DNA of 64,000 bases. Source: Alteromonas naphthalenivorans (lineage in GTDB: Bacteria > Pseudomonadota > Gammaproteobacteria > Enterobacterales > Alteromonadaceae). The stretch covers positions 2,728,001 to 2,792,000 of the forward strand of contig NC_015554.1 of the NCBI RefSeq assembly GCF_000213655.1, read 5' to 3'. Below, piece after piece: positions 1 to 64,000 of this stretch (the first letter of the stretch is position 1; each line of letters starts with the position of its first letter). The notes under the pieces were generated by a model, which saw only the letters and a program-made list of their open reading frames with translations, had not been told where the DNA came from and ran no database searches. The position numbers and the translations under genes are program-made.

Positions 1-1
1 G

Positions 2-331
2 CAAGATTGGCAAGATGCACTGCTGGTATACAGTACCGATACAGGTAAAGTTAAACCTTCGCCTAAAGAAGCAAAGCGTTCCACTTCCGACGATGGTATT
101 GTTCGCATACATAGAGAAACAAAAGGCCGCAAAGGAAAAGGCGTGTCTATAATTAAAGGGCTCGATTTAGCCCCCGATGCGTTAAAAAAGCTAGGCACTG
201 AATTAAAAAAGAAGTGCGGCTGTGGTGGCGCGGTAAAAGATGGACACATTGAAGTTCAAACGGATGACCGTGAGAAGCTAAAAGCTTTGCTGCTGGATAA
301 GGGCTTTAGCGCTAAAATTGCTGGGGGTTAA
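2..331 (+). CDS. yciH: YciH/SUI1-family translation initiation factor (5' truncated)
   Basis: The frame is open from base 2, so the 5' end lies outside the window. About 109 residues are present. The C-terminal SUI1 fold carries the family hallmark KKKCGCGGAVKDG and ends in AKIAGG, almost the same as E. coli YciH. SUI1/eIF1 proteins bind the small ribosomal subunit; the bacterial version influences initiation fidelity but is not essential. An internal GTG at 143 is not the start, because the conserved stretch LVYSTDTGKVKP near the N-terminus lies upstream of it. In many gammaproteobacteria this gene follows pyrF, which cannot be seen here. Identification is firm; in vivo role is known only by family. 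Confidence 0.93.
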   Translation, partial: QDWQDALLVYSTDTGKVKPSPKEAKRSTSDDGIVRIHRETKGRKGKGVSIIKGLDLAPDALKKLGTELKKKCGCGGAVKDGHIEVQTDDREKLKALLLDKGFSAKIAGG

Positions 332-374
332 TTCACTCCCCTTACTTTCCTTAAAATACCAAAAAGAGAACGGA

Positions 375-1175
375 ATGGAAAAGCTGTCAATTTCTGATTT
401 ACATATCATATTAGTTGAACCCTCTGATACACAGAGGAAGATTATTACTACCCTATTGTTGAAAGAAAAGGTAAAGGAAATTGATCCTGTTAGCACCCTT
501 TCTGAGGCTATGTCAGCGGTTAAAGCGCACGGTGCAGACCTTATTGTTAGCGCGATGTATTTCGAAGACGGCACAGCATTAGATTTGATAAAATTCATTA
601 AAGAAAATGACGAATTTAAAACTATTCCATTCATGTTGGTCTCAAGCGAGAACAGAATAAGCAAATTGGAAGAATTTAAACAAGCTGGCGTTTCAGCCAT
701 TCTTCCTAAACCATTCGAGCCTCTTCATTTGTCTCGCGCGCTTAACGCTAGCCTTGATTTAATCAATCACGACGAACTTGAACTCGAACTATTTGATATT
801 CACGATGTTAGAGTGCTGCTGGTTGACGACAGTAAATTGGCGCGTAATCACATTCGTCGTGTACTTGAAGGCATGGGTTTGCAGCGCATAAAAGAAGCTG
901 AGAACGGCGCAATGGCACTTACCTTTATAAAGGATGAAGCCTTTGATTTAGTCGTTACCGACTACAATATGCCAGAAATGGATGGTCGAGAGCTATCTGA
1001 GTTTATCCGTTTCAACCCCGAAACTACGCATATTCCTATCATCATGGTAACGTCCGAAGCGGCAGATAGCGCCCATATGGCCAATATTCAACAAACCGGT
1101 GTGAATGCGCTATGTGATAAGCCCTTCGAACCTACGGAAGTTCGACAAATGCTAGCGGCCTTGTTAGGTAACTAA
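375..1175 (+). CDS. Tandem two-receiver response regulator, first receiver degenerate
   Basis: 266 aa from ATG 375, chosen because a purine-rich AGAGAACGGA precedes it; an upstream in-frame start at 318 would overlap yciH. Two CheY-like receiver domains fill the protein (about residues 8-125 and 138-262) with no DNA-binding or enzymatic output. The second is canonical: acidic pocket in LLVDDS, phosphoacceptor in VVTDYNMPEMDG, switch Thr/Ser in MVTSEA and the KPFEP lysine. The first keeps the KPFEP lysine, but has VEPS in place of the acidic pair and SAM where the phosphoacceptor Asp should be, so it probably cannot be phosphorylated. Such proteins usually act by binding partners. No partner kinase is nearby and the target is unknown. 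Confidence 0.85.
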   Translation: MEKLSISDLHIILVEPSDTQRKIITTLLLKEKVKEIDPVSTLSEAMSAVKAHGADLIVSAMYFEDGTALDLIKFIKENDEFKTIPFMLVSSENRISKLEEFKQAGVSAILPKPFEPLHLSRALNASLDLINHDELELELFDIHDVRVLLVDDSKLARNHIRRVLEGMGLQRIKEAENGAMALTFIKDEAFDLVVTDYNMPEMDGRELSEFIRFNPETTHIPIIMVTSEAADSAHMANIQQTGVNALCDKPFEPTEVRQMLAALLGN

Positions 1176-1209
1176 CATTACGAATTGCAAATAATCTCCC
1201 CATATTGAT

Positions 1210-1251
1210 TAAAGCAGAAAACCGACACCATAGCGTCGGTTTACTGCTTTA
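1210..1251 (+). terminator. Long bipartite hairpin downstream of the response regulator
   Basis: TAAAGCAG (1210-1217) pairs with CTGCTTTA (1244-1251). Inside it, AAACCGAC pairs with GTCGGTTT around a short loop. No T-run follows, so this may be a weak terminator or an mRNA-end stabilising hairpin. Confidence 0.5.
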
Positions 1252-1326
1252 AGGCAAATTCGTTATTCGCCCTACCCCTTCTACTAGTATCTATCAAGCC
1301 CTCCCCCCAATAAAAATCAAAACCAA

Positions 1327-1344
1327 TGTAAAAACAGGTTGACA
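1327..1344 (+). promoter_or_regulatory. TyrR-type box overlapping the pheA -35 element
   Basis: TGTAAA-N6-TTGACA differs by one base from the TyrR consensus TGTAAA-N6-TTTACA. Its right half is a perfect -35 hexamer (TTGACA, 1339-1344), and a TAAAGT -10 candidate lies 17 bp downstream at 1362-1367. A bound TyrR/PhhR-like protein would cover the -35 element, which suggests repression. This is inferred from sequence alone. Confidence 0.6.
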
Positions 1345-1374
1345 CTGAAACGCTGTACGCATAAAGTCAATCGT

Positions 1375-1434
1375 ATGAAACAGAATAATATACATGCAGT
1401 GGCTATCTTTTTTGCGTTTATGCTCTTTAAATAG
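1375..1434 (+). CDS. pheL: Phe-operon leader peptide (19 aa)
   Basis: An ATG-TAG reading frame of 19 codons, MKQNNIHAVAIFFAFMLFK. The C-terminal FFAFMLF holds four Phe codons within seven, like the E. coli PheL peptide. It lies just upstream of a rho-independent terminator and 74 bp before pheA, as expected of a leader whose translation senses charged tRNA-Phe. The stop codon overlaps GGGAGG (1434-1439), the presumed antiterminator strand. There is no clear Shine-Dalgarno, and the best promoter would place the transcript start within a base or two of the ATG, so translation may be leaderless or the promoter may lie elsewhere. Confidence 0.8.
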   Translation: MKQNNIHAVAIFFAFMLFK

Positions 1435-1484
1435 GGAGGCGCAGCTACATGCATAAAAACCTCCCTCAAGGGAGGTTTTTTTTT
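1434..1484 (+). promoter_or_regulatory. pheA transcription attenuator (antiterminator/terminator switch)
   Basis: CCTCCC (1460-1465) can pair with GGGAGG at 1470-1475, with a TCAA loop and flanking A/T pairs, giving a hairpin followed by nine T's (1476-1484). It can instead pair with an identical GGGAGG at 1434-1439, just at the leader stop codon. A ribosome finishing the leader would mask 1434-1439 and allow termination. A ribosome stalled on the Phe codons (1408-1428) would leave it free and allow read-through into pheA. The logic is that of known Phe/Trp attenuators; the pairing is read directly from the sequence. Confidence 0.85.
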
Positions 1485-1508
1485 AGCTAATACGATAAGT
1501 GGAAAACT

Positions 1509-2690
1509 ATGTCTGACAACGCCTTAGATGCTGTAAGAGAGCGCATAACATCATTAGATAGTGAACTTCTAACCTTATTGGCTGAGCGCCGTGTGCTCAC
1601 CAACGAGGTTGCTGAAACTAAAATTAAGCACCATATTCCAGTTCGAGATCAGAAACGTGAAGAGCAACTGCTTGTTCGCCTTATTAAAGAAGGTAAAGAT
1701 GTAGGTCTTGACCCACACTACGTTACTCAGATTTTTCACGTCATCATTGAAGACTCAGTGTTAAACCAGCAGGCAATGCTTGCTGAACGCGCGAACCCTG
1801 GCAGTACGCTTCCACTAAATCGCGTGGCTTTCTTGGGCGACAAAGGCTCTTACTCGTACCTTGCTACCCAGAAATATTTCTCTCGACGTCCGGGTGAATT
1901 GCTGGAAATAGGTTGTCAGAGTTTCAGTGAAATTATTCAAAAAGTAGAGAATGTAGAGGCCGACTATGCGGTTCTGCCTATTGAAAATACAACCTCAGGC
2001 AGTATTAATGAAGTTTATGACCAACTTCAACATACTCACTTAAGCATTATTGGCGAACTTACTCACCCTATTCGTCACACCTTGCTTGTTGGCGCAGATA
2101 CGACCGTAGATAAAATTAAAACCGTGTACGCTCATCCACAAGTATTCACACAATGTAGCCACTTCTTGGCTGAGCTTGGCAACATTGAAGTGAAAACCAT
2201 GGACAGTACATCATCGGCTATGTTGACAGTGAGTGAGCTACAGCGAGATGATATTGCAGCTATTGGCAGTGAGGCTGGCGGAAACCTATATGGACTTACA
2301 GCAATAAAAAGTAACTTGGCCAACCAAAAAGAAAACCACAGTCGCTTCATCGTAGTTGCTCGAAAAGCCGTAGTAGTTCCACTTCAAGTACCCGCTAAAA
2401 CCACACTGGTTATGTCAACGGTCCAAAAGCCCGGCGCATTAGTTGAAGCGCTGTTGGTGCTAAGTGAAAACAACATTAATATGACGAAGCTAGAGTCTCG
2501 TCCTATTCCAGGTAATCCTTGGGAAGAAATGTTTTACATTGATGTGAAAGGCAATGTGGAAGATGGCCCTGTACAAAATGCCATTGAAGCCCTTAGAAAC
2601 ATTACCCGTTACATTAAAATACTGGGCTGCTACCCTAGTGAAGAAATTAGCCCTACCAAAGTGGCTGCGGCTAGTGCGCTAGCGGAATAA
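1509..2690 (+). CDS. pheA: Bifunctional chorismate mutase/prephenate dehydratase (P-protein)
   Basis: 393 aa; E. coli PheA has 386. It converts chorismate to prephenate and then to phenylpyruvate, the committed branch to phenylalanine, in the cytoplasm. The AroQ chorismate mutase covers about residues 1-90 (ITSLDSELLTLLAERR, then VRDQKREEQLL). The prephenate dehydratase covers about 105-285, with ENTTSGSINEVYD and the CSHFLAEL region. The C-terminal ACT domain (about 297-375) has the Phe-binding ESRPIPGNPW motif, so feedback inhibition by Phe is expected. A leader peptide and attenuator precede it and a strong terminator follows. It converges with aroF-tyrA. Confidence 0.97.
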   Translation: MSDNALDAVRERITSLDSELLTLLAERRVLTNEVAETKIKHHIPVRDQKREEQLLVRLIKEGKDVGLDPHYVTQIFHVIIEDSVLNQQAMLAERANPGSTLPLNRVAFLGDKGSYSYLATQKYFSRRPGELLEIGCQSFSEIIQKVENVEADYAVLPIENTTSGSINEVYDQLQHTHLSIIGELTHPIRHTLLVGADTTVDKIKTVYAHPQVFTQCSHFLAELGNIEVKTMDSTSSAMLTVSELQRDDIAAIGSEAGGNLYGLTAIKSNLANQKENHSRFIVVARKAVVVPLQVPAKTTLVMSTVQKPGALVEALLVLSENNINMTKLESRPIPGNPWEEMFYIDVKGNVEDGPVQNAIEALRNITRYIKILGCYPSEEISPTKVAAASALAE

Positions 2691-2707
2691 TATAAGCCAG
2701 CTATAAG

Positions 2708-2751
2708 AACGGTACTGCGGGGGTTAATGGCCATCGAAGTACCGTTTTTTT
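2708..2751 (+). terminator. Rho-independent terminator of pheA
   Basis: AACGGTAC (2708-2715) pairs with GTACCGTT (2739-2746), followed by a run of T's to 2751. It lies between the convergent pheA and tyrA. The minus-strand side lacks a T-run, so it mainly serves pheA. Confidence 0.85.
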
Positions 2752-2779
2752 GTTGCTAGTTCGCAGAAAACATACCCTA

Positions 2780-3925
2780 TTATTTCTTACGCAATAGCTG
2801 GCCGTCATCGGCTTTTAACAACAATTGCTTACTATCTACCAGACAGTTTTTTGCATAACTGCCAAACCAATTCCCAATGGTTAGAAACTGTTTGATAAAC
2901 GCTTTTTTATCACCCTTTTCCAACACGTTTAAGGCTAAACCGAAACGGTCATAGAAACGGCGGAGTAAAGCGAAGTTTTCAGGGTTGTTGAAAATAATAT
3001 CGGCGTACAACTCGGGGGCTTGCGCGAATAATCGGCCAACCATAGCTAACTCTAACCGATAGATTGGCGAGCTAAACATAGTGAGAGATTCAAGATCGGG
3101 ATCTTCTCCACGTAAATGCTCACCATACACGAAGGTATTAAAGTGGCGCATTACCTGAATGTAAGCCATAGACTTATCATGTTCTTCGGCGGTACTACTA
3201 TGAATAGTTGCACCCCAGATTTTCATTTGAGCGATGAGCCAATCATAAGCGCTTTCATTGCGCCCCTCACACACCACCACAACTTGTTTAATCATACCTG
3301 GAGCATCAGGCCCAAACATAGGGTGCAAGCCAACCACGGGGCCCTTATGCACCGCCATCATGGCTTCAATGGGCTTAACCTTGATACTCGTAATATCCGC
3401 TAAAATACAGCTTTCGGGTAACATTGAGAGCTGACCTATTACCTGTTCAGTGAGGTTAATAGGCACAGCTACTACCACTAATGCAGCGGTTGAAAGCACG
3501 TTTGCAGCATGACCACTCTCCCAGTCTTCTCTTTCAACGACAGAGACTGAATATCCGCTTCGCTCGAACAAGCTTACGAATATTTTACCCAGTGCACCGG
3601 CCCCACCAATAACCACAATGGTACCAACGTCAGCATTTACCCCAAGGTATCGATTATTTTGCGTATGATAAGACTCACGCATGATGCGGCGTAACAGGTC
3701 TTCAGTAAGATCAGGGGAAACGCCTAACGCTTCAGCTTGCGCTCGTCGTGAAGCAATGAGTTCTTTTTCTCTGGAAGGTACATAAACAGGCATGCCAGCT
3801 TCGGCTTTTACCTGACCTACTTGTGTAGTAAGTGCATTGCGTTTTGCGAGAAGTTCAACGAGCTGGGTATCCAGCTCGTCAATTCCTTCACGCAGCGTGT
3901 TTGATTGCTGCGAAAAATCGGCCAT
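2780..3925 (-). CDS. tyrA: Bifunctional chorismate mutase/prephenate dehydrogenase (T-protein)
   Basis: 381 aa, close to E. coli TyrA (373). It makes prephenate from chorismate and oxidises it with NAD+ to 4-hydroxyphenylpyruvate, the tyrosine branch. The N-terminal AroQ mutase (about 1-90) has [20 protein letters not shown]. The Rossmann motif [12 protein letters not shown] begins near residue 107, followed by ILADITSIK and the substrate-site stretch GLHPMFGP. The ATG has GAGGGA nine bases upstream. It lies 43 bp downstream of aroF on the same strand, so aroF-tyrA is probably one transcript controlled from upstream of aroF. Confidence 0.96.
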
Positions 3926-3968
3926 TCAGTGTGTCCCTCAAATCAAATGGCACTGACTACCTCACCTA

Positions 3969-5060
3969 TTAGGCAACATCGGTGCGCTTATTTTGGCGTA
4001 AGGGTAGCACAGTTATTAATTTATCTCTGGTTTGAGCAATAAGCGATTCTGTGGTTTCCCAGTCAATACAGCCGTCGGTGATAGACACACCATATTCCAT
4101 TTCGCTTAGCTTTTTCCCATCAGATTTTTGGTTACCCGCTTTTAAGTGGCTTTCTAACATCACGCCAATAATAGACTGGTTACCTTCGAGTATTTGATTT
4201 ACTACGTTTTGTGCAACCAGAGGCTGACGACGGTAATCTTTTGAAGAGTTCGCATGACTACAATCAACAACTAAGCCCGCTGTTAGCCCAGCTTCTTGCA
4301 TTTCAACTTCACACTCAGACACACACACTGAGTCGTAGTTTGGTTGTTTACCACCACGTAGGATAATATGGCCATCTGGATTACCACTGGTGGCAATAAC
4401 ACTCACTTGACCTTGCTTGTTAATACCCATGAAGCGATGACCTGATGCTGCTGATTTAAGGGCATTTAGGGCAATATCTAAGCTGCCATCAGTACCATTT
4501 TTAAAGCCTACTGGCATTGATAGACCACTGGCCATTTCACGGTGAGTTTGTGATTCTGAGGTACGAGCACCAATTGCAGACCAGCTGAATAATTCGGCTA
4601 AGTACTGAGGGCTAATTGGATCTAGCGCTTCAGTCGCAACCGGAAGTTCGAGTTCAGCCAACCAAATCAATAGTTCACGGGCTTTACGCAGACCAGCTTC
4701 AATATCGAATGTATCGTCAATGTGAGGGTCGTTAATTAACCCTTTCCAACCCGTTGTGGTACGGGGCTTTTCAAAATAAACGCGCATCACAATGAATAAG
4801 GTGTCTTTGCATGATTCATGCAGTTCCTTTAACTTAAGCGCGTATTCTTTAGCTGCTTCAACATCGTGAATAGAACATGGCCCACATACGACCAACATAC
4901 GATGGTCACGGCGGTGAATGATATCAGAAACAATCTTGCGAGATTCTGAAATAGCTGCAAGCGCTTTCTCTGAGGCAGGCAACTCAGCGCTTAAAGCTTC
5001 TGGGGTAATAAGCACATCTTCAGCGCTTACGTGGATATTATTTACTGTGTCCTTGATCAT
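3969..5060 (-). CDS. aroF: 3-deoxy-7-phosphoheptulonate (DAHP) synthase, class I, Tyr-type
   Basis: 363 aa, the usual length for class I AroAI enzymes. It condenses phosphoenolpyruvate with erythrose 4-phosphate, the entry step of the shikimate pathway. Visible motifs are VVCGPCSIHD (metal-binding Cys), MRVYFEKPRTTTGWKG, SWSAIGARTSESQTHRE, GFKNGTDG and VDCSHANSSKDYRRQ. The opening IKDTVNNIHVSAEDVLITPE and the pairing with tyrA match the tyrosine-sensitive isoenzyme AroF rather than AroG or AroH; the isoenzyme assignment is by similarity and context. AGAGAG precedes the ATG, and a TyrR-type box lies 61-78 bases upstream of the start. Confidence 0.92.
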   Translation of the reverse strand: MIKDTVNNIHVSAEDVLITPEALSAELPASEKALAAISESRKIVSDIIHRRDHRMLVVCGPCSIHDVEAAKEYALKLKELHESCKDTLFIVMRVYFEKPRTTTGWKGLINDPHIDDTFDIEAGLRKARELLIWLAELELPVATEALDPISPQYLAELFSWSAIGARTSESQTHREMASGLSMPVGFKNGTDGSLDIALNALKSAASGHRFMGINKQGQVSVIATSGNPDGHIILRGGKQPNYDSVCVSECEVEMQEAGLTAGLVVDCSHANSSKDYRRQPLVAQNVVNQILEGNQSIIGVMLESHLKAGNQKSDGKKLSEMEYGVSITDGCIDWETTESLIAQTRDKLITVLPLRQNKRTDVA

Positions 5061-5120
5061 GGGGCTCTCTTAACTACTAAAAACGGAAAAAATGAAACGT
5101 CAAAAGAGTATATTTTCGCA

Positions 5121-5138
5121 TGTAAACTTATTTGTACA
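5121..5138 (-). promoter_or_regulatory. TyrR-type operator upstream of aroF-tyrA
   Basis: TGTAAA-N6-TGTACA matches the TyrR box TGTAAA-N6-TTTACA at 11 of 12 fixed positions. It sits in the 5' region of aroF-tyrA, the classic TyrR-repressed operon of E. coli. A TATACT -10 candidate on the minus strand lies nearby at 5107-5112. Confidence 0.75.
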
Positions 5139-5307
5139 ACAGGCATTTTCTAATTTTCTTTAACGTCATTGACTTTTTAACAACAAACGAATAAGCAAGC
5201 AAGCTTTAACGTATAATACTTTGCTTTAAGTCCAACAAATATGTTTTTCACCTGACGATCAGTTAAGTTCACGCCTATTTAGTTTACTTTTCAACCAAAG
5301 GTGAGTG

Positions 5308-5937
5308 TTAGCTCTTCGGAGTGTATCCTTTCTTAAATATGTTAGGTTTCCAACCCCAATGTAGCGAACCTAGACGAATAAATACGGTTGTTATTAGTGA
5401 GCCAAAAATACACCACGCGTAGGGTGCATCTAATGCAAACAATGCCGCATACGCTAAGCCACCAGAAAGGCACGCGGTTGCATAAAGGTCGCCGCGCATG
5501 ACTAAAGGAACCTCTCTGCAAATTACATCCCTTAATAACCCGCCAAATATCCCTGTAGTCATTCCCATGGTTAGCGCCACTATCATTCCTGTACCTTCTA
5601 TCAGTGCTTTTTCTATGCCCATGATGTTAAAGATGGCAAGCCCTGCCGCATCCATCAAAATAAAATAATAGTTAGATAATGGCGGTAGATAGCGAATGGA
5701 TAATACTGTGAGTACCACTGCACCATAGGCAGAGTATAAATAAGAAGGCGTTTCTACCCAAAAAATAGGTTGGGTAAGCAATAAGTCTCTGATGGTTCCC
5801 CCGCCTAATGCAGTGACCGACGCCACCACTACCACCCCAAAACCATTAATGCTTTTTTCGTGCCCCATCAGTGCGCCAGAAACCGCGAAGAACGCCACCC
5901 CAAATAGCCCTAAAAAAAGAAAGTAATCTGCCGTCAT
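5308..5937 (-). CDS. TRIC/UPF0126-family membrane channel protein (YicG-like)
   Basis: 209 aa of mostly hydrophobic sequence with about seven membrane segments, built as two repeated three-helix units. Each unit carries the family signature, GGGTIRD near residue 47 and GGLLRD near residue 133. Bacterial TRIC homologues form trimeric monovalent cation channels in the inner membrane; physiological role of the bacterial proteins is poorly defined. It is monocistronic on the minus strand. The ATG follows GACAGGA with tight spacing. The family is clear; transport of a particular ion is inference. Confidence 0.88.
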   Translation of the reverse strand: MTADYFLFLGLFGVAFFAVSGALMGHEKSINGFGVVVVASVTALGGGTIRDLLLTQPIFWVETPSYLYSAYGAVVLTVLSIRYLPPLSNYYFILMDAAGLAIFNIMGIEKALIEGTGMIVALTMGMTTGIFGGLLRDVICREVPLVMRGDLYATACLSGGLAYAALFALDAPYAWCIFGSLITTVFIRLGSLHWGWKPNIFKKGYTPKS

Positions 5938-6054
5938 TCCTGTCTCACTTGCGTTTTTGTTATAGGTTTATTCTGAAAATAGTTGAGTACAGATCGTTAA
6001 TTTACGAATTTCGTGTCAGTATTATTGTTTTAAGTATGCAAACCTATCTTGTAG

Positions 6055-6723
6055 ATGAAATTTATACTCATTTTATTCTTTGTTGTTACTACAGTTAACG
6101 CTCAGGCAGCGTCCAGCGGATATGCGTTCCCAAATAGTATAGACCCTGCCAGACGCTACGTTTTCTATTCACATGGCTTTATTGTAGAAGGGGATGATCT
6201 AACGCCCATACATCCTAGGTGGGGTGTATACAATTTTCCTAGCGTTCAAAAAGCACTTGATGACGATAGCTATGTTTTAATAGCACACCACAGACCAGAA
6301 GGTGTAAGTCCTATCGATTACGCTAAACGCCTTGCTGGAGAAGTTAAACAACTTATCACCGCAGGTGTGCCCCCACAGAACATTACCCTTACCGGGTTTT
6401 CACGCGGCGGCGCGATTACAATACTCGCGTCAAACGAGTTAAAAAACGCTCGGGTTAACGTTGTGATTTTAGCGGGCTGCGCAGGATTGATTAATCGTAA
6501 GCGGGATATTCAGCTATACGGTCGTGTGCTTTCTATTTATGAAACTTCTGACGACGTAGGCTCATGCAACCTCTTAGAAGCTCGAAGCCGTAAACTAAGG
6601 GAATTTAAAGAGATAGCCATCTCAACAGGAAAAGAACATGGTGCGTTTTATCGTCCTATGGATGAATGGGTGATTCCGCTAAAACGTTGGATTAGTGAAT
6701 CAGGCCCCCAAAACGCACAATAG
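6055..6723 (+). CDS. Secreted small alpha/beta hydrolase
   Basis: 222 aa. An N-terminal signal peptide (about residues 1-19, cleavage near AQA-AS) is followed by a compact alpha/beta-hydrolase fold. The oxyanion-side motif is YSHGFIVEG and the nucleophile elbow is GFSRGGA (Ser near residue 117). A C-terminal His is seen in KEHGAFYRP, followed by the usual last helix. Substrate unknown. It would act in the periplasm or outside. It converges with the next hydrolase gene with 9 bp between the stops. Its nearest relatives are probably annotated only as alpha/beta hydrolase. Confidence 0.7.
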   Translation: MKFILILFFVVTTVNAQAASSGYAFPNSIDPARRYVFYSHGFIVEGDDLTPIHPRWGVYNFPSVQKALDDDSYVLIAHHRPEGVSPIDYAKRLAGEVKQLITAGVPPQNITLTGFSRGGAITILASNELKNARVNVVILAGCAGLINRKRDIQLYGRVLSIYETSDDVGSCNLLEARSRKLREFKEIAISTGKEHGAFYRPMDEWVIPLKRWISESGPQNAQ

Positions 6724-6732
6724 CACTCATGC

Positions 6733-7608
6733 TTACTGCTGCGCTTTCACGTGTGGTTTGCTTGCGTAAAGCCAATCTACCCCCTGAATTGTTGTGGTGG
6801 GAAACGCCGTAGCGTGAGTGGCCTCACCAATGAGTGTGAACTTCAGATTTACCTGATTATCATTCTGCAGCGTTATTTTTTGAGCTAGTTTTTGTGCTCC
6901 TTCCACCATATTTTGCCTTTCACCATATTCGGGACGTTCTAATTCGCCTACAGCAAGGAAGACCTTAACTGGCGTTTTAGGTTTAACAACCGGTTCAGAC
7001 AAAATGGCATTGTCGCGAAACCATACCGATGGGCTGCCAATAATGTAACTACTAAACATATTTGGACGGGTAAAAAGCACATAGGCACTAAACAACCCAC
7101 CTAAAGAATTTCCCACTAACGTTCTATGCATTCCCTTCACGCGATAGTTATTCTCCATGTAGGTAAATACCGTGTCATTGATAAAGTCAGCATGTTGCCC
7201 CGCTTTGCCAGTTTCAAGCTTCCAGTCTTCAGCAAGATAAGGGGTATAGTCGCGAACGCGACTAGAGGCGCCTTTAGACCCTTTAGAGTAGGATATGGCC
7301 ACGATGATAGCCTGTTCCATTACACCGCTATTCATGGGAAATCGTGTTCCCCCTGACACAACCTGAAATGCATACGAACCATCCAACAAATAAATGACCG
7401 GGTAAGACGCTTTCGTATTAGCTCGATAGCTTTTCGGTAACTTAATAAAAATGGGGTAAGTTCGGTTAGATTTATTGTCTTGAAGTTCCACAACAGTACT
7501 TCTAGGTATTTTGAATTCAACGTCAGCATTTGCCACTGTACTAGCCATAGCACTAAAGACAAACACCGTTATTACCCAGAAAAAACGCAATCGCATGGGG
7601 CCACTCAT
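6733..7608 (-). CDS. Periplasmic alpha/beta-hydrolase, enterochelin-esterase-like (Fes/IroE type)
   Basis: 291 aa from the upstream ATG; the second ATG (7596) would give 287 aa and begins the signal peptide more naturally. The hydrophobic stretch about 8-27 ends at an ANA-like cleavage site. The body is an esterase-D/Fes-type hydrolase: YPVIYLLDGSYAF, nucleophile elbow GNSLGGLFSAY, acid region VFLAVGELERPEYG, and catalytic His in GEATHATAFP. Relatives cleave siderophore esters or act as general carboxylesterases. No siderophore genes are nearby, so substrate is undetermined. Confidence 0.78.
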   Translation of the reverse strand: MSGPMRLRFFWVITVFVFSAMASTVANADVEFKIPRSTVVELQDNKSNRTYPIFIKLPKSYRANTKASYPVIYLLDGSYAFQVVSGGTRFPMNSGVMEQAIIVAISYSKGSKGASSRVRDYTPYLAEDWKLETGKAGQHADFINDTVFTYMENNYRVKGMHRTLVGNSLGGLFSAYVLFTRPNMFSSYIIGSPSVWFRDNAILSEPVVKPKTPVKVFLAVGELERPEYGERQNMVEGAQKLAQKITLQNDNQVNLKFTLIGEATHATAFPTTTIQGVDWLYASKPHVKAQQ

Positions 7609-7708
7609 TGTTTTAATTATCTATTTTCAACATCTTATCTCGCAAACGTGCATTGAGCAATTGTGCCAACACCAAGTAATACAATCCGGAATGCTATGTA
7701 GTTGGCAG

Positions 7709-7774
7709 TGACCTTTCAGCGCATTGATGCGCTGACATAGCGCTCACGGATGGGTTTATGCCGCACTACTCCAT
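7709..7774. repeat. Hairpin repeat element 1 (divergent copy)
   Basis: It shares the layout of the three elements that follow: CTTTCA leads into a perfect hairpin CAGCGCAT (7717-7724)/ATGCGCTG (7727-7734), then GGATGGGTTTATGCCG. The outer arms are weak (ATGTAGT near 7695 against ACTCCAT near 7768). It is the most decayed of the four. Confidence 0.6.
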
Positions 7775-7802
7775 GGTACGGGTCAGCGTTTATAGGAGAG
7801 GG

Positions 7803-7899
7803 AGTCGCCCCCATCAGAAGCCTTCCACAACATGGAGCTATTGCGAAAACTCCATAGATGGATTCGCGCCTCGTTTCACGTGGGCTTCTACTGGCGACT
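7803..7899. repeat. Hairpin repeat element 2
   Basis: The outer arms are AGTCGCC (7803-7809)/GGCGACT (7893-7899) and AGAAGCC (7816-7822)/GGCTTCT (7883-7889). The inner hairpin is TGGAG (7833-7837)/CTCCA (7850-7854), followed by CCATAGATGGATT, which aligns with the CCATGGATGGGTT of the other copies. The arm sequence is unrelated to those of the other elements. Confidence 0.65.
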
Positions 7900-7943
7900 A
7901 ATATTAATATTCAACGGTGAGCCTTAACCGGCTGTTCAGAAGG

Positions 7944-8040
7944 GATGTGGTGTTAGGCTCGCTGACCTTCCAGCGCAGGACGCGCTAGCAGAGCCCCCAT
8001 GGATGGGTTTACGGCGAGTCAGAGAACCCAACACCACATC
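7944..8040. repeat. Hairpin repeat element 3
   Basis: The outer arm of about 23 bp (7944-7966 with 8018-8040) starts with GATGTGGTGTT against AACACCACATC. The core has AGCGC (7972-7976)/GCGCT (7982-7986), then GAGCCCCCATGGATGGGTTT and ACGGCG. The core is nearly identical to that of element 4, while the arms differ completely. Confidence 0.75.
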
Positions 8041-8053
8041 TCCCCCCCGTGCC

Positions 8054-8166
8054 GTGGGAAGAATATGTCATTGGGTTTATGACCTTCCAGCGCAGGACGC
8101 GCTGGCAGAGCCCCCATGGACGGGTTTACGGCGTGTCATAAACCCAAGGACATGTTCTTCGCCCAC
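8054..8166. repeat. Hairpin repeat element 4
   Basis: The outer arm of about 26 bp pairs 8058-8083 with 8135-8160 with two imperfect positions, extended by GTGGG/CCCAC. The inner stem CCAGCGC (8087-8093)/GCGCTGG (8099-8105) is perfect; the element 3 version has one A in place of G. The element abuts the rplS operon terminator. Confidence 0.75.
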
Positions 8167-8191
8167 AAAAAAGCCCGCTAATAAGCGGGCT
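8167..8191 (-). terminator. Terminator of the rpsP-rimM-trmD-rplS operon
   Basis: AGCCCGCT (8172-8179), loop AATA, AGCGGGCT (8184-8191). Read on the minus strand it is followed by a T-run (A's at 8167-8172 on the plus strand). It lies 37 bp downstream of the rplS stop. Confidence 0.92.
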
Positions 8192-8227
8192 CTTTCGAAG
8201 TTAACAATAACGCAAGGATTAGTAATC

Positions 8228-8587
8228 TTAGTTAAGCTTTTCTTTGATACGTGCAGATTTACCTGAACGTTCACGAAGATAGTAAAGCTTAGCACGACGA
8301 ACCGCACCGCGGCGTTTAACTTCAATTGAAGAGATAGCCGGGCTGTGTGTTTGGAACACACGCTCAACGCCTTCGCCGCTAGAAATCTTACGTACGGTAA
8401 AAGACGAGTGCAGACCACGGTTACGCTTAGCGATAACAACACCTTCATAAGCCTGAAGACGTTCTTTGTCACCTTCGGTAACGCGAACTTTAACAACTAC
8501 TGTGTCACCCGGGCCGAACCCTGGAACATCAGATTTAAGCTGTGCTTGCTCAATTTTCTTGATGATATCTTGACTGACTTTGCTCAT
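8228..8587 (-). CDS. rplS: 50S ribosomal protein L19
   Basis: 119 aa from ATG 8587. An ATG three bases upstream (8590) is possible but sits too close to the Shine-Dalgarno GAGAGGA. It contains the L19 signatures [39 protein letters not shown] and [11 protein letters not shown], here quoted only in part as landmarks. L19 sits at the 30S-50S interface near the A site. Last gene of the rpsP operon, 15-20 bp after trmD, with a strong terminator behind it. Length matches the family (115-120 aa). Confidence 0.97.
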
Positions 8588-8605
8588 CATATCCTCTCGT
8601 CCTAG

Positions 8606-9367
8606 TTAACTGTCATCTCGCTGCAACTGCGTTTGGAATATTTCCAATAACCGCTGCTGCTCCTCAGTCAGAGCTAGGTGATTTAACAAATCAGGGCGAC
8701 GCAGTAAGGTTCTACCCAAAGACTGCATTAATCGCCACTGCCTAATTTTTTCATGATCACCACTTAACAACACATCAGGTACCGATTGACCATCTAGTAC
8801 TTCTGGCCGCGTATAATGCGGACAATCCAGAAGACCATCGGTAAAGGAATCTTCAACTGCTGAAGCTTTATGCCCCAACACGCCGGGAACTAATCTGGCA
8901 ACTGCGTCCATTAAGACCATTGCCGGCAGTTCACCGCCACTTAGAACGTAATCACCAATGGAGACTTCATCATCTACATGGCTTTCGATTACGCGCTCAT
9001 CAATTCCTTCATATCGACCACAGATTAAAATCGTACGGTCAATGCCAGCAAGACGTTGAACGCCTGCTTGGTCAAGGGGTTTCCCTTGGGGTGATAAGTA
9101 GATCACGCTACTGTTTTCGCCACCAACTTTCTTGGCAGCTTGTATAGCATCGGTAAGCGGTTTAACCATCATCAGCATGCCGGGTCCGCCACCATAGGGG
9201 CGATCGTCAACTGTGCGATGGCGGTCATGAGTAAAGTCGCGGGGGTTAAAGGTATCAACCGATAATTTACCAGACTTAACTGCCCTGCCGATTACACCCT
9301 GCTGGGTGAATGGCGCGAACATATCTGGAAACAGGCTAACTACCCCGAACCATTTTTCCGGTGTCAC
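8606..9367 (-). CDS. trmD: tRNA (guanine37-N1)-methyltransferase
   Basis: 253 aa; E. coli TrmD has 255. It transfers a methyl group from S-adenosylmethionine to G37 of tRNAs reading CNN codons, preventing +1 frameshifting. The SPOUT trefoil-knot fold shows as [24 protein letters not shown] and [15 protein letters not shown]. The start is GTG at 9367, immediately after the rimM TAA, so the two genes abut without a spacer and translation is probably coupled. The N-terminus is a few residues longer than in E. coli, where the protein begins at the equivalent of the WFGVVSLFP strand. Confidence 0.97.
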
Positions 9368-9889
9368 TTAAAACCCCGGATCCCAGTCAACTTTAATGAC
9401 CTTCGCTTCCCGATCTACCTCTTGTACAACGTCGTCGAACACAAAAGGTATTAATCTTTCTTTTTGACCAAAAGCATCGCCTACATTCGCTTTAACGTGA
9501 ACCACGTCATTGGCACCTGTATTAAATACTTCTTTCACCACACCTAAGTCGTAACCTTGCGTAGTTACCACTTTCATGCCAGTGAGCTCGCGCCAATAAA
9601 TACCATCGTCCCCTAAATCGGGAAGTTGCGAAGCGCTAATGTTTATATCCAAGTTTTTGATGCGTTCTGCATCATCTCGGTTATCCACACCAACAATCTT
9701 TGCTACCAGGCCTTTACCATGCGTTCGCCATTGGTCAATTTGGTATTCGTTTTCTTCGCCAAGGAACCAAGGCAAGTACTCAAAAATACCTTCTGGTGTT
9801 TGTGTATAGCTGTTGATTTTGACCCAACCTTTTACACCGTAAGGTGCACCGATTTTGCCAACAACCACAATGTCAGACGCTAAACTCAT
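9368..9889 (-). CDS. rimM: 16S rRNA processing protein RimM
   Basis: 173 aa, typical of the family. RimM binds S19 in the 30S head and helps late maturation. The N-terminal beta-barrel begins VVGKIGAPYGVKGWVKI, and the C-terminal PRC-barrel includes YWRELTGMKV and the end stretch IPFVFDDVVQEVD. It lies between rpsP (24 bp upstream) and trmD (abutting), as in most proteobacteria. Confidence 0.97.
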   Translation of the reverse strand: MSLASDIVVVGKIGAPYGVKGWVKINSYTQTPEGIFEYLPWFLGEENEYQIDQWRTHGKGLVAKIVGVDNRDDAERIKNLDINISASQLPDLGDDGIYWRELTGMKVVTTQGYDLGVVKEVFNTGANDVVHVKANVGDAFGQKERLIPFVFDDVVQEVDREAKVIKVDWDPGF

Positions 9890-9913
9890 CTATACTCACC
9901 AGTTAATTGCAAC

Positions 9914-10165
9914 TTACGCTGCAGATTTTTTAGCTTCTTTTACCAAGCTAGTTACGCGCTCAGATAAGCTCGCGCCAACACCAACCCAGTAATCAACACG
10001 TTCTAGGTCAACGCGTAAACGCTCTGCTTGACCTTGTGCAGTTGGGTTGAAGAAACCAACGTTTTCAATAAAACGACCGTTTCTTGCACGACGGCTATCA
10101 GCCACCACTAGTTGATAAAATGGACGCTTTTTCGCGCCACCACGCTGTAAACGAATAGTAACCAT
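9914..10165 (-). CDS. rpsP: 30S ribosomal protein S16
   Basis: 83 aa. The N-terminus [18 protein letters not shown] is diagnostic, followed by [14 protein letters not shown]. First gene of the rpsP-rimM-trmD-rplS operon; its promoter must lie in the 200-bp gap before the M20 peptidase gene. In E. coli ffh sits directly upstream, but here it is 19 kb away. Confidence 0.98.
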
Positions 10166-10366
10166 AAATGCCTCAAACTCGTTGTAGCGTTACCGTTAAC
10201 TTAATCCTTCTTTAGACGCTTATAAATTGAGCGCCTAAGAGAAGGCCGCCGAATTATACGGATATGGGCTGTGAATGCAAGTATAAATGCGGGTTAAATA
10301 GGGATTATGCATCCCTATTTATTATTTATTGGCTATTAGTGTGGAAGGAGTAAAAATTTCGCTTGC

Positions 10367-11677
10367 TTATAAGGCCTTAGCTTCCCCTAAACGATAGAGT
10401 AAAATAGCCGCTTTATGCATGTTTTGCGCAAAGGTGGACATGTCGGCCACTTCATCCTTTGTATGTCCGCCATCGCCCATTAAACCTAAACCATCAATTG
10501 CCATGTCTACATGATCTGCTGCAAATGAAATATCAGCGGCACCTGCGTTTCTTGGGTTAACCGGCGCTACAGGGCCATAACCTAAAGATTCACTCACATC
10601 ACTATACATCTTTAACAGTGCATAGTTTTGGTCGGTAGGTGCCATTGGCGGATAACCATCGGCAAAGGTTAATGTCGCAGAGGTATGCGCTAGGTTGTTC
10701 GAAGCCACTTCCTGCATAACCTTTTTAGCTTTTACCAACTCGTCGGCGGTTAATGTGCGAATGCCGCCTTTCACGGTAACTTCTTTTGCCACCACATTGG
10801 TTTTACCAAAGCCTTGTACGATAGAATTCTCGGGTTGTACTTCAACTTCAGTACCACCCGCTATTAACCCAGGGTTAAAGGTAATATTACCAACGCCCGC
10901 TAACTGTTCGCGAAAACTATTTAAAATACGAGCCGTTTCAAATATTGCACCATAGCCCACATTGTCGGTGAATATTTGTGATGAATGCGCAGGCTTGCCT
11001 GCAACATCTAACTGCCACCCTATTGAGCCGCGACGTGCAACCACCGCCGTTTTAATATCGCCATCGGCATCTTCAAACCCTAGCGCGATATCTGCCCATA
11101 TTGCTGCATCAACTAAAGCTTTCTTAGATAGTGAAAGTGGGCGGCCACTACTTTCTTCATCGCCTGTCATCACTACTTTAATACTGATTTTATCGAGTAA
11201 ATCTAAGGCTTTCAGCGCTTGCAGTGCCGCAATAATAATCACATCGCCGCCTTTCATATCGGTGATGCCAGGCCCTGCAATATGGGTGTCATCAACGACA
11301 CTGTAGTGCTGAAATGCATCATCTTTAGCAAATACTGTATCTAAATGGCCTATCATCAGAATCTTTGGCCCCGAATTGCCATAGCTGGCCACTAAGTGCC
11401 CAGCCCGATTAAATTCACTTCCATCAACCCACTGGGTATCAAAACCCATTGCATCGAACTCGGCTTGATAAATAGCCCCTACTTTTTTGACTCCGTCGAA
11501 ATTCATGGTGCCACTATTGATATTCACCGTTTTTTCTAACAGCGCTTGGGATTGGGTGAGGTTATCATTAATATGCTTTGTAATTTTCTGCTCGGTGGCA
11601 GTATTAGCCATACTGGTTTGGCTAAACATGAATAGCATGCCAACGAACAAAGTGTTGAATTTGATTCTTTTGATCAT
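10367..11677 (-). CDS. M20-family metallopeptidase (glutamate carboxypeptidase-like), secreted
   Basis: 436 aa from ATG 11677, preceded by AAGAGA at good spacing; an upstream ATG at 11701 lacks a comparable site. The signal peptide spans about residues 1-24, cleaved near SMA-NT. Zinc-ligand motifs of M20 enzymes are visible: IGHLDTVF (His, Asp), GITDMKGGD, TGDEESSGR (catalytic and metal Glu) and a late His in GDGGHTKDE. The central dimerisation domain includes KPAHSSQI. It is most like glutamate carboxypeptidase/CPG2 and would remove C-terminal residues from peptides or folates in the periplasm. Monocistronic. Confidence 0.85.
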   Translation of the reverse strand: MIKRIKFNTLFVGMLFMFSQTSMANTATEQKITKHINDNLTQSQALLEKTVNINSGTMNFDGVKKVGAIYQAEFDAMGFDTQWVDGSEFNRAGHLVASYGNSGPKILMIGHLDTVFAKDDAFQHYSVVDDTHIAGPGITDMKGGDVIIIAALQALKALDLLDKISIKVVMTGDEESSGRPLSLSKKALVDAAIWADIALGFEDADGDIKTAVVARRGSIGWQLDVAGKPAHSSQIFTDNVGYGAIFETARILNSFREQLAGVGNITFNPGLIAGGTEVEVQPENSIVQGFGKTNVVAKEVTVKGGIRTLTADELVKAKKVMQEVASNNLAHTSATLTFADGYPPMAPTDQNYALLKMYSDVSESLGYGPVAPVNPRNAGAADISFAADHVDMAIDGLGLMGDGGHTKDEVADMSTFAQNMHKAAILLYRLGEAKAL

Positions 11678-11885
11678 GAATTTTCTCTTATTTATTATCA
11701 TTTAAGGCTTGAATAGAAACAGGAAGAATAATGAGAGTAAAACGGGCGTTCTGTAATGTCTAGTGCGACGAAAAAAGGGAATGTTAGTGAATAATGTTTT
11801 ATTAGAAGCCGTTAAAAATGCGTAAACAGTTTTGCGACATGGGCCCAAGTTGACCCATGTCATATGAGAGTTTTATAGCTGTAGT

Positions 11886-12545
11886 TTATAAACCTAACTG
11901 AGCCAACGTTACATTCGCATCGTTATAATCAAGGGCAATAAATCGATAACCTGATTCATTTTTTAAAATTAAGCTGGGAAAGCCCTGGGCGCCAATAGCT
12001 TGCCCCATGTTTATTTCTTCTATTAATGTTCGTTGAGTTTCTGCGCTGTTTAAGTCTTCTTCGAATTGCTCTGGGTTTAATCCTAACTCGCTGGCCAGTT
12101 CAATCAACGTACTGTCATTGGACGGACTCATGGCGCGAAGATAGTACCCTTGTTGAATAGCATTTATCATCGATTCTTCTTTACTGGCATCTTGATTTCT
12201 TGCAGCAATTACCGCACGGCATGACGGATAAGTTGAGCGTCGTGGCTCGCATTTTTCCCAAAAATCAAAGTTGAATGTGGTACCCGGCACCCGCTGCATA
12301 ATGGTTTTCCAATATCCGCTGATGGCAGCTTGCATAGCACTTGGCATGGGTTCGTTAGAATCGGGCGCTAGCCCGCCTAATACATATCGCACCTCTATGT
12401 GATCTGGCAGGTTTTGTTTTATGGTGTTCCATACTGGTACAAACGCCCAGCACCAACTGCACATGGGGTCGTGCACGTAGTAGAGAATAGATTTACTACC
12501 TTGCTGTGTTACTTGTTGTCTGGGCTGATGCACTGGCTTTTCCAA
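11886..12545 (-). CDS. Cytoplasmic DsbA-family thioredoxin-fold protein
   Basis: 219 aa without a signal peptide. A CSWC active site (Cys29 and Cys32) follows a first strand ILYYVHDPM. The DsbA-type helical insertion follows, and the cis-Pro loop is GAQGFPSLIL. The sequence resembles the FrnE/PoxJ-like group of DsbA-family proteins found in the cytoplasm of proteobacteria. A thiol oxidoreductase or isomerase role is expected; the partner is unknown. Divergent from metY, with 148 bp between them holding met boxes on the metY side. Confidence 0.82.
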   Translation of the reverse strand: MEKPVHQPRQQVTQQGSKSILYYVHDPMCSWCWAFVPVWNTIKQNLPDHIEVRYVLGGLAPDSNEPMPSAMQAAISGYWKTIMQRVPGTTFNFDFWEKCEPRRSTYPSCRAVIAARNQDASKEESMINAIQQGYYLRAMSPSNDSTLIELASELGLNPEQFEEDLNSAETQRTLIEEINMGQAIGAQGFPSLILKNESGYRFIALDYNDANVTLAQLGL

Positions 12546-12603
12546 AACACTCTCCTACATTTAATTAACAAATAAATTTTTAATACTTCACAAGTAAAGA
12601 TTT

Positions 12604-12633
12604 TTGGATTACCTTGATCAAAAGCTTTATAGA
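12604..12633 (+). promoter_or_regulatory. Candidate metY promoter
   Basis: TTGGAT (12604-12609) and TATAGA (12628-12633) are 18 bp apart. The -10 element overlaps the first met box, which fits repression by promoter occlusion. Both hexamers are imperfect. Confidence 0.4.
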
Positions 12634-12662
12634 CGTCTAACCATCTAAACATCTAAACGCAC
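12631..12662 (+). promoter_or_regulatory. MetJ met-box array upstream of metY
   Basis: Four consecutive 8-bp units: AGACGTCT (a perfect consensus met box), AACCATCT, AAACATCT and AAACGCAC. MetJ dimers bind tandem 8-bp boxes cooperatively with S-adenosylmethionine as corepressor. The array ends 31 bp before the metY ATG. Confidence 0.85.
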
Positions 12663-12693
12663 AAAATATGAATTAACTTTTAAGGTATGTTCA

Positions 12694-13971
12694 ATGAAAC
12701 CAGAAACCATTGCATTACACGCAGGCTATACTAGCGAAGAAACTACAAAAGCAGCAACTACTCCTATTTATCAAACCACATCGTTTACGTTTGATAATAC
12801 GCAACATGGTGCTGATTTGTTCGACCTTAAAGTGCCAGGTTATATCTACAGTAGAATTATGAACCCCACCAATGCTGTGTTAGAGCAGCGTTTAACTGAA
12901 TTAGAAGGTGGTGTTGGGGCATTAGCGGTAGCCTCTGGCATGGCCGCTATTCGCTACGCCATAGAAGCTATCGCAGAAGTCGGTAGCAATATTGTAAGTG
13001 TTGGACAGTTATACGGCGGCACCTACAACCTTTTTGCGCATACTTTTCCTCGCCAAGGTATTCAAACTACCTTCGTACAAGCAAATGACTTCGACGGCCT
13101 TGCTGCTGCTATTGATGAAAATACCAAAGCGGTATTTTGCGAGTCTATTGGTAACCCTGCAGGAAACGTTGTTGATATTAAACGTTGGGCCGATATTGCA
13201 CATGCCGCAGGCGTGCCGTTAATTGTTGATAACACCGTTGCCACCCCTATTCTTTGCAAGGTGTTCGATCACGGTGCAGATATAGCCATTCACTCCCTAA
13301 CCAAATATATTGGCGGTCACGGCACTACCGTGGGCGGCATTATTGTTGATTCAGGTAACTTTGACTGGGCTGCTCAGCCAGAACGATTCAGTATGCTGAC
13401 TACACCCGATCCTAGCTACCATGGCGTTACTTACACAGAAGCACTTGGCCCAGCTGCTTATATTGGCCGCTGCCGCGTAGTGCCTCTGCGTAATACAGGG
13501 GCTGCACTTTCAGCACAAAGTGCGTTTAATATTATGCAAGGTTTAGAAACCTTATCGTTACGGATGGAGCGCCACTGCGAAAACGCAGAAAAAGTGGCTG
13601 CGTTTCTTGAAAAGCACCCTTCAGTGAATTGGGTTAACTATGCGGCTCTGCCTGATAGTGAGCACTTCGACACCTGCCAACGCATTTGTGGCGGTAAAGC
13701 GGCCGGTATTATTAGCTTTGGGATTCAAGGTGGATTGCCAGCAGGCGCTAAGTTTATCGACGCCCTACAGCTAATTCTACGCTTAGTTAATATTGGTGAT
13801 GCAAAGTCTTTAGCCTGTCACCCTGCTAGCACTACACACCGTCAATTAAATGCTGATGAGCTTGCATCGGCCGGCGTTAGTGAAGATATGGTTCGTATTT
13901 CGGTAGGTATTGAACATATTGACGATATTATAGCTGACATCGAGCAAGCCCTCATTGCTAGCCAAAGCTGA
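12694..13971 (+). CDS. metY: O-acetylhomoserine sulfhydrylase / aminocarboxypropyltransferase
   Basis: 425 aa, a PLP-dependent Cys/Met-metabolism enzyme. Family landmarks are YIYSRIMNPTNAVLEQRL, ASGMAAIRYA, the PLP-stacking region QLYGGTYNLF, VDNTVATP and the Schiff-base lysine in SLTKYIGGHG (about Lys204). The long insertion after the lysine (FSMLTTPDPSYHG) is typical of O-acetylhomoserine (thiol)-lyases rather than MetB/MetC. It makes homocysteine from O-acetylhomoserine and sulfide. Regulation by MetJ is indicated by the adjacent met boxes. It links to the sulfate-assimilation genes at the right end of the window. Confidence 0.92.
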   Translation: MKPETIALHAGYTSEETTKAATTPIYQTTSFTFDNTQHGADLFDLKVPGYIYSRIMNPTNAVLEQRLTELEGGVGALAVASGMAAIRYAIEAIAEVGSNIVSVGQLYGGTYNLFAHTFPRQGIQTTFVQANDFDGLAAAIDENTKAVFCESIGNPAGNVVDIKRWADIAHAAGVPLIVDNTVATPILCKVFDHGADIAIHSLTKYIGGHGTTVGGIIVDSGNFDWAAQPERFSMLTTPDPSYHGVTYTEALGPAAYIGRCRVVPLRNTGAALSAQSAFNIMQGLETLSLRMERHCENAEKVAAFLEKHPSVNWVNYAALPDSEHFDTCQRICGGKAAGIISFGIQGGLPAGAKFIDALQLILRLVNIGDAKSLACHPASTTHRQLNADELASAGVSEDMVRISVGIEHIDDIIADIEQALIASQS

Positions 13972-14403
13972 GCACTTGAAGCTGCTAAGCTAAGCGCTCA
14001 AAGCTTTTAAGCTTTGCACTTCAAAGTGCTTTATTACATTTAGGTACGTCGGGGTTCCAGGTTATAAATGGAACCCCAGACTTTTGTTTTTTACTTTGAA
14101 CCCAGCCGTTTTCTACTCTTGTTTTTTCTTTTCTAAAATCTTTTCTTTTTTAGCTATTTCTTTGCGACTTCCGGCTTCTCTTACAAATTTTTAACCCGGC
14201 CCGCGTAAGTCAGGGCAAGCCAGGTTCCACCCACCTGATTTACTGCAACTGTAGTCGAATGAATAAATCAACTTTTCCTAATTCAGCGTATAGTCATAAC
14301 GATTAATCGTTCTCGGCTTCTGTTCGAACGCATCAATAGCGCAAATTAGATACGGTTTTCCGTAGCGTCGCTTTATCCTGTTGAAAATTTAAAAGAGGTT
14401 ATT
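13972..14403. other. Non-coding stretch between metY and the ABC exporter
   Basis: The first 120 bp hold two or three short hairpins and the metY terminator. From about 14093 there is a pyrimidine-rich stretch, and further right a short ACGGTTTTCCGT palindrome. No reading frame or RNA gene was recognised. The ABC exporter promoter presumably lies here. Confidence 0.5.
14051..14092 (+). terminator. Rho-independent terminator of metY
   Basis: GGGGTTCCA (14051-14059) pairs with TGGAACCCC (14069-14077), followed by AGAC and a T-rich run. An additional small hairpin, GCACTT/AAGTGC, lies just upstream near 14016. Confidence 0.85.
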
Positions 14404-16164
14404 TTGGCAACACCGTTAAATGAAGTGTCAACAAAACAAGTACTGCAGTGGATAGGTTCACACTTAAGCCAATACAAAAAACGTGTCGCTGGGGCCATTG
14501 CCGCCTTGTTTACTGCCGCTATAGCATGGTTAATGTTAGGACAAGGCATTAAATATGCTATCGATAGCGGCTTTGTAGAAAGCGCTTCTGAAACCTTAAA
14601 CCAAGCCACGGTTATTGTATTGGTAATAACGCTAATTGCCTGCATTGCGACCTATGCCCGCTTTTACTTGATGACATGGTTGGGCGAGAGAGTCAGTGCC
14701 GATATTAGAAATCAGGTTTACTCTCATTTGCTCTCACTTCCTCCTTCATTTTTCGCAGAGCTTAGAACCGGTGAGGTTATTTCTCGCTTCACTAGCGACA
14801 CTACGGTAATTCAAACCGTGGTAGGTATGAGCCTCTCTATGACACTTCGCTCGGTAGTAACATTTATTGGCGCGTTAGTGTTGATGGGTATATCTAGTCC
14901 CCTACTTACTTTTTGCGTCATCATCGCTGTACCTGCTGTACTTGTACCCATAAAAGTTTTAGCACCACAAGTACGCAAGTTCGCTAAAATCAGCCAAGAT
15001 AAGGTGGCAGATTTAGGCTCTCACATTGATGAAAGCCTGCATGAAATTATGACGGTTCAAGCGTACACCGCAGAAGACAAAGAACGCGCTCACTTTTCTT
15101 CACGAGTAGAGTCGGCGATGAATGCAGCTAAACATCGTATCCATTATCGGTCTTTATTAATTGGCTGCATTATGTGCTTAAGCATGACAGCGATAATATT
15201 TATTGCATGGGTAGGCGCACGCCAAGTTTTAGAAGGCAAAATGACCGTTGGGGAATTGTCCGCCTTTCTATTTTATGCAGTGATGGCAGGTGGCAGTATT
15301 GCTACTGTGAGTGAAGTAATTGGTGAAGTGCAACGAGGCGTAGGCGCTAGTGAACGCCTTTATCAGCTACTGAATGCAACATCAGACGTGACCTCGCTGT
15401 CTGAACACTCCGCTTCATCTCAAGTGCCTCAGGTAGCGCCCGCTATTGCGTTCAAAGACATGAGTTTTGGCTACCCAGGCACTAAGCCATTATTTAACAA
15501 CCTAAACTTGAATATAAAAGCCGGTGAGAACCTTGCGTTGGTAGGGGCGAGTGGCGCTGGAAAATCATCACTATTCCAATTACTTATGCGTTTTTATGAC
15601 CCCACTACCGGTGAAATCACGTTTGACGACACGCCCATTGTGGGCATGCCGCTAAGATGCTTGCGCCAACATATCGCCATTGTTACCCAAGAGCCTGTAG
15701 TATTCGCCAGTAGCGTAATGGAAAATATTCGCTATGGCAGCCCGAATGCAAGTGACGACGAAGTGATTAATGCAGCCAAAAAAGCCTTTGCTCATGAGTT
15801 TATCGATAATCTAGAAAACCGATATCACACTCAGTTGGGTGAGCGTGGCATCAAACTTTCTGGTGGTCAGAAACAACGTATCGCTATAGCCCGTGCAATA
15901 TTAGCAAATCGCCCTATCTTACTTTTAGATGAAGCAACAAGTGCGCTAGATGCCATGAGTGAACGTATGGTTCAACAGGCAATGAATCGTTTAATGGAAG
16001 GCAAGACCAGTATTGTTATCGCACATCGCCTTGCCACCGTTCAGCATGCAGATCGCATTGTGGTAATGGATAAAGGCAAAATTGTCAGTATCGGAACGCA
16101 TGCACAATTAATGAAAAGCGATACCCTGTACAGGGAATACGCTGAACTGCAATTGCTTAGCTAA
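14404..16164 (+). CDS. ABC-type exporter, fused membrane and ATPase domains
   Basis: 586 aa from a TTG start preceded by AAGAGG at good spacing. The N-terminal half (about 20-310) has six membrane helices. The C-terminal nucleotide-binding domain (about 340-575) has Walker A GASGAGKSS, Q-loop VTQEPVVF, signature LSGGQKQR, Walker B ILLLDEATSALD and H-loop AHRLATV. Length and layout match MsbA/MdlB/BmrA-type homodimeric half-transporters. It is not next to lpxK, so lipid A flippase function should not be assumed. The substrate is unknown; a neighbouring RND pump suggests a detoxification cluster (inference). Confidence 0.9.
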   Translation: MATPLNEVSTKQVLQWIGSHLSQYKKRVAGAIAALFTAAIAWLMLGQGIKYAIDSGFVESASETLNQATVIVLVITLIACIATYARFYLMTWLGERVSADIRNQVYSHLLSLPPSFFAELRTGEVISRFTSDTTVIQTVVGMSLSMTLRSVVTFIGALVLMGISSPLLTFCVIIAVPAVLVPIKVLAPQVRKFAKISQDKVADLGSHIDESLHEIMTVQAYTAEDKERAHFSSRVESAMNAAKHRIHYRSLLIGCIMCLSMTAIIFIAWVGARQVLEGKMTVGELSAFLFYAVMAGGSIATVSEVIGEVQRGVGASERLYQLLNATSDVTSLSEHSASSQVPQVAPAIAFKDMSFGYPGTKPLFNNLNLNIKAGENLALVGASGAGKSSLFQLLMRFYDPTTGEITFDDTPIVGMPLRCLRQHIAIVTQEPVVFASSVMENIRYGSPNASDDEVINAAKKAFAHEFIDNLENRYHTQLGERGIKLSGGQKQRIAIARAILANRPILLLDEATSALDAMSERMVQQAMNRLMEGKTSIVIAHRLATVQHADRIVVMDKGKIVSIGTHAQLMKSDTLYREYAELQLLS

Positions 16165-16284
16165 GCTGCCTATGGTGCTATAACACTAGAATTTTGCTTG
16201 GGTTAAGTGGCAATAAAAGAACGCGAAAACAGCCACTAATTATCATTATTAGAAAAATAAAAAACTAAAAGATTTCGGAAAAAA

Positions 16285-17340
16285 ATGACAAATATGATCT
16301 CCCGATACGCGAGGGTATCGGCGTGCTGTGTAGTATTGGCACTCACAAGTGTACCGGCTTACAGCCAATTTATGGGTGACAAACAGGCTAAGTTAGTCGT
16401 GACTGAGCCTGTCTCTTTTATGTATGAAACCCGAAAAGTGGAGGCTGTGGGTAGTGCCGAGGCGCTTCGCTCCATTGCACTTTACCCCGCCGTTGCCGAT
16501 GAAGTCATCGAAGTCAATTTTGTTCCTGGCCAACTTGTTGAAGCTGGGAAAGTATTAATAAAGCTAGATAATCGTCGCCAGAAGAATGCCGTTAAGCGTG
16601 CTGAGCTAACATTAAAGGATGCACAGCGTACGCTTGATAGACTTATCACCAGCCATGCCCAAGGCGCAGTGCCTATCAGTGAACTTGACCTTGCACGCAC
16701 CCAGCGTGACCTAGCCGAAGTGGCTTTGGAAGAAGCTATTGTCGACTTAGATGACCGTTTTATAAAAGCACCTTTTGACGGCGTTGTCGGCATTACTGAC
16801 ATTGAAGTAGGCGACCGAATTAACGAGCAAACGTTAATCACTACGCTTGACCACAGAAGCAAGCTTTACATTAATTTCAAAGCCCCAGAAGCCGCTTTAC
16901 CTGTGCTGATGAACGCGCCCGATGTGACCTTAGAGCCATGGAGCGACCGCGAAGCGTCTATTAAAGCAGAAATTGCACAAATTGACTCGCGCATTAACGA
17001 AGCAGATCGTACCTTGCGAGCCCGCGCACTGTTAGACAACTCAGCAGACAAATTTCGCCCTGGCATGAGCTTTCGGGTGAATTTAAGCATTAAAGGCGAC
17101 CGCTATGCAGCCATTCCAGAAGCCGCATTACTATGGGGTGCCACTGGCGCATACATTTGGCTTGCAGAATCTGGAAAAGCGAAACGGGTTGATGTGAATG
17201 TTCATCAACGTTTGCGTGGCGCGATTTTAGTGTCTGGCGCCATTAGCGAAGGCGACACGTTAATTGCTGAAGGTGTACAACGCCTTCGAAATGGACAAGC
17301 GATTACGACGGAATTGGTTGGGGGCCCCGCCAATGAGTAA
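16285..17340 (+). CDS. RND efflux periplasmic adaptor (membrane fusion protein)
   Basis: 351 aa. Signal peptide about 1-27 (cleavage near AYS-QF). The lipoyl/barrel-sandwich halves are seen at EVIEVNFVPGQLVEAGKVLIKLD and FIKAPFDGVVGITDIEVGD, here only landmarks, with an alpha-hairpin between them (about 105-150). The beta-barrel and membrane-proximal domains follow. The protein joins an inner-membrane RND pump to an outer-membrane channel. Its last 8 bases overlap the permease gene, so they are co-translated. No outer-membrane factor gene is present; a TolC-type channel elsewhere is presumably used. Confidence 0.9.
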   Translation: MTNMISRYARVSACCVVLALTSVPAYSQFMGDKQAKLVVTEPVSFMYETRKVEAVGSAEALRSIALYPAVADEVIEVNFVPGQLVEAGKVLIKLDNRRQKNAVKRAELTLKDAQRTLDRLITSHAQGAVPISELDLARTQRDLAEVALEEAIVDLDDRFIKAPFDGVVGITDIEVGDRINEQTLITTLDHRSKLYINFKAPEAALPVLMNAPDVTLEPWSDREASIKAEIAQIDSRINEADRTLRARALLDNSADKFRPGMSFRVNLSIKGDRYAAIPEAALLWGATGAYIWLAESGKAKRVDVNVHQRLRGAILVSGAISEGDTLIAEGVQRLRNGQAITTELVGGPANE

Positions 17341-20300
17341 CGCGCCGGTAACCAATGACCTTCCCTCTTTATCAATTCGACGACCGGTACTCATTGTTGT
17401 TCTTAACTTACTTATTGCAATTGCTGGTTTATCGGCATTAAATGCACTAGAAGTACGAGAACTACCCGACGTAGATACGCCAAGAATTACGGTTACCGCC
17501 ACTTACCCTGGTGCATCACCGGAAACCGTAGATGCAGAGGTTACCAGTCGCCTAGAAGGCGCGGTAGCTCGTGTTAGTGGCGTAAAAAACATTTCCGCAC
17601 AAAGCGAAGAAAATTCAGCACGTATAAGGGTAGAGTTTCGCGCTGGCGTTAACTTAGAAGATGCCGCTAACGAAACCCGAGAATCGGTGAGCCGCGTTCA
17701 GCGACAATTACCAGATGATGTCGAAGAGCTTGCGATTATTCGCGCAGACAGTGATGCGCAAGCGGTGGTAAGCCTTGCGATTTCAAGCGACACCTTAGAC
17801 ATGGAAACCTTAACTGAGCGTGTTGACACCGATGTGGCTCCGCTTTTTTTGAGCATTCCTGGGGTGGCCGATGTCAGTATGAGTGGCGACAGAGAACGTG
17901 TACTTAGGGTATCCGTTGACCCACTTCGTTTAACCAGCTTTGGGTTATCGATGGCTGAAATTGCCAGCGCATTAGCGCTAGCCCCTTTTGATGTGCCCGC
18001 AGGGAGTATTCAATCTTCCGACCAAGCCTTAATTGTGCGCGCCGACGCTACATCAGTTAGTGCTGAAGATGTAGGTAATATTGTTGTTTCAGGTGATATA
18101 CGAATCGGCGACGTAGCCAGTGTGTATTTTGGCCCTGCCGATTCCAGCAGTATGGTTCGCCTTGATGGCCGCCCGGTTATTGGTTTAGGCGTTATCCGCC
18201 AAGCCAGTTCAAACACCATTGAAATTTCAGATGAAGTGCTTTCTATGGTGAAAGACTTGGACAAACGCTTTACTGATATGAAGATTGTAGTGACATCTGA
18301 CGACGCTGAATTTATTCGAGACTCGGTAAAAGAAGTTGTGGTATCGCTGAGTCTTACCGTGGCGTTAGTTGTTCTCACTTTACTCGTGTTTATTGGCTCT
18401 TGGCGCGCCACTATTGTGCCAGCCCTTAGCATTCCTGTCTCACTGGCCGGCGCGCTAGGCATTATTTGGGCCATGGGCTTTTCAGTTAACATTCTAACCT
18501 TATTGGCGTTGGTACTTGCCACAGGCATGATTGTTGATGACGCCATTGTGGTATCTGAAAACATTCAGCGCAGAAGAGCCATGGGGCTTGGTCCTCGGGC
18601 AGCAGCGGTTATTGGTACTCGTGAAGTATTCTTTGCGGTTATTGCTACCACGGCAGTATTAGCCTCGGTGTTTATACCCATTGCATTCCTGCCATCTACC
18701 GCAGGACGCTTATTCAGAGAATTCGGCGGCGTGCTAGCTGGGGCAGTTATCATATCTTCGTTTGTTGCTTTATCGTTAGTACCCGCGCTTACCGCTAGGC
18801 TTTCGAAAAAGCAATCTACGAAGTCGGGCTTTTTCGATGCCACCTTTGGCCGCTTCGGTCACGCCTGTTTACGTCTGTATCAAAAGTCACTGGTGTTTGC
18901 GCTAAAATACGCATGGGCGGTAGGCATAGTAAGCTTATTGGCTGGCGGTGGTGCGTACTTGCTGGCAAAGAATATCGATAATGAATTAATGCCAAGTGAA
19001 GATAGAGGCACAATTCGTATATTTGCTCGCGGGCCTGATGGTGCAGGCTTGAACTTCATGGACCGACAGGCCGAGAAGATGGAAGAAATGCTATTCCCTT
19101 ATGTAGAAAACGGCACCATCGACTCAATTTATACGGTGGTGGGGCAATGGGATCCTAACATTGTATTTATTACTGTTCCCCTTAAGCATTGGGATGACCG
19201 CGACAAGTCGTTACAAGATATCGTGGGTGAAATTCGCCCTGGCTTGCAAGCCATTCCAGGAGCGCCGGGCAATGCCTTTGGCGGAAACAGCCTTAATTTA
19301 CGGGGTCAAGGTGGTGGTTTAGAACTGGCACTCACTGGTGATACCTATGAAAATATTCATAAAGCGGCGTTAGCGTTTGCTATCGAGATAGAAAATGCGT
19401 TACCTGAAGTGGGTAGACCGCAAATTAGCTACGACCCTACTCAGCCTCAAATGCGAGTTAATATTGACAGACGTCGTGCAGAGGAATTAGGTGTTCCACT
19501 GCCTGATATTGCCAGCGCCCTTCGCGCTGCGGTAAATGGTGATGATATTGCTGATTTAAACGTGGGTGACCAAGCCATTCCCATTATGCTACAAACCAAT
19601 AATAGAAATTCTATTAACCCCTCAGACCTTACTAATCTGTATGTGAAAAGCAGTACTGGTAACCTGGTGCCATTATCCAGTGTCGCATTTATTACTGAAG
19701 AAGGTGTGGCCGCTGAACTTGAACGCCAAGCGCAGCGCCGTGCAATTAATATCGAGATGGATTTGCCGGAAGACTTAGCGTTAAGTGATGTAGTAGACAG
19801 CATTCGCGAACTTGGTAACGAAACGCTACCCGATGGCATGGGATTAGTATTCTTAGGTGAAGCACAAACCTATGAAGAAACGTCTAAGCAAGTCGCCCTA
19901 ACCTACGTACTCGCATTTATTATTGTACTGCTAGTGTTGGCAGCGCAGTTTGAAAGTGTGAATTCTGCCGTTGTGGTAATGTTAACGGTGCCCTTCGGTA
20001 TTGCTGCGGCTATTTATGCCCTGTACCTAACCAGCACAAGCATTAACATTTACTCGCAAATTGGCTTGGTAATGCTAATAGGACTATTGGCGAAAAATGC
20101 CATCTTACTTATTGAGTTTGCCGATCAGTTACGGGATAAAGGCTATAGCGTTTACGATGCCATTATAGAAGCGGGTCGCGTTCGTCTTCGCCCAATCATG
20201 ATGACATTGGTGTCCACTATACTAGGTGGCCTACCACTGATACTTTCAACAGGCGCAGGTGCCGAAGCGCGAAATGCGATTGGTTGGGTTGTCTTTGGTG

Positions 20301-20452
20301 GACTAGGTATTGCGGTGGTCTTCACCTTATACCTAACGCCAGTACTTTATCTTGCCCTAGCGCGATTTACTAAACCTCGCGCCGATGAAAGCCAGCGGTT
20401 AGAAGGGGAAATGCGAGAGGCTGAACTGCGCGAAGAAGCCAGTGTAAGTTAA
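17333..20452 (+). CDS. RND-family multidrug efflux permease (HAE1-like)
   Basis: 1039 aa from ATG 17333. An earlier in-frame start at 17264 lies inside the adaptor gene and lacks family homology, so it was rejected. Typical RND architecture: TM1 at about 25-45 (RRPVLIVVLNLLIA), first porter loop, TM2-6 with the motif LVLATGMIVDDAIVVSEN carrying the proton-relay Asp pair, second porter loop, and TM8-12 with LLAKNAILLIEFADQ. It is a proton-driven trimeric drug or detergent exporter. The length and the motifs match AcrB/MexF-type pumps. Substrate not predictable. Confidence 0.93.
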   Translation: MSNAPVTNDLPSLSIRRPVLIVVLNLLIAIAGLSALNALEVRELPDVDTPRITVTATYPGASPETVDAEVTSRLEGAVARVSGVKNISAQSEENSARIRVEFRAGVNLEDAANETRESVSRVQRQLPDDVEELAIIRADSDAQAVVSLAISSDTLDMETLTERVDTDVAPLFLSIPGVADVSMSGDRERVLRVSVDPLRLTSFGLSMAEIASALALAPFDVPAGSIQSSDQALIVRADATSVSAEDVGNIVVSGDIRIGDVASVYFGPADSSSMVRLDGRPVIGLGVIRQASSNTIEISDEVLSMVKDLDKRFTDMKIVVTSDDAEFIRDSVKEVVVSLSLTVALVVLTLLVFIGSWRATIVPALSIPVSLAGALGIIWAMGFSVNILTLLALVLATGMIVDDAIVVSENIQRRRAMGLGPRAAAVIGTREVFFAVIATTAVLASVFIPIAFLPSTAGRLFREFGGVLAGAVIISSFVALSLVPALTARLSKKQSTKSGFFDATFGRFGHACLRLYQKSLVFALKYAWAVGIVSLLAGGGAYLLAKNIDNELMPSEDRGTIRIFARGPDGAGLNFMDRQAEKMEEMLFPYVENGTIDSIYTVVGQWDPNIVFITVPLKHWDDRDKSLQDIVGEIRPGLQAIPGAPGNAFGGNSLNLRGQGGGLELALTGDTYENIHKAALAFAIEIENALPEVGRPQISYDPTQPQMRVNIDRRRAEELGVPLPDIASALRAAVNGDDIADLNVGDQAIPIMLQTNNRNSINPSDLTNLYVKSSTGNLVPLSSVAFITEEGVAAELERQAQRRAINIEMDLPEDLALSDVVDSIRELGNETLPDGMGLVFLGEAQTYEETSKQVALTYVLAFIIVLLVLAAQFESVNSAVVVMLTVPFGIAAAIYALYLTSTSINIYSQIGLVMLIGLLAKNAILLIEFADQLRDKGYSVYDAIIEAGRVRLRPIMMTLVSTILGGLPLILSTGAGAEARNAIGWVVFGGLGIAVVFTLYLTPVLYLALARFTKPRADESQRLEGEMREAELREEASVS

Positions 20453-20509
20453 GGCCAATACAAAAGGCGTGAATACTCACCTACTCCTTTGTACCTAAAG
20501 TATCTTCTA

Positions 20510-20537
20510 AAAGCCTCGTTTTTAACGGGGCTTTTTT
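20510..20537 (+). terminator. Rho-independent terminator after the RND operon
   Basis: AGCCTCGTT (20512-20520), TTT loop, AACGGGGCT (20524-20532), with one G-U pair and a run of six T's. Confidence 0.88.
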
Positions 20538-20633
20538 ATAACTCAGCGGCTTTTAAAAGCTGCACTATTTAAGCTTCATCATGATTATAATTGTCGCCGA
20601 TTGTGTAATTGGTAAATCATTTTTTCACTCTTT

Positions 20634-20667
20634 TATCAGGTGATAGCGGAACATTATCAGGCTGATA
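20634..20667 (+). promoter_or_regulatory. Twin palindromes upstream of nhaD, possible operator pair
   Basis: TATCA-GG-TGATA (20634-20645) and TATCA-GGC-TGATA (20655-20667) are two inverted repeats of the same half-site with centres about 21 bp apart, two helical turns. They lie about 110 bp before the nhaD ATG. This is a plausible binding site for a dimeric regulator; the regulator is unknown. Confidence 0.5.
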
Positions 20668-20774
20668 GTTAAAATGTCGCATAAAATAGTTCATTCATGC
20701 CCATTTCGCTGTTTATTTCATTCCCTAGCTCTTAAAATCCGCGCGAATAAAAATTGCTGTTAGGAACTGACACC

Positions 20775-22019
20775 ATGTTAGACGTGGCACTTATTGTCAT
20801 CGCCATTCTTGCACTACTGTGCGTTATCTTTGAAGACCTCATTCATATAGACAAAGCCAAAACCACCTTGTTACTTGGCACTATCTCTTGGCTACTTCTA
20901 TTTATATTTTCCCCCTCTATTTCTCAGACCGAGCACATCAACGATGCTTTGATGACTAACCTTACTGAGATTTCCACACTGTGGTTATTTTTGGTGGCAG
21001 CGATGACATTCGTGGCGTATTTAAACCGAAAAGGGTTAATTGAAAATGTGATGAATATTGTGATGCCAAAGAAAATTAGCTTGAAAGCATTACTGTTCTT
21101 TACTGCTATTTTCAGTTTTTGCTTCTCCTCATTAGCCGATAACATTACAGCAACTCTGGTTTCAATCGCATTAGTCTTGTCTTTGGGCTTACCATTAAAA
21201 CAAACTATACGCTTTTCCGTTTTGGTGGTGTTCGCCGTCAATTCTGGTGGGGTGTCATTGATTACCGGCGATGTCACAACGCTGATGATTTTCCTGCAAC
21301 AAAAAGTGTCTATTACCGAACTTCTCATGCTGATAGTCCCTTCTTTTGTCACCGTGATGTTGCTAGCAGCATTGCTTAGTATTGGCATTACTGGGGAAGT
21401 AAGAATTAAGAAACAGCGAAATGATATTGCGACGGTTGATTACATGATTGCCGCCATATTTCTTGCGACCATAATATTTACATTGGTCGCCAACGTCATG
21501 TTTTCCATTCCGCCCGTACTTAGCTTTTTAACCGGTATGGCGGTTATGTTTATGGTGGCAACGCTCTACGGGAAACATAACGACAACGACCCCATACTTG
21601 ACTACATTCGTTACATTGAATTCGATACCCTGCTGTTTTTCTTAGGTGTGCTATTGCTTGTAGGCATGCTGGAACACATTCACGCACTTAATGGCTTTAT
21701 GTATTTATACGATTCACTGCCTGTGAGCGTAGCCAATTATCTGATGGGGATAGTGTCATCCCTGATAGATAACGTACCTTTAACCGCAGCATTGTTAAAA
21801 GCTGAAATAGCAATGACGACGCCCGAGTGGTTATCGTTCACTTATGCGGTAGGTGTGGGTGGCTCTTTATTGGTGATAGGATCTGCAGCAGGTATTGTGG
21901 CCATGAGTAAAGTGGAAGGGCTAACATTCGCTACTTTCCTACGTTACTCTGGCCTATTACTGCTTACTTATAGCGTTGGCTACACCATGGTTTTGTTGTT
22001 AGCTAATGCATTTTTCTAG
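20775..22019 (+). CDS. nhaD: NhaD-type Na+/H+ antiporter
   Basis: 414 aa from ATG 20775 with AGGA nine bases upstream; a TTG at 20754 would add seven residues and has no ribosome site. About 10-12 membrane helices of the ion-transporter superfamily. Family-like stretches are FEDLIHIDKAKTTLLLG, FSFCFSSLADNITATLVS (Asp-Asn in a discontinuous helix) and VSSLIDNVPLTAAL (the repeat-related Asp-Asn). These two halves suit the NhaD group known in marine and halophilic gammaproteobacteria, where it exports Na+ or Li+ at alkaline pH. The palindrome pair upstream may mediate its control. Confidence 0.88.
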   Translation: MLDVALIVIAILALLCVIFEDLIHIDKAKTTLLLGTISWLLLFIFSPSISQTEHINDALMTNLTEISTLWLFLVAAMTFVAYLNRKGLIENVMNIVMPKKISLKALLFFTAIFSFCFSSLADNITATLVSIALVLSLGLPLKQTIRFSVLVVFAVNSGGVSLITGDVTTLMIFLQQKVSITELLMLIVPSFVTVMLLAALLSIGITGEVRIKKQRNDIATVDYMIAAIFLATIIFTLVANVMFSIPPVLSFLTGMAVMFMVATLYGKHNDNDPILDYIRYIEFDTLLFFLGVLLLVGMLEHIHALNGFMYLYDSLPVSVANYLMGIVSSLIDNVPLTAALLKAEIAMTTPEWLSFTYAVGVGGSLLVIGSAAGIVAMSKVEGLTFATFLRYSGLLLLTYSVGYTMVLLLANAFF

Positions 22020-22063
22020 TAAGACAATGTACTAGTAAGACAATGTACTAGCGAGAAAATGTA
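22016..22063. repeat. Three tandem 16-bp repeats at the nhaD stop codon
   Basis: CTAGTAAGACAATGTA occurs at 22016-22031 and again at 22032-22047, then a three-mismatch copy at 22048-22063. The first copy contains the nhaD stop codon. The exact identity of two units suggests recent slippage duplication. Confidence 0.85.
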
Positions 22064-22103
22064 CTGAAATCACTATTCAGTGACCCAGTCTTTGCTACCA
22101 ATC

Positions 22104-22139
22104 TTTGTTACAAAGCTTGTTACCAAGCTTTGATACAAA
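22104..22139. repeat. Inverted repeat between nhaD and the TerB-like gene
   Basis: CAAAGCTTG and CAAGCTTTG pair around a TTAC loop, with outer TTTGT/ACAAA pairs across a small internal mismatch. No T-run follows on either strand. A 10-bp direct repeat, AGCGCTAGGC, lies further right at 22171 and 22189. The function may be transcript-end protection for the convergent genes. Confidence 0.5.
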
Positions 22140-22200
22140 AAAAGTAACTTGTGTGCATAACATCTAGCTAAGCGCTAGGCGTTTACCGAGCGCTAGGCAG

Positions 22201-22620
22201 TTAGTGCGGAGCTTGGTTGTTAAGCTGATTAGACAGCGTACTGCTGCCTGCTATCAATGCCTTGGCCAATAGTTTGTGGGTAAGTACCGATAACAGCTCT
22301 GTTTCTGCTTCACTTCGCTCTCCATCAACGCCAGTGATTGCCATGGCAACCTCTAGGGTTTTTTCCGCGTTAAAAGATAGGTCATCTTTTAACGCGCGCA
22401 TGAACTCAAGTTCATCGCCAGTATCAATAGCTTGTCTGGTCTGGTAAATCGTATCGTTTAAAAAAGCTTCCCGGCAGATTGGACTTTGCCAATCTAGTTC
22501 TTCAACCATGGAATTGAGATAATCTTGTTCAGATAACGTCACCATACCGTCTACTTGATATAACAATACTGACAATTTGATAAGTGCTTGATTAAAGGTT
22601 TGTTGCTGTGAAAGTTGCAT
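22201..22620 (-). CDS. TerB-like small helical protein
   Basis: 139 aa, predicted all-helical and soluble. Two repeated helix pairs carry acidic loops typical of TerB/DjlA-N domains: VLLYQVDGMVTLSEQDYL near residue 17 and AMAITGVDGERSEAE near residue 92. TerB domains are membrane- or metal-associated and occur in tellurite/phage-stress gene neighbourhoods, but single-domain copies are widespread and undefined. The ATG has AGAGGA seven bases upstream. It lies 274 bp downstream of the SMC operon on the same strand; co-transcription is possible but unproved. Confidence 0.6.
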   Translation of the reverse strand: MQLSQQQTFNQALIKLSVLLYQVDGMVTLSEQDYLNSMVEELDWQSPICREAFLNDTIYQTRQAIDTGDELEFMRALKDDLSFNAEKTLEVAMAITGVDGERSEAETELLSVLTHKLLAKALIAGSSTLSNQLNNQAPH

Positions 22621-22894
22621 AGTTTCATCCTCTTCGTGCCATACGCATTGGCACCACTACTTGCCCGCATCCTGCTAGGCAGTTTATTGTTTTTCACGAG
22701 AGTATTAATGTTGCTCCTGCTCGTTGACAGCTATATCACGCCACCATGAACAATTAAGTTCAATGTGTGAATTAAATGTAAAATAACTGTTGCTATTATA
22801 GTCTTTTCTTTGCGAGATCCAAGTAAACTTGCGTATAAGAAGCCCGAAATAAGTGTAAAGACAAATGTAAAAACCAATATAATAAATAGAGCCG

Positions 22895-24115
22895 CTAGCG
22901 CAGCCCTAGGGTGATATCGTTAATGTAGAAGTTGCCTGTAAACGTTTTGTCATTTTCACCATGAGGATCGAGGGCAAAAAATTGCTTTTCTTGATCGGCA
23001 AGCGCTTGATAGCCTCCAATCACTTGATACATCCATACCTCACGATCAAACGCTAACGCTTTTTCTTCATAATAGGTTAACGCTGTTTTCGGTTGGCCCG
23101 AATCAATAACCTCACAGAAGAAGTCTTCTATGGCTAACTGTAATTCATCCTTTTCAAGAGATACCGTAGATTGTTCGGTTACATCGATATCTTGCTGTGG
23201 TTCAGCATCATCATGTTTAGTAGCACGTTGATGAATATGCGTAAGCGAGGACACAATCTCTTGGTAATCGTTTTCGTGCTCAACATTATTCACATCTGGC
23301 GCAGCGGCACTCATCACGCTGCTTGATTGATTAAACAGTACTGGCACTTGCGTCAAGTTAGTGTAGTTACCCGGCGCAAAGTCAGGGTGTTGCTCCATGT
23401 GTAGCAAGTAGCCCTTAAGCAAGCGAGTACGACCTTGGAATTCTCTGAATCGCCCGAGTAAATCTATCAAACGCGCTTGCACCACCGAGAGTTCTTGCGC
23501 AGCTTTTGAAAAACGCTGCTGCAAAGACACCACCAGCAAATGGCGAAGTTCGCGGTTTGAACCCGCTATTTCACTTAATTCATCGAAGCGGAAACATTCC
23601 AGCTGTGATAGCAAGTCAGTCACCTGCCCTTGCGCTAGTTCATTTTCACGAATTTTCGCATCTACCGACGACACATAACCAAACTCATTAGTAATGCGCC
23701 CGAACAACACACGTACGCTGTTCGATAAAGACTCTGACAGTTGATACACATGCTCGGTTAAATCGCTCATGTGCGCAGCGGATTCGTTGTATTTATTGTA
23801 ATGCAGGGCTTCTTTATAATGCTCTGCTAAGGTTTTTAAACTCGCGAGCGACGCACCGATATTGGCATTAATGGTGCGGTTTCTTTCATCTTGTAAGCTA
23901 CCTTCTAGTAACGTACGAACTGCACTTTTAAGTCGTAATTCACTTTGCGATTCAGGGCGCCACAGCACACCAAGCTGCACCAATTGCTCTAATACCTTAG
24001 GGCTGTGGTTTTGCTCATCAACCGTGCCGTTTATATAAACCTGCATGATAAGGTCGCTGTGCTTACCCAATGCATTTAGTAAGCGAGCACCTGTTTGAAT
24101 AAGCGCTTGGCTCAT
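22895..24115 (-). CDS. Kleisin-like partner of the SMC ATPase (MukF/MksF/JetA-like)
   Basis: 406 aa, third gene of the SMC operon, its start overlapping the previous stop by 4 bp. The N-terminal ~100 residues look like a winged-helix unit (SPKVLEQLVQLGVLW, then RLKSAVRTLLEG). Long helices follow (about 100-240), a Ser/Ala/Asp-rich linker (about 260-320), then a short C-terminal domain. That order (winged helix, helical bundle, flexible linker, small C-terminal domain) is what MukF/MksF kleisins have. The assignment rests mostly on operon context and architecture; I did not recognise a signature residue. It would link the two heads of the SMC dimer. Confidence 0.6.
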   Translation of the reverse strand: MSQALIQTGARLLNALGKHSDLIMQVYINGTVDEQNHSPKVLEQLVQLGVLWRPESQSELRLKSAVRTLLEGSLQDERNRTINANIGASLASLKTLAEHYKEALHYNKYNESAAHMSDLTEHVYQLSESLSNSVRVLFGRITNEFGYVSSVDAKIRENELAQGQVTDLLSQLECFRFDELSEIAGSNRELRHLLVVSLQQRFSKAAQELSVVQARLIDLLGRFREFQGRTRLLKGYLLHMEQHPDFAPGNYTNLTQVPVLFNQSSSVMSAAAPDVNNVEHENDYQEIVSSLTHIHQRATKHDDAEPQQDIDVTEQSTVSLEKDELQLAIEDFFCEVIDSGQPKTALTYYEEKALAFDREVWMYQVIGGYQALADQEKQFFALDPHGENDKTFTGNFYINDITLGLR

Positions 24116-24747
24116 AACAAACTACCCTGGGTAATAGCAGCATCAGCTTGCTCAGATAAACTTAACGCTTCTGTTTCATCAATAAAACGCAGCATTTCAT
24201 ACAAGTGCTCTACTTTACCGGTGGCAAGGTAAATCTGCTTTTCTGGGTTTGGCTTGGTTAAGTAACCCATTTCGGTTAAGCGTTTAAATACCTGCTTTAA
24301 CTGGCCATCTAAATTCACGCTGGTAGAACCAAACATGCGGTAACGAGAAATTTTCTCTAGTTGCTCGGCATACGCAGGGGTATCTTCAATAGTAGTTTGC
24401 AGTTCGTTTAAGCGAATAGCGTTGCCCATAGTCACCGGCATATCAGACTCATTGGCTTGTTGTACTAACAACAACCATTCCACCAGCGGCACTAAGTTCG
24501 ACGCAGTATCCTGAAACTGTTGGGTTAGAATTTTGCGCTCTGCCTCACCAATGGTTAAGTAACTGGCAAAAAAAACATCGCCTTCAGCTGTGCTTGAAAG
24601 TGTGCGGTTTAGCAATGCTAAATGAGGCTCTAATTGCTGAGCTTTCTCACGGTTTTTCAAAAAGCGCCATGCTTCTTCGTCAGTAACCTGACAAATAAAA
24701 GTCCCTTGCAATAGTGCGCTTAACACGCGGCCTTGTTCCGTCATCAT
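24112..24747 (-). CDS. MukE/MksE/JetB-like partner of the SMC ATPase
   Basis: 211 aa, second gene, overlapping both neighbours by 4 bp (ATGA), a sign of coupled translation and a fixed complex. The C-terminal half has a winged-helix pattern of KITE proteins: LDGQLKQVFKRLTEMGYL, then a beta-hairpin NPEKQIYLATGKVEHLYE. Size fits MksE/JetB (about 200 aa). The upstream ATG has a second ATG one codon later. Function by analogy: it binds the kleisin and modulates ATPase activity and DNA loading. Recognition is by size, fold pattern and position, not by a unique motif. Confidence 0.6.
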   Translation of the reverse strand: MMTEQGRVLSALLQGTFICQVTDEEAWRFLKNREKAQQLEPHLALLNRTLSSTAEGDVFFASYLTIGEAERKILTQQFQDTASNLVPLVEWLLLVQQANESDMPVTMGNAIRLNELQTTIEDTPAYAEQLEKISRYRMFGSTSVNLDGQLKQVFKRLTEMGYLTKPNPEKQIYLATGKVEHLYEMLRFIDETEALSLSEQADAAITQGSLL

Positions 24748-27700
24748 GATAATGTCTCCTGGCTAGCGGCATTCCCTTTATCTTGTGCTTTTTTAGCCTG
24801 TAGGCGAGCAGCAATACCACTGGTTCTCGGCTGAACTACCTGCAACTGGCGGGTGACTTTGTCAATAAGGTAGCGATTCTCAAACAAAGTCAGTACTTCC
24901 GATTCAGGGTTCGGGAATGCGCCTACAACACTAATATTGTTGTTCTGACAGGCATCGAAAATTTTCTTCACGTTGCTTTGATGCAGTGTACCCAACTCAT
25001 CAATGGGCCAGTGTACGGTTGCTTCTGCATCGCCTCGCAATAAACGGGTAAAGGCCAGTAAGAACTTACATAAAATAAGGTAAGCCATACCATGACTAGA
25101 CGATTCATTTAACTGGCGATCGGTGCGAATAACCAAGTCGCTCTTGCCTTCACGTAAATGAAGTTCGATATCAAGCAATTTACTGATGCCGCCAGTAAGT
25201 GCAGCGCGCCCTAAAATGTCTAGCACACGACGCATACTTAGCCCGTACTCTTCATCAGGCAAGGTATTTGCGCCCTCTTCCATCCAGTGCTCGTACAGCT
25301 TTCTAAACTGCTCTAGTTCTGGCCAAAATTCTAGCTCGCTAATGCGAGATCGAATTTTCACAGCTGAATCAGACACGCCATCTAGGAACAACTCACCGTC
25401 GACTTCTTGGGTAATTCGGCGGCTTTGCGACACAATGCGCTTATCTATATCGGCAAGTACAAAGTAGTACTGAGACAAGTCGGCACCGAATATTCTGCCC
25501 TGCTCACGTAGGCCTTGCAGTTTCTGAGGTACTATCACGTTAAGCAGCTGAGATAAGTGCGATACCATACGGCGATGGTCGAAGCTCTTTACTCCATGGG
25601 CGTTAATGGTGGCGCATTCTTCGCGAGCCCGTTCCCAGGTATCAGAAAGCCCAGTTCCAGCTTGCGCTGCAATTAGCTGATCGAATCTTTCTACATAAGC
25701 ACGAATATCGCTATAAAGGGTGTCTCGTTCTTGCAAATGCCCTTGTACTTCAGAAATACGCTGGTTCACACTGACATCGTCATGCTTAATTTCAGTAAAC
25801 TCTTTTGCAGCTTGCAGGGTAAGCTTACTGAGTGATTTGCTTAACGAACGAACTTGTTCTAATTGATCTGTTGCAGTTTTCAGCCTAGTTTCAAGTGAAG
25901 CCTGCATCTCAAGTAGTTGTTCACGCGTCGCTTTATATTCACTTTGCTTTTGAGCCAAACCGCGCTCAGATTCCCCTAACGATTTCCGCGCTTTTGCCAG
26001 TTCGTCTTGCCATACCACTTTTTGTTTAGTGAATATGGTAGTGTACCAACGCTCATAATCGGCCACTTTATGGCGGTGGGTTTCGGTGCGGTTTATATCT
26101 TCTTTCAGCTTATTAATTTGCTTCTTAAGCTGACCTATTTCGTCTATGTCTACACCGCGATTATTCAGCTCATTTTCAAGCCACTTTTGCATATCTTCAC
26201 GGTCGCGAGCGGCATTCGCTTTTGCCTGCTGCATGTCTTTATCAATTTGAGAAATACGCCCTGTGCTATCGGCAATTAGCTGTTGCCAATGGAAGCTATG
26301 TTCTGTTTCCGACTCTCGCTGCTGATCTTTTATTTCGTCACGGCTAAGTTCATATTGGGCTTTGGCTTGTTTTTGGGCTTGAAGATTAGCTTCAAGCTTT
26401 GTTTTCGCCTTTTGCTTGCGTGCGGAAAGCGCCTGCTGATATTCACTTAACAGGCTATCACGGTCTTGTTGAGCGCGCTTACGGCTAGCTTCAGCACTTT
26501 TAACCGCATTGTCTTTTTGCGTCATCGACAATTCAGCATTGCGAACATCTTCATTGGCTTTAGCTAAGCGCGTTTCGCATTCATTCTGCGCAGCAAGGGA
26601 TGCCGCTTGACGAGTTTCAGCTAACTGAAGCTGTTGCTTCAAGGCTTGTTCAGTTTGCGCGTATTCAGGCGTTTCAAGCTCTGAGAGGGCTAAGTTGATG
26701 CCCATCAGCGAAGTGCTCGTTTCGCCGGTGTCTGATTTAGCGTCTTCGGCAGCTTTAGTCACGCTGGGGCTTAAGTCGTTCCGGTCTAACAATTCAGGGC
26801 GAAGTACTTTACCTAGCGATAACTCCCAATCATCAACATTGGCACGTAAGAACTCTAGCAATGAGCCCTCACCCGGGTACAACAAGCCATTGATTTTTGA
26901 AACTGCACTTTCTTCTTTTTGAAAGGCAACGCGCGCTTTATCAAGCGCATTTGAAGCATCTTGCCTAAACTGCACCGCTTTACTGTGGGCTTGCTGAGTT
27001 TGTCGGTAAGCCGCTCGAGCTGCATCTTCGTTAACTGACGCTTCTTTAGTAGCGGCATCAAGCAAATCTAATTGCGACTGCTCAAATTCGTTGTAACCCG
27101 CGTTAGATAGCGAGGCCTTTAGTTCAGCTTCAGCTACTTTAAGCTCACCAGAGGCGGTTTGAAAATTGGCTTGTAGGGTGCTGAGCTGGCCTGCGTAATC
27201 ATCGCGAATGCGGGCAATGGCTTCATGTTCTTGTTGGGTTTGCTCTGCTTTGGTTTCCGCTGCCTCTTGCCTAGCCGCTGATAGCGACTCTAACGAGAGT
27301 GACAACTTATCGCCTAGTTCAGCCAATCGTTTGTTATAAGCTGATTCAATATCTTGGTGCTTTTCGGTAAGCAATAGATAGCGGCTGTCGGCCAGTTCGC
27401 GGGCGTTTTGCCACTGCGCTAGATTGGCTACATCTTCTTTTAGTTTATCGATATTCTGGTCTTGCCATTTATCGAATTCACGCTCAACGGTATCGAGTTC
27501 ACTGGTGTATTTTTCAACATCAGCACGGGCAGACGAAATAACTTGATTAAGATGATCCCGCGTATCGTGCCACTGACTATCAGTTTGTTTACGCTGGAAG
27601 GTATTCTCATCTAATTCGTTTTTAGTGGTATCAACGCGAGTAGATAAGTGTACCTTATCAAGCTCAAAGCTATGCTTTAAGTTGGCTAACAGTTGCTCAA

Positions 27701-28484
27701 TGCTGCTTAACGCCATATCGGCTTGTTCAAGTTTGCTGAACTCAGGGCGAATATTGTCGAACTGTTTAATTAACTGGCACTCTTTAATCCAGTCATCAAC
27801 ACGATTACGGCTTAAGCCTGATGTAGGCGGTGTTACCCCATCTTCTTCCAAAATAGCGGCAATCATGGCTTTGATGGTTTCCATCTTGCCTTCTTTTGAA
27901 TGTACTGCTTTTGCAAGCTTTTCAATATGACGCATATGCTTGCTGGGCTCGCACAGGCTGAATATTTTGGCGTAACCTAATAGTTCTCGACCGTTACCGC
28001 TTTGGTTTAATACACCATGATCGTTTTGTACAATCGCGCGGAAATCTTTGGTGTTCAGCAAACTGGTTACCATCACGTTATTGCGTTTCATTGCGCGAGC
28101 AAGTTCCGCACTGCTTACGCTAACGTGTTTACCACTTTTTTGCTTAATTAAGTAGTCGTCAATATCGAACGGTTTTCCTACTAAGCGATAGTTAACGCCC
28201 GTGCCATTAGAGCTTAAAACCGCTTGGCATATATCACCGTCGGCGCGAGCATACTCATAAATAATAAAGCTAGATAAACGAGGTAAGTACCAACGTTCAA
28301 AACTGTCACGGGTGGCTGGTACTACACGACTAGGATATTCGCCGTAAAAAACTGGAATGAGCCGCTGCAAGGTAGTTTTACCCGATGCATTTGTACCACA
28401 AATGTTGGTATGCCCATCAAGCTTCAATTCTACTACACCCGGTAAATGGGTATCGATGAGAACAATACGTTTTAAGCCTGCCAT
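24744..28484 (-). CDS. SMC-like chromosome/DNA-organising ATPase (MksB/MukB/JetC-like, DUF3584 type)
   Basis: 1246 aa. Walker A GTNASGKTT at residues 30-38 sits on an SMC-type N-terminal head; YLP at 66-68 together with GKT are the two motifs I recall for the DUF3584 family. Long coiled coils (about 260-530 and 620-960) flank a central hinge near 540-610 that includes LEFLRANVDDWELSLGKVL. The C-terminal head has a degenerate signature, SSSHGMAYLILCKF (about 1128), and Walker B HWPIDELGTL (about 1155). A Shine-Dalgarno AGGAT lies six bases from the ATG. It is the first gene of a three-gene operon, unlike the kleisin-first order of mukFEB and jetABCD. Expected to bind and extrude DNA; whether it serves chromosome segregation or defence is open. 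Confidence 0.82.
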   Translation of the reverse strand: MAGLKRIVLIDTHLPGVVELKLDGHTNICGTNASGKTTLQRLIPVFYGEYPSRVVPATRDSFERWYLPRLSSFIIYEYARADGDICQAVLSSNGTGVNYRLVGKPFDIDDYLIKQKSGKHVSVSSAELARAMKRNNVMVTSLLNTKDFRAIVQNDHGVLNQSGNGRELLGYAKIFSLCEPSKHMRHIEKLAKAVHSKEGKMETIKAMIAAILEEDGVTPPTSGLSRNRVDDWIKECQLIKQFDNIRPEFSKLEQADMALSSIEQLLANLKHSFELDKVHLSTRVDTTKNELDENTFQRKQTDSQWHDTRDHLNQVISSARADVEKYTSELDTVEREFDKWQDQNIDKLKEDVANLAQWQNARELADSRYLLLTEKHQDIESAYNKRLAELGDKLSLSLESLSAARQEAAETKAEQTQQEHEAIARIRDDYAGQLSTLQANFQTASGELKVAEAELKASLSNAGYNEFEQSQLDLLDAATKEASVNEDAARAAYRQTQQAHSKAVQFRQDASNALDKARVAFQKEESAVSKINGLLYPGEGSLLEFLRANVDDWELSLGKVLRPELLDRNDLSPSVTKAAEDAKSDTGETSTSLMGINLALSELETPEYAQTEQALKQQLQLAETRQAASLAAQNECETRLAKANEDVRNAELSMTQKDNAVKSAEASRKRAQQDRDSLLSEYQQALSARKQKAKTKLEANLQAQKQAKAQYELSRDEIKDQQRESETEHSFHWQQLIADSTGRISQIDKDMQQAKANAARDREDMQKWLENELNNRGVDIDEIGQLKKQINKLKEDINRTETHRHKVADYERWYTTIFTKQKVVWQDELAKARKSLGESERGLAQKQSEYKATREQLLEMQASLETRLKTATDQLEQVRSLSKSLSKLTLQAAKEFTEIKHDDVSVNQRISEVQGHLQERDTLYSDIRAYVERFDQLIAAQAGTGLSDTWERAREECATINAHGVKSFDHRRMVSHLSQLLNVIVPQKLQGLREQGRIFGADLSQYYFVLADIDKRIVSQSRRITQEVDGELFLDGVSDSAVKIRSRISELEFWPELEQFRKLYEHWMEEGANTLPDEEYGLSMRRVLDILGRAALTGGISKLLDIELHLREGKSDLVIRTDRQLNESSSHGMAYLILCKFLLAFTRLLRGDAEATVHWPIDELGTLHQSNVKKIFDACQNNNISVVGAFPNPESEVLTLFENRYLIDKVTRQLQVVQPRTSGIAARLQAKKAQDKGNAASQETLS

Positions 28485-28738
28485 TCAGTATCCTATTATT
28501 TTGAGTATCAGCACACAGCCCCCTTTGGAGCTTGAAGCACATTTATCTATTTTAAACGTTGTATTTTTACAATTAACAAAATGCACCTCAGGTGCTACTT
28601 GTAAATCGATTAATGAGCCGTTCAGTGTATTATGAAATGAATGATTTGCACAGGCAGTATGAAGAGACAAACACAGTAGAATGAGTAACTGCTGTTTTTT
28701 TACGCAATGGTGATAAGTGTTGTACTAAAAAGGGAAAG

Positions 28739-29071
28739 TTAAGCGACTACCTTGGCAGTAGTAACGTGGAAACCATGCTTTGTAAGCCATGCGAAACCTT
28801 CGCTCGAATTTTCGACATGACAAATATTGTCCTTGTGTTTCTCTGCATCTAACATGCGATTAAGCTGGTACGTTTTAAGTGCGTGATCTTTATAGACCCT
28901 CGCTGTATGTGTCATATTATTAACTTGTGCCCAAGGAGTATGATTAAGCTGTCGGCCTACTTTTTTAAATTCTTGGCTAAATTTCTCTGCAATAGCAAGA
29001 TCCCAAGCGCCTTTGACATGCACAACCACCTCATTATTGTCTGTTCTAATGAAGTAGTTCGCTTTGATCAT
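28739..29071 (-). CDS. Conserved-looking 110-aa protein, possibly STAS/SpoIIAA-like
   Basis: 110 aa, no signal peptide or membrane segment. The start of the sequence (ANYFIRTDNNEVVVHVKGAWDLAIAEKFSQEF as read in part) has the alternating strand-helix look of STAS/SpoIIAA-type folds, but no defining motif was found, so this is only a suggestion. It is rich in His, Asn and Lys. It lies between the SMC operon and the ffh terminator as a single minus-strand gene; the 254-bp gap to the SMC start argues against one operon. Function unknown. Confidence 0.55.
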   Translation of the reverse strand: MIKANYFIRTDNNEVVVHVKGAWDLAIAEKFSQEFKKVGRQLNHTPWAQVNNMTHTARVYKDHALKTYQLNRMLDAEKHKDNICHVENSSEGFAWLTKHGFHVTTAKVVA

Positions 29072-29270
29072 TATGGTCTCGTATAAAAATCTAATCGCGT
29101 AAGACTTTATTATAGCTCACGGTTGTCTAAACCATAATTTTACTAACTGATAAAATTCACTTAATTAGCAATACAGATGCCAATTCAGGCGCGGTGATAG
29201 ACGCGTAAAACTGCTAACGCCCTGTCACTTAAACCAAACGACTTGCACATAGAATTAGATGCAAAAAAAT

Positions 29271-29302
29271 AAAAAAAGCCTCATTTAGTCAAATGAGGCT
29301 TT
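29271..29302 (-). terminator. Rho-independent terminator of ffh
   Basis: AAAGCCTCATTT (29275-29286), AGTC loop, AAATGAGGCTTT (29291-29302). Minus-strand reading ends in a T-run (seven A's from 29271 on the plus strand). It lies 22 bp beyond the ffh stop. Confidence 0.93.
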
Positions 29303-29324
29303 CAAAATAATCAATTTTTAACAG

Positions 29325-30755
29325 CTATCTTGGGGGGAACATACCGCCACCGCCGCCGAAACCACCTGGGCCTCCGCCGCCACCAAATCCACCTGGTCCG
29401 CCCGGGCCACCTGGAGGCATCATGCCTTTCATCTGGCGCATCATTTTTTTCATGCCGCCGCCAGACATTTTCTTCATCATCTTCTGCATTTGAGTAAACT
29501 GTTTAAGTAAACGGTTCACATCCTGAATCTGAGTACCAGAACCTGCAGCAATACGACGCTTGCGCGACCCTTTAATGATATCAGGGCGAGAACGTTCAGC
29601 CGGTGTCATCGAATTAATGATGGCTTCCATCTGATTAAACTGCTTGTCGTTGGCTTGTTCTTTAATCTTTTCTGACATACCGCCCATACCAGGCAGTTTG
29701 TCCATCATTCCCATCATGCCGCCCATGTTCTTCATTTGCTCAAGCTGATCTTTAAAATCTTGCAGATCGAAGCCCTTGCCTTTTTGAACTTTTTTGGCCA
29801 GTTGCTCCGCTTTATTGCGGTCAACCTTACGTTCTACTTCTTCAATTAAGCTGAGTACATCACCCATGCCTAAAATACGTGACGCGATGCGCTCTGGATG
29901 GAATGGCTCTAGCGCATCTACTTTCTCGCCCATACCGATAAACTTAATAGGTTTACCTGTAATATGACGAACAGAAAGGGCAGCACCGCCGCGCGCATCA
30001 CCATCGGCTTTCGTTAAGATTACGCCGGTTAATGGTAGTGCATCGTTGAACGCTTTTGCTGTATTAGCCGCATCTTGGCCTGTCATGGCATCAACCACGA
30101 ACAAGGTTTCAATTGGCTTCACAGCAGCATGTAAATCTTTAATCTCTGTCATCATGTCACTATCGACATGTAAACGACCCGCGGTATCAACTAGCAGTAC
30201 ATCAAAGAAGTTTTTCTTCGCTTCATCAATGGCGCCTTCAACAATGTGAATAGGCGTTTGCAAAATAGTTGACGGGTGAAAAGCTACATTCACTTCGCTA
30301 GCAAGGGTTTCCAATTGTTTGATCGCTGCGGGGCGATAAACATCGGCACTTACTACCATCACCTTTTTCTTTTCACGTTCGGTAAGGTATTTAGCGAGCT
30401 TAGCCACTGAGGTGGTTTTACCCGCCCCTTGAAGGCCTGCCATCAAAATAACCGCAGGTGGCTGAGTAGCAAGGTTTAGCTTTTCGTTAGCTTCCCCCAT
30501 CACAGCTTCAAGTTCAGACTGAACAATCTTGATAAAGATTTGTCCAGGCTTCAGGCTCTTGGTAACTTCAGTCCCTACCGCACGTTCTTTAACTTGTGCA
30601 ACGAAGGATTTAATAACCGGTAATGCAACATCCGCTTCAAGTAACGCCATGCGCACTTCGCGAAGCGTTTCTTTAATGTTGTCTTCTGTAAGACGCCCCT
30701 TACCACTGACATTTCGTAATGTCTGGCCTAAGCGTTCTGATAAATTTTCAAACAT
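29325..30755 (-). CDS. ffh: Signal recognition particle GTPase Ffh (SRP54)
   Basis: 476 aa; E. coli Ffh has 453. N domain about 1-90. G domain: G1 GLQGAGKTTSVAKLA, DTAGRL, and the TKADGDARGG stretch. The methionine-rich M domain (about 300-430) binds 4.5S RNA and signal peptides, with SGTQIQDVNRLLKQF near its RNA-binding helix. The extra length is a C-terminal tail of Gly, Pro and Met from about 435 on (for example GGPGGPGGFGGGGG). It acts with FtsY in cotranslational membrane targeting. It is divergent from ypjD, as in E. coli, but no rpsP follows it here. Confidence 0.97.
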   Translation of the reverse strand: MFENLSERLGQTLRNVSGKGRLTEDNIKETLREVRMALLEADVALPVIKSFVAQVKERAVGTEVTKSLKPGQIFIKIVQSELEAVMGEANEKLNLATQPPAVILMAGLQGAGKTTSVAKLAKYLTEREKKKVMVVSADVYRPAAIKQLETLASEVNVAFHPSTILQTPIHIVEGAIDEAKKNFFDVLLVDTAGRLHVDSDMMTEIKDLHAAVKPIETLFVVDAMTGQDAANTAKAFNDALPLTGVILTKADGDARGGAALSVRHITGKPIKFIGMGEKVDALEPFHPERIASRILGMGDVLSLIEEVERKVDRNKAEQLAKKVQKGKGFDLQDFKDQLEQMKNMGGMMGMMDKLPGMGGMSEKIKEQANDKQFNQMEAIINSMTPAERSRPDIIKGSRKRRIAAGSGTQIQDVNRLLKQFTQMQKMMKKMSGGGMKKMMRQMKGMMPPGGPGGPGGFGGGGGPGGFGGGGGMFPPR

Positions 30756-31077
30756 AGTATGAAACTTCTATTTATTTCAGACGTAATGCGCCTATTGTAA
30801 CGTAAAAGGGCAACTTAACGTACCGTCTAGTGAAGGAAATTTCTTTCCTCTGTCTACTGCTCACGCATACAAGCGCGCTATGAGCCACCATTAAACTAAT
30901 TCAGGTCGTTATTGTCTCATCTCGCAGGCTTGCATGCGAGGGAATTAAACGAACTCTATTGCCCCAATACATGGTACTTGCATAAAGAAAAACAAGGAGA
31001 TGGTTGAATTTAAGCCCAACTTCCAGTATCAATACCGCCAGTATTGGTGATAAACACCATTTTTTACAGGAAACATC
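30756..31077. other. Divergent promoter region between ffh and ypjD
   Basis: The 322-bp gap between two divergent genes must hold both promoters; no clear hexamers were singled out. It includes a 16-codon reading frame, 31000-31050, rich in aromatic residues (see findings), and the ypjD ribosome site ACAGGAAAC. Confidence 0.45.
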
Positions 31078-31869
31078 ATGAACACCGCTTTCGCCATTGC
31101 CGCCGCTGCGCTTTACGCTATGGCCGCCATTGTTTTACTTGGCAAGTTTGTACATCAAGAAGGCCCAAACAAACGCTTAGGCCTAGGCATAGCTAGCTTA
31201 GGTGTTGTTGCGCATATTGCGTTTTTGCTTAAAGTTATTATGGTTGCGCCTGGCCAAGACATGAGTATTACCAATGTGCTTTCACTCGTGGCGTGGATAA
31301 TCACCACCGCCATGCTGATATTTGCTCGCGCTATTCCCAACCTAATTTTGCTTCCGGTAGTATTTGGGTTTGCTAGCTTATCAGTGCTGGCCTCGCTATT
31401 TATCCCCGTGTCTTACATCATGCATATAGAGCTGCAACCGGGGCTAGTGGTGCATATCAGCTTGTCTCTGTTTGCTTATTGCACATTGGTTATTGCTTTT
31501 CTTTATGCCTTGCAAATGTCATACATTACCTATCGATTGAAGCAAAAAGGCGCAACGCTTCTACATTCATCTTTGCCACCTTTGATGTTAGTCGAAGGCA
31601 TATTGTTTAAACTTTTGCTGGCGGGTACCTGCTTGTTATCTGTATCACTACTTAGTGGATTTGTTTTCTTAGACGATATGTTTAATAAAACGTATGCGCA
31701 TAAAACGGTGCTATCAAGTGCCGCGTTAGTGGTGTACTTAATACTATTGGTCGGTCAGAAACTTAGAGGATGGCGCGGCAAACAAGTGATATTTATGACA
31801 GTACTCGGCGTTATTCTACTGTCACTTGCTTACTTCGGTAGTAAATTGGTACGAGAAATATTGCTATAA
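31078..31869 (+). CDS. ypjD: CcsA/YpjD-family inner-membrane protein
   Basis: 263 aa with eight predicted membrane helices, matching E. coli YpjD. The family is related to the cytochrome c assembly protein CcsA/CcmC; the periplasmic conserved His positions are seen in LVVHISLSLFAYC and in YAHKTVLS. A role in haem or cytochrome handling is presumed by homology, not shown. The ffh<->ypjD-corB arrangement is the same as in E. coli, which supports the name. AGGAAAC precedes the ATG. Confidence 0.9.
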   Translation: MNTAFAIAAAALYAMAAIVLLGKFVHQEGPNKRLGLGIASLGVVAHIAFLLKVIMVAPGQDMSITNVLSLVAWIITTAMLIFARAIPNLILLPVVFGFASLSVLASLFIPVSYIMHIELQPGLVVHISLSLFAYCTLVIAFLYALQMSYITYRLKQKGATLLHSSLPPLMLVEGILFKLLLAGTCLLSVSLLSGFVFLDDMFNKTYAHKTVLSSAALVVYLILLVGQKLRGWRGKQVIFMTVLGVILLSLAYFGSKLVREILL

Positions 31870-31997
31870 ATCGCCATTTATCCAAATGAATTAATCAATT
31901 TTACGTGCACACCTAGCGTATGCTGCGTATATTGCACATGTAGACCTAATTTCAAATTATAGTATTTGAACATCAATAAATGATAGGAACCCAATAG

Positions 31998-33290
31998 TTG
32001 GACGACATATCTACGAGTACGCTGTTTATCGCGCTCGGCGTACTCATATTACTTTCTGCGTATTTCTCTAGCTCTGAAACAGGCATGATGTCGATAAACC
32101 GATATCGCCTCAAGCACTTGCAAAATGAAGGCAATAAATCTGCCCAACGGGTTCAAAAACTTCTTGATCGCCCCGATAGACTTATCGGTCTTATATTAAT
32201 AGGGAATAACCTTGTAAATATTGCCGCGTCATCGTTAGCGACAATTATTTGTATACGCTTGTTTGGCGATTACTGGGGCTTGTTCGCCGCTACCTTTGGC
32301 TTAACTTTAATTCTACTTATTTTTGCGGAAGTCACCCCAAAAACATTAGCTGCGCTTTACCCCGAGAAAGTGGCCTTCCCGAGTTCAGTCATACTATTAC
32401 CCTTGCTAACGATACTTTATCCGTTCGTGGCGTTTATCAATGGCATCACCAATGGCATTTTAGCACTGCTTAAAATTAGCCCCTCAGATGGTAATGACGA
32501 CTCTTTAAGCCGCGAAGAATTACGCACTGTGGTATACGAAGCGGGAAGCCTTATCCCTAAAAAACACCAAGATATGTTGGTGAGCATCCTTGATTTAGAA
32601 AGTGTCACTGCTGAAGACATCATGGTGCCAAGAGCTGAAATTGTTGCCATAGATATTAACGATGAATGGAAGCGGATTCAGAAGCACCTTACCCATGCCC
32701 AACATACCCGCGTGTTGCTTTACCGCGATAGTATTGATGATGCAGTAGGGTTTGTGCATGTGCGCGATGCACTGCGGTTACTATCAAAAGACCAGTTCAC
32801 CAAGTCGAGTCTATTACGTGCGGTAAGAGAGATATACTACACGCCAGAATCAACGCCATTACATACGTTGATGTATAAGTTCCAAGCAGAAAAAGAACGT
32901 ATAGCACTCGTTGTTGATGAGTATGGCGATATTATGGGCTTGGTTACGCTAGAAGATATTCTTGAAGAAATTATCGGTGATTTCACGACAAGTATGGTGC
33001 CTGATCACAGCAAAGAAGCGCACGTTCAGCAAGACGGTTCTGTACTGGTAGACGGCAGTGCTAACATTCGCGACCTAAATAAAGAAATGGATTGGAACTT
33101 GCCTACCGAAGGGCCGAAAACGTTGAATGGGTTATTGCTAGAGTATTTAGAAGAAATTCCTGAGAACAAAGTGAGTGTTCGCTTGGCAGGTTACCCGTTA
33201 GAGATTGTGGATATTACCGAAAACATGATCAAAACGGTTCGTATTATGCCGGAGTACTTCAATGCACCCCAGTCTGGCGCTTCAGACTAG
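31998..33290 (+). CDS. corB: CorB/CorC-type DUF21-CBS membrane protein (YfjD)
   Basis: 430 aa from a TTG start with AGGA nine bases before. The DUF21 membrane domain (about 5-175, three or four helices) starts ILLSAYFSSSETGMMSINRYR. Two CBS domains follow (about 205-330; LVVDEYGDIMGLVTLEDILEE is the second), then the C-terminal CorC_HlyC domain (about 345-425). This is the CNNM/CorC magnesium-transporter family; E. coli CorB affects Mg2+ or Co2+ efflux. Third gene of the conserved ffh-ypjD-corB block. Its stop TAG shares the palindrome CTAG with the small gene on the other strand. Confidence 0.9.
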   Translation: MDDISTSTLFIALGVLILLSAYFSSSETGMMSINRYRLKHLQNEGNKSAQRVQKLLDRPDRLIGLILIGNNLVNIAASSLATIICIRLFGDYWGLFAATFGLTLILLIFAEVTPKTLAALYPEKVAFPSSVILLPLLTILYPFVAFINGITNGILALLKISPSDGNDDSLSREELRTVVYEAGSLIPKKHQDMLVSILDLESVTAEDIMVPRAEIVAIDINDEWKRIQKHLTHAQHTRVLLYRDSIDDAVGFVHVRDALRLLSKDQFTKSSLLRAVREIYYTPESTPLHTLMYKFQAEKERIALVVDEYGDIMGLVTLEDILEEIIGDFTTSMVPDHSKEAHVQQDGSVLVDGSANIRDLNKEMDWNLPTEGPKTLNGLLLEYLEEIPENKVSVRLAGYPLEIVDITENMIKTVRIMPEYFNAPQSGASD

Positions 33291-33475
33291 ATTTTATCTA
33301 CTGCTTTTTGAGCACGTTTGGCAAGCACTTGCGCTTTTGCAGCCGCAACCTTGTCAGACAACGTAGACAATTTTGTAATAATGTCCTGCATCTCCTCATC
33401 TTCGCGCAAATCTGCTTCCGCCATGTGCGACTGCAATGAACGCTTGAGGAGTTCAGGAATAGATTTGCTGGTCAT
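33287..33475 (-). CDS. Small hypothetical protein, 62 aa
   Basis: 62 residues, mainly helical, charged, with a Lys/Ala-rich C-terminus (AAAKAQVLAKRAQKAV). The ATG is preceded by a G-rich GGGTGGGG. It converges with corB and overlaps it by 4 bp; both stops are read from one CTAG. No family was recognised. Supported as real by the ribosome site, the tidy fit to the corB end and biased composition; moderate confidence. Confidence 0.5.
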   Translation of the reverse strand: MTSKSIPELLKRSLQSHMAEADLREDEEMQDIITKLSTLSDKVAAAKAQVLAKRAQKAVDKI

Positions 33476-33639
33476 TCCCCACCCTGCTTTCGAATAAACT
33501 TTGACACTCTCAATATTAATTATCGGTCAAAAACAAAACTTCTGAAGCAAAATTCACAAATAAATCTTTAGTCTAATGTAACCATGGATGTTCAAGTCAG
33601 ATACACACTTATCTCGGCCTATTATCGTCAATTAAACCT

Positions 33640-34164
33640 TCAGCCTTGATAATGCGTTACCAAGATACCTTTTTGTGTTCTGGGTGAGTATCGGATGACG
33701 GCAATAGAGGCGGTAGCGAATAAACTGGTTGTGTAAGACTGGCACAGTGCATCAACTAAATAGCTAACTAAGGGCATATGGCTAACCACCAATATTCGCT
33801 TAAGAGGTTGTTTTGTATTCACAGCACTGTGAATGCGTGCCGACAAATAATCGCTAACCAATTCTGCTGAGCCGTCGGGAATAATATCTTCATTGACTTC
33901 GACTTTATCAGCGACAATATCGAGAGACACCATATCAAGGGTTTGACGCGTTCTGCGATAAGGGCTGATTAACGCCAAATCCACGGCGTTGTCGGGACAA
34001 TAATTCGCACACAACCACTGCGTGGCGGCCGACGATTGCTGTCTACCAACTTGAGTGAGCTGCCGACTTTTGTCATCCAAACGCGGCGCTTCTGCCTCTC
34101 CGTGGCGCATGATAAATAAAAAAATGTCGTCGTTGCTACTTTGACCTGACATAACATTACGCAT
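33640..34164 (-). CDS. sixA: Phosphohistidine phosphatase SixA
   Basis: 174 aa. The histidine phosphatase motif RHGEAE follows strand FLFIMRHG near residue 19. The second arginine is in SPYRRTRQT, and the second His in VSHMPLVSYL. SixA removes phosphate from HPr-like or HPt histidines (ArcB, PTS). The first ATG and a second four codons later are both possible starts; neither has a strong ribosome site. Divergent from the M16 protease gene. Confidence 0.85.
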   Translation of the reverse strand: MRNVMSGQSSNDDIFLFIMRHGEAEAPRLDDKSRQLTQVGRQQSSAATQWLCANYCPDNAVDLALISPYRRTRQTLDMVSLDIVADKVEVNEDIIPDGSAELVSDYLSARIHSAVNTKQPLKRILVVSHMPLVSYLVDALCQSYTTSLFATASIAVIRYSPRTQKGILVTHYQG

Positions 34165-34321
34165 ACTATGTTTTATGTGCAGTTACGATAACAGAGTGCT
34201 TTAATTACGCATAGCACAAAACCTAAATAGTGGTTATTAAACTGTATTATTTCATTTCAGGGATTGTGAGCAGTTTGTGGTTTCCTGACAATTTTGTCTT
34301 GAGTTTTTACAATGAGATCAT

Positions 34322-37069
34322 GTGACTAACGTTCAAAAATTTGACAATGCATATCACTTTACCCTGCCTAACGGCCTTAGGGTTATGTTATGCCACGAGC
34401 CACAATCCAGCACCTCCTATGTTTCTATGGCGGTTCGTGCGGGTCATTTTTACGATCCAAGCGATTGTCAGGGGCTAGCCCATTTACTAGAACATATGCT
34501 CTTTATGGGAAGTCGACATTTTCCAAACCCAAATAGTATCAACGGGTTCATCGAGCAACATGGCGGTAATATTAACGCGTGGACAGGTACTGAATATGCG
34601 AATTATCACTATCAGTGTGACGGTTCTGCGATTGCACAAACCCTTCCGGCCTTTGCCGATATGTTGCGCCAGCCCATCTTAAATGAAACCGCGCTTATAA
34701 ACGAAATCAAATCCATTGATGCAGAGTTTCAGTTTAAAATTAAAGACGATTTACGCCGGCTTTATCAAATTCACAAAGAAACGTGTAATCCCGCTCACCC
34801 CTTCTCCAAATTTTCTGTTGGCAATGCTGATATATTTTCAAAACACGAAGTTAACAGCCTTCGGGAGGCATTAAGAGCTCTGCACAAACAGTATTATTGT
34901 GGGCGAAATATGTGTTTGTGTATTTCAAGCCCTGTTCCCATTGCTCAGCTAGAAGCGTTAATAACACAGAGTTTTTCAAGTTTTGAGGCCGGCGCGTTAG
35001 CCAGTGATTCTTGGCCTGCGCTTTATTCCTCTTCTCAGCTTGGCATTCAAATTAATATCAAACCGCTGCAAACAGCGCGGCGAATGATAGTAACCTTTGC
35101 ATTACCAGGCATTCACAATGATATTGATACCAAACCGCTAAATTATATTAGTCATTTACTTGGCGATGAAGGCGAAGGCAGTCTACTTGCCTACTTAAAG
35201 AGCCAAAACTGGGCGGTAAATCTAATTGCTGGTTCGGGTATTGAAGGCGACAAATTCAAAGACTTCAATATTAGCTTTCAGTTAACAGAGCTTGGGTTAG
35301 CAAACCAACACCATGTGGTAATGGCACTATTTAGTTACTTAGAATTGGTTAAGCTTTCTATTAATGATTCATGGCGATTCGAAGAGAAAGCACAACTTAC
35401 CGCACTAGCTCTAGAATATGAAGAGAACGTCAAGCCGCTAACGATGGTTAGCGAATTTGCTCAGCATCAGTTTTTATTCACTCCGGAGCAACTAAGAAAG
35501 CTTCGCACAAGTATCGGTAGCTACGACGGCGCAGTCATGAAAGAGGCCTTGTCGTTCTTTACGCCGTTTAACATTCGATTAAAGGTAATCTCTCCGGATG
35601 TAGAAACCGACAGAAGCTGCGCATATTACAATGCAAGATACCGTGTTCAGCCTATTGCTGAAGAACAATTGAACGCCTTTGCGTCACCAATAACGATTGA
35701 AGCATTATCGCTGCCCCCTCCGAACCCTTATTTAGGGGAAAGCTACGCGTTAGTGTTACCAGAAACAGGATTCGATAACCCTACGAAATTGGTTGATAAA
35801 GACGGCGTGCGCTTTTGGTTCGCACAAGACCAACAGTTTTTTAGCCCCAAGGGCGACATTTATGTCTCGTTTGATATGGTGCACTTTTCTGATTCTTTAA
35901 ACGCGGTTGCTGCTAAGCGAATTTGGTTAAGTGCATTAAATGACTACTTGCAAGCCAAGTATTACCGCGCCGAAATTGCGGGGCTACATTATCGAATTTA
36001 TGGCCACCAAGCTGGCTTTACACTGCATACCCGAGGCTTTACCAATCAGCAGATGTTATTAGCTGAGCAGTTATTAGAAGCAGTCTTATCGTTTAAACCA
36101 TCAGAGTTTAACTTTCAGCATTACAAACAAATGCAGCTTCAGAATTTACAGAACTCACTGCTGAACAAACCGACTAACCGCTTGTTCTCTAGGTTGAGCG
36201 TGTTGATACAGCGCAATACTCAAGCTCCTGTGGAATTACTGGAAGCAGTAGCCAACACTTCCTATGAAGATATGATTAACGTGCGTGACACTGCATTTGA
36301 CGATTATTTCATAGAAAGCTTTGTGCATGGCAATTGGGCCAGCGAGCAAGCACAAAGCTTCGCGAAAAGTATTGATAGTAAATGTGTTAATACCAGCGGT
36401 GCGCCTTTGTCTCGCGCGGTGTCGAAACTTCCCGTTGGTGAAGCTTTTTATCATCAAGTCAGTTGTGAGCACGACGATGCTGCTGTTGTGCTGTATTTAC
36501 AAGCACCCACTGCAGGCCTACACGACACTGCACTTTGTATGGTGTTAGAGCAAATGTTGGCTGCACCATTTTTTAATGCGCTTAGAACAGAACAGCAGTT
36601 GGGCTATATTGTTGGAACCGGTTATGTTCCCCACAATCAACACCCAGGAATGGCATTTTATGTACAAAGCCCAAATAACAGTGCCAAAACGCTTCTAGAT
36701 GCGATGACGGTATTTTTATTTCAACAGTTAGAAGAAATCGAGTTCTATCGTTTTTATTGGTCTACCATCAAACAGAACTTATTGAAGCAACTAGAAGAGC
36801 GCGACCTTAACTTGTCGATGAAGTCACAAAGACTATGGATAAGCTTAGGCACGCAAGATTTAAGCTTTAATAGAAATACCCAACTTGCTGAATGCATTAG
36901 CGCATTAAGTTTCGAAGATATACAAAGCTATGCGCATCAACTTGCCAAACGAGAGCGTTGCGGAGAGTTGATTCTGTTTGCTGAAGGTAAACACGAAAAA
37001 CTAGAAACGCCAAAGCACAGAACCATAAATGGAATTTCTGAGTTTAAATCCCAAATTCCTTATTATTAG
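34322..37069 (+). CDS. M16-family (insulinase/pitrilysin) zinc peptidase
   Basis: 915 aa from a GTG start. Zinc motif HLLEH near residue 55 is the inverted HxxEH of M16 proteins, with the third ligand Glu about 75 residues on (INEIKSIDAEF). A four-domain clam-shell layout follows; the final repeat is inactive but contains LRTEQQLGYIVGTGYVP, a hallmark of insulinase-type enzymes. No signal peptide is seen, so this relative of PtrA is probably cytoplasmic or cell-associated. It degrades short peptides by length. Shares the divergent spacer with sixA. Confidence 0.9.
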   Translation: MTNVQKFDNAYHFTLPNGLRVMLCHEPQSSTSYVSMAVRAGHFYDPSDCQGLAHLLEHMLFMGSRHFPNPNSINGFIEQHGGNINAWTGTEYANYHYQCDGSAIAQTLPAFADMLRQPILNETALINEIKSIDAEFQFKIKDDLRRLYQIHKETCNPAHPFSKFSVGNADIFSKHEVNSLREALRALHKQYYCGRNMCLCISSPVPIAQLEALITQSFSSFEAGALASDSWPALYSSSQLGIQINIKPLQTARRMIVTFALPGIHNDIDTKPLNYISHLLGDEGEGSLLAYLKSQNWAVNLIAGSGIEGDKFKDFNISFQLTELGLANQHHVVMALFSYLELVKLSINDSWRFEEKAQLTALALEYEENVKPLTMVSEFAQHQFLFTPEQLRKLRTSIGSYDGAVMKEALSFFTPFNIRLKVISPDVETDRSCAYYNARYRVQPIAEEQLNAFASPITIEALSLPPPNPYLGESYALVLPETGFDNPTKLVDKDGVRFWFAQDQQFFSPKGDIYVSFDMVHFSDSLNAVAAKRIWLSALNDYLQAKYYRAEIAGLHYRIYGHQAGFTLHTRGFTNQQMLLAEQLLEAVLSFKPSEFNFQHYKQMQLQNLQNSLLNKPTNRLFSRLSVLIQRNTQAPVELLEAVANTSYEDMINVRDTAFDDYFIESFVHGNWASEQAQSFAKSIDSKCVNTSGAPLSRAVSKLPVGEAFYHQVSCEHDDAAVVLYLQAPTAGLHDTALCMVLEQMLAAPFFNALRTEQQLGYIVGTGYVPHNQHPGMAFYVQSPNNSAKTLLDAMTVFLFQQLEEIEFYRFYWSTIKQNLLKQLEERDLNLSMKSQRLWISLGTQDLSFNRNTQLAECISALSFEDIQSYAHQLAKRERCGELILFAEGKHEKLETPKHRTINGISEFKSQIPYY

Positions 37070-37225
37070 CAAATAATGGTTAACAATTGAACCATCACCC
37101 ACCTATAACTAAAAATCGCTTGTAGAGCCCGCGTTATTTCGGCATATTTATTGTTCTGGCTGTTAGGGATGCGGCCAGCCTAACTATAAATTATAATGAT
37201 AAGGCGTAATGCCAAAGGTGTGTAG

Positions 37226-40200
37226 GTGCGCTCAACCCTAGCTTACTCAGTTATAGCTATATGGCTTCAACTGCTCGGAGTAATTTTCTCCGATGCGGCA
37301 GCCATAGAAGTTGCTGATTTACAATTTACTGAGTTAGATAATCGAGATGGGTTATCTAGTACTGTTGTCCTCGACATTGCCGAAGACGACAAGGGATACA
37401 TATGGCTTGCGACACCTAACGGGCTCAACCGTTACTCTGGTTATGAAATTAATCAGTACCACCCTTCAGATAATGACCCCCATGCACTTCCCAGTGGATT
37501 TATTCAAAAATTATTTGTTGATTCTGATGGTATTCTTTGGATTGCTACTCATTCAGGGTTAGCCCGCTACCGACCAGAGAGCGATGACTTTGAAACATTT
37601 TCCAAACAGAATTCTGTCATAAAACTCGATGTAATCACCACAATTAGTGAAGGTAATGACGGCAGTATCCTGTTTTCAGACCATAAGTATGCTTACTCTC
37701 TATCTAAGAATGAAAATAACCAAATAAAAATACTCGCTCAAGTCTACAAGACAGATAGCACTATTAAGTTAATTTTCGATGAACCGTCTCGAATCTGGTT
37801 TGGCTCTAACGAACTAGGTGCAAAAATTTTAGATAAAAATACCAAAGAAGTTTTTGACTTAGGCAAGGTCAATCCGTGGGGAATAAGTATAGCAACAGGT
37901 GCCTTGCATGATGTTACGGTAATTGAAGGCAATTATTGGTTAGCTACTAATGAAGGCGTATACATTATTAGTGCAAATGGCGGCCAACTCAAACACATTA
38001 GTAAAGAATTATTAAACCTTGATGCCGACGTGAATGTCACTTCCATTATAGAGTTCAATGGTAATGTTTGGTTCAGTTCAGACAATGGGCTTTTTATCGT
38101 TAACACCAATATTGAATCACCAAAAAATATATCTTCTGCAGACATTGCCCATTTAAGTTCAGACAAAAAAAATATAACAAAGCTCAGCCAAAACATTATT
38201 TTCGGTATTACTAAAGATAGATCTGGTGCGCTGTGGCTCGGCACTATGCAAAATGCATTCAAATTCCACTCAGAATTTTCCGAAATACGTTTTCATTCTA
38301 GTGCACTTAAAGCTACGGATAGAGATGAAAACTCAACAATATGGGGCCTAGCTCAAGACTCATCAAATGATATATATTTTGCTTCTCAACAAGACGGAAT
38401 TGGAAAGCTTGATCGAGTGACAGGTGATTTCGACTATTTATCTTTTGATGAAGATATTTCCCCTGGTACTAGTTATTGGGACGTTGAAATTGATAAAGAA
38501 GGCTATTTTTGGGTCGCTAGTTCAAATGGTTTAAGTGTTTATAAACGAATAGATAATAAGCTTGAATTATTAAAGCGTTATTTTCCCGGTCAGTTTGTCG
38601 ACTATATCTATAAAGGAAACAACAGAGTTTGGGTTTGGTTGGAAGATAACGGCCTGTATTCATTAGACACTACGATGAATACGGGGAGCTCTTCGCCTGT
38701 TCATCATGAAGTAGATGCTACTTCTACAATCCTCCTCCCCATATTTAGCGACAATAACAATCGTTTGTGGCTTCGGCAAGAAAGCGGCATTCTTCTTTAC
38801 TCCCTGAAAAGTAACAGAATAGTTGAGCGAATTGGAAAAGAAAAAGGCCTCTCATCGCCCGTTTATGGCGTATATGAAACGCCTGACGCGTACTGGTTAA
38901 CCACCCGTTCTGATGGCGTACTGAAGATCGACAAGAAAACTCTGCAGGTCGTACAGCGACAAACTCGCGATGATGGAAAAGGATTCATTTTTTCATCAAT
39001 TGGCACCCACGACAGTATTTGGTACGCAGACAGTGCGGGTGTCCACCAAATCGAACTCTCAACACTTACGGAAATATCGAGTGTTTCAAACGATCAACTC
39101 GAATTTAATTCTCTAGGAGAAAGCGCAGTTTTAGCAACCTCCAATGGAGATATCTATTTTGGCGGCAACAAAGGCTTCAACATAATATCTAAGGCACATC
39201 AAGCATCGACGGTTGAAAGTGAGAACCGAACAAGTATGCCTGAATTATTCGAATTTAGAGTATTTGGTGAGTCAAACCAAGCAAATACGGGGTTGCTTGG
39301 TACAGATAAAGTAGTTGAAGAAGATAGTTTACTTGCAAACATCACATATAAAAACGAAAAAGCTCTCGAATACTTTGAATCTAGGTTCAGCATTTCTTTT
39401 GGCTTGATAAATGCAGTATATCCTAAAGAAGTCTCATACCGATATCGCCTAAAAGGCATGGATAATTTATGGGTTTACAATGAAAACGTTAGAACGGCAC
39501 AATTTAACAACATTTCATTTGGAAATTATATTTTCGAAGTCCAAGCTATCGAACCTGGGAAGCATTGGTCTCAGAGTCGCGAATTAAAAATTTACATTGC
39601 ACGCCCTCCTTGGTTACATTCAGTCGCATTAGTTTTTTATGCACTCATACTGACTATTGTTCTAGCCTTTATCATTCGACAGTATCAGTTACGTAAATCG
39701 AATCAACTTTCTATACGTGAATCAGAGGAACGCCTTAAACTTACCCTATGGAGTTCTGGTGACGAACTATGGGATTGGGATGTGTACCGCGGTCAAGTTT
39801 ATCGAGCCAACACATGGGGTACATTAGACTTCCCACAAGACGATATAAGAACCACTGGCGCCTATGATGCTAATATCCATCCTAACGACATTGGACGTGT
39901 TAGAGATGCATTACGCAGCCATTTAGAAGGTAAAAGTGACTTCTACGAGCTTGCCTATCGCGCTAAAACCTTCAAAAACCAGTGGATATGGTTACTCGAT
40001 CGCGGAAAAGTTGTTGAACGGGATCATAATCAGCAGCCGGTTCGTATGACCGGTACACTGAAGAACATTAACCATCTAAAAGAAGCTGAAGAACAGCTAA
40101 ACCTGTTTAAGCGTTCAATTGAAAATATCTCTGAGGGTGTGTTTATTACCACCACACAGTTCAAGTTTATTTCAGTAAATAACGCTTACTGTAGCTACAC

Positions 40201-41770
40201 AGGTGAAACTAGAGAACAAGCCTTAGCTAGCTATCTGCATTTCCATTTGTATCCCGATGCATTTACCGAAGAGATTAAAAAGACCCTGAAAACCAAAGGA
40301 AATTGGTCAGGTGAAGTAGAATCTGTTCGCGTTAATGGTGAACGCTATGAAATGGAATTGAACATTGATGCGGTGCACGACGACGATGGAAAAATAAGTC
40401 ATTTCGTAGGTGTATTTAGTGATATCACCTCACGTAAGAGCACTGAAAAAGAATTGCTGAAACTGGCTAATATAGACCCATTGACCGAGCTGCCTAACCG
40501 CTCATTCTATCAAGCGAGTCATCAAAACTTGGTCCGTAAAGGCGCCCCTCACACCCTGCTGTGTTTGGATATGGACAACTTTAAGAAAATAAATGACTCG
40601 CTTGGCCACCAAACTGGCGACATTTTAATTAAACAAATTGCTAAACGCTTACAACGAATTACGGGCAAAAATGCCACTTGCTATCGCCTTGGTGGCGATG
40701 AGTTCAGTGTCTTAATGGAAGATAGCGCAGATATTCATACTGTCACCCATTATGCGCAAAACCTACTCGATACCCTTGCTCGCCCTTTCATTATCAATAA
40801 GCAAGAGTTTGTATTGGGCGCAAGCTTAGGGATAGCCTTCTTCCCTGACGACGGTAATACGCCACAAGAAATGCTAAAAAATGCAGATACCGCCATGTAC
40901 TTTGCAAAAAATAATGGTGGTAATAGCTATCAATTCTTCAGCGGTGAAATGAACCAAAATGCGGTTCGTCAGTTGCAAATCGAAAACTTAATTCGCCAGG
41001 GAATTAAAGACGACTTATTTACGGTTTACTACCAACCGAAGGTTGATATTGCCTCTGGTAAACTTGTTAGCATGGAAGCGTTGGTGCGTTTTGAACACCC
41101 GCAGAAAGGCATAGTGAGTCCCGGGCAATTTATTCCCCTTGCTGAGCAAACAGGCCAAATTATCGAAATTGGTGAGCAGGTGTTACGTAAAGCCTGTGTA
41201 GATACAAAACGCTGGGTCTCTCAAGGCCTGTTTACCGGCCGAGTAGCCGTAAATATCTCAGTTAAGCAATTCGAACTTCCAGATTTAGACGACAGAATTA
41301 ACCGAATTTTAAGCGAAGTAGGCCTATCTCCACTGCACTTAGAGTGTGAAATTACCGAAGGGACGCTAATGGAAGACCCTGAAAATGGTCTTCGGATGAT
41401 GAGCCGACTGAGAGAGCGCGGCATACACCTTGCCCTTGATGATTTTGGTACTGGGTACTCATCCTTAGCCTATTTAAAGCGATTCCCGCTCAATACCCTT
41501 AAAATAGACAAAGCGTTTATTGACGATATCGCTAAAAGTAGCGTAGACCGTCATATGGCAGCAGCAATAATTAATATCGCCCATAACCTTGGCCTCAAAG
41601 TAGTGGCTGAAGGGGTTGAAGAAGAAGAGCAGCTTAATATCTTGCGTCGCTATGATTGCGAGATGCTACAGGGCTTTTTATATAGCCGTCCGCTCAATGC
41701 AGAGCGTTTTGAAAAATTACTTTCTGAAAATCAAAAACTTCATAACCTGCTTGGCCATTCAAATATCTGA
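37226..41770 (+). CDS. Large membrane c-di-GMP sensor: two-component propeller, Y_Y_Y, two PAS, GGDEF, EAL
   Basis: 1514 aa from a GTG start with AAAGG seven bases upstream. Signal peptide about 1-24. A periplasmic beta-propeller (about 35-690) repeats DKGYIWLATPNGLNRY-like blades. The Y_Y_Y domain is about 715-790, with YRYRLKGMDNLWVY. One membrane helix is near 797-817. Two PAS domains follow (about 845-1085), then GGDEF (motif RLGGDEFS near 1156) and EAL (EALVRFE near 1284; DDFGTGYSSL intact). Both catalytic motifs are intact, so it may make and degrade c-di-GMP. The propeller/Y_Y_Y combination is typical of hybrid sensors of carbohydrate-derived ligands; the ligand here is unknown. Confidence 0.9.
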   Translation: MRSTLAYSVIAIWLQLLGVIFSDAAAIEVADLQFTELDNRDGLSSTVVLDIAEDDKGYIWLATPNGLNRYSGYEINQYHPSDNDPHALPSGFIQKLFVDSDGILWIATHSGLARYRPESDDFETFSKQNSVIKLDVITTISEGNDGSILFSDHKYAYSLSKNENNQIKILAQVYKTDSTIKLIFDEPSRIWFGSNELGAKILDKNTKEVFDLGKVNPWGISIATGALHDVTVIEGNYWLATNEGVYIISANGGQLKHISKELLNLDADVNVTSIIEFNGNVWFSSDNGLFIVNTNIESPKNISSADIAHLSSDKKNITKLSQNIIFGITKDRSGALWLGTMQNAFKFHSEFSEIRFHSSALKATDRDENSTIWGLAQDSSNDIYFASQQDGIGKLDRVTGDFDYLSFDEDISPGTSYWDVEIDKEGYFWVASSNGLSVYKRIDNKLELLKRYFPGQFVDYIYKGNNRVWVWLEDNGLYSLDTTMNTGSSSPVHHEVDATSTILLPIFSDNNNRLWLRQESGILLYSLKSNRIVERIGKEKGLSSPVYGVYETPDAYWLTTRSDGVLKIDKKTLQVVQRQTRDDGKGFIFSSIGTHDSIWYADSAGVHQIELSTLTEISSVSNDQLEFNSLGESAVLATSNGDIYFGGNKGFNIISKAHQASTVESENRTSMPELFEFRVFGESNQANTGLLGTDKVVEEDSLLANITYKNEKALEYFESRFSISFGLINAVYPKEVSYRYRLKGMDNLWVYNENVRTAQFNNISFGNYIFEVQAIEPGKHWSQSRELKIYIARPPWLHSVALVFYALILTIVLAFIIRQYQLRKSNQLSIRESEERLKLTLWSSGDELWDWDVYRGQVYRANTWGTLDFPQDDIRTTGAYDANIHPNDIGRVRDALRSHLEGKSDFYELAYRAKTFKNQWIWLLDRGKVVERDHNQQPVRMTGTLKNINHLKEAEEQLNLFKRSIENISEGVFITTTQFKFISVNNAYCSYTGETREQALASYLHFHLYPDAFTEEIKKTLKTKGNWSGEVESVRVNGERYEMELNIDAVHDDDGKISHFVGVFSDITSRKSTEKELLKLANIDPLTELPNRSFYQASHQNLVRKGAPHTLLCLDMDNFKKINDSLGHQTGDILIKQIAKRLQRITGKNATCYRLGGDEFSVLMEDSADIHTVTHYAQNLLDTLARPFIINKQEFVLGASLGIAFFPDDGNTPQEMLKNADTAMYFAKNNGGNSYQFFSGEMNQNAVRQLQIENLIRQGIKDDLFTVYYQPKVDIASGKLVSMEALVRFEHPQKGIVSPGQFIPLAEQTGQIIEIGEQVLRKACVDTKRWVSQGLFTGRVAVNISVKQFELPDLDDRINRILSEVGLSPLHLECEITEGTLMEDPENGLRMMSRLRERGIHLALDDFGTGYSSLAYLKRFPLNTLKIDKAFIDDIAKSSVDRHMAAAIINIAHNLGLKVVAEGVEEEEQLNILRRYDCEMLQGFLYSRPLNAERFEKLLSENQKLHNLLGHSNI

Positions 41771-41961
41771 CTATATTTTGGCGCTTACTACTTTTGGCTA
41801 ATCCAAGTGTCAAAAAACACACCAAAACAACAATTAAACCAATAAAATCAACAAGTTAAAAAGTTGGCACAACTCTCGCAATATCCTCTATAACCGGTAA
41901 ACATCCTTTCTATCGGTTTTGTTTGTTCGTTCTTAAAATAAAAAATCAGAGGAATATTAAA

Positions 41962-42126
41962 ATGTTAAAAGAGTATGCTGTTGCATTAGTACTATCTACC
42001 GCCACTCCTGTTGTTGCTGATAACCAAGAAGGCGCTAAACAAGCCCCTGAGCAGCAAAAAGAGTCTGTTACACAACCTCAAAACTATCGCCCTAAAACGG
42101 GTAATGGCTACGGTGTAGGTTTATAA
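41962..42126 (+). CDS. Small secreted protein, 54 aa
   Basis: 54 residues from ATG 41962, with AGAGGAA eight bases upstream. The signal peptide MLKEYAVALVLSTATPVVA is followed by a mature peptide of about 35 residues that is Gln/Glu/Lys-rich and ends PKTGNGYGVGL. A clean rho-independent terminator follows. No family recognised. The combination of ribosome site, signal peptide and terminator supports a real, separately transcribed small gene; the function is unknown. Confidence 0.7.
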   Translation: MLKEYAVALVLSTATPVVADNQEGAKQAPEQQKESVTQPQNYRPKTGNGYGVGL

Positions 42127-42143
42127 TAGCCTTCCAGAATTCC

Positions 42144-42172
42144 AAAAAAGAGAGTATCGACTCTCTTTTTTT
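42144..42172 (+). terminator. Terminator of the small secreted-protein gene
   Basis: AGAGAGT (42149-42155), ATCG, ACTCTCT (42160-42166), flanked by A's and a T-run, 18 bp after the stop. Confidence 0.9.
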
Positions 42173-42287
42173 ATGTCTGTAATTTAGCTGCGCACTAGAT
42201 GTATAGGCTCAATGAGAAACAGAGAGGGTTAACCCCTTTAACCACAACAGGGCTTCTATAGTCGTTCTCTAGCCAATCTGTAGTTGC

Positions 42288-42485
42288 TTAAGCTTCTACC
42301 ATCAAATTATTAAATCCTACCGCCCTGCGCCAATGTATATGTCTGGCAATACCAAACATAGGGAATACAAAAGGCCCTATCACTAAAGCAAGCACTGCCC
42401 AATATTTGGCATCCATTCCCCACTTCACAGCCTCTACATAAAAGAAAACACTGCTTAACAGGCTTATCGATATTAAAACTAACAA
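42288..42485 (-). CDS. Small two-helix membrane protein, 65 aa
   Basis: 65 residues from a TTG at 42485 with GGAGAG just upstream. Two hydrophobic segments (about 3-20 and 28-48), the second with a short positively charged tail RHIHWRRAVG. No family was recognised. The start codon is unusual and spacing to the ribosome site is short, so the gene is supported only moderately. It stands alone between two terminators. Confidence 0.5.
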   Translation of the reverse strand: MLVLISISLLSSVFFYVEAVKWGMDAKYWAVLALVIGPFVFPMFGIARHIHWRRAVGFNNLMVEA

Positions 42486-42628
42486 GACGCTCTCCTACTT
42501 AGCCCACCATTTAAGGGAAATAAAAAACTCTTTTAAATACAGCGCCAAAATTTTGACTGGTATTCTTTGAAACTGCAGGATTGTACTGAAAATTGACTAG
42601 CAAACCAGCAAAATTACTTATTGCGCAC

Positions 42629-42670
42629 AAAAAAGCCGGGAACCTTCATTTTTCAGGCTCCCGGCTTTTT
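42629..42670 (-). terminator. Bidirectional terminator after fadJ
   Basis: AGCCGGGA with a matching TCCCGGCT in a long stem (about 42629-42644 with 42656-42670) and T-runs on both strands. It ends the fadIJ transcript 17 bp past the fadJ stop. Confidence 0.9.
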
Positions 42671-42686
42671 ATCTGTAGCTTACATA

Positions 42687-44843
42687 TTAGTAAAAGGTGC
42701 TATTCTCTTCAGCCATTTTCACCAATACATCTGCAGGTGTGAATTTGTCACCCACAGTGCTAGCGTAATGATTCAAACGCTCAACAACATGCTTAATTCC
42801 CAATGTGTCCATATAACGGAAAGGTCCGCCTAGGAAAGGTGGAAATCCGATACCAAAAATAGCACCAATGTCGCCATCACGGGCATTGCGAATAACACTC
42901 TCGTCTAGACAACGAGCGGCTTCATTAAGCATCATAAGAACGCAGCGTTCAGCCACTTCTTTTTCACTTAATTTCGTTGACGGTGTTAAGCCCAATAACG
43001 AGTAGATACTTTCATCTACTTCTTTACCTGGCTTCTTACCTTCATAGCTGTAAAAACCTTTTTGGTTCTTTTTACCTTTACGACCATCAGCCAGTACTTT
43101 ATCGAAAGCTGAAGGCGCCGTAAAACGCTCTCCAAAGGCCTCTACTAGGAAAGGAATGATCTTAGTACCAACATCAATGCCTACCTCATCAAGTAACTTC
43201 ACAGGTCCAACTGGGAAGCCAAACTTAACTAGGGACTTATCAATGTGCTCAATAGGCTCACCAGCAAGAATTAAGCTTGCCGCTTCATTCATATATGGGG
43301 CTAAAATACGGTTAACGTAAAAGCCTGCGCCGTCTTTAACAACGACTGGCGTTTTGCCCTGCTTTTTCGCAAATTCGACGGTAGATGAAATAACCTGATC
43401 CGACGTAGTTTCATGAGCGATAACTTCGGCTAATGGCATTTTATCTACAGGTGAAAAGTAATGAAGACCAATCACGTTTTCAGGCCGAGCTGCTTTGGCA
43501 GCAATTTGGGTAATTGGAATAGAAGAAGTGTTAGAGGCAAAGATGGTGTTCTCTTTGCAATTTTCTTCGATATCCGCGACCATTTTTTGCTTAAGATCTA
43601 AATCTTCGAATACTGCTTCAACTACAATGTCGGTATCTTGGTAGCCGCTATAATCTAAGGTGCCAGTGATAAGCGACAGTTGCTTTTGCATTTCGCTACT
43701 ACGCATGAAGCGCTTCTTCACTTTCTTATTTAAAATGTCGTAGCTGTATTTCATCGCATTAGCAATGCCTTCAGGACGAACATCTTTAATACGAACAGGC
43801 ACGCCAGCTTTAGTAGAGGTTACAAACGCAATACCGCCGCCCATTAATCCGCCGCCGAGTACGCCAACTTTTTTCATTTTCTCTGGCGCTACGCCTTCAA
43901 TACCGTTTTCTTTCTTCATATCGGTAGTCGCGAAGAAAATCTGACGCAATTGAAAAGATTCTGGTGTCATCACCAACTTTCCGAATGCTTCAGCTTCGGC
44001 TTTAAGGCCCGCTTCAATGCCATCACGCATGCCAGTTTCGATGACATCAATGATGTAACCTGGCGCTGGATAGTTACCTTTGGTTTTAGCAAACGTTGCT
44101 TCGCGGGCCTTTTTGAACATCATACCGCGGCCTGGGCCGGTATTTTCAAGCATTTTGTCCATTACGCTTTTTTGCGGCGCTTCACGCTCAGGCTTACGCT
44201 TAAGGGCGAACTGCTCTGCCACTTTTAGTAACACGCTATGCGGTACTACATCATCAACAATGCCGTACTTTTTAGCTTGCTTGGCGCGCGCTGGCGCACC
44301 AGTAAGCATCATTTTCATGGCTTGCTGTATACCAATCAAACGAGGTAATCGCTGCGTTCCACCACTACCTGGCAATAGACCAAGTTGAACTTCAGGCAAA
44401 CCTACCTGAGTGCTCGGTGAATCGGTACAAATTCGATAGTGACATGCTAGGGCAAGCTCTAGACCACCGCCCAATGCTGGGCCATTTATGGCTGCAACAA
44501 AAGTTGCTTTCATGCGTTCAATACGGTCAAAAATAGCTTGGCCGCCAGCCGCGATGGTGGTGGCATCTTCTGCAGTATTACACGCTGCCAACATACTTAT
44601 ATCGGCACCGGCTACAAACGAATTTGCTTTACCACTTACCAGCACTACACCTTTAATACTGGTATCAGCATCAATGTCATCCAGCATGGCAGATATTTCA
44701 TCGCCAAAAGCGGCTTTTAGCGTATTCATAGACTCACCAGGTACATCCATGGTGAGTATGGCAACGCCATTGTCTTGCTTGGTTAACGTAAAGGCACCAG
44801 ATGTTGCTTGAACGTCATTTGTCATTGTTGTGTCCTGACTCAT
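42687..44843 (-). CDS. fadJ: Fatty-acid oxidation complex alpha subunit FadJ
   Basis: 718 aa from ATG 44843, one base after the fadI stop; an earlier start at 44861 lies inside fadI and was rejected. The N-terminal enoyl-CoA hydratase half (about 1-190) has the oxyanion motif AGADISML and GPALGGGLELALACHYR. The 3-hydroxyacyl-CoA dehydrogenase half has the NAD-binding LGGGLMGGGIAFV near residue 328, EAVFEDLDLK and HYFSPVDKMPL. It carries out the hydration and dehydrogenation steps of beta-oxidation with the FadI thiolase. FadJ rather than FadB is supported by the pairing with a 436-aa FadI. Confidence 0.92.
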   Translation of the reverse strand: MSQDTTMTNDVQATSGAFTLTKQDNGVAILTMDVPGESMNTLKAAFGDEISAMLDDIDADTSIKGVVLVSGKANSFVAGADISMLAACNTAEDATTIAAGGQAIFDRIERMKATFVAAINGPALGGGLELALACHYRICTDSPSTQVGLPEVQLGLLPGSGGTQRLPRLIGIQQAMKMMLTGAPARAKQAKKYGIVDDVVPHSVLLKVAEQFALKRKPEREAPQKSVMDKMLENTGPGRGMMFKKAREATFAKTKGNYPAPGYIIDVIETGMRDGIEAGLKAEAEAFGKLVMTPESFQLRQIFFATTDMKKENGIEGVAPEKMKKVGVLGGGLMGGGIAFVTSTKAGVPVRIKDVRPEGIANAMKYSYDILNKKVKKRFMRSSEMQKQLSLITGTLDYSGYQDTDIVVEAVFEDLDLKQKMVADIEENCKENTIFASNTSSIPITQIAAKAARPENVIGLHYFSPVDKMPLAEVIAHETTSDQVISSTVEFAKKQGKTPVVVKDGAGFYVNRILAPYMNEAASLILAGEPIEHIDKSLVKFGFPVGPVKLLDEVGIDVGTKIIPFLVEAFGERFTAPSAFDKVLADGRKGKKNQKGFYSYEGKKPGKEVDESIYSLLGLTPSTKLSEKEVAERCVLMMLNEAARCLDESVIRNARDGDIGAIFGIGFPPFLGGPFRYMDTLGIKHVVERLNHYASTVGDKFTPADVLVKMAEENSTFY

Positions 44844-44844
44844 A

Positions 44845-46155
44845 TTATTCTGTCTCCACAATCATAGCTGCACCTAAACCACCCGCTGCACAAGCGGTTA
44901 GTAGACCAGTACCACCACCGCGACGGTTAAGTTCGTTAAGCATTTGGGTAATCATTCGCGTGCCTGTTGCCGCAAACGGGTGACCGTAAGCAATAGAACT
45001 TCCCATAACGTTAAATTTGTCCATGTCGATTTCACCGGTAGCTTTTGCACGACCAAGTTTTTCTTGGGCAAATTTATCGCTGGCGAACATTTTTACGTTC
45101 GAAAGTGTCTGTGCGGCAAAAGCTTCATGCATTTCGATAAGCGTAATATCGTTTAATGTCATGCCTGCGCGATCTAGCGCAATTGGCGTGGCGTAAGATG
45201 GCCCCATCAGCATGTCTTCCCATACATCAATGGCTGAGAAGGCATAACTCTTAAGGTAACCTAATGGCTTATAACCCAATTCTTTAGCACGGCTTTCCGT
45301 CATCATAATAACGGCTGAAGCACCATCAGTTAGCGGAGTAGCGTTCGCTGCCGTTACTGTACCGTATTTTTTATCAAAAACAGGGCGAAGCTTGGCATAG
45401 CCTTCAAGCTTAGAATCGAAACGTACGTTGTTATCGCGAGATAACGCGCCTTTATACGGTTCTGCGTAAGCGGTCATTACTTCACTGTCTAACTTACCCT
45501 CTTCCCAGCTTTGCGCGGCAAAACTGTGTGAACGATGCGCAAGTGCGTCTTGTTCTTCACGTGAGATATGGTGGGATTTCGCCATTTGCTCAGCCGTTTG
45601 TCCCATAGACAAACCTGTTGAGTATTCTGCAACCGCTGGCGGCACAGGCGCTAAATCTTTAAGGCCTAAACGCTTAAAGATATTAAACTTCTGACCCAAA
45701 GTTTTGGTTTTTTGAAGATCGACCAATGCGCGCGCTAGGTTTTTAGATACACCAATTGGCGATACAGACGTAGAGTCAGCACCACCAGCAATACCTACCT
45801 GAACGTGGCCAGCCATCATACTTTCGGCAATATTAACGGTAGACTGGAAGCTGGTTGCACATGCACGAGAGACGCTGTAAGCATCAGTATGCACATTCAT
45901 GCCAGTACCCAATACGATTTCACGGGCGATATTCGGCGCTTCAGGCATTTGAACAACCTGACCATAGACAACCTGATCAACCCATTCTTTTTGAATGCCA
46001 TGGCGAACGAGCAGTTCGTTTACGACCATTTTACCTAAATCGACAGCGGGAACACCGTGGAAGTATGTCGCCATTTTTGCAAACGGAGTACGTAACCCCG
46101 CCACAATGGCGATACGATCACCCTCGCGGGTAGTAACAGATTGTCTTGTTGACAT
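44845..46155 (-). CDS. fadI: Acetyl-CoA acyltransferase (3-ketoacyl-CoA thiolase) FadI
   Basis: 436 aa, the same length as E. coli FadI. The active-site Cys is in [10 protein letters not shown] (near 100). The late motifs are [17 protein letters not shown] (catalytic His) and the C-terminal [15 protein letters not shown] (second Cys). It splits 3-ketoacyl-CoA with coenzyme A into acetyl-CoA and the shortened acyl-CoA. First gene of fadIJ. AGGTG precedes the ATG, and a FadR-like operator lies 31-47 bases upstream of the start, so derepression by long-chain acyl-CoA is likely. Confidence 0.94.
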
Positions 46156-46460
46156 AATGCACCTAAATTAAGGACCACGGGAAATAAGTGGTCTGACCTG
46201 TAATAAACCCAATTTTTACAAACAATGAACAAAATAGCAAATTATCAACGTTCACGGACAGTTTTCAGCCTATTTGTGTCGAATAATCGTCGCCTATCTG
46301 AAAATTAGATGTTTTTAACGACTTGAACTAGACGACAAGGGAACCATATAAGAAAAACATAGTCTGTTTTATGCCAATTTATCTACTCGTAACATACATT
46401 TGGGCGAGTTAATTGGTTTACTTTTCCTGATAACTAGAATTTCAACGGAATAATTGCATT
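46156..46460. other. Divergent spacer between fadI and moxR
   Basis: 305 bp. It holds the FadR-like box near fadI; the rest is A/T-rich with no reading frame or clear hairpin recognised. Promoters for both operons must be here, but no hexamer pair was convincing. Confidence 0.5.
46186..46202 (-). promoter_or_regulatory. FadR-like operator upstream of fadIJ
   Basis: The core TGGTCTGACC (46189-46198) is the palindromic centre of FadR sites (consensus ACTGGTCNGACCAGT), with CTGT on one flank also matching. It lies in the 5' region of fadIJ, a standard FadR target. No site of PsrA type was seen. Confidence 0.7.
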
Positions 46461-47417
46461 ATGGCAGCGGAACAATTTCAGCAACTGCAGAAGTATTTAG
46501 ATCAGCAAATCATTGGTCAAAGTGCACTTACCAAAAGCCTCCTTATTGCGCTTTTAGCTGATGGGCACCTTTTAGTAGAAGGGCCTCCAGGTCTGGCAAA
46601 AACCAGAGCAATTAACGCGCTTGCTAATGGTATCGACGGTGACTTTCATCGCGTTCAGTTTACCCCTGATTTACTGCCTGCTGATTTAACCGGCACTGAT
46701 ATTTATCGCCCTGAAACCGGTGAATTTGTTTTTCAAAAAGGCCCCCTATTTCACAACTTAGTATTAGCCGATGAAATTAACCGTGCTCCAGCTAAAGTAC
46801 AATCGGCACTGTTGGAAGCCATGGCTGAGCGCCAAATAACGGTAGGCAGCAAGACCTACCCGCTTCCTCCTTTATTCTTGGTAATGGCGACACAGAACCC
46901 TCTAGAACAAGAAGGGACTTACCCACTACCAGAAGCTCAGCTCGATCGCTTTTTGATGCACGTCGATATTGATTATCCAGATGCCGAAACAGAGTTAGAG
47001 ATTTTGCGATTGACCCGTGGTGAAGCATTATCAGTACCGCCAGTAACGCCGCCTAAATTAACCCAGCAAGATATCTTCTCTTCACGTAAAGAGGCGCTAG
47101 CACTACATATGGCGCCCGAACTTGAGCAGTATTTAGTGCAATTGGTGATGGCGACCAGACAGCCAGCTAAATTTGACGCCAACCTTGCCGAATGGATTGC
47201 GATGGGTACTAGCCCTCGTGCCACCATTAGTTTAGACAGATGCGCACGCGCACATGCGTGGTTAAGTGGCAGAGATTTCGTTGGCCCTGATGATATTCAA
47301 GCGGTGGTACATAATGTACTTCGCCATCGCATTATTTTGTCTTATCACGCAGAAGCACAAGGCATTACTATGAATGATCTGCTTAACCAAATTGTTGCTA
47401 CCGTAGCTGTTCCATAA
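46461..47417 (+). CDS. MoxR-family AAA+ ATPase
   Basis: 318 aa. Walker A GPPGLAKTR near residue 41, Walker B LVLADEINRAPAKVQSALLEAM near 105, sensor 1 in MATQNPLEQEGTYPLPEAQ, sensor 2 in GTSPRATISL. MoxR ATPases act as chaperone-like partners of von Willebrand A proteins. First gene of a six-gene operon whose members include two such proteins. The next gene starts three bases after its stop. Confidence 0.93.
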   Translation: MAAEQFQQLQKYLDQQIIGQSALTKSLLIALLADGHLLVEGPPGLAKTRAINALANGIDGDFHRVQFTPDLLPADLTGTDIYRPETGEFVFQKGPLFHNLVLADEINRAPAKVQSALLEAMAERQITVGSKTYPLPPLFLVMATQNPLEQEGTYPLPEAQLDRFLMHVDIDYPDAETELEILRLTRGEALSVPPVTPPKLTQQDIFSSRKEALALHMAPELEQYLVQLVMATRQPAKFDANLAEWIAMGTSPRATISLDRCARAHAWLSGRDFVGPDDIQAVVHNVLRHRIILSYHAEAQGITMNDLLNQIVATVAVP

Positions 47418-47420
47418 AAG

Positions 47421-48383
47421 ATGAGTGATGTTCATTCGCAGTTAGCGTTACTGCAAACCAACGGGGTTAATTTGTCTACTGCTGAACTATTGCGGTATCA
47501 GCAGTTGGCAAAATTATTTAGTCTTGCGCCCAAGCGCTCGCCTCAAGCTCGCCTTGCCGGTAGCTATTTGACCAAACACAAGGGTCGAGGCATGGAGTTT
47601 GATGAAGCTAGACATTACCAACCAGGTGACGACATTCGAGCAATCGACTGGCGAGTTACCGCCCGTACCGGTAAAACCCACACCAAAATATACCGTGAAG
47701 AGCGAGAACGCCCTGTATTTTTGTTTTGCGACTTCTCGCCATCAATGATGTTTGGCACACGATTACTGACTAAATCTATGCAGGTTGCCCACATCTGTTC
47801 GTTGATAAGTTGGTCTGCGGCAGCCCATGGCGATAAAGTAGGTGCCTTGTTATTTAACCAAAGCCAGCATAAAGAAGTGAAGCCCCTTGCTCGAAAACGA
47901 GCTGTTTTGCACATTTGTCACGAATTGATGGATTTACATGCTACTAGCCATGAGCAGGTAGCGAGTAATGAGGCTGATGTCCAAGCCTTTGCCGATGCGT
48001 GTGCTCGACTTCGTCGGTTAGCTCGCCCCGGTAGCCTAGTATACCTACTGTCTGATTTTCAGCATTTAGGCAGTGCAGCACAGCAGCATTTAAGTCAGCT
48101 TTCACGTCATTGTGAAGTGAGAGCAATTATTGTCGACGATCCTATTGAGCATACACTGCCTCAAACTCGCTCCATTCAACGGGTAAGCGTTTCCGATGGC
48201 ATTAACCAACAACGATGGCTATTAGGTGACAGAAAAGAAGAAGATACCTATCAACGTTGGCGTGAACAACAAAACAATGCAATGGAACAATCACTTAAAC
48301 AAGCAAATATTTCTCGTTACCATATTTCTGCGGGACTGCCTCTTGATACCCAAATTCAAGGCATGCAACAGGAGCGCTTTTGA
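47421..48383 (+). CDS. DUF58 protein (VWA-like, Bat operon)
   Basis: 320 aa. The diagnostic DUF58 segment is HYQPGDDIRAIDWRVTAR near residue 70, followed by YREERERPVFLFCDFSPSM, a VWA-like first strand with DxSxS-type arrangement (DFSPS). Soluble. In other proteobacteria it is always next to a MoxR ATPase, and together they service the membrane-bound VWA proteins. Its TGA overlaps the next ATG by one base. Confidence 0.92.
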   Translation: MSDVHSQLALLQTNGVNLSTAELLRYQQLAKLFSLAPKRSPQARLAGSYLTKHKGRGMEFDEARHYQPGDDIRAIDWRVTARTGKTHTKIYREERERPVFLFCDFSPSMMFGTRLLTKSMQVAHICSLISWSAAAHGDKVGALLFNQSQHKEVKPLARKRAVLHICHELMDLHATSHEQVASNEADVQAFADACARLRRLARPGSLVYLLSDFQHLGSAAQQHLSQLSRHCEVRAIIVDDPIEHTLPQTRSIQRVSVSDGINQQRWLLGDRKEEDTYQRWREQQNNAMEQSLKQANISRYHISAGLPLDTQIQGMQQERF

Positions 48384-48955
48384 TGCAATCAGCCCAAGGT
48401 ATGCCGCAAACCGATCCTCTTGCACAGCTTAAAGATATACACGTTCCTGACAATGTAGACATCTGGCCTCTGGACTGGGGCTGGTGGTGCTTAATTGCGT
48501 TATTTTTAGCAGGTGCTATAAGCCTCATTGTTTATCTTGTCAAAAAGCATAAATTCAACAAGCCTCGTCGCGATGCACTAAAACTGCTTGGAAGTATCTC
48601 ATCTTCAGATGAAAACTGGCCTATGCAAATCAATAGTGTACTAAAACGTACCGCCGTGACCTATTTCAAACCACAAGAAGTAGCAGGGCTTTATGGGAAC
48701 AGTTGGCATGATTTTCTATTGAATACGCTGCCAGAAAGACGCAAAAATACTATGAGCGACTCACTATCAACGCTGCATTCGCAGCAGTACGCGCCCAAAT
48801 GTGATAACAAGCATTTTAACGAATGTAGTAAAGCAGCAATTGCGTGGGTGAAACACTTTAACGTCACCTCGCCTTCGAATAATAAGAGATTGCGCGCTTC
48901 ACAACAGCCATCATCGTTCGAACAGCCAAAAGTTCGGGAGGCAACCCATGCTTGA
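48383..48955 (+). CDS. DUF4381 membrane protein (Bat operon)
   Basis: 190 aa from ATG 48383 with AGGAG eight bases upstream. One membrane helix near 35-55 (WWCLIALFLAGAISLIVYLV) follows the DUF4381-type N-terminal stretch LKDIHVPDNVDIWPLDWG. A cytoplasmic helical domain follows, with a hydrophilic C-terminus. The family lies consistently between DUF58 and VWA genes in Bat operons; its function is undefined. Confidence 0.85.
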   Translation: MQSAQGMPQTDPLAQLKDIHVPDNVDIWPLDWGWWCLIALFLAGAISLIVYLVKKHKFNKPRRDALKLLGSISSSDENWPMQINSVLKRTAVTYFKPQEVAGLYGNSWHDFLLNTLPERRKNTMSDSLSTLHSQQYAPKCDNKHFNECSKAAIAWVKHFNVTSPSNNKRLRASQQPSSFEQPKVREATHA

Positions 48956-49982
48956 GTTCGCATGGTGGTGGGCTTTGTTCCTACTTCCCCTTCCTATACT
49001 GGTTCGATATTTAGTGCCCGCGAAACCCCAGCACGTAATGGCTGCCTTACAAGTCCCTGCGTTGAGACCGGGTATACAAGACACTCCCTCACCGCTTAAA
49101 AGCAGCAAAATCCCAGTGGTTATTGCATCGCTAATTTGGCTCTGCGTGGTAATTGCAGCAGCACGCCCTCAATGGTTGGGAGAGCCCATAAGCATTCCGA
49201 GTGAAGGCAGAGAGATGATGTTGGCGGTAGATTTATCCGGCAGTATGAAAATTGATGACATGGAGTTAAATGGCAGGCAAGTGAATCGACTGACCATGAC
49301 AAAGTCTGTGCTGTACGATTTTATCCAGCGCCGCGTGGGTGACCGTTTAGGCTTAATATTGTTTGCCGATACTGCCTACCTTCAAGCGCCACTCACTTAT
49401 GACAGAGATACAGTTTCGACTTTACTTAGCGAATCTGTGATTGGTTTGGTGGGAGAGCAAACCGCTATTGGCGATGCTATTGGTTTGGCTGTTAAACGAT
49501 TTGACGAAAAAGAAGAGTCAAACAATGTACTTATTTTGCTTACTGATGGACAAAATACCGCTGGTTTTATTACTCCTGAGCAAGCAAAAGAATTGGCAGT
49601 AAATAAAAAAGTGAAGGTTTACACCATTGGCGTGGGCGCAGATAAAATGCTGATCCAAAGTTTCTTTGGTAGTCGACAGGTGAATCCTTCTCAAGAGTTA
49701 GATGAAGACATGCTAAGTGACCTTGCTTCCTCTACAGGCGGGCAATACTTCCGCGCTAGAGATGTAAATGAATTAGAAGCCATTTACGCAAAGTTAGATG
49801 CATTAGAACCTATACAGGGTGAAGCACGCAAAATGCGGCCACTTACCGCTCTTTTCTACTTTCCATTGGCGGTAGCCTTAGCTTTATCTGCCTTATGGGC
49901 ATTAGTAATAATTGGAAGTACATTGATTAAATCACTGTCACGCACACCTCTTTCATCAAGCGATAAAAAGGAAAGTGTGTAA
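48948..49982 (+). CDS. VWA-domain membrane protein BatA-like
   Basis: 344 aa, its start overlapping the DUF4381 gene by 8 bp. Membrane helices near the N-terminus (about 1-20 and 58-75) and near the C-terminus (about 305-325) enclose a VWA domain with metal-site motif AVDLSGSMKIDDM (DxSxS) near residue 92 and ILLTDGQNT. BatA-type proteins are tied to oxygen/oxidative-stress tolerance in Bacteroides and proteobacteria. The stop overlaps the next start by one base. Confidence 0.92.
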   Translation: MLEFAWWWALFLLPLPILVRYLVPAKPQHVMAALQVPALRPGIQDTPSPLKSSKIPVVIASLIWLCVVIAAARPQWLGEPISIPSEGREMMLAVDLSGSMKIDDMELNGRQVNRLTMTKSVLYDFIQRRVGDRLGLILFADTAYLQAPLTYDRDTVSTLLSESVIGLVGEQTAIGDAIGLAVKRFDEKEESNNVLILLTDGQNTAGFITPEQAKELAVNKKVKVYTIGVGADKMLIQSFFGSRQVNPSQELDEDMLSDLASSTGGQYFRARDVNELEAIYAKLDALEPIQGEARKMRPLTALFYFPLAVALALSALWALVIIGSTLIKSLSRTPLSSSDKKESV

Positions 49983-51997
49983 TGGAAGACTTTATTAACA
50001 ATGTCCATTTTCTGCGACCCGAGTGGTTTATAGCACTTATTCCCGCGCTTATACTCTATATAGCTCTTAAGCGAAATACGTCGAAAAAGTCGGGCTGGCA
50101 GTCGGTTATACCCTCACATTTATATCAGCATATGGTGATAGGGAAATTTACGAAAGGGCAGAAGCCCCCATTCTGGCTGCTTGCATTAGGATGGTTGCTA
50201 GCCGTTGTTGCCTTAGCAGGGCCAACATGGGAGCGCCTCCCCCAACCGGTTTATCAACTTAAAATGGGCCATGTCATTGTAATGGATATGTCTCTGTCGA
50301 TGCGTGCTACCGACATTACCCCAGATAGACTTACCCGTGCAAAATACAAAGCCATCGATCTTGTAAATCAAATAGGCGAAGGCGAAATGGGTTTAGTGGC
50401 TTATGCGGGAGACGCGTTTGTAGTGAGTCCACTCACTCAAGATGCAGCCAATATCACTACCCTGCTTCCAAGTTTATCACCCGAAATCATGCCCGTTCCT
50501 GGTAGCGACCCTTTGTTAGGTATTGAAACCGCAGCTGAGTTATTAACGAACGCTGGCTACAGTAAAGGTATGATCTACTGGATAACCGATGGCGTTGACT
50601 TTCGCCAGCAACAAGAACTACAAGAATACGTGGCCGAATTACCTTTCACCTTAAATGCGCTGGCGGTAGGAACAGATGACGGAGCACCTATCAGGCAGAT
50701 AACAGGTGAATTACTTAAAGATAGAAGTGGCGCTATTGTGATCCCTAAACTTAATAGCAGTGCAGTCAATGCCGTTGTAAGAGCTAGCGGCGGTAAATTT
50801 AGTGAAATCACCACTAATGATGATGATATTACTTCACTCGCTTCCTTGTCGTTACTTGATAGAGACGGCGAATCTGAGGAAGATGCGAGTGATACCGAAG
50901 GCGACCAATGGCGCGAGTTTGGCCCCTATCTATTATTGGGTTTACTTCCCTTAATAGCCCTTGGGTTTCGGCGAGGTTTAGTGTTTGCTGTTATAGCAGC
51001 TATCTACATGCCGATGAGCAGTGAATCAGTGATGGCGCAATCTGTTACCCAAGAGCCGCCGTCAGAGAGTTCAACTTCCTCTTCTGTGTCATGGTGGCAA
51101 AAGCCATTTTTAAATGCCAATCAAGAAGGCTTAGCAAACTACTCAGATAACGCCTTTGATCAAGCCGCGTCTACATTCGAAGACCCTGCTTGGCAAGGTG
51201 CGGCGCATTACAAGGCCGGCGACTACGAACAAGCACTTGCCGCTTATCAACAACAAGGCGGTATTGAAGGTTTGTACAACCAAGGCAATGCATTGGCTCG
51301 TTTAGGCAAGCTAGATGAGGCCATCGCCAAATATGATGAAGTATTATCACTAGATGCTAACTATCAAGATGCTGCAGAAAATAAAGCGATATTGGAACAG
51401 TTGAAGCAGCAACAAGAAGAACAAGAAGAACAAGAAGAACAAGAACAGCAAAACCAAGAAAATCAGCAATCGAATGAGGGTGAAAACCAACAAGATTCTG
51501 GCGAAGATGAAAATCAAGAAGGTAGCGACGATAGTAGCCAAGATAGCCAAAATAATGATGGTTCAAACAGTGAAGATACATCTGAAGAAAATGGTGAGCA
51601 GAGCGCGTCTGATAACCAGAATGCTAACGATGAAAATGACAGTCAAAGTGATCCCCAGTCTTCACAAAATGAAGGGGGTGAACAAGATGATAGCAAAAAC
51701 CAAAATGAGTCGGAGGCGCAAAATGGTGCCAACGGTGAAGAAAACGACAAAGAATACGCAGGCGCCCCACAAAATACTGGGAATGAAGAAGGTACCGATG
51801 AAGCCCAGCAAGAAAGTGATGCCGCCATGGCTCAAGCTGGCGAGATGACAGATGCTGAAAAAGAACAACAGCAACGTCTTGAAAATTTAATGCGCAGAGT
51901 ACCAGATGACCCCGCGTTCTTATTAAAACGAAAAATGCAATTAGAAGCGCAGAAGCGCCAAAGACAACGCATGCCTTCAAATCGGAGTGATTGGTAG
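49982..51997 (+). CDS. VWA/TPR fusion protein (BatB-BatC-like)
   Basis: 671 aa. The N-terminal half resembles BatB: two membrane helices, VWA with VMDMSLSMRATD (DxSxS) near residue 100 and YWITDGVDF near 199, then a helix near 313-335. The second half resembles BatC: TPR units (about 395-470, for example GLYNQGNALARLGKLDEAIAKYDEVLSLDANYQDAAENKA in outline) followed by a very acidic Gln/Glu/Asp/Asn/Ser-rich tract (about 475-640) and a short basic end. The acidic region has extreme composition, so repeats in it are probably slippage-prone. Predicted to span the membrane with the VWA domain accessible to BatA and MoxR. Confidence 0.92.
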   Translation: MEDFINNVHFLRPEWFIALIPALILYIALKRNTSKKSGWQSVIPSHLYQHMVIGKFTKGQKPPFWLLALGWLLAVVALAGPTWERLPQPVYQLKMGHVIVMDMSLSMRATDITPDRLTRAKYKAIDLVNQIGEGEMGLVAYAGDAFVVSPLTQDAANITTLLPSLSPEIMPVPGSDPLLGIETAAELLTNAGYSKGMIYWITDGVDFRQQQELQEYVAELPFTLNALAVGTDDGAPIRQITGELLKDRSGAIVIPKLNSSAVNAVVRASGGKFSEITTNDDDITSLASLSLLDRDGESEEDASDTEGDQWREFGPYLLLGLLPLIALGFRRGLVFAVIAAIYMPMSSESVMAQSVTQEPPSESSTSSSVSWWQKPFLNANQEGLANYSDNAFDQAASTFEDPAWQGAAHYKAGDYEQALAAYQQQGGIEGLYNQGNALARLGKLDEAIAKYDEVLSLDANYQDAAENKAILEQLKQQQEEQEEQEEQEQQNQENQQSNEGENQQDSGEDENQEGSDDSSQDSQNNDGSNSEDTSEENGEQSASDNQNANDENDSQSDPQSSQNEGGEQDDSKNQNESEAQNGANGEENDKEYAGAPQNTGNEEGTDEAQQESDAAMAQAGEMTDAEKEQQQRLENLMRRVPDDPAFLLKRKMQLEAQKRQRQRMPSNRSDW

Positions 51998-53779
51998 ATG
52001 AAAGCAATTTTATTCACTACAACCCTTTTCTTACTTTTACGCAGCATGGTTGTGCTGGCAGATGTGACTTCAGTTGAAGCCACTATAGATAAAAACCCAG
52101 TTATGCTTGATGAGGCTATTCGGTTAACTGTTGTGGCAAATGGCGGCGCAGACCGTGAGTCTTTTGATAGCTCAATATTACTAAAAGACTTCGTTGTTGG
52201 TAGAACGTCGGTGAGCAGTCAAACCTCTATTGTGAACTTCGATACCAAGAAAACCACCACCTGGACTACCACCTTGTTTCCGCGTAAAGAAGGTACCTTC
52301 ACCATTCCTGCTATTAGTATAGAAGGCAAGCAATCTGCGCCAATGTCGGTGAATGTTATTCCCGTTCAACAATCTGAGAACGTTGCCCGCGATTACTTCG
52401 TGACTACTAGTATTGATTTAAAAGAAGCCTATCTAAACCAACAACTTTTCTACACCATAAAATTGCATCTTGCGACAAATATCGAGCGCGGCAGCTTGCA
52501 ATCGCCCACCATGCAAAATGCAGAAATAAAGCAGTTAGGTGACGATAAGCAATATACCGACATTGTAAACGGTCGCCGTTACCAAATTATCGAACGCCAG
52601 TTTGCCATTGTGCCCCAAGCATCAGGCGAATTTACTATTAGAGGGCCGGTATTTACTGCTGAAGTGGCTGCCGCTAATACGAATCAACGTTTCGGGTTAT
52701 TTAATAGAACTCAACAAGTGAACCGTGTTGGACCCGATATTACGGTCAATATCAAACCCATCCCTGCAGGTATTGACTACCCATGGTTACCCACTGAATT
52801 GGCGCGGGTTGATGAAGAATGGCCCCAAGGTGATGCCTTTGTAGTCGGCGAGCCGATTACTCGCGTGGTCACGCTTACGGCACTAGGTGTAGTGGAAGAA
52901 CAGTTACCAGAAATACCAGAGTTTTATCCTCCTCACTTTAAGTTGTATCCAGATCAATCCTCTACTACCACGGTAGAAAAAGACAGCACCTTGATTGCAC
53001 AGCGTAAGAGCTCGTTGGCGGTAATTCCCACTCAAGCAGGCAGCTTTGTATTACCTGAAGTGACTATCCCTTGGTTTAATACCTTAACCGAGCAAACAGA
53101 GTATGCGACTATCCCTGCCCGCACAGTCACTGTTCAACCAGCCAACGTTCAACCAGATGCTGGTGCAACGTCACCTTCTATGCCTACACAGTCAGGTTTC
53201 GATAATCAATCGGCTAGTAATGCGTCCTCAATACCTGCTAATCAAGCTAGCCAAACTGAAAGTGATAGCGGGCTAAATAGTGAATCACAAAATTCAGTAG
53301 CCAATAATGGCGAAGCGCAAACTCCCCATTACTTAACTTGGCTATTTGCAGCCCTCTGGGTGATCACGGCTATCGCTTGGATAGCGACTTATCTAATGCA
53401 AAGAAAGCAAAAGCCAGATTATACGGCCACTTCCGCTAATACTTTTTCAGCAGCGAATTCAGGTGATGAAGCGGCGGCATTTAAGTCGTTAATGGCGTCA
53501 GTAAAAGCGAGTAATACATTGGCAATTGCACCAGCATTGCAAACCTGGTTGAAGTGTTTATATCCTAATCAAAGAGGGTTTATAAATCCATCCGACCACG
53601 GTGCAACTAGTGAGATTCAGCCTCATTTAAATGCATTGCAGCAAACGCGGTTTAGCCAGTCGAAAAGCAACTGGAAACCCGAATCAATGCAAAGCGCGAT
53701 TAAAAAAGCCAGAGATACTTGGTTAAGAAACAAGAAGTCTGGTAAAAACACCTTAACTAATTTGTACCCCTCTACCTAG
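51998..53779 (+). CDS. BatD/oxygen-tolerance family protein
   Basis: 593 aa. Signal peptide about 1-21 (cleavage near LAD). Several Ig-like beta-sandwich repeats follow (about 25-390; TSVEATIDKNPVMLDEAIRL and PTQAGSFVLPEVTIPWF are BatD-like). A Ser/Asn/Gln-rich linker (about 390-440), a membrane helix at about 446-465, and a cytoplasmic tail complete it. The start immediately follows the previous stop. Last gene of the operon. A hairpin without a T-run follows it. Confidence 0.9.
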   Translation: MKAILFTTTLFLLLRSMVVLADVTSVEATIDKNPVMLDEAIRLTVVANGGADRESFDSSILLKDFVVGRTSVSSQTSIVNFDTKKTTTWTTTLFPRKEGTFTIPAISIEGKQSAPMSVNVIPVQQSENVARDYFVTTSIDLKEAYLNQQLFYTIKLHLATNIERGSLQSPTMQNAEIKQLGDDKQYTDIVNGRRYQIIERQFAIVPQASGEFTIRGPVFTAEVAAANTNQRFGLFNRTQQVNRVGPDITVNIKPIPAGIDYPWLPTELARVDEEWPQGDAFVVGEPITRVVTLTALGVVEEQLPEIPEFYPPHFKLYPDQSSTTTVEKDSTLIAQRKSSLAVIPTQAGSFVLPEVTIPWFNTLTEQTEYATIPARTVTVQPANVQPDAGATSPSMPTQSGFDNQSASNASSIPANQASQTESDSGLNSESQNSVANNGEAQTPHYLTWLFAALWVITAIAWIATYLMQRKQKPDYTATSANTFSAANSGDEAAAFKSLMASVKASNTLAIAPALQTWLKCLYPNQRGFINPSDHGATSEIQPHLNALQQTRFSQSKSNWKPESMQSAIKKARDTWLRNKKSGKNTLTNLYPST

Positions 53780-53818
53780 ATATGGCGCACAGGAAAGGCG
53801 CTTTACTTGGACTGCTTG

Positions 53819-53853
53819 GCACGAGTGCCTTAACAATAGGCATTAACTCGTGC
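53819..53853. terminator. Hairpin downstream of the Bat operon
   Basis: GCACGAGT (53819-53826) pairs with ACTCGTGC (53846-53853), with an inner GCCT/AGGC pair. No T-run, so a factor-dependent terminator or a stabilising hairpin is equally possible. Confidence 0.45.
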
Positions 53854-53930
53854 TAGGAGTACGAATTTAAAGAGAAAGCTAAAAAATAGACGGTAGCAAT
53901 ACTACCGCGACCACCTAACCAGGAGAATTC

Positions 53931-55784
53931 ATGAAAACACCACTGCTATCGTTATCACCAATTGCTATTGCAATGCTTGGGCTAATGGCATGTTCACCCG
54001 CCCCTGAAACAAGCCAAACCACTCAACAACCGCCGCCAGCAGTAGAAACTGAAAGCCAAACTGATTCAGCACGAGTTAATGCTTTTTTTGAACGCACTTT
54101 CGAAGAAGATCTCAAAAGCTCGCCTATGTTTCAAAGCTACCTAGGCATCAAGTGGGACTATGATAAGTGGAATGATGTTTCTGAAGAGCAAAAAGAAAAA
54201 GACATTGCCAAAGCAAAAAATCGCCTTGAAACTATTGAAAGTTTCGATACAACTAAGCTGAGCGAGCAAGAAAAATTAAGCCTTCGTTTATATAAATTGG
54301 GTATTGAAAGAGATTTAGCTAACGATGAATTTCGTCATCACAGCTATGTAGTACACCAATTTCGTGCCGCCCATACCCAAGTGCCTAGCTTCTTAATTAA
54401 TATTCATGGTGTAAAAAGCAAAGAAGACGCACAAGCCTACATTAGCCGTCTAGACAATGTGAGCGAATATTTTAAACAAGTTATCGAGCAGATGAAGCTA
54501 CGTGAGCAAGCAGGCGTATTTCCCCCTGCTTGGGCTTATGAGCAAATGATTGCAGCATCACAAAATGTGGTTACTGGCGCACCGTTTGATACCAGTGATA
54601 CCCCCTCCACTATTTGGGAAGATTTCAATACAAAGGTCGATAACCTTGAGCTTGATGATGTAGAAAAAACCACCCTACTAGGTGAAGCGAAAGCCGCGCT
54701 AGTTACGTCTGTAATGCCGGCTTACAAAGACTTTATTCAAGAATTAGAACATCAAAAAACCATTACCCCTGAAGGTGACGGTGTATGGCGCTTGCCTGAT
54801 GGCGATAAGTGGTATCAGAACCGCTTAAACTGGTTTACTACCACTGATTTAACTGCCGATGAAGTGCATCAGATAGGCCTTGAGAACGTTGAACGTATTC
54901 ATACAGCTATGCGCGATATTATGAAAAAGGTGGAATTTGAAGGCACATTGCAAGAGTTTTTCGTATTTATGCGTGAAGATGAACAATTTTATCTTCCTGC
55001 CACTGAAGCCGGACGTCAGCAATATTTAGATGACGCAACGAAAGCCATTGACGACATGCGCGAAGCACTTCCAGATTACTTCGGCATTCTTCCCAAAGCC
55101 CCTATGGTAGTTAAGCGTGTTGAGGCGTTCCGTGAGCAATCAGCAGGAAAGGCTTTTTACCAAAGCCCTGCGCAAGATGGCAGCCGCCCAGGTACCTACT
55201 ACGCAAACCTTTACGACATGAGCGCAATGCCAACTTATCAATTAGAAGCATTGGCGTACCATGAAGGCATTCCTGGCCATCACATGCAGCGCGCCATTGC
55301 ACAAGAACTTGAAGGTGTACCTCAGTTCCAAAAATTCCTAAGCTTTACCGCGTATACCGAAGGATGGGGGCTATATTCCGAAGAGCTTGCTAAAGACATG
55401 GGTTTTTATCAAGACCCATACTCTGACTTTGGCCGACTTGCGATGGAATTATGGCGTGCATGCCGACTGGTTGTTGATACCGGTATTCATGCTAAAAAGT
55501 GGAGCCGTGAAGAAGCGGTGACCTATTTAGTTGAAAACACGCCTAACCCAGAATACGATGCACAAAAAGCAATCGAGCGTTATATCGCCATGCCGGGCCA
55601 AGCCACAGCCTACATGATTGGTAAGCTTAAAATTATGGAGCTACGAGAAAAAGCCATGACTGAGCTAGGTGATAATTTCGACTGGGCCGGTTTCCATGAT
55701 GAAGTACTTAAACATGGCCCTGTTCCGCTTTCAATTTTAGAAGAAAATATCAACAATTGGATAGCCAGTAAAAAAGTTAGCTAG
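53931..55784 (+). CDS. DUF885-family lipoprotein, probable metallopeptidase
   Basis: 617 aa. N-terminal signal with lipobox LMAC (Cys about 21), then a Pro/Gln/Thr-rich linker. The DUF885 domain has the zinc-type motif YHEGIPGHHMQ near residue 443 and the following TEGWGLYSEELAKDMGFY segment, which look like a thermolysin-like HExxH variant (HEGIPGHH). The protein is anchored in an outer or inner membrane and probably cleaves peptides in the periplasm; activity is not established. The start has AGGAG ten bases upstream. Its own terminator follows. Confidence 0.85.
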   Translation: MKTPLLSLSPIAIAMLGLMACSPAPETSQTTQQPPPAVETESQTDSARVNAFFERTFEEDLKSSPMFQSYLGIKWDYDKWNDVSEEQKEKDIAKAKNRLETIESFDTTKLSEQEKLSLRLYKLGIERDLANDEFRHHSYVVHQFRAAHTQVPSFLINIHGVKSKEDAQAYISRLDNVSEYFKQVIEQMKLREQAGVFPPAWAYEQMIAASQNVVTGAPFDTSDTPSTIWEDFNTKVDNLELDDVEKTTLLGEAKAALVTSVMPAYKDFIQELEHQKTITPEGDGVWRLPDGDKWYQNRLNWFTTTDLTADEVHQIGLENVERIHTAMRDIMKKVEFEGTLQEFFVFMREDEQFYLPATEAGRQQYLDDATKAIDDMREALPDYFGILPKAPMVVKRVEAFREQSAGKAFYQSPAQDGSRPGTYYANLYDMSAMPTYQLEALAYHEGIPGHHMQRAIAQELEGVPQFQKFLSFTAYTEGWGLYSEELAKDMGFYQDPYSDFGRLAMELWRACRLVVDTGIHAKKWSREEAVTYLVENTPNPEYDAQKAIERYIAMPGQATAYMIGKLKIMELREKAMTELGDNFDWAGFHDEVLKHGPVPLSILEENINNWIASKKVS

Positions 55785-55879
55785 TTGTGTATTTCAAAAT
55801 TAAACGGGTTCTAACATTAGACGCGTTTGTTATTAAATCCGCTTTCTACGCAATTTAATAACCTCTAGCAATGAAACTT

Positions 55880-55917
55880 AAAGCAGCCTTAAGGATAAAC
55901 CTTCTGGCTGCTTTTTT
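55880..55917 (+). terminator. Rho-independent terminator of the DUF885 gene
   Basis: AAAGCAGCC (55880-55888) pairs with GGCTGCTTT (55906-55914), followed by T's to 55917. Confidence 0.9.
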
Positions 55918-55956
55918 GTGTCATAATTAATTAAATTAAAAAATGTCGGATTTTTT

Positions 55957-56514
55957 ATGTTTGCACGAAATAGATCTGGAAGTAGTCAGGTCTTATCCAA
56001 CATGAAAGCAAAACACAAACGATACGAAGCGCTCGTCAATGCGTTTCACGCAGATATATTCCGCTATGCATACTGGCTGGTTAAAGACCGCTCGGTTGCG
56101 GAAGATATTGTGCAAGAAACCTTTTTAAGAGCATGGCGCTCACTCGACTCACTCAACGATGAAAAAGCGGCCAAATCATGGTTAATTACCATATTGCGCC
56201 GTGAAAATGCACGTCGTTTCGAACGTAAGCAATTTGATACTGTCGATATCGATGATGTGTCGGTGCATGACGAAACCCAAGACGCAGAAGGCGATGTACA
56301 AGACAGAGAGCTACATCGTTTGTTAGGCGGACTAAGCGACGAATATCGTGAGCCCCTTGTCTTGCAGCTTATATTTGGCTTTAGTGGTGATGAAATATCA
56401 CAGCAACTGAATTTAAATAAGAATACCGTGATGACACGATTATTTCGAGCAAGAAACCAATTGAGAGAGGCGTTAGAAAGGCAAAATGAACAGAGAGGTC
56501 AGGCAAATGGATGA
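55957..56514 (+). CDS. ECF-type RNA polymerase sigma factor
   Basis: 185 aa from ATG 55957; a later ATG at 56002 would remove a non-conserved 15 residues and is also possible. Region 2 is VNAFHADIFRYAYWLVKDRSVAEDIVQETFLRAWRSLD as read in part (near 28-60), with the sigma-2 helix motif DIVQETFLRAW. Region 4 is LSDEYREPLVLQLIFGFSGDEISQQL with helix-turn-helix residues ending NKNTVMTRLFRARNQLRE. It overlaps the DUF3379 gene by 8 bp. The stimulus is unknown. Confidence 0.93.
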   Translation: MFARNRSGSSQVLSNMKAKHKRYEALVNAFHADIFRYAYWLVKDRSVAEDIVQETFLRAWRSLDSLNDEKAAKSWLITILRRENARRFERKQFDTVDIDDVSVHDETQDAEGDVQDRELHRLLGGLSDEYREPLVLQLIFGFSGDEISQQLNLNKNTVMTRLFRARNQLREALERQNEQRGQANG

Positions 56515-57211
56515 ATTAGAATTTAGGCGTCGAATTTACGCCGATCCAGAAACCACTGACAGTGATGTTATCGCCGCAGCGAAAGCTGATGAAAACAAAC
56601 GTAAATTCTGGAACGAACAAAAGCAATTCGATAAGCAGTTAAAACAAGCTGTAAAAGTAGACGTGCCTGAAGATTTAAAGCACAAACTTATTTGGCAGCA
56701 ATCGGCGAACGAATTTGCAAGCTACCAGAAGCGTAGTCGCTGGTATGTGGCTATGGCCGCTAGTATTGCCTTTACGGTGGGGATAGGTTTTACTATGTGG
56801 TATCACCAGCCGGTTAGTATTGGCGGGCAGGCACTTGCTCACATGCAATACGCAGAGACTGAGCGAGCGCATACGTTATTGCCAGTAGATTTAGAGCAAG
56901 TTAATGCAAAACTAGCCAGTTTTGGTGGCAGTTTTACAGACATGATTGGTGATGTTGAAGTGGTTAACTACTGCCACTTAAGTACGGTAAGAAGTTTGCA
57001 TCTTATTGTTGATACCCCGCAAGGGAAAATGTCAGTGTTTATCGTGCCCGAGCGCGGTGATGTGAGAGTACCGGCTGAGTTTGAAGACAAGCAATATCAT
57101 GGCGAAAGCATAAAAATGCATCACGCCAATATTATGGTGGTTGGTAATAAAGACGCTGACTTAACTGAAATGAAAAAAGCCATTACCGACAGAATTCACT
57201 TTTCTGCTTAG
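56507..57211 (+). CDS. DUF3379 protein, putative anti-sigma factor
   Basis: 234 aa from ATG 56507 (AGAGG upstream); an ATG at 56486 has no ribosome site. The cytoplasmic N-terminal part is helical (MDELEFRRRIYADPET, then KFWNEQKQFDKQLKQA), followed by one membrane helix near 79-99 and a periplasmic C-terminal domain of about 135 residues. The layout of a short soluble N-terminus, one helix and a periplasmic sensor, in a gene overlapping an ECF sigma gene, is that of an anti-sigma factor; this role for DUF3379 is inference. Confidence 0.8.
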   Translation: MDELEFRRRIYADPETTDSDVIAAAKADENKRKFWNEQKQFDKQLKQAVKVDVPEDLKHKLIWQQSANEFASYQKRSRWYVAMAASIAFTVGIGFTMWYHQPVSIGGQALAHMQYAETERAHTLLPVDLEQVNAKLASFGGSFTDMIGDVEVVNYCHLSTVRSLHLIVDTPQGKMSVFIVPERGDVRVPAEFEDKQYHGESIKMHHANIMVVGNKDADLTEMKKAITDRIHFSA

Positions 57212-57286
57212 CTTATTCTATTTTAGCTTTGGCTGTTTTAGCTTAGGTTGAATAGCTTAACGGTATCCACTATACCCACCTTTTTC

Positions 57287-57309
57287 AATCGGCCCTTGCG
57301 GCCGATTTT
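57287..57309 (+). terminator. Rho-independent terminator after DUF3379
   Basis: AATCGGCC (57287-57294) pairs with GGCCGATT (57300-57307), followed by T's. It separates the sigma/DUF3379 pair from the GGDEF gene. Confidence 0.8.
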
Positions 57310-57465
57310 CTATACTTAAGTATAAGATAAAATATAGTTATCTGGCCCAGTATATTTAAACACTGCGCAGTTTACTTTATACTATTGTCTAATAATAATA
57401 ACATTTGGTGTCGTTTTTCTTTCCTAGCGCCCGTCTAGAGTAGATAAGAAAACGAGTATTACCCT

Positions 57466-59475
57466 ATGAATATACGCTTTAGTAGTGCGGCTTCCCCTCT
57501 TTTCTACTTCTTTTTTCAGAAGACACGCCTCTGTTTTTTCGCAGTCCTGCTCTCTCTTACTTCAGTTAATGCGGTTGCTAATAACTTTCAAATCGAAGAA
57601 GAAAAGTTTCGCCAATTAGGCAATCTTGTCAACACTGTTATGTACATGTGGAACAGCTCTTCTGGGATGAGTAACGATGAGATCATTACTCTGGTTGAAA
57701 AGAGCGGAATTCAACAGGATTCATCAGAGATTGGCAAGGTAATCAAAACCGTTCTTTATCACTTAGACAGTTCCCTATCTACTCCAGATTCAAAACTTCC
57801 CTTAAATTTGGTTGAGGAAGCATCGCCAGCTGATTGGGCGTATCTCAAGAATATTAATGTAAGCCGGTATTTTGCTTTAAAAGCCGTCTTTATTATGTAT
57901 AAAACTGCGAATGCGCATTTAGAAACGAGTGAACGTTTAGAATATAGTATTCCCCTACTCTATTCGCTCAAACAAGAAGCCTTAAAAACCACAAATCATC
58001 ATGCGGTCGCCATTGCAAGCATCTGGCTTGCGATGGAATATTCCGAAATAAATCAAATGAAAGCAGTCGTGGAAATTGAATATGCACTGCCTTTCTTGAA
58101 ACATTTTGATAAAGAGTACAACCTAGAAACTGCACTTAATAAAAGAATGGCGCATTCATGGCTCGCCGATGCTTACACTAATCTGAATGTTTATAGTCGT
58201 GCAGTCGCACACCAGAGGTTCGTCATAGAAGATAGCCACGAACATGACATTGCGACGTCCTACGTATATGTTGGAATTATCAATAGTCTAAACCACTTAC
58301 AAAGATTCGACGATGCTTTCACATTGGTGGAGGAGGCTGAGCAAGTTTCTAACGAAAATCGAAGTGTTCAACAAACGCTATTCAGTTTATGGTTAAAAGT
58401 CAGTGTTTACCTTCACAGAGATAAACAGGGCGATCGTGAGAAAATAGCCGCGCTAACTGAAAACTTATCTCACTTTGAGGGCACTACACTTCCCACTAAT
58501 ATAAATTTAGTGCCCGTATTATCTGTTCTTAAAGCAACTTATTTGGCCCTTGAAGGCAGCGACGCTAATTTCGAAGAGGCCATGAATTTGTTAACGTCGG
58601 ATTTTGACTCACAAGCTAAGCGTTCTTCCTACAGTAGGTCTATTTTACTAAACAAGCATACCCTCCTTAGAGATTTATTTACGTTAAGAGGCCATTTTAA
58701 GAAAGCGCTTTACCACCAGCATCAGTACGATTTTCTGAAAAGCCAGCCCAATAGAGCATATATACACTTGGATGAGTTAAGTATCGATTCACCGTTGCAA
58801 CGAGACATCACCATTAACAAGTTGCAAGAAATGGCACGACTAAAAGACAAACAAACCTTAAAGTTAAAAGCGGAGCGATTCCAAGCCCTCACTTTTGCGT
58901 TAGCTGCCCTGATGTCGACGTTTTTACTTTTCTGGTTTTGGCGTGAACAGCGTTCGCGTGCTCAAGCCAGTGAAATTGACGAGCTAACAGGCGCTCTTTT
59001 TCGACGTGCTATGTTTAAAGAAATCGCAAAACCTATGTCCAACAAAATTGCATCTTGTTTAGTGCTCATCGACTTAGACCACTTTAAACAAGTCAATGAC
59101 AGATATGGTCATGTGGTTGGGGATGAAGTACTAACAAAATTTGGGCAAGTTGTTCGCCAGCGTATTAGAAAGACAGATAAGTTCTGCCGCTATGGCGGTG
59201 AAGAGTTTTTGTTATATTTGCACGATACAACAGAAGAAAACGCGAATGCCTTGCTTGAAGACATAAAAAAATCGTTAGAGAGCAATAAGAATTGGTCAGC
59301 AACTGAGTCCACTTTCAGTGCTAGCTTTTCTGCCGGCGTCATTCAGGTAAAAGGCGAGCGTAATATCAATAAGATTATTAAGGCATGCGACAATTTACTC
59401 TATCGCGCTAAAAGTACCGGCAGAGGTAAGATAGAAACCATGTCGTTCCCCGCTTATTTGAATGAAAACATATAA
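57466..59475 (+). CDS. Membrane-anchored diguanylate cyclase with a TPR-like sensor domain
   Basis: 669 aa. The signal/anchor segment is about 20-43. A long helical periplasmic region, probably TPR-like (about 45-460), precedes a membrane helix near 473-493. The GGDEF domain follows (about 505-660): substrate strand CLVLIDLDHFKQVNDRYGH, active-site variant YGGEEF near 577 (GGEEF is a competent form). No EAL domain. The allosteric RxxD site could not be identified with certainty. It makes c-di-GMP in the cytoplasm in response to an unknown periplasmic signal. Confidence 0.88.
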   Translation: MNIRFSSAASPLFYFFFQKTRLCFFAVLLSLTSVNAVANNFQIEEEKFRQLGNLVNTVMYMWNSSSGMSNDEIITLVEKSGIQQDSSEIGKVIKTVLYHLDSSLSTPDSKLPLNLVEEASPADWAYLKNINVSRYFALKAVFIMYKTANAHLETSERLEYSIPLLYSLKQEALKTTNHHAVAIASIWLAMEYSEINQMKAVVEIEYALPFLKHFDKEYNLETALNKRMAHSWLADAYTNLNVYSRAVAHQRFVIEDSHEHDIATSYVYVGIINSLNHLQRFDDAFTLVEEAEQVSNENRSVQQTLFSLWLKVSVYLHRDKQGDREKIAALTENLSHFEGTTLPTNINLVPVLSVLKATYLALEGSDANFEEAMNLLTSDFDSQAKRSSYSRSILLNKHTLLRDLFTLRGHFKKALYHQHQYDFLKSQPNRAYIHLDELSIDSPLQRDITINKLQEMARLKDKQTLKLKAERFQALTFALAALMSTFLLFWFWREQRSRAQASEIDELTGALFRRAMFKEIAKPMSNKIASCLVLIDLDHFKQVNDRYGHVVGDEVLTKFGQVVRQRIRKTDKFCRYGGEEFLLYLHDTTEENANALLEDIKKSLESNKNWSATESTFSASFSAGVIQVKGERNINKIIKACDNLLYRAKSTGRGKIETMSFPAYLNENI

Positions 59476-59625
59476 AATCAACGTCCATTTCGGCCTTGAT
59501 AGGTTTCTACATTTAGAAAACTTTATCGGGGTTTGCACGTATCCAACATATGCAAGGTTAATGACTTACGTAGAGAGTCTTTGCTATTGATGGTAGCATT
59601 GCATGAAAAAACATAGGGAATTTAT

Positions 59626-61134
59626 ATGGCTACGGGTACGATCATTTCATTGGGACTCTATTTTGCTGTCATGCTGGGTATCGGTCTTTTCGCTTACCGC
59701 CAAACAGATACTAATGTAGAAGGTTACATGTTAGGTGGCCGGCAACTCGGTCCAGCCGTCACTGCATTATCAGCCGGTGCATCAGATATGAGCGGGTGGA
59801 TGCTCATGGGTCTTCCCGGAGCAATGTATGTTTCAGGCCTTTCCGCGGCGTGGATTGCCGTTGGCCTTGTACTAGGCGCATTAGCTAATTACATCTTGGT
59901 TGCACCTCGTCTAAGGGTTTATACCGAGGTTGCGAATAACTCTATTACTCTTCCTGATTATTTTGAAAACCGCTTTGCTGACAACTCTCGATTACTTCGT
60001 GTTATTGCCTCGGTTGTTATTGTTATTTTTTTTACCCTTTATACCTCTTCAGGGGTAGTCGCGGGTGGAAAGCTATTTGAGACCTCATTCGGTCTTTCCT
60101 ACGAAACCGGTTTGTATGTTACCGCAGGCGTAGTAGTTGCTTACACACTGGTAGGTGGTTTTATGGCAGTCAGTATGACTGACTTCGTGCAAGGCTGTAT
60201 TATGTTTATATCGCTAATACTCGTGCCTGCTGTGGTCATCACTGAATTAGGTGGTATAGGCGCTTCTATTGATGCACTTGATACTATTAACCCTGCCCTA
60301 TTCAATGCTTTTATGGATGCATCTACCAATGAGGCTATCTCGGTAATCGGTATCATATCTTTGATGTCTTGGGGTGTTGGTTATTTCGGACAGCCACATA
60401 TTATTGTGCGTTTTATGGCGATTCGCTCTGTAGAAGATATTCCAACGGCACGAAGAATTGGTATGAGTTGGATGATAGTTTCTATTATTGGCGCGCTAAT
60501 GACCGGCTTGTTTGGCCTAGCCTATGTGACGGGCAATGGGAATAATATTGACCCTGAGACTGTCTTTATTTACTTATCTCAAATCCTCTTCCACCCACTA
60601 ATTGGTGGCTTCTTGCTAGCAGCTATTCTCGCTGCCATCATGAGTACTATTTCATCTCAGCTATTAGTAACATCAAGTTCATTAACTAGCGATTTTTACC
60701 AGACTTTTGTTCGACGTGATGCATCTGATAAGGAATTGGTTATTGCCGGTCGCGTTAGCGTGGTGGCGGTCGCCCTTGTTGCAATCTTCTTAGCTTACGA
60801 CAGAGACAGCAGTATTCTAGATTTAGTCAGTAATGCGTGGGCTGGCTTCGGAGCCGCTTTTGGACCACTGGTATTATTCAGCCTATTTAAACGCGAAATG
60901 ACCCGTCGTGCTGCTCTCGGCGGCATGATTGTGGGTGCGGTTACCGTATTACTCTGGATTTACCTACCCGTGACTATTAACGGAGAATCGTTAGGTAGCT
61001 GGATGTACGAAATTGTTCCTGGGTTCATTCTATCTAGTCTGACCATTCTAATCTTAAGCAAATCAGGCTCGCCTCGTGAGGGTGTGCTTGAAACCTTCGA
61101 TGTCTTTCAAAAGAAACTTGAATCGCATAAATAG
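59626..61134 (+). CDS. putP: Sodium/proline symporter PutP
   Basis: 502 aa, as E. coli PutP (502). It imports proline with Na+ and usually has 13 membrane helices. Conserved stretches include GYMLGGRQLGPAVTALSAGA in its first half and SDMSGWMLMGLPGAMY after it. It also has IMSTISSQLLVTSSSL, the region around the substrate and sodium sites. Followed by a clear terminator. No put dehydrogenase gene is adjacent. Confidence 0.93.
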   Translation: MATGTIISLGLYFAVMLGIGLFAYRQTDTNVEGYMLGGRQLGPAVTALSAGASDMSGWMLMGLPGAMYVSGLSAAWIAVGLVLGALANYILVAPRLRVYTEVANNSITLPDYFENRFADNSRLLRVIASVVIVIFFTLYTSSGVVAGGKLFETSFGLSYETGLYVTAGVVVAYTLVGGFMAVSMTDFVQGCIMFISLILVPAVVITELGGIGASIDALDTINPALFNAFMDASTNEAISVIGIISLMSWGVGYFGQPHIIVRFMAIRSVEDIPTARRIGMSWMIVSIIGALMTGLFGLAYVTGNGNNIDPETVFIYLSQILFHPLIGGFLLAAILAAIMSTISSQLLVTSSSLTSDFYQTFVRRDASDKELVIAGRVSVVAVALVAIFLAYDRDSSILDLVSNAWAGFGAAFGPLVLFSLFKREMTRRAALGGMIVGAVTVLLWIYLPVTINGESLGSWMYEIVPGFILSSLTILILSKSGSPREGVLETFDVFQKKLESHK

Positions 61135-61151
61135 TCGATAGACAGTTATTT

Positions 61152-61177
61152 AAAGCCCCGTTTTACGGGGCTTTTTT
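61152..61177 (+). terminator. Rho-independent terminator of putP
   Basis: AAAGCCCCGT (61152-61161) pairs with ACGGGGCTTT (61165-61174), followed by T's; 17 bp after the putP stop. Confidence 0.93.
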
Positions 61178-61380
61178 GTAGGTTTCACCCGTTAACAATT
61201 GCACTATTTTCTGACAATTAGAGTATGTAACACCGGCGACCTTTGACTGAAAATTCGGCGCTTATGCCAAAATTGTATGACAGTTTTATTTCTTGGAATA
61301 AGGCAGCTATTTTAAATAGCTAAATCGCATACTACATTAGTAAATAAATGTGTTATTGTTCTATGCATAAAAATAACTCG

Positions 61381-61403
61381 TATATAACTTAATCTTATAT
61401 AAC
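61381..61403 (+). repeat. Direct repeat TATATAAC upstream of cysD
   Basis: TATATAAC at 61381-61388 and 61396-61403, 15 bp apart, in an A/T-rich region 18-40 bases before the cysD ATG. It may be a -10/UP-like stretch or a regulator site (CysB would be the expected regulator), but the sites do not match a consensus I can name. Confidence 0.35.
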
Positions 61404-61420
61404 ATAAATCGGACTCGAAA

Positions 61421-62335
61421 ATGACTGCAAGTATCCCGTCTGTTACGCATCTGAAACAACTCGAAGCCGAGAGTATTCAAATTTTCCGTGAAGTTGCTGC
61501 GGAATTTGATAATCCGGTAATGCTTTATTCTGTTGGAAAAGACTCTTCGGTGTTGTTGCATTTAGCGCGCAAAGCTTTTGCCCCTGGTAAAATTCCATTT
61601 CCATTGCTTCACGTAGACACTACGTGGAAATTCCAGGAAATGATTGAGTTTCGTGACCAGCAAGCCAAGAAACATGGTTTCGATTTGCTAGTACACATTA
61701 ATGAAGAAGGTGTTGAACAAGGCGTAGGCCCGTTCTCACATGGTTCAGCAAAGCACACTGATATCATGAAAACTGCTGCACTTAAGCAAGCATTAAACAA
61801 ATATAAGTTTGATGCTGCCTTTGGTGGTGCACGTCGTGACGAAGAGAAATCTCGTGCGAAAGAGCGTGTTTACTCATTTCGTGATAGCAACCACCGTTGG
61901 GATCCTAAAAACCAACGTCCTGAGCTTTGGAACATCTACAACTCTCAAGTTAACCCAGGTGAAAGCATTCGTGTATTCCCTATGTCTAACTGGACTGAGC
62001 TTGATATCTGGCAGTACATTTACCTAGAAAACATCGACATTCCTCAGCTTTACTTATCGAAGCCTCGCCCTGTTGTAGAGCGTGATGGTGTATTGATTAT
62101 GGTTGATGACGAACGTATGCCAATGAACGAAGGCGAAACGCCTGAAATGCGTTCAGTACGTTTCCGTACGCTAGGTTGCTACCCACTAACGGGTGCTGTT
62201 GAATCTACTGCGGCTACCTTGCCAGAAGTTATTCAAGAAATGCTACTGACTAAAACCTCTGAGCGTCAAGGCCGCGTGATCGATCACGATAGCTCTGGCT
62301 CTATGGAGAAGAAGAAAATGGAAGGGTATTTCTAA
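61421..62335 (+). CDS. cysD: Sulfate adenylyltransferase subunit 2
   Basis: 304 aa; E. coli CysD has 302. The PP-loop ATP pyrophosphatase motif [17 protein letters not shown] is near residue 38, and the [22 protein letters not shown] region near 130 is diagnostic, here quoted as landmarks. With CysN it forms ATP sulfurylase, making adenosine 5'-phosphosulfate from sulfate. First gene of the operon; its stop TAA overlaps the cysC ATG by one base. Confidence 0.97.
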
Positions 62336-62931
62336 TGGCCACCGACAACGTTGTTTGGCACAAGCATGAGGTGAATAAAACCACCCGCGCTGCAAAGCTG
62401 AATCAATCGCCTCGCGTGTTCTGGCTTACCGGCCTAAGTGGTTCTGGTAAGTCAACTCTGGCCAACTTGCTTGAGAAGAAGTTTCACGAGCAAGCTAAGC
62501 ACACTTACCTATTAGATGGTGACAATGTGCGTCATGGCTTATGTGGCGACTTGGGCTTTAGCGATAAAGACCGTGTAGAAAACATTCGCAGAATCAGTGA
62601 AGTAGCAAAACTATTTGTCGATTCTGGCACGCTGGTATTAACAGCGTTCATCTCTCCTTTTAAAGCGGATCGCGACTATTGCCGTGGCCTTTTAGAAGAC
62701 GGTGAGTTCGTTGAAGTGTTTATCGACACACCTATCGAAGTGTGTGAAAAGCGCGACCCGAAAGGGCTTTATAAAAAAGCGCGTAGCGGTGAGATTAAAG
62801 ATTTCACTGGTATCGACTCTGCTTATGAAGCACCGGAAAAGCCTGAGATACATTTAACGTATCAAGATGAACCTGCAGAGCAAACTGCTGAACGCTTATA
62901 TGCGTTACTGCAAGAAAAAGGACTTGTGTAA
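62335..62931 (+). CDS. cysC: Adenylylsulfate kinase
   Basis: 198 aa, typical size. The P-loop is [18 protein letters not shown] near residue 33. The substrate and lid motifs are [30 protein letters not shown] and [12 protein letters not shown]. It phosphorylates adenosine 5'-phosphosulfate to PAPS. It lies between cysD and cysQ, rather than after cysN as in E. coli. One-base overlaps on both sides suggest tight coupling. Confidence 0.97.
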
Positions 62932-63731
62932 TGGCCCAGGCTAATACAATGACTAATACACTGGCACAAACCATTCTTCGCATTGCTAAAGAAGCAGGCG
63001 ATAAGATAATGGCGATTTACGATAAAGATTTCGCTATTTACGAAAAACAAGATACTAGCCCGCTAACCGAAGCTGACTTAGCGGCGCACAACGTAATTGT
63101 TGATGCCCTTGGAAAAGAATCTGACCTTCCTATTTTATCGGAAGAGTCGGCAGACATTTCATGGGATGAGCGCAAACAATGGCAGTCTTATTGGCTTGTT
63201 GATCCGCTTGACGGCACGAAAGAATTCATTAAAAAGAATGGTGAATTTACAGTGAACATCGCGTTAATTGAAGACGGCAAACCTACCATGGGTGTGGTGT
63301 ACGCACCGGCACTTAACAAAAGCTATGTAGGTATTGTGGGTGAAGGCGCATGGACTGAAGTAGACGGCGAATTTACTGCTATTTCTGCACGCAAGCACGA
63401 TGGTGCTGAAGTATGGAAAATAGTAGGTAGCCGCTCTCACCAAAGCCCCGAAATTCAAAATTTACTGTCTCAACTAGAGGGTGAAACTGAATTAGTGGCC
63501 ATGGGTAGTTCATTAAAGTTATGCCTAGTGGCTGAAGGTGAAGCTCACCTTTATCCTCGCTTAGGCCCAACATCTGAGTGGGACACAGGCGCCGCCCATG
63601 CTGTAGCCCTAGCCGCAGGTGCCAATGTAACTGTGCTAGACCCGAACGATCCGTTAAATGACAACGCCGACGCTCTTACTTACAACCAAAAAGAGTCTGT
63701 GTTAAACCCCTTTTTCCTTGTGAGCGCATAA
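62931..63731 (+). CDS. cysQ: 3'(2'),5'-bisphosphate nucleotidase CysQ
   Basis: 266 aa; E. coli CysQ has 246. Motifs of the inositol-monophosphatase fold are seen: ILSEESADI, the metal site [16 protein letters not shown], and the late [16 protein letters not shown]. It removes the 3' phosphate from PAP, clearing the by-product and regulating PAPS levels. Here it is inside the activation operon, two bases before the cysN ATG, whereas in E. coli it is elsewhere. Confidence 0.95.
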
Positions 63732-63732
63732 C

Positions 63733-64000
63733 ATGAACAACGAAAACAATTTATTAAAGCAAGACATACTGTCTTACCTTGAGCAACACGAACAAAAAGA
63801 CATGCTACGTTTCCTTACATGCGGAAGTGTAGATGACGGTAAAAGTACCCTAATCGGTCGCCTACTTCATGACTCAAAAATGATTTATGAAGACCAACTT
63901 GCTGCCATTACTAAAGACAGCAAAAAGTCAGGTACTACTGGTGAGAAAGTCGATTTAGCCTTATTGGTTGATGGCCTTCAGTCAGAACGTGAGCAAGGTA
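63733..64000 (+). CDS. cysN: Sulfate adenylyltransferase subunit 1 (3' truncated)
   Basis: 89 residues are present before the window ends. G1 of an EF-Tu-like GTPase is [19 protein letters not shown], followed by the ATP-sulfurylase-specific [19 protein letters not shown] and [14 protein letters not shown]. CysN uses GTP hydrolysis to drive CysD. Starts two bases after the cysQ stop. Confidence 0.96.

Follow-up and report, generated by a model that had tools for sequence, protein, structure and literature searches.

The window (the whole 64,000-nucleotide stretch of DNA analysed here, part of genome G000) contains an operon of SMC-type ATPase, KITE and kleisin-like genes, each sharing 4 bp with the next, as an earlier sequence-only reading had claimed (Table 1). 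The ATPase was covered over its full length by the DUF3584 model (1035 bits). Its Walker A (GTNASGKT, residues 30-37), YLP (66-68) and Walker B (WPIDE, 1159-1163) motifs were confirmed, and in the alignment of family ATPases residues K36, S1130, D1162 and E1163 were present in 78 of 78 proteins, with Y66, L67 and P68 in 77 of 78. The general SMC architecture is shared with SMC-ScpAB, but the canonical SMC of this genome is encoded separately (G000:C1:1614826-1618260; TIGR02168, 1011 bits), and the ATPase of the operon scored only 13.2 bits against the same SMC_prok_B model, below its cut-off of 567. SMC exceeded this cut-off in 114 of the 118 genomes of the taxonomic family, including that of the window. 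The MukB domain (PF04310) gave no match in the window genome, and none of the 118 family genomes exceeded its cut-off.

Table 1. Features of the operon and its 3' neighbourhood (positions within the window).
Feature	Position	Strand	Description
SMC/MukB-like ATPase, first operon gene	24744..28484	-	1246 aa, PF12128 (DUF3584)
KITE subunit	24112..24747	-	211 aa, PF21980 MksE; overlaps ATPase gene by 4 bp
Probable kleisin	22895..24115	-	406 aa; MukF-like by predicted fold
Terminator-like hairpin	22887..22908	-	spans kleisin stop codon
Kleisin-TerB gap	22621..22894	-	DUF7281 nuclease slot in G762, G779 and G801; empty in window
TerB-like neighbour	22201..22620	-	139 aa, syntenic in genus

The family search suggested in the sequence-only reading placed the ATPase and, narrowly, the KITE protein, but the kleisin passed no family cut-off. 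The KITE protein reached 30.6 bits with the MksE model (cut-off 27); this match is marginal, since a genome-wide search with the same model failed to list G000. Searches of the PDB by sequence profile retrieved just coiled-coil and generic ABC matches for the ATPase and nothing informative for the kleisin or the KITE protein. Among three reference sets, the ATPase profile matched the Mks-like set (n=2) best, with a probability of 97.5 over residues 10-273, and this is the sole match of the profile-profile comparisons that is convincing. The same approach revealed no detectable sequence similarity between the kleisin and Mks kleisins. In the structural model of the 406-aa protein, the N-terminal and middle portions were best matched by MukF, with a modest margin, and the C-terminal end displayed a winged-helix-like HHH-EE pattern, judged from secondary structure alone; residues 251-281 and 291-321 were modelled with low confidence. 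The protein is thus a probable MukF-like kleisin. Many Alteromonadaceae records name its close homologues 'phosphoenolpyruvate carboxylase', a label that seems to be a misannotation passed from record to record.

Two further features flank the operon. A 110-aa ORF lies upstream (window:28739-29071) and matches no family over the cut-off; among the genus loci read, its relatives (136 aa) are confined to G807 and G797. The terminator-like hairpin at the kleisin stop is shared by the window, G807, G797 and G065, and hairpins of this kind are no more numerous in the region than chance would give. We rejected the terminator as a general mark of a new operon end, with 7 of 69 nuclease-free and 2 of 28 nuclease-bearing loci carrying one.

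For the analysis of gene order we fetched 80 loci, mostly about 19 kb long, comprising 79 operon loci and one operon-free control (G042). They were taken from the 59 family genomes with an ATPase over the cut-off, from 14 order-level genomes picked from 87 kleisin-bearing genomes outside the family, and from 6 of the 7 class-level genomes over the cut-off outside the family, the seventh match being a 119-aa fragment. The ATPase gene preceded the kleisin gene on the same strand in all 76 loci in which both were called, with the KITE gene in between in 74. Our yardstick was a set of 20 loci matched by MksE or JetD, to which the labels Muk, Mks and Wadjet were assigned here from domain matches and size rather than from named records. 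A size-and-strand rule resolved 12 of these loci and left 8; in all 12 the order was kleisin-KITE-ATPase, which agrees with the claim that the ATPase-first order is unlike that of MukBEF, Mks and Wadjet. By size, one reference locus (L209) fits the reverse order too, yet an MksE-matching gene precedes its ATPase. The reversed order is therefore real and marks this lineage.

The operon proved to be a constant component of the host genus. The ATPase was present in 58 of 58 genus genomes, uninterrupted in 57 and split in one (G774), as compared with 59 of the 118 genomes of the wider family and 10 of 370 genomes at the class level in which it was over the cut-off, 3 of the latter 10 belonging to this family. 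All 19 core loci fetched with flanks carry ffh upstream and the TerB-like gene downstream. Given this synteny and the genus-wide ATPase, the earlier view of the operon as part of a segment inserted into otherwise syntenic core genes was not supported, and neither was a defence island; most core genus loci have variable small genes separating ffh from the ATPase, and these may have been the source of that impression.

The nearest gene on the same strand is indeed TerB-like, by a narrow match (24.8 bits versus a cut-off of 24.4). It lies 3' of the kleisin gene, on the same strand, in all 20 core genus loci (the 19 flanked ones and the short G801 locus), and also follows it in 6 loci from other genera of the family; the spacing was 12-460 nt in 4 own-genus and these 6 other loci. 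A functional link between the TerB-like gene and the operon is possible from this arrangement. There is no support for the TerB-like protein as a replacement effector, because in G762, G779 and G801 it coexists with a nuclease, which is encoded between the kleisin and TerB-like genes; its distance of 12-460 nt is also unfavourable.

The window genome contains no match to JetD_C or to the DUF7281 nuclease profile, and to this extent the described lack of a nuclease was borne out. For the family as a whole it does not hold: 27 of the 79 operon loci encode a DUF7281 TOPRIM protein (mostly 274-310 aa) of the MksG/JetD/Topo VI-A type 3' of the kleisin. A JetD-like gene thus stands in the same operon in relatives, a finding that the sequence-only reading had named as one that would refute it. 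Outside the taxonomic family, the nuclease was present in 17 of the 20 loci read. JetD_C was over the cut-off in 10 of 118 family genomes (above 180 bits in 4), and in three of these 10 (G028, G076 and G081) the match lies beside the ATPase-first operon. In Foldseek, the nuclease model was matched at the top by Topo VI-A, with MksG and JetD absent from the best 50 rows; a second structural comparison matched it to MksG (8b7f) and JetD (7til), and its sequence profile gave a weak MksG match in the PDB (E 0.16).

Within the host genus, the DUF7281 profile matched 4 of 58 genomes, and the nuclease stands beside the core copy in 3 of 58 (G762, G779 and G801). G805 carries, besides a nuclease-free core copy, a divergent second copy of four genes including the nuclease (L250, on the 16-kb contig C112); this nuclease clusters with the one from a Marinobacter plasmid, with modest support.

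With the ATPase as tblastn query, matches came from 31 plasmid records (of 72,556) and a single phage record (of 50,697). We read the phage locus and six of the plasmid loci, and confirmed the four-gene sets among them with the family profiles. The complete four-gene operon was found on five of the six plasmids (from Marinobacter, Acinetobacter, V. campbellii, Rhodoferax and V. vulnificus); on the V. campbellii plasmid the annotation splits both the ATPase and the kleisin into two CDSs each. The 209-kb cyanophage Dfl-JY45 (a Dolichospermum phage) encodes ATPase, KITE, kleisin and nuclease in this order (L220:6971-13326), and all four are annotated as hypothetical proteins. The sixth plasmid, from Raoultella (L223), retains just a 5' fragment of the ATPase gene, followed by an IS630-like transposase gene; a match of equal extent and identity was listed for 12 further plasmid records, 13 in all. 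Among viral contigs, there were 3 pattern matches and the kleisin was confirmed in none, and among the matches listed for genome contigs one locus, of an Idiomarina MAG, was confirmed. The accessible text of earlier reports labels an archaeal plasmid ATPase as DUF3584 (PMC9674854) and records a weak DUF3584 match in a phage (PMC5735904).

The operon resembles several known SMC systems in some features and differs from each in others. With MksBEF it shares a MukB-like ATPase and, narrowly, an MksE-type KITE protein, and its third subunit is a probable kleisin; the nuclease of relatives has the MksG fold; it differs in its order, since mksFEBG is the order in Corynebacterium glutamicum and Pseudomonas according to the available part of PMC10123090, in its ATPase, which is longer than the 917-943 aa of reference loci labelled Mks by size, in its kleisin sequence, and in the DUF7281 membership and length of the relatives' nuclease. 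The SMC core combined with a Topo VI-A-like TOPRIM nuclease in relatives, together with the JetD structural match and weak JetC and JetD profile matches in PADLOC, recalls Wadjet (JetABCD), but the order is reversed and the window genome lacks the nuclease. In PADLOC, the ATPase gave partial JetC1 matches (9e-5 or weaker) and a slightly better one to Lamassu LmuB; the JetA, JetB and JetC profiles gave no full-length match, and none at all for the KITE protein or the kleisin. As in MukBEF, the operon is nuclease-free and its kleisin model is closest to MukF; unlike MukBEF, it has no PF04310 domain and a reversed order, and its ATPase falls about 260 aa short of the 1508-aa, MukB-sized protein of reference locus L199.

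No paper on DUF7281, on phage Dfl-JY45 or on MksB and MukB with Alteromonas was found in the literature searched, whose scope left out most subscription papers. In the accessible text of papers retrieved for Wadjet with Alteromonas, this genus is named for Argonaute only, and the combination of an ATPase-first order, DUF3584 with DUF7281, a mobile four-gene form and a genus-core three-gene form is absent from what could be seen of that literature. The parts are of known kinds, and subfamilies of this gene order may be described in subscription literature beyond the search.

The operon trees point to repeated changes of nuclease state. A 78-row operon tree required at least 10 changes, 8 of them forced by starred branches. 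The genus was sampled more densely for a tree of 88 rows, from which 8 long-branch or distant rows and 2 rows of the host genus were omitted; it likewise required 10 changes, or 22 losses if regain is forbidden. We infer the direction of most of these changes. Loss is favoured by the presence of the nuclease in most outside-family loci and by the G060 copy, in which only N- and C-terminal pieces remain and the middle is gone. It is also favoured by segment absence between close relatives: within genus g48, G048 lacks the nuclease-sized segment of G081 between long aligning flanks, and so does G107, where the distal flank is short, and a similar presence/absence was observed between G090 and both G059 and G117. 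The placement of G762, G779 and G801 speaks against a story of pure loss. Their operons fall outside the genus clade (that of G801 by the kleisin only) despite syntenic flanks, so that operon replacement is possible in these genomes; the nucleases of the three form a group with the G090 nuclease (support 100/99).

In one informative close pair (the window and G797; most other genus pairs are dS-saturated or too close), dN/dS was 0.019 for the ATPase, 0.015 for the KITE gene, 0.015 for the kleisin, 0.030 for the TerB-like gene and 0.019 for ffh, i.e. in this pair the constraint on the operon genes matches that on ffh. Across eight pairs taken from other genera, values ranged from 0 to 0.086, with nuclease-free and nuclease-bearing pairs overlapping; the highest belonged to a kleisin from a pair that lacks the nuclease. 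Where the nuclease is absent, selection shows no clear sign of having been relaxed.

We consider it somewhat better than an even bet (probability about 0.6) that the operon belongs to a Wadjet/Mks-like lineage in which the nuclease has turned over repeatedly and that here it encodes a nuclease-free core second condensin beside SMC. The subunits, as identified from sequence or predicted fold, are those of a MukBEF-like complex of a coiled-coil ABC ATPase, a kleisin and a KITE protein in an ATPase-first lineage, many members of which add the TOPRIM nuclease. The nuclease-bearing form would most likely act like Wadjet, extruding small circular DNA until cutting is triggered. In the Alteromonas-like genus, the slot after the kleisin is nearly always nuclease-free and the three-gene motor appears to have been retained as a constrained core. 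The complex of the window would most likely serve as a second condensin that loops and holds DNA but leaves it uncut, contributing to the organisation or segregation of the chromosome; the DNA-organising role proposed for it earlier is plausible. A precedent is MksBEF of P. aeruginosa, a second condensin acting beside SMC as stated in the accessible text of PMC7485682. In C. glutamicum the nuclease-containing MksBEFG acts on plasmids, according to the available text of PMC10123090 and PMC7083940. A nuclease-free SMC complex retained for a core cellular task is the most economical account.

It is less probable, although worth serious consideration, that the complex remains a defence system, one that keeps plasmids in check by compacting or silencing them or that brings in a nuclease encoded at another locus. 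The nuclease-bearing relatives on plasmids and a phage and the four-gene second copy in G805 are compatible with this, as is C. glutamicum, in which MksB acts on plasmids but leaves chromosome folding unaffected, as far as the available text of PMC7083940 goes. The genus-wide, syntenic and constrained state of the operon (dN/dS about 0.02 in the one close pair) argues against it, since defence genes of this kind are patchy, as JetD_C is in the family; the window genome, moreover, has no nuclease match of either type.

An improbable reading is that the three-gene form is ancestral and that an existing condensin operon acquired the nuclease on several occasions. One 38-row clade of the operon tree does contain a single nuclease carrier, and forbidding regain raises the count from 10 to 22, although such counts cannot orient changes. 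The prevalence of the nuclease outside the family, on plasmids and in the phage, a nuclease tree broadly parallel to the operon groups and the truncated gene in G060 all oppose it. Neutral decay of a relict operon after nuclease loss is very improbable: the split ATPase gene of G774 would fit it, but the catalytic residues are invariant, the other 57 genes are uninterrupted and dN/dS against G797 is ffh-like.

The analysis ties together DUF3584 and DUF7281, Pfam families of unknown function, as one operon that occurs on chromosomes, on plasmids and in a cyanophage and that PADLOC profiles match weakly. Tentatively, and with somewhat less than even confidence, we suggest that a nuclease-armed anti-plasmid SMC system has several times become a nuclease-free housekeeping condensin, which in this genus is a core chromosome-maintenance complex. 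A transition from defence to condensin has so far only been proposed, for MukBEF and MksBEF, as speculation in the available part of a review (PMC10586767). If the suggestion is true, the family would provide a natural series of the states before, during (the truncated nuclease) and after such a transition. The idea is directly testable, because at one and the same chromosomal slot some close relatives have the nuclease and others lack it.
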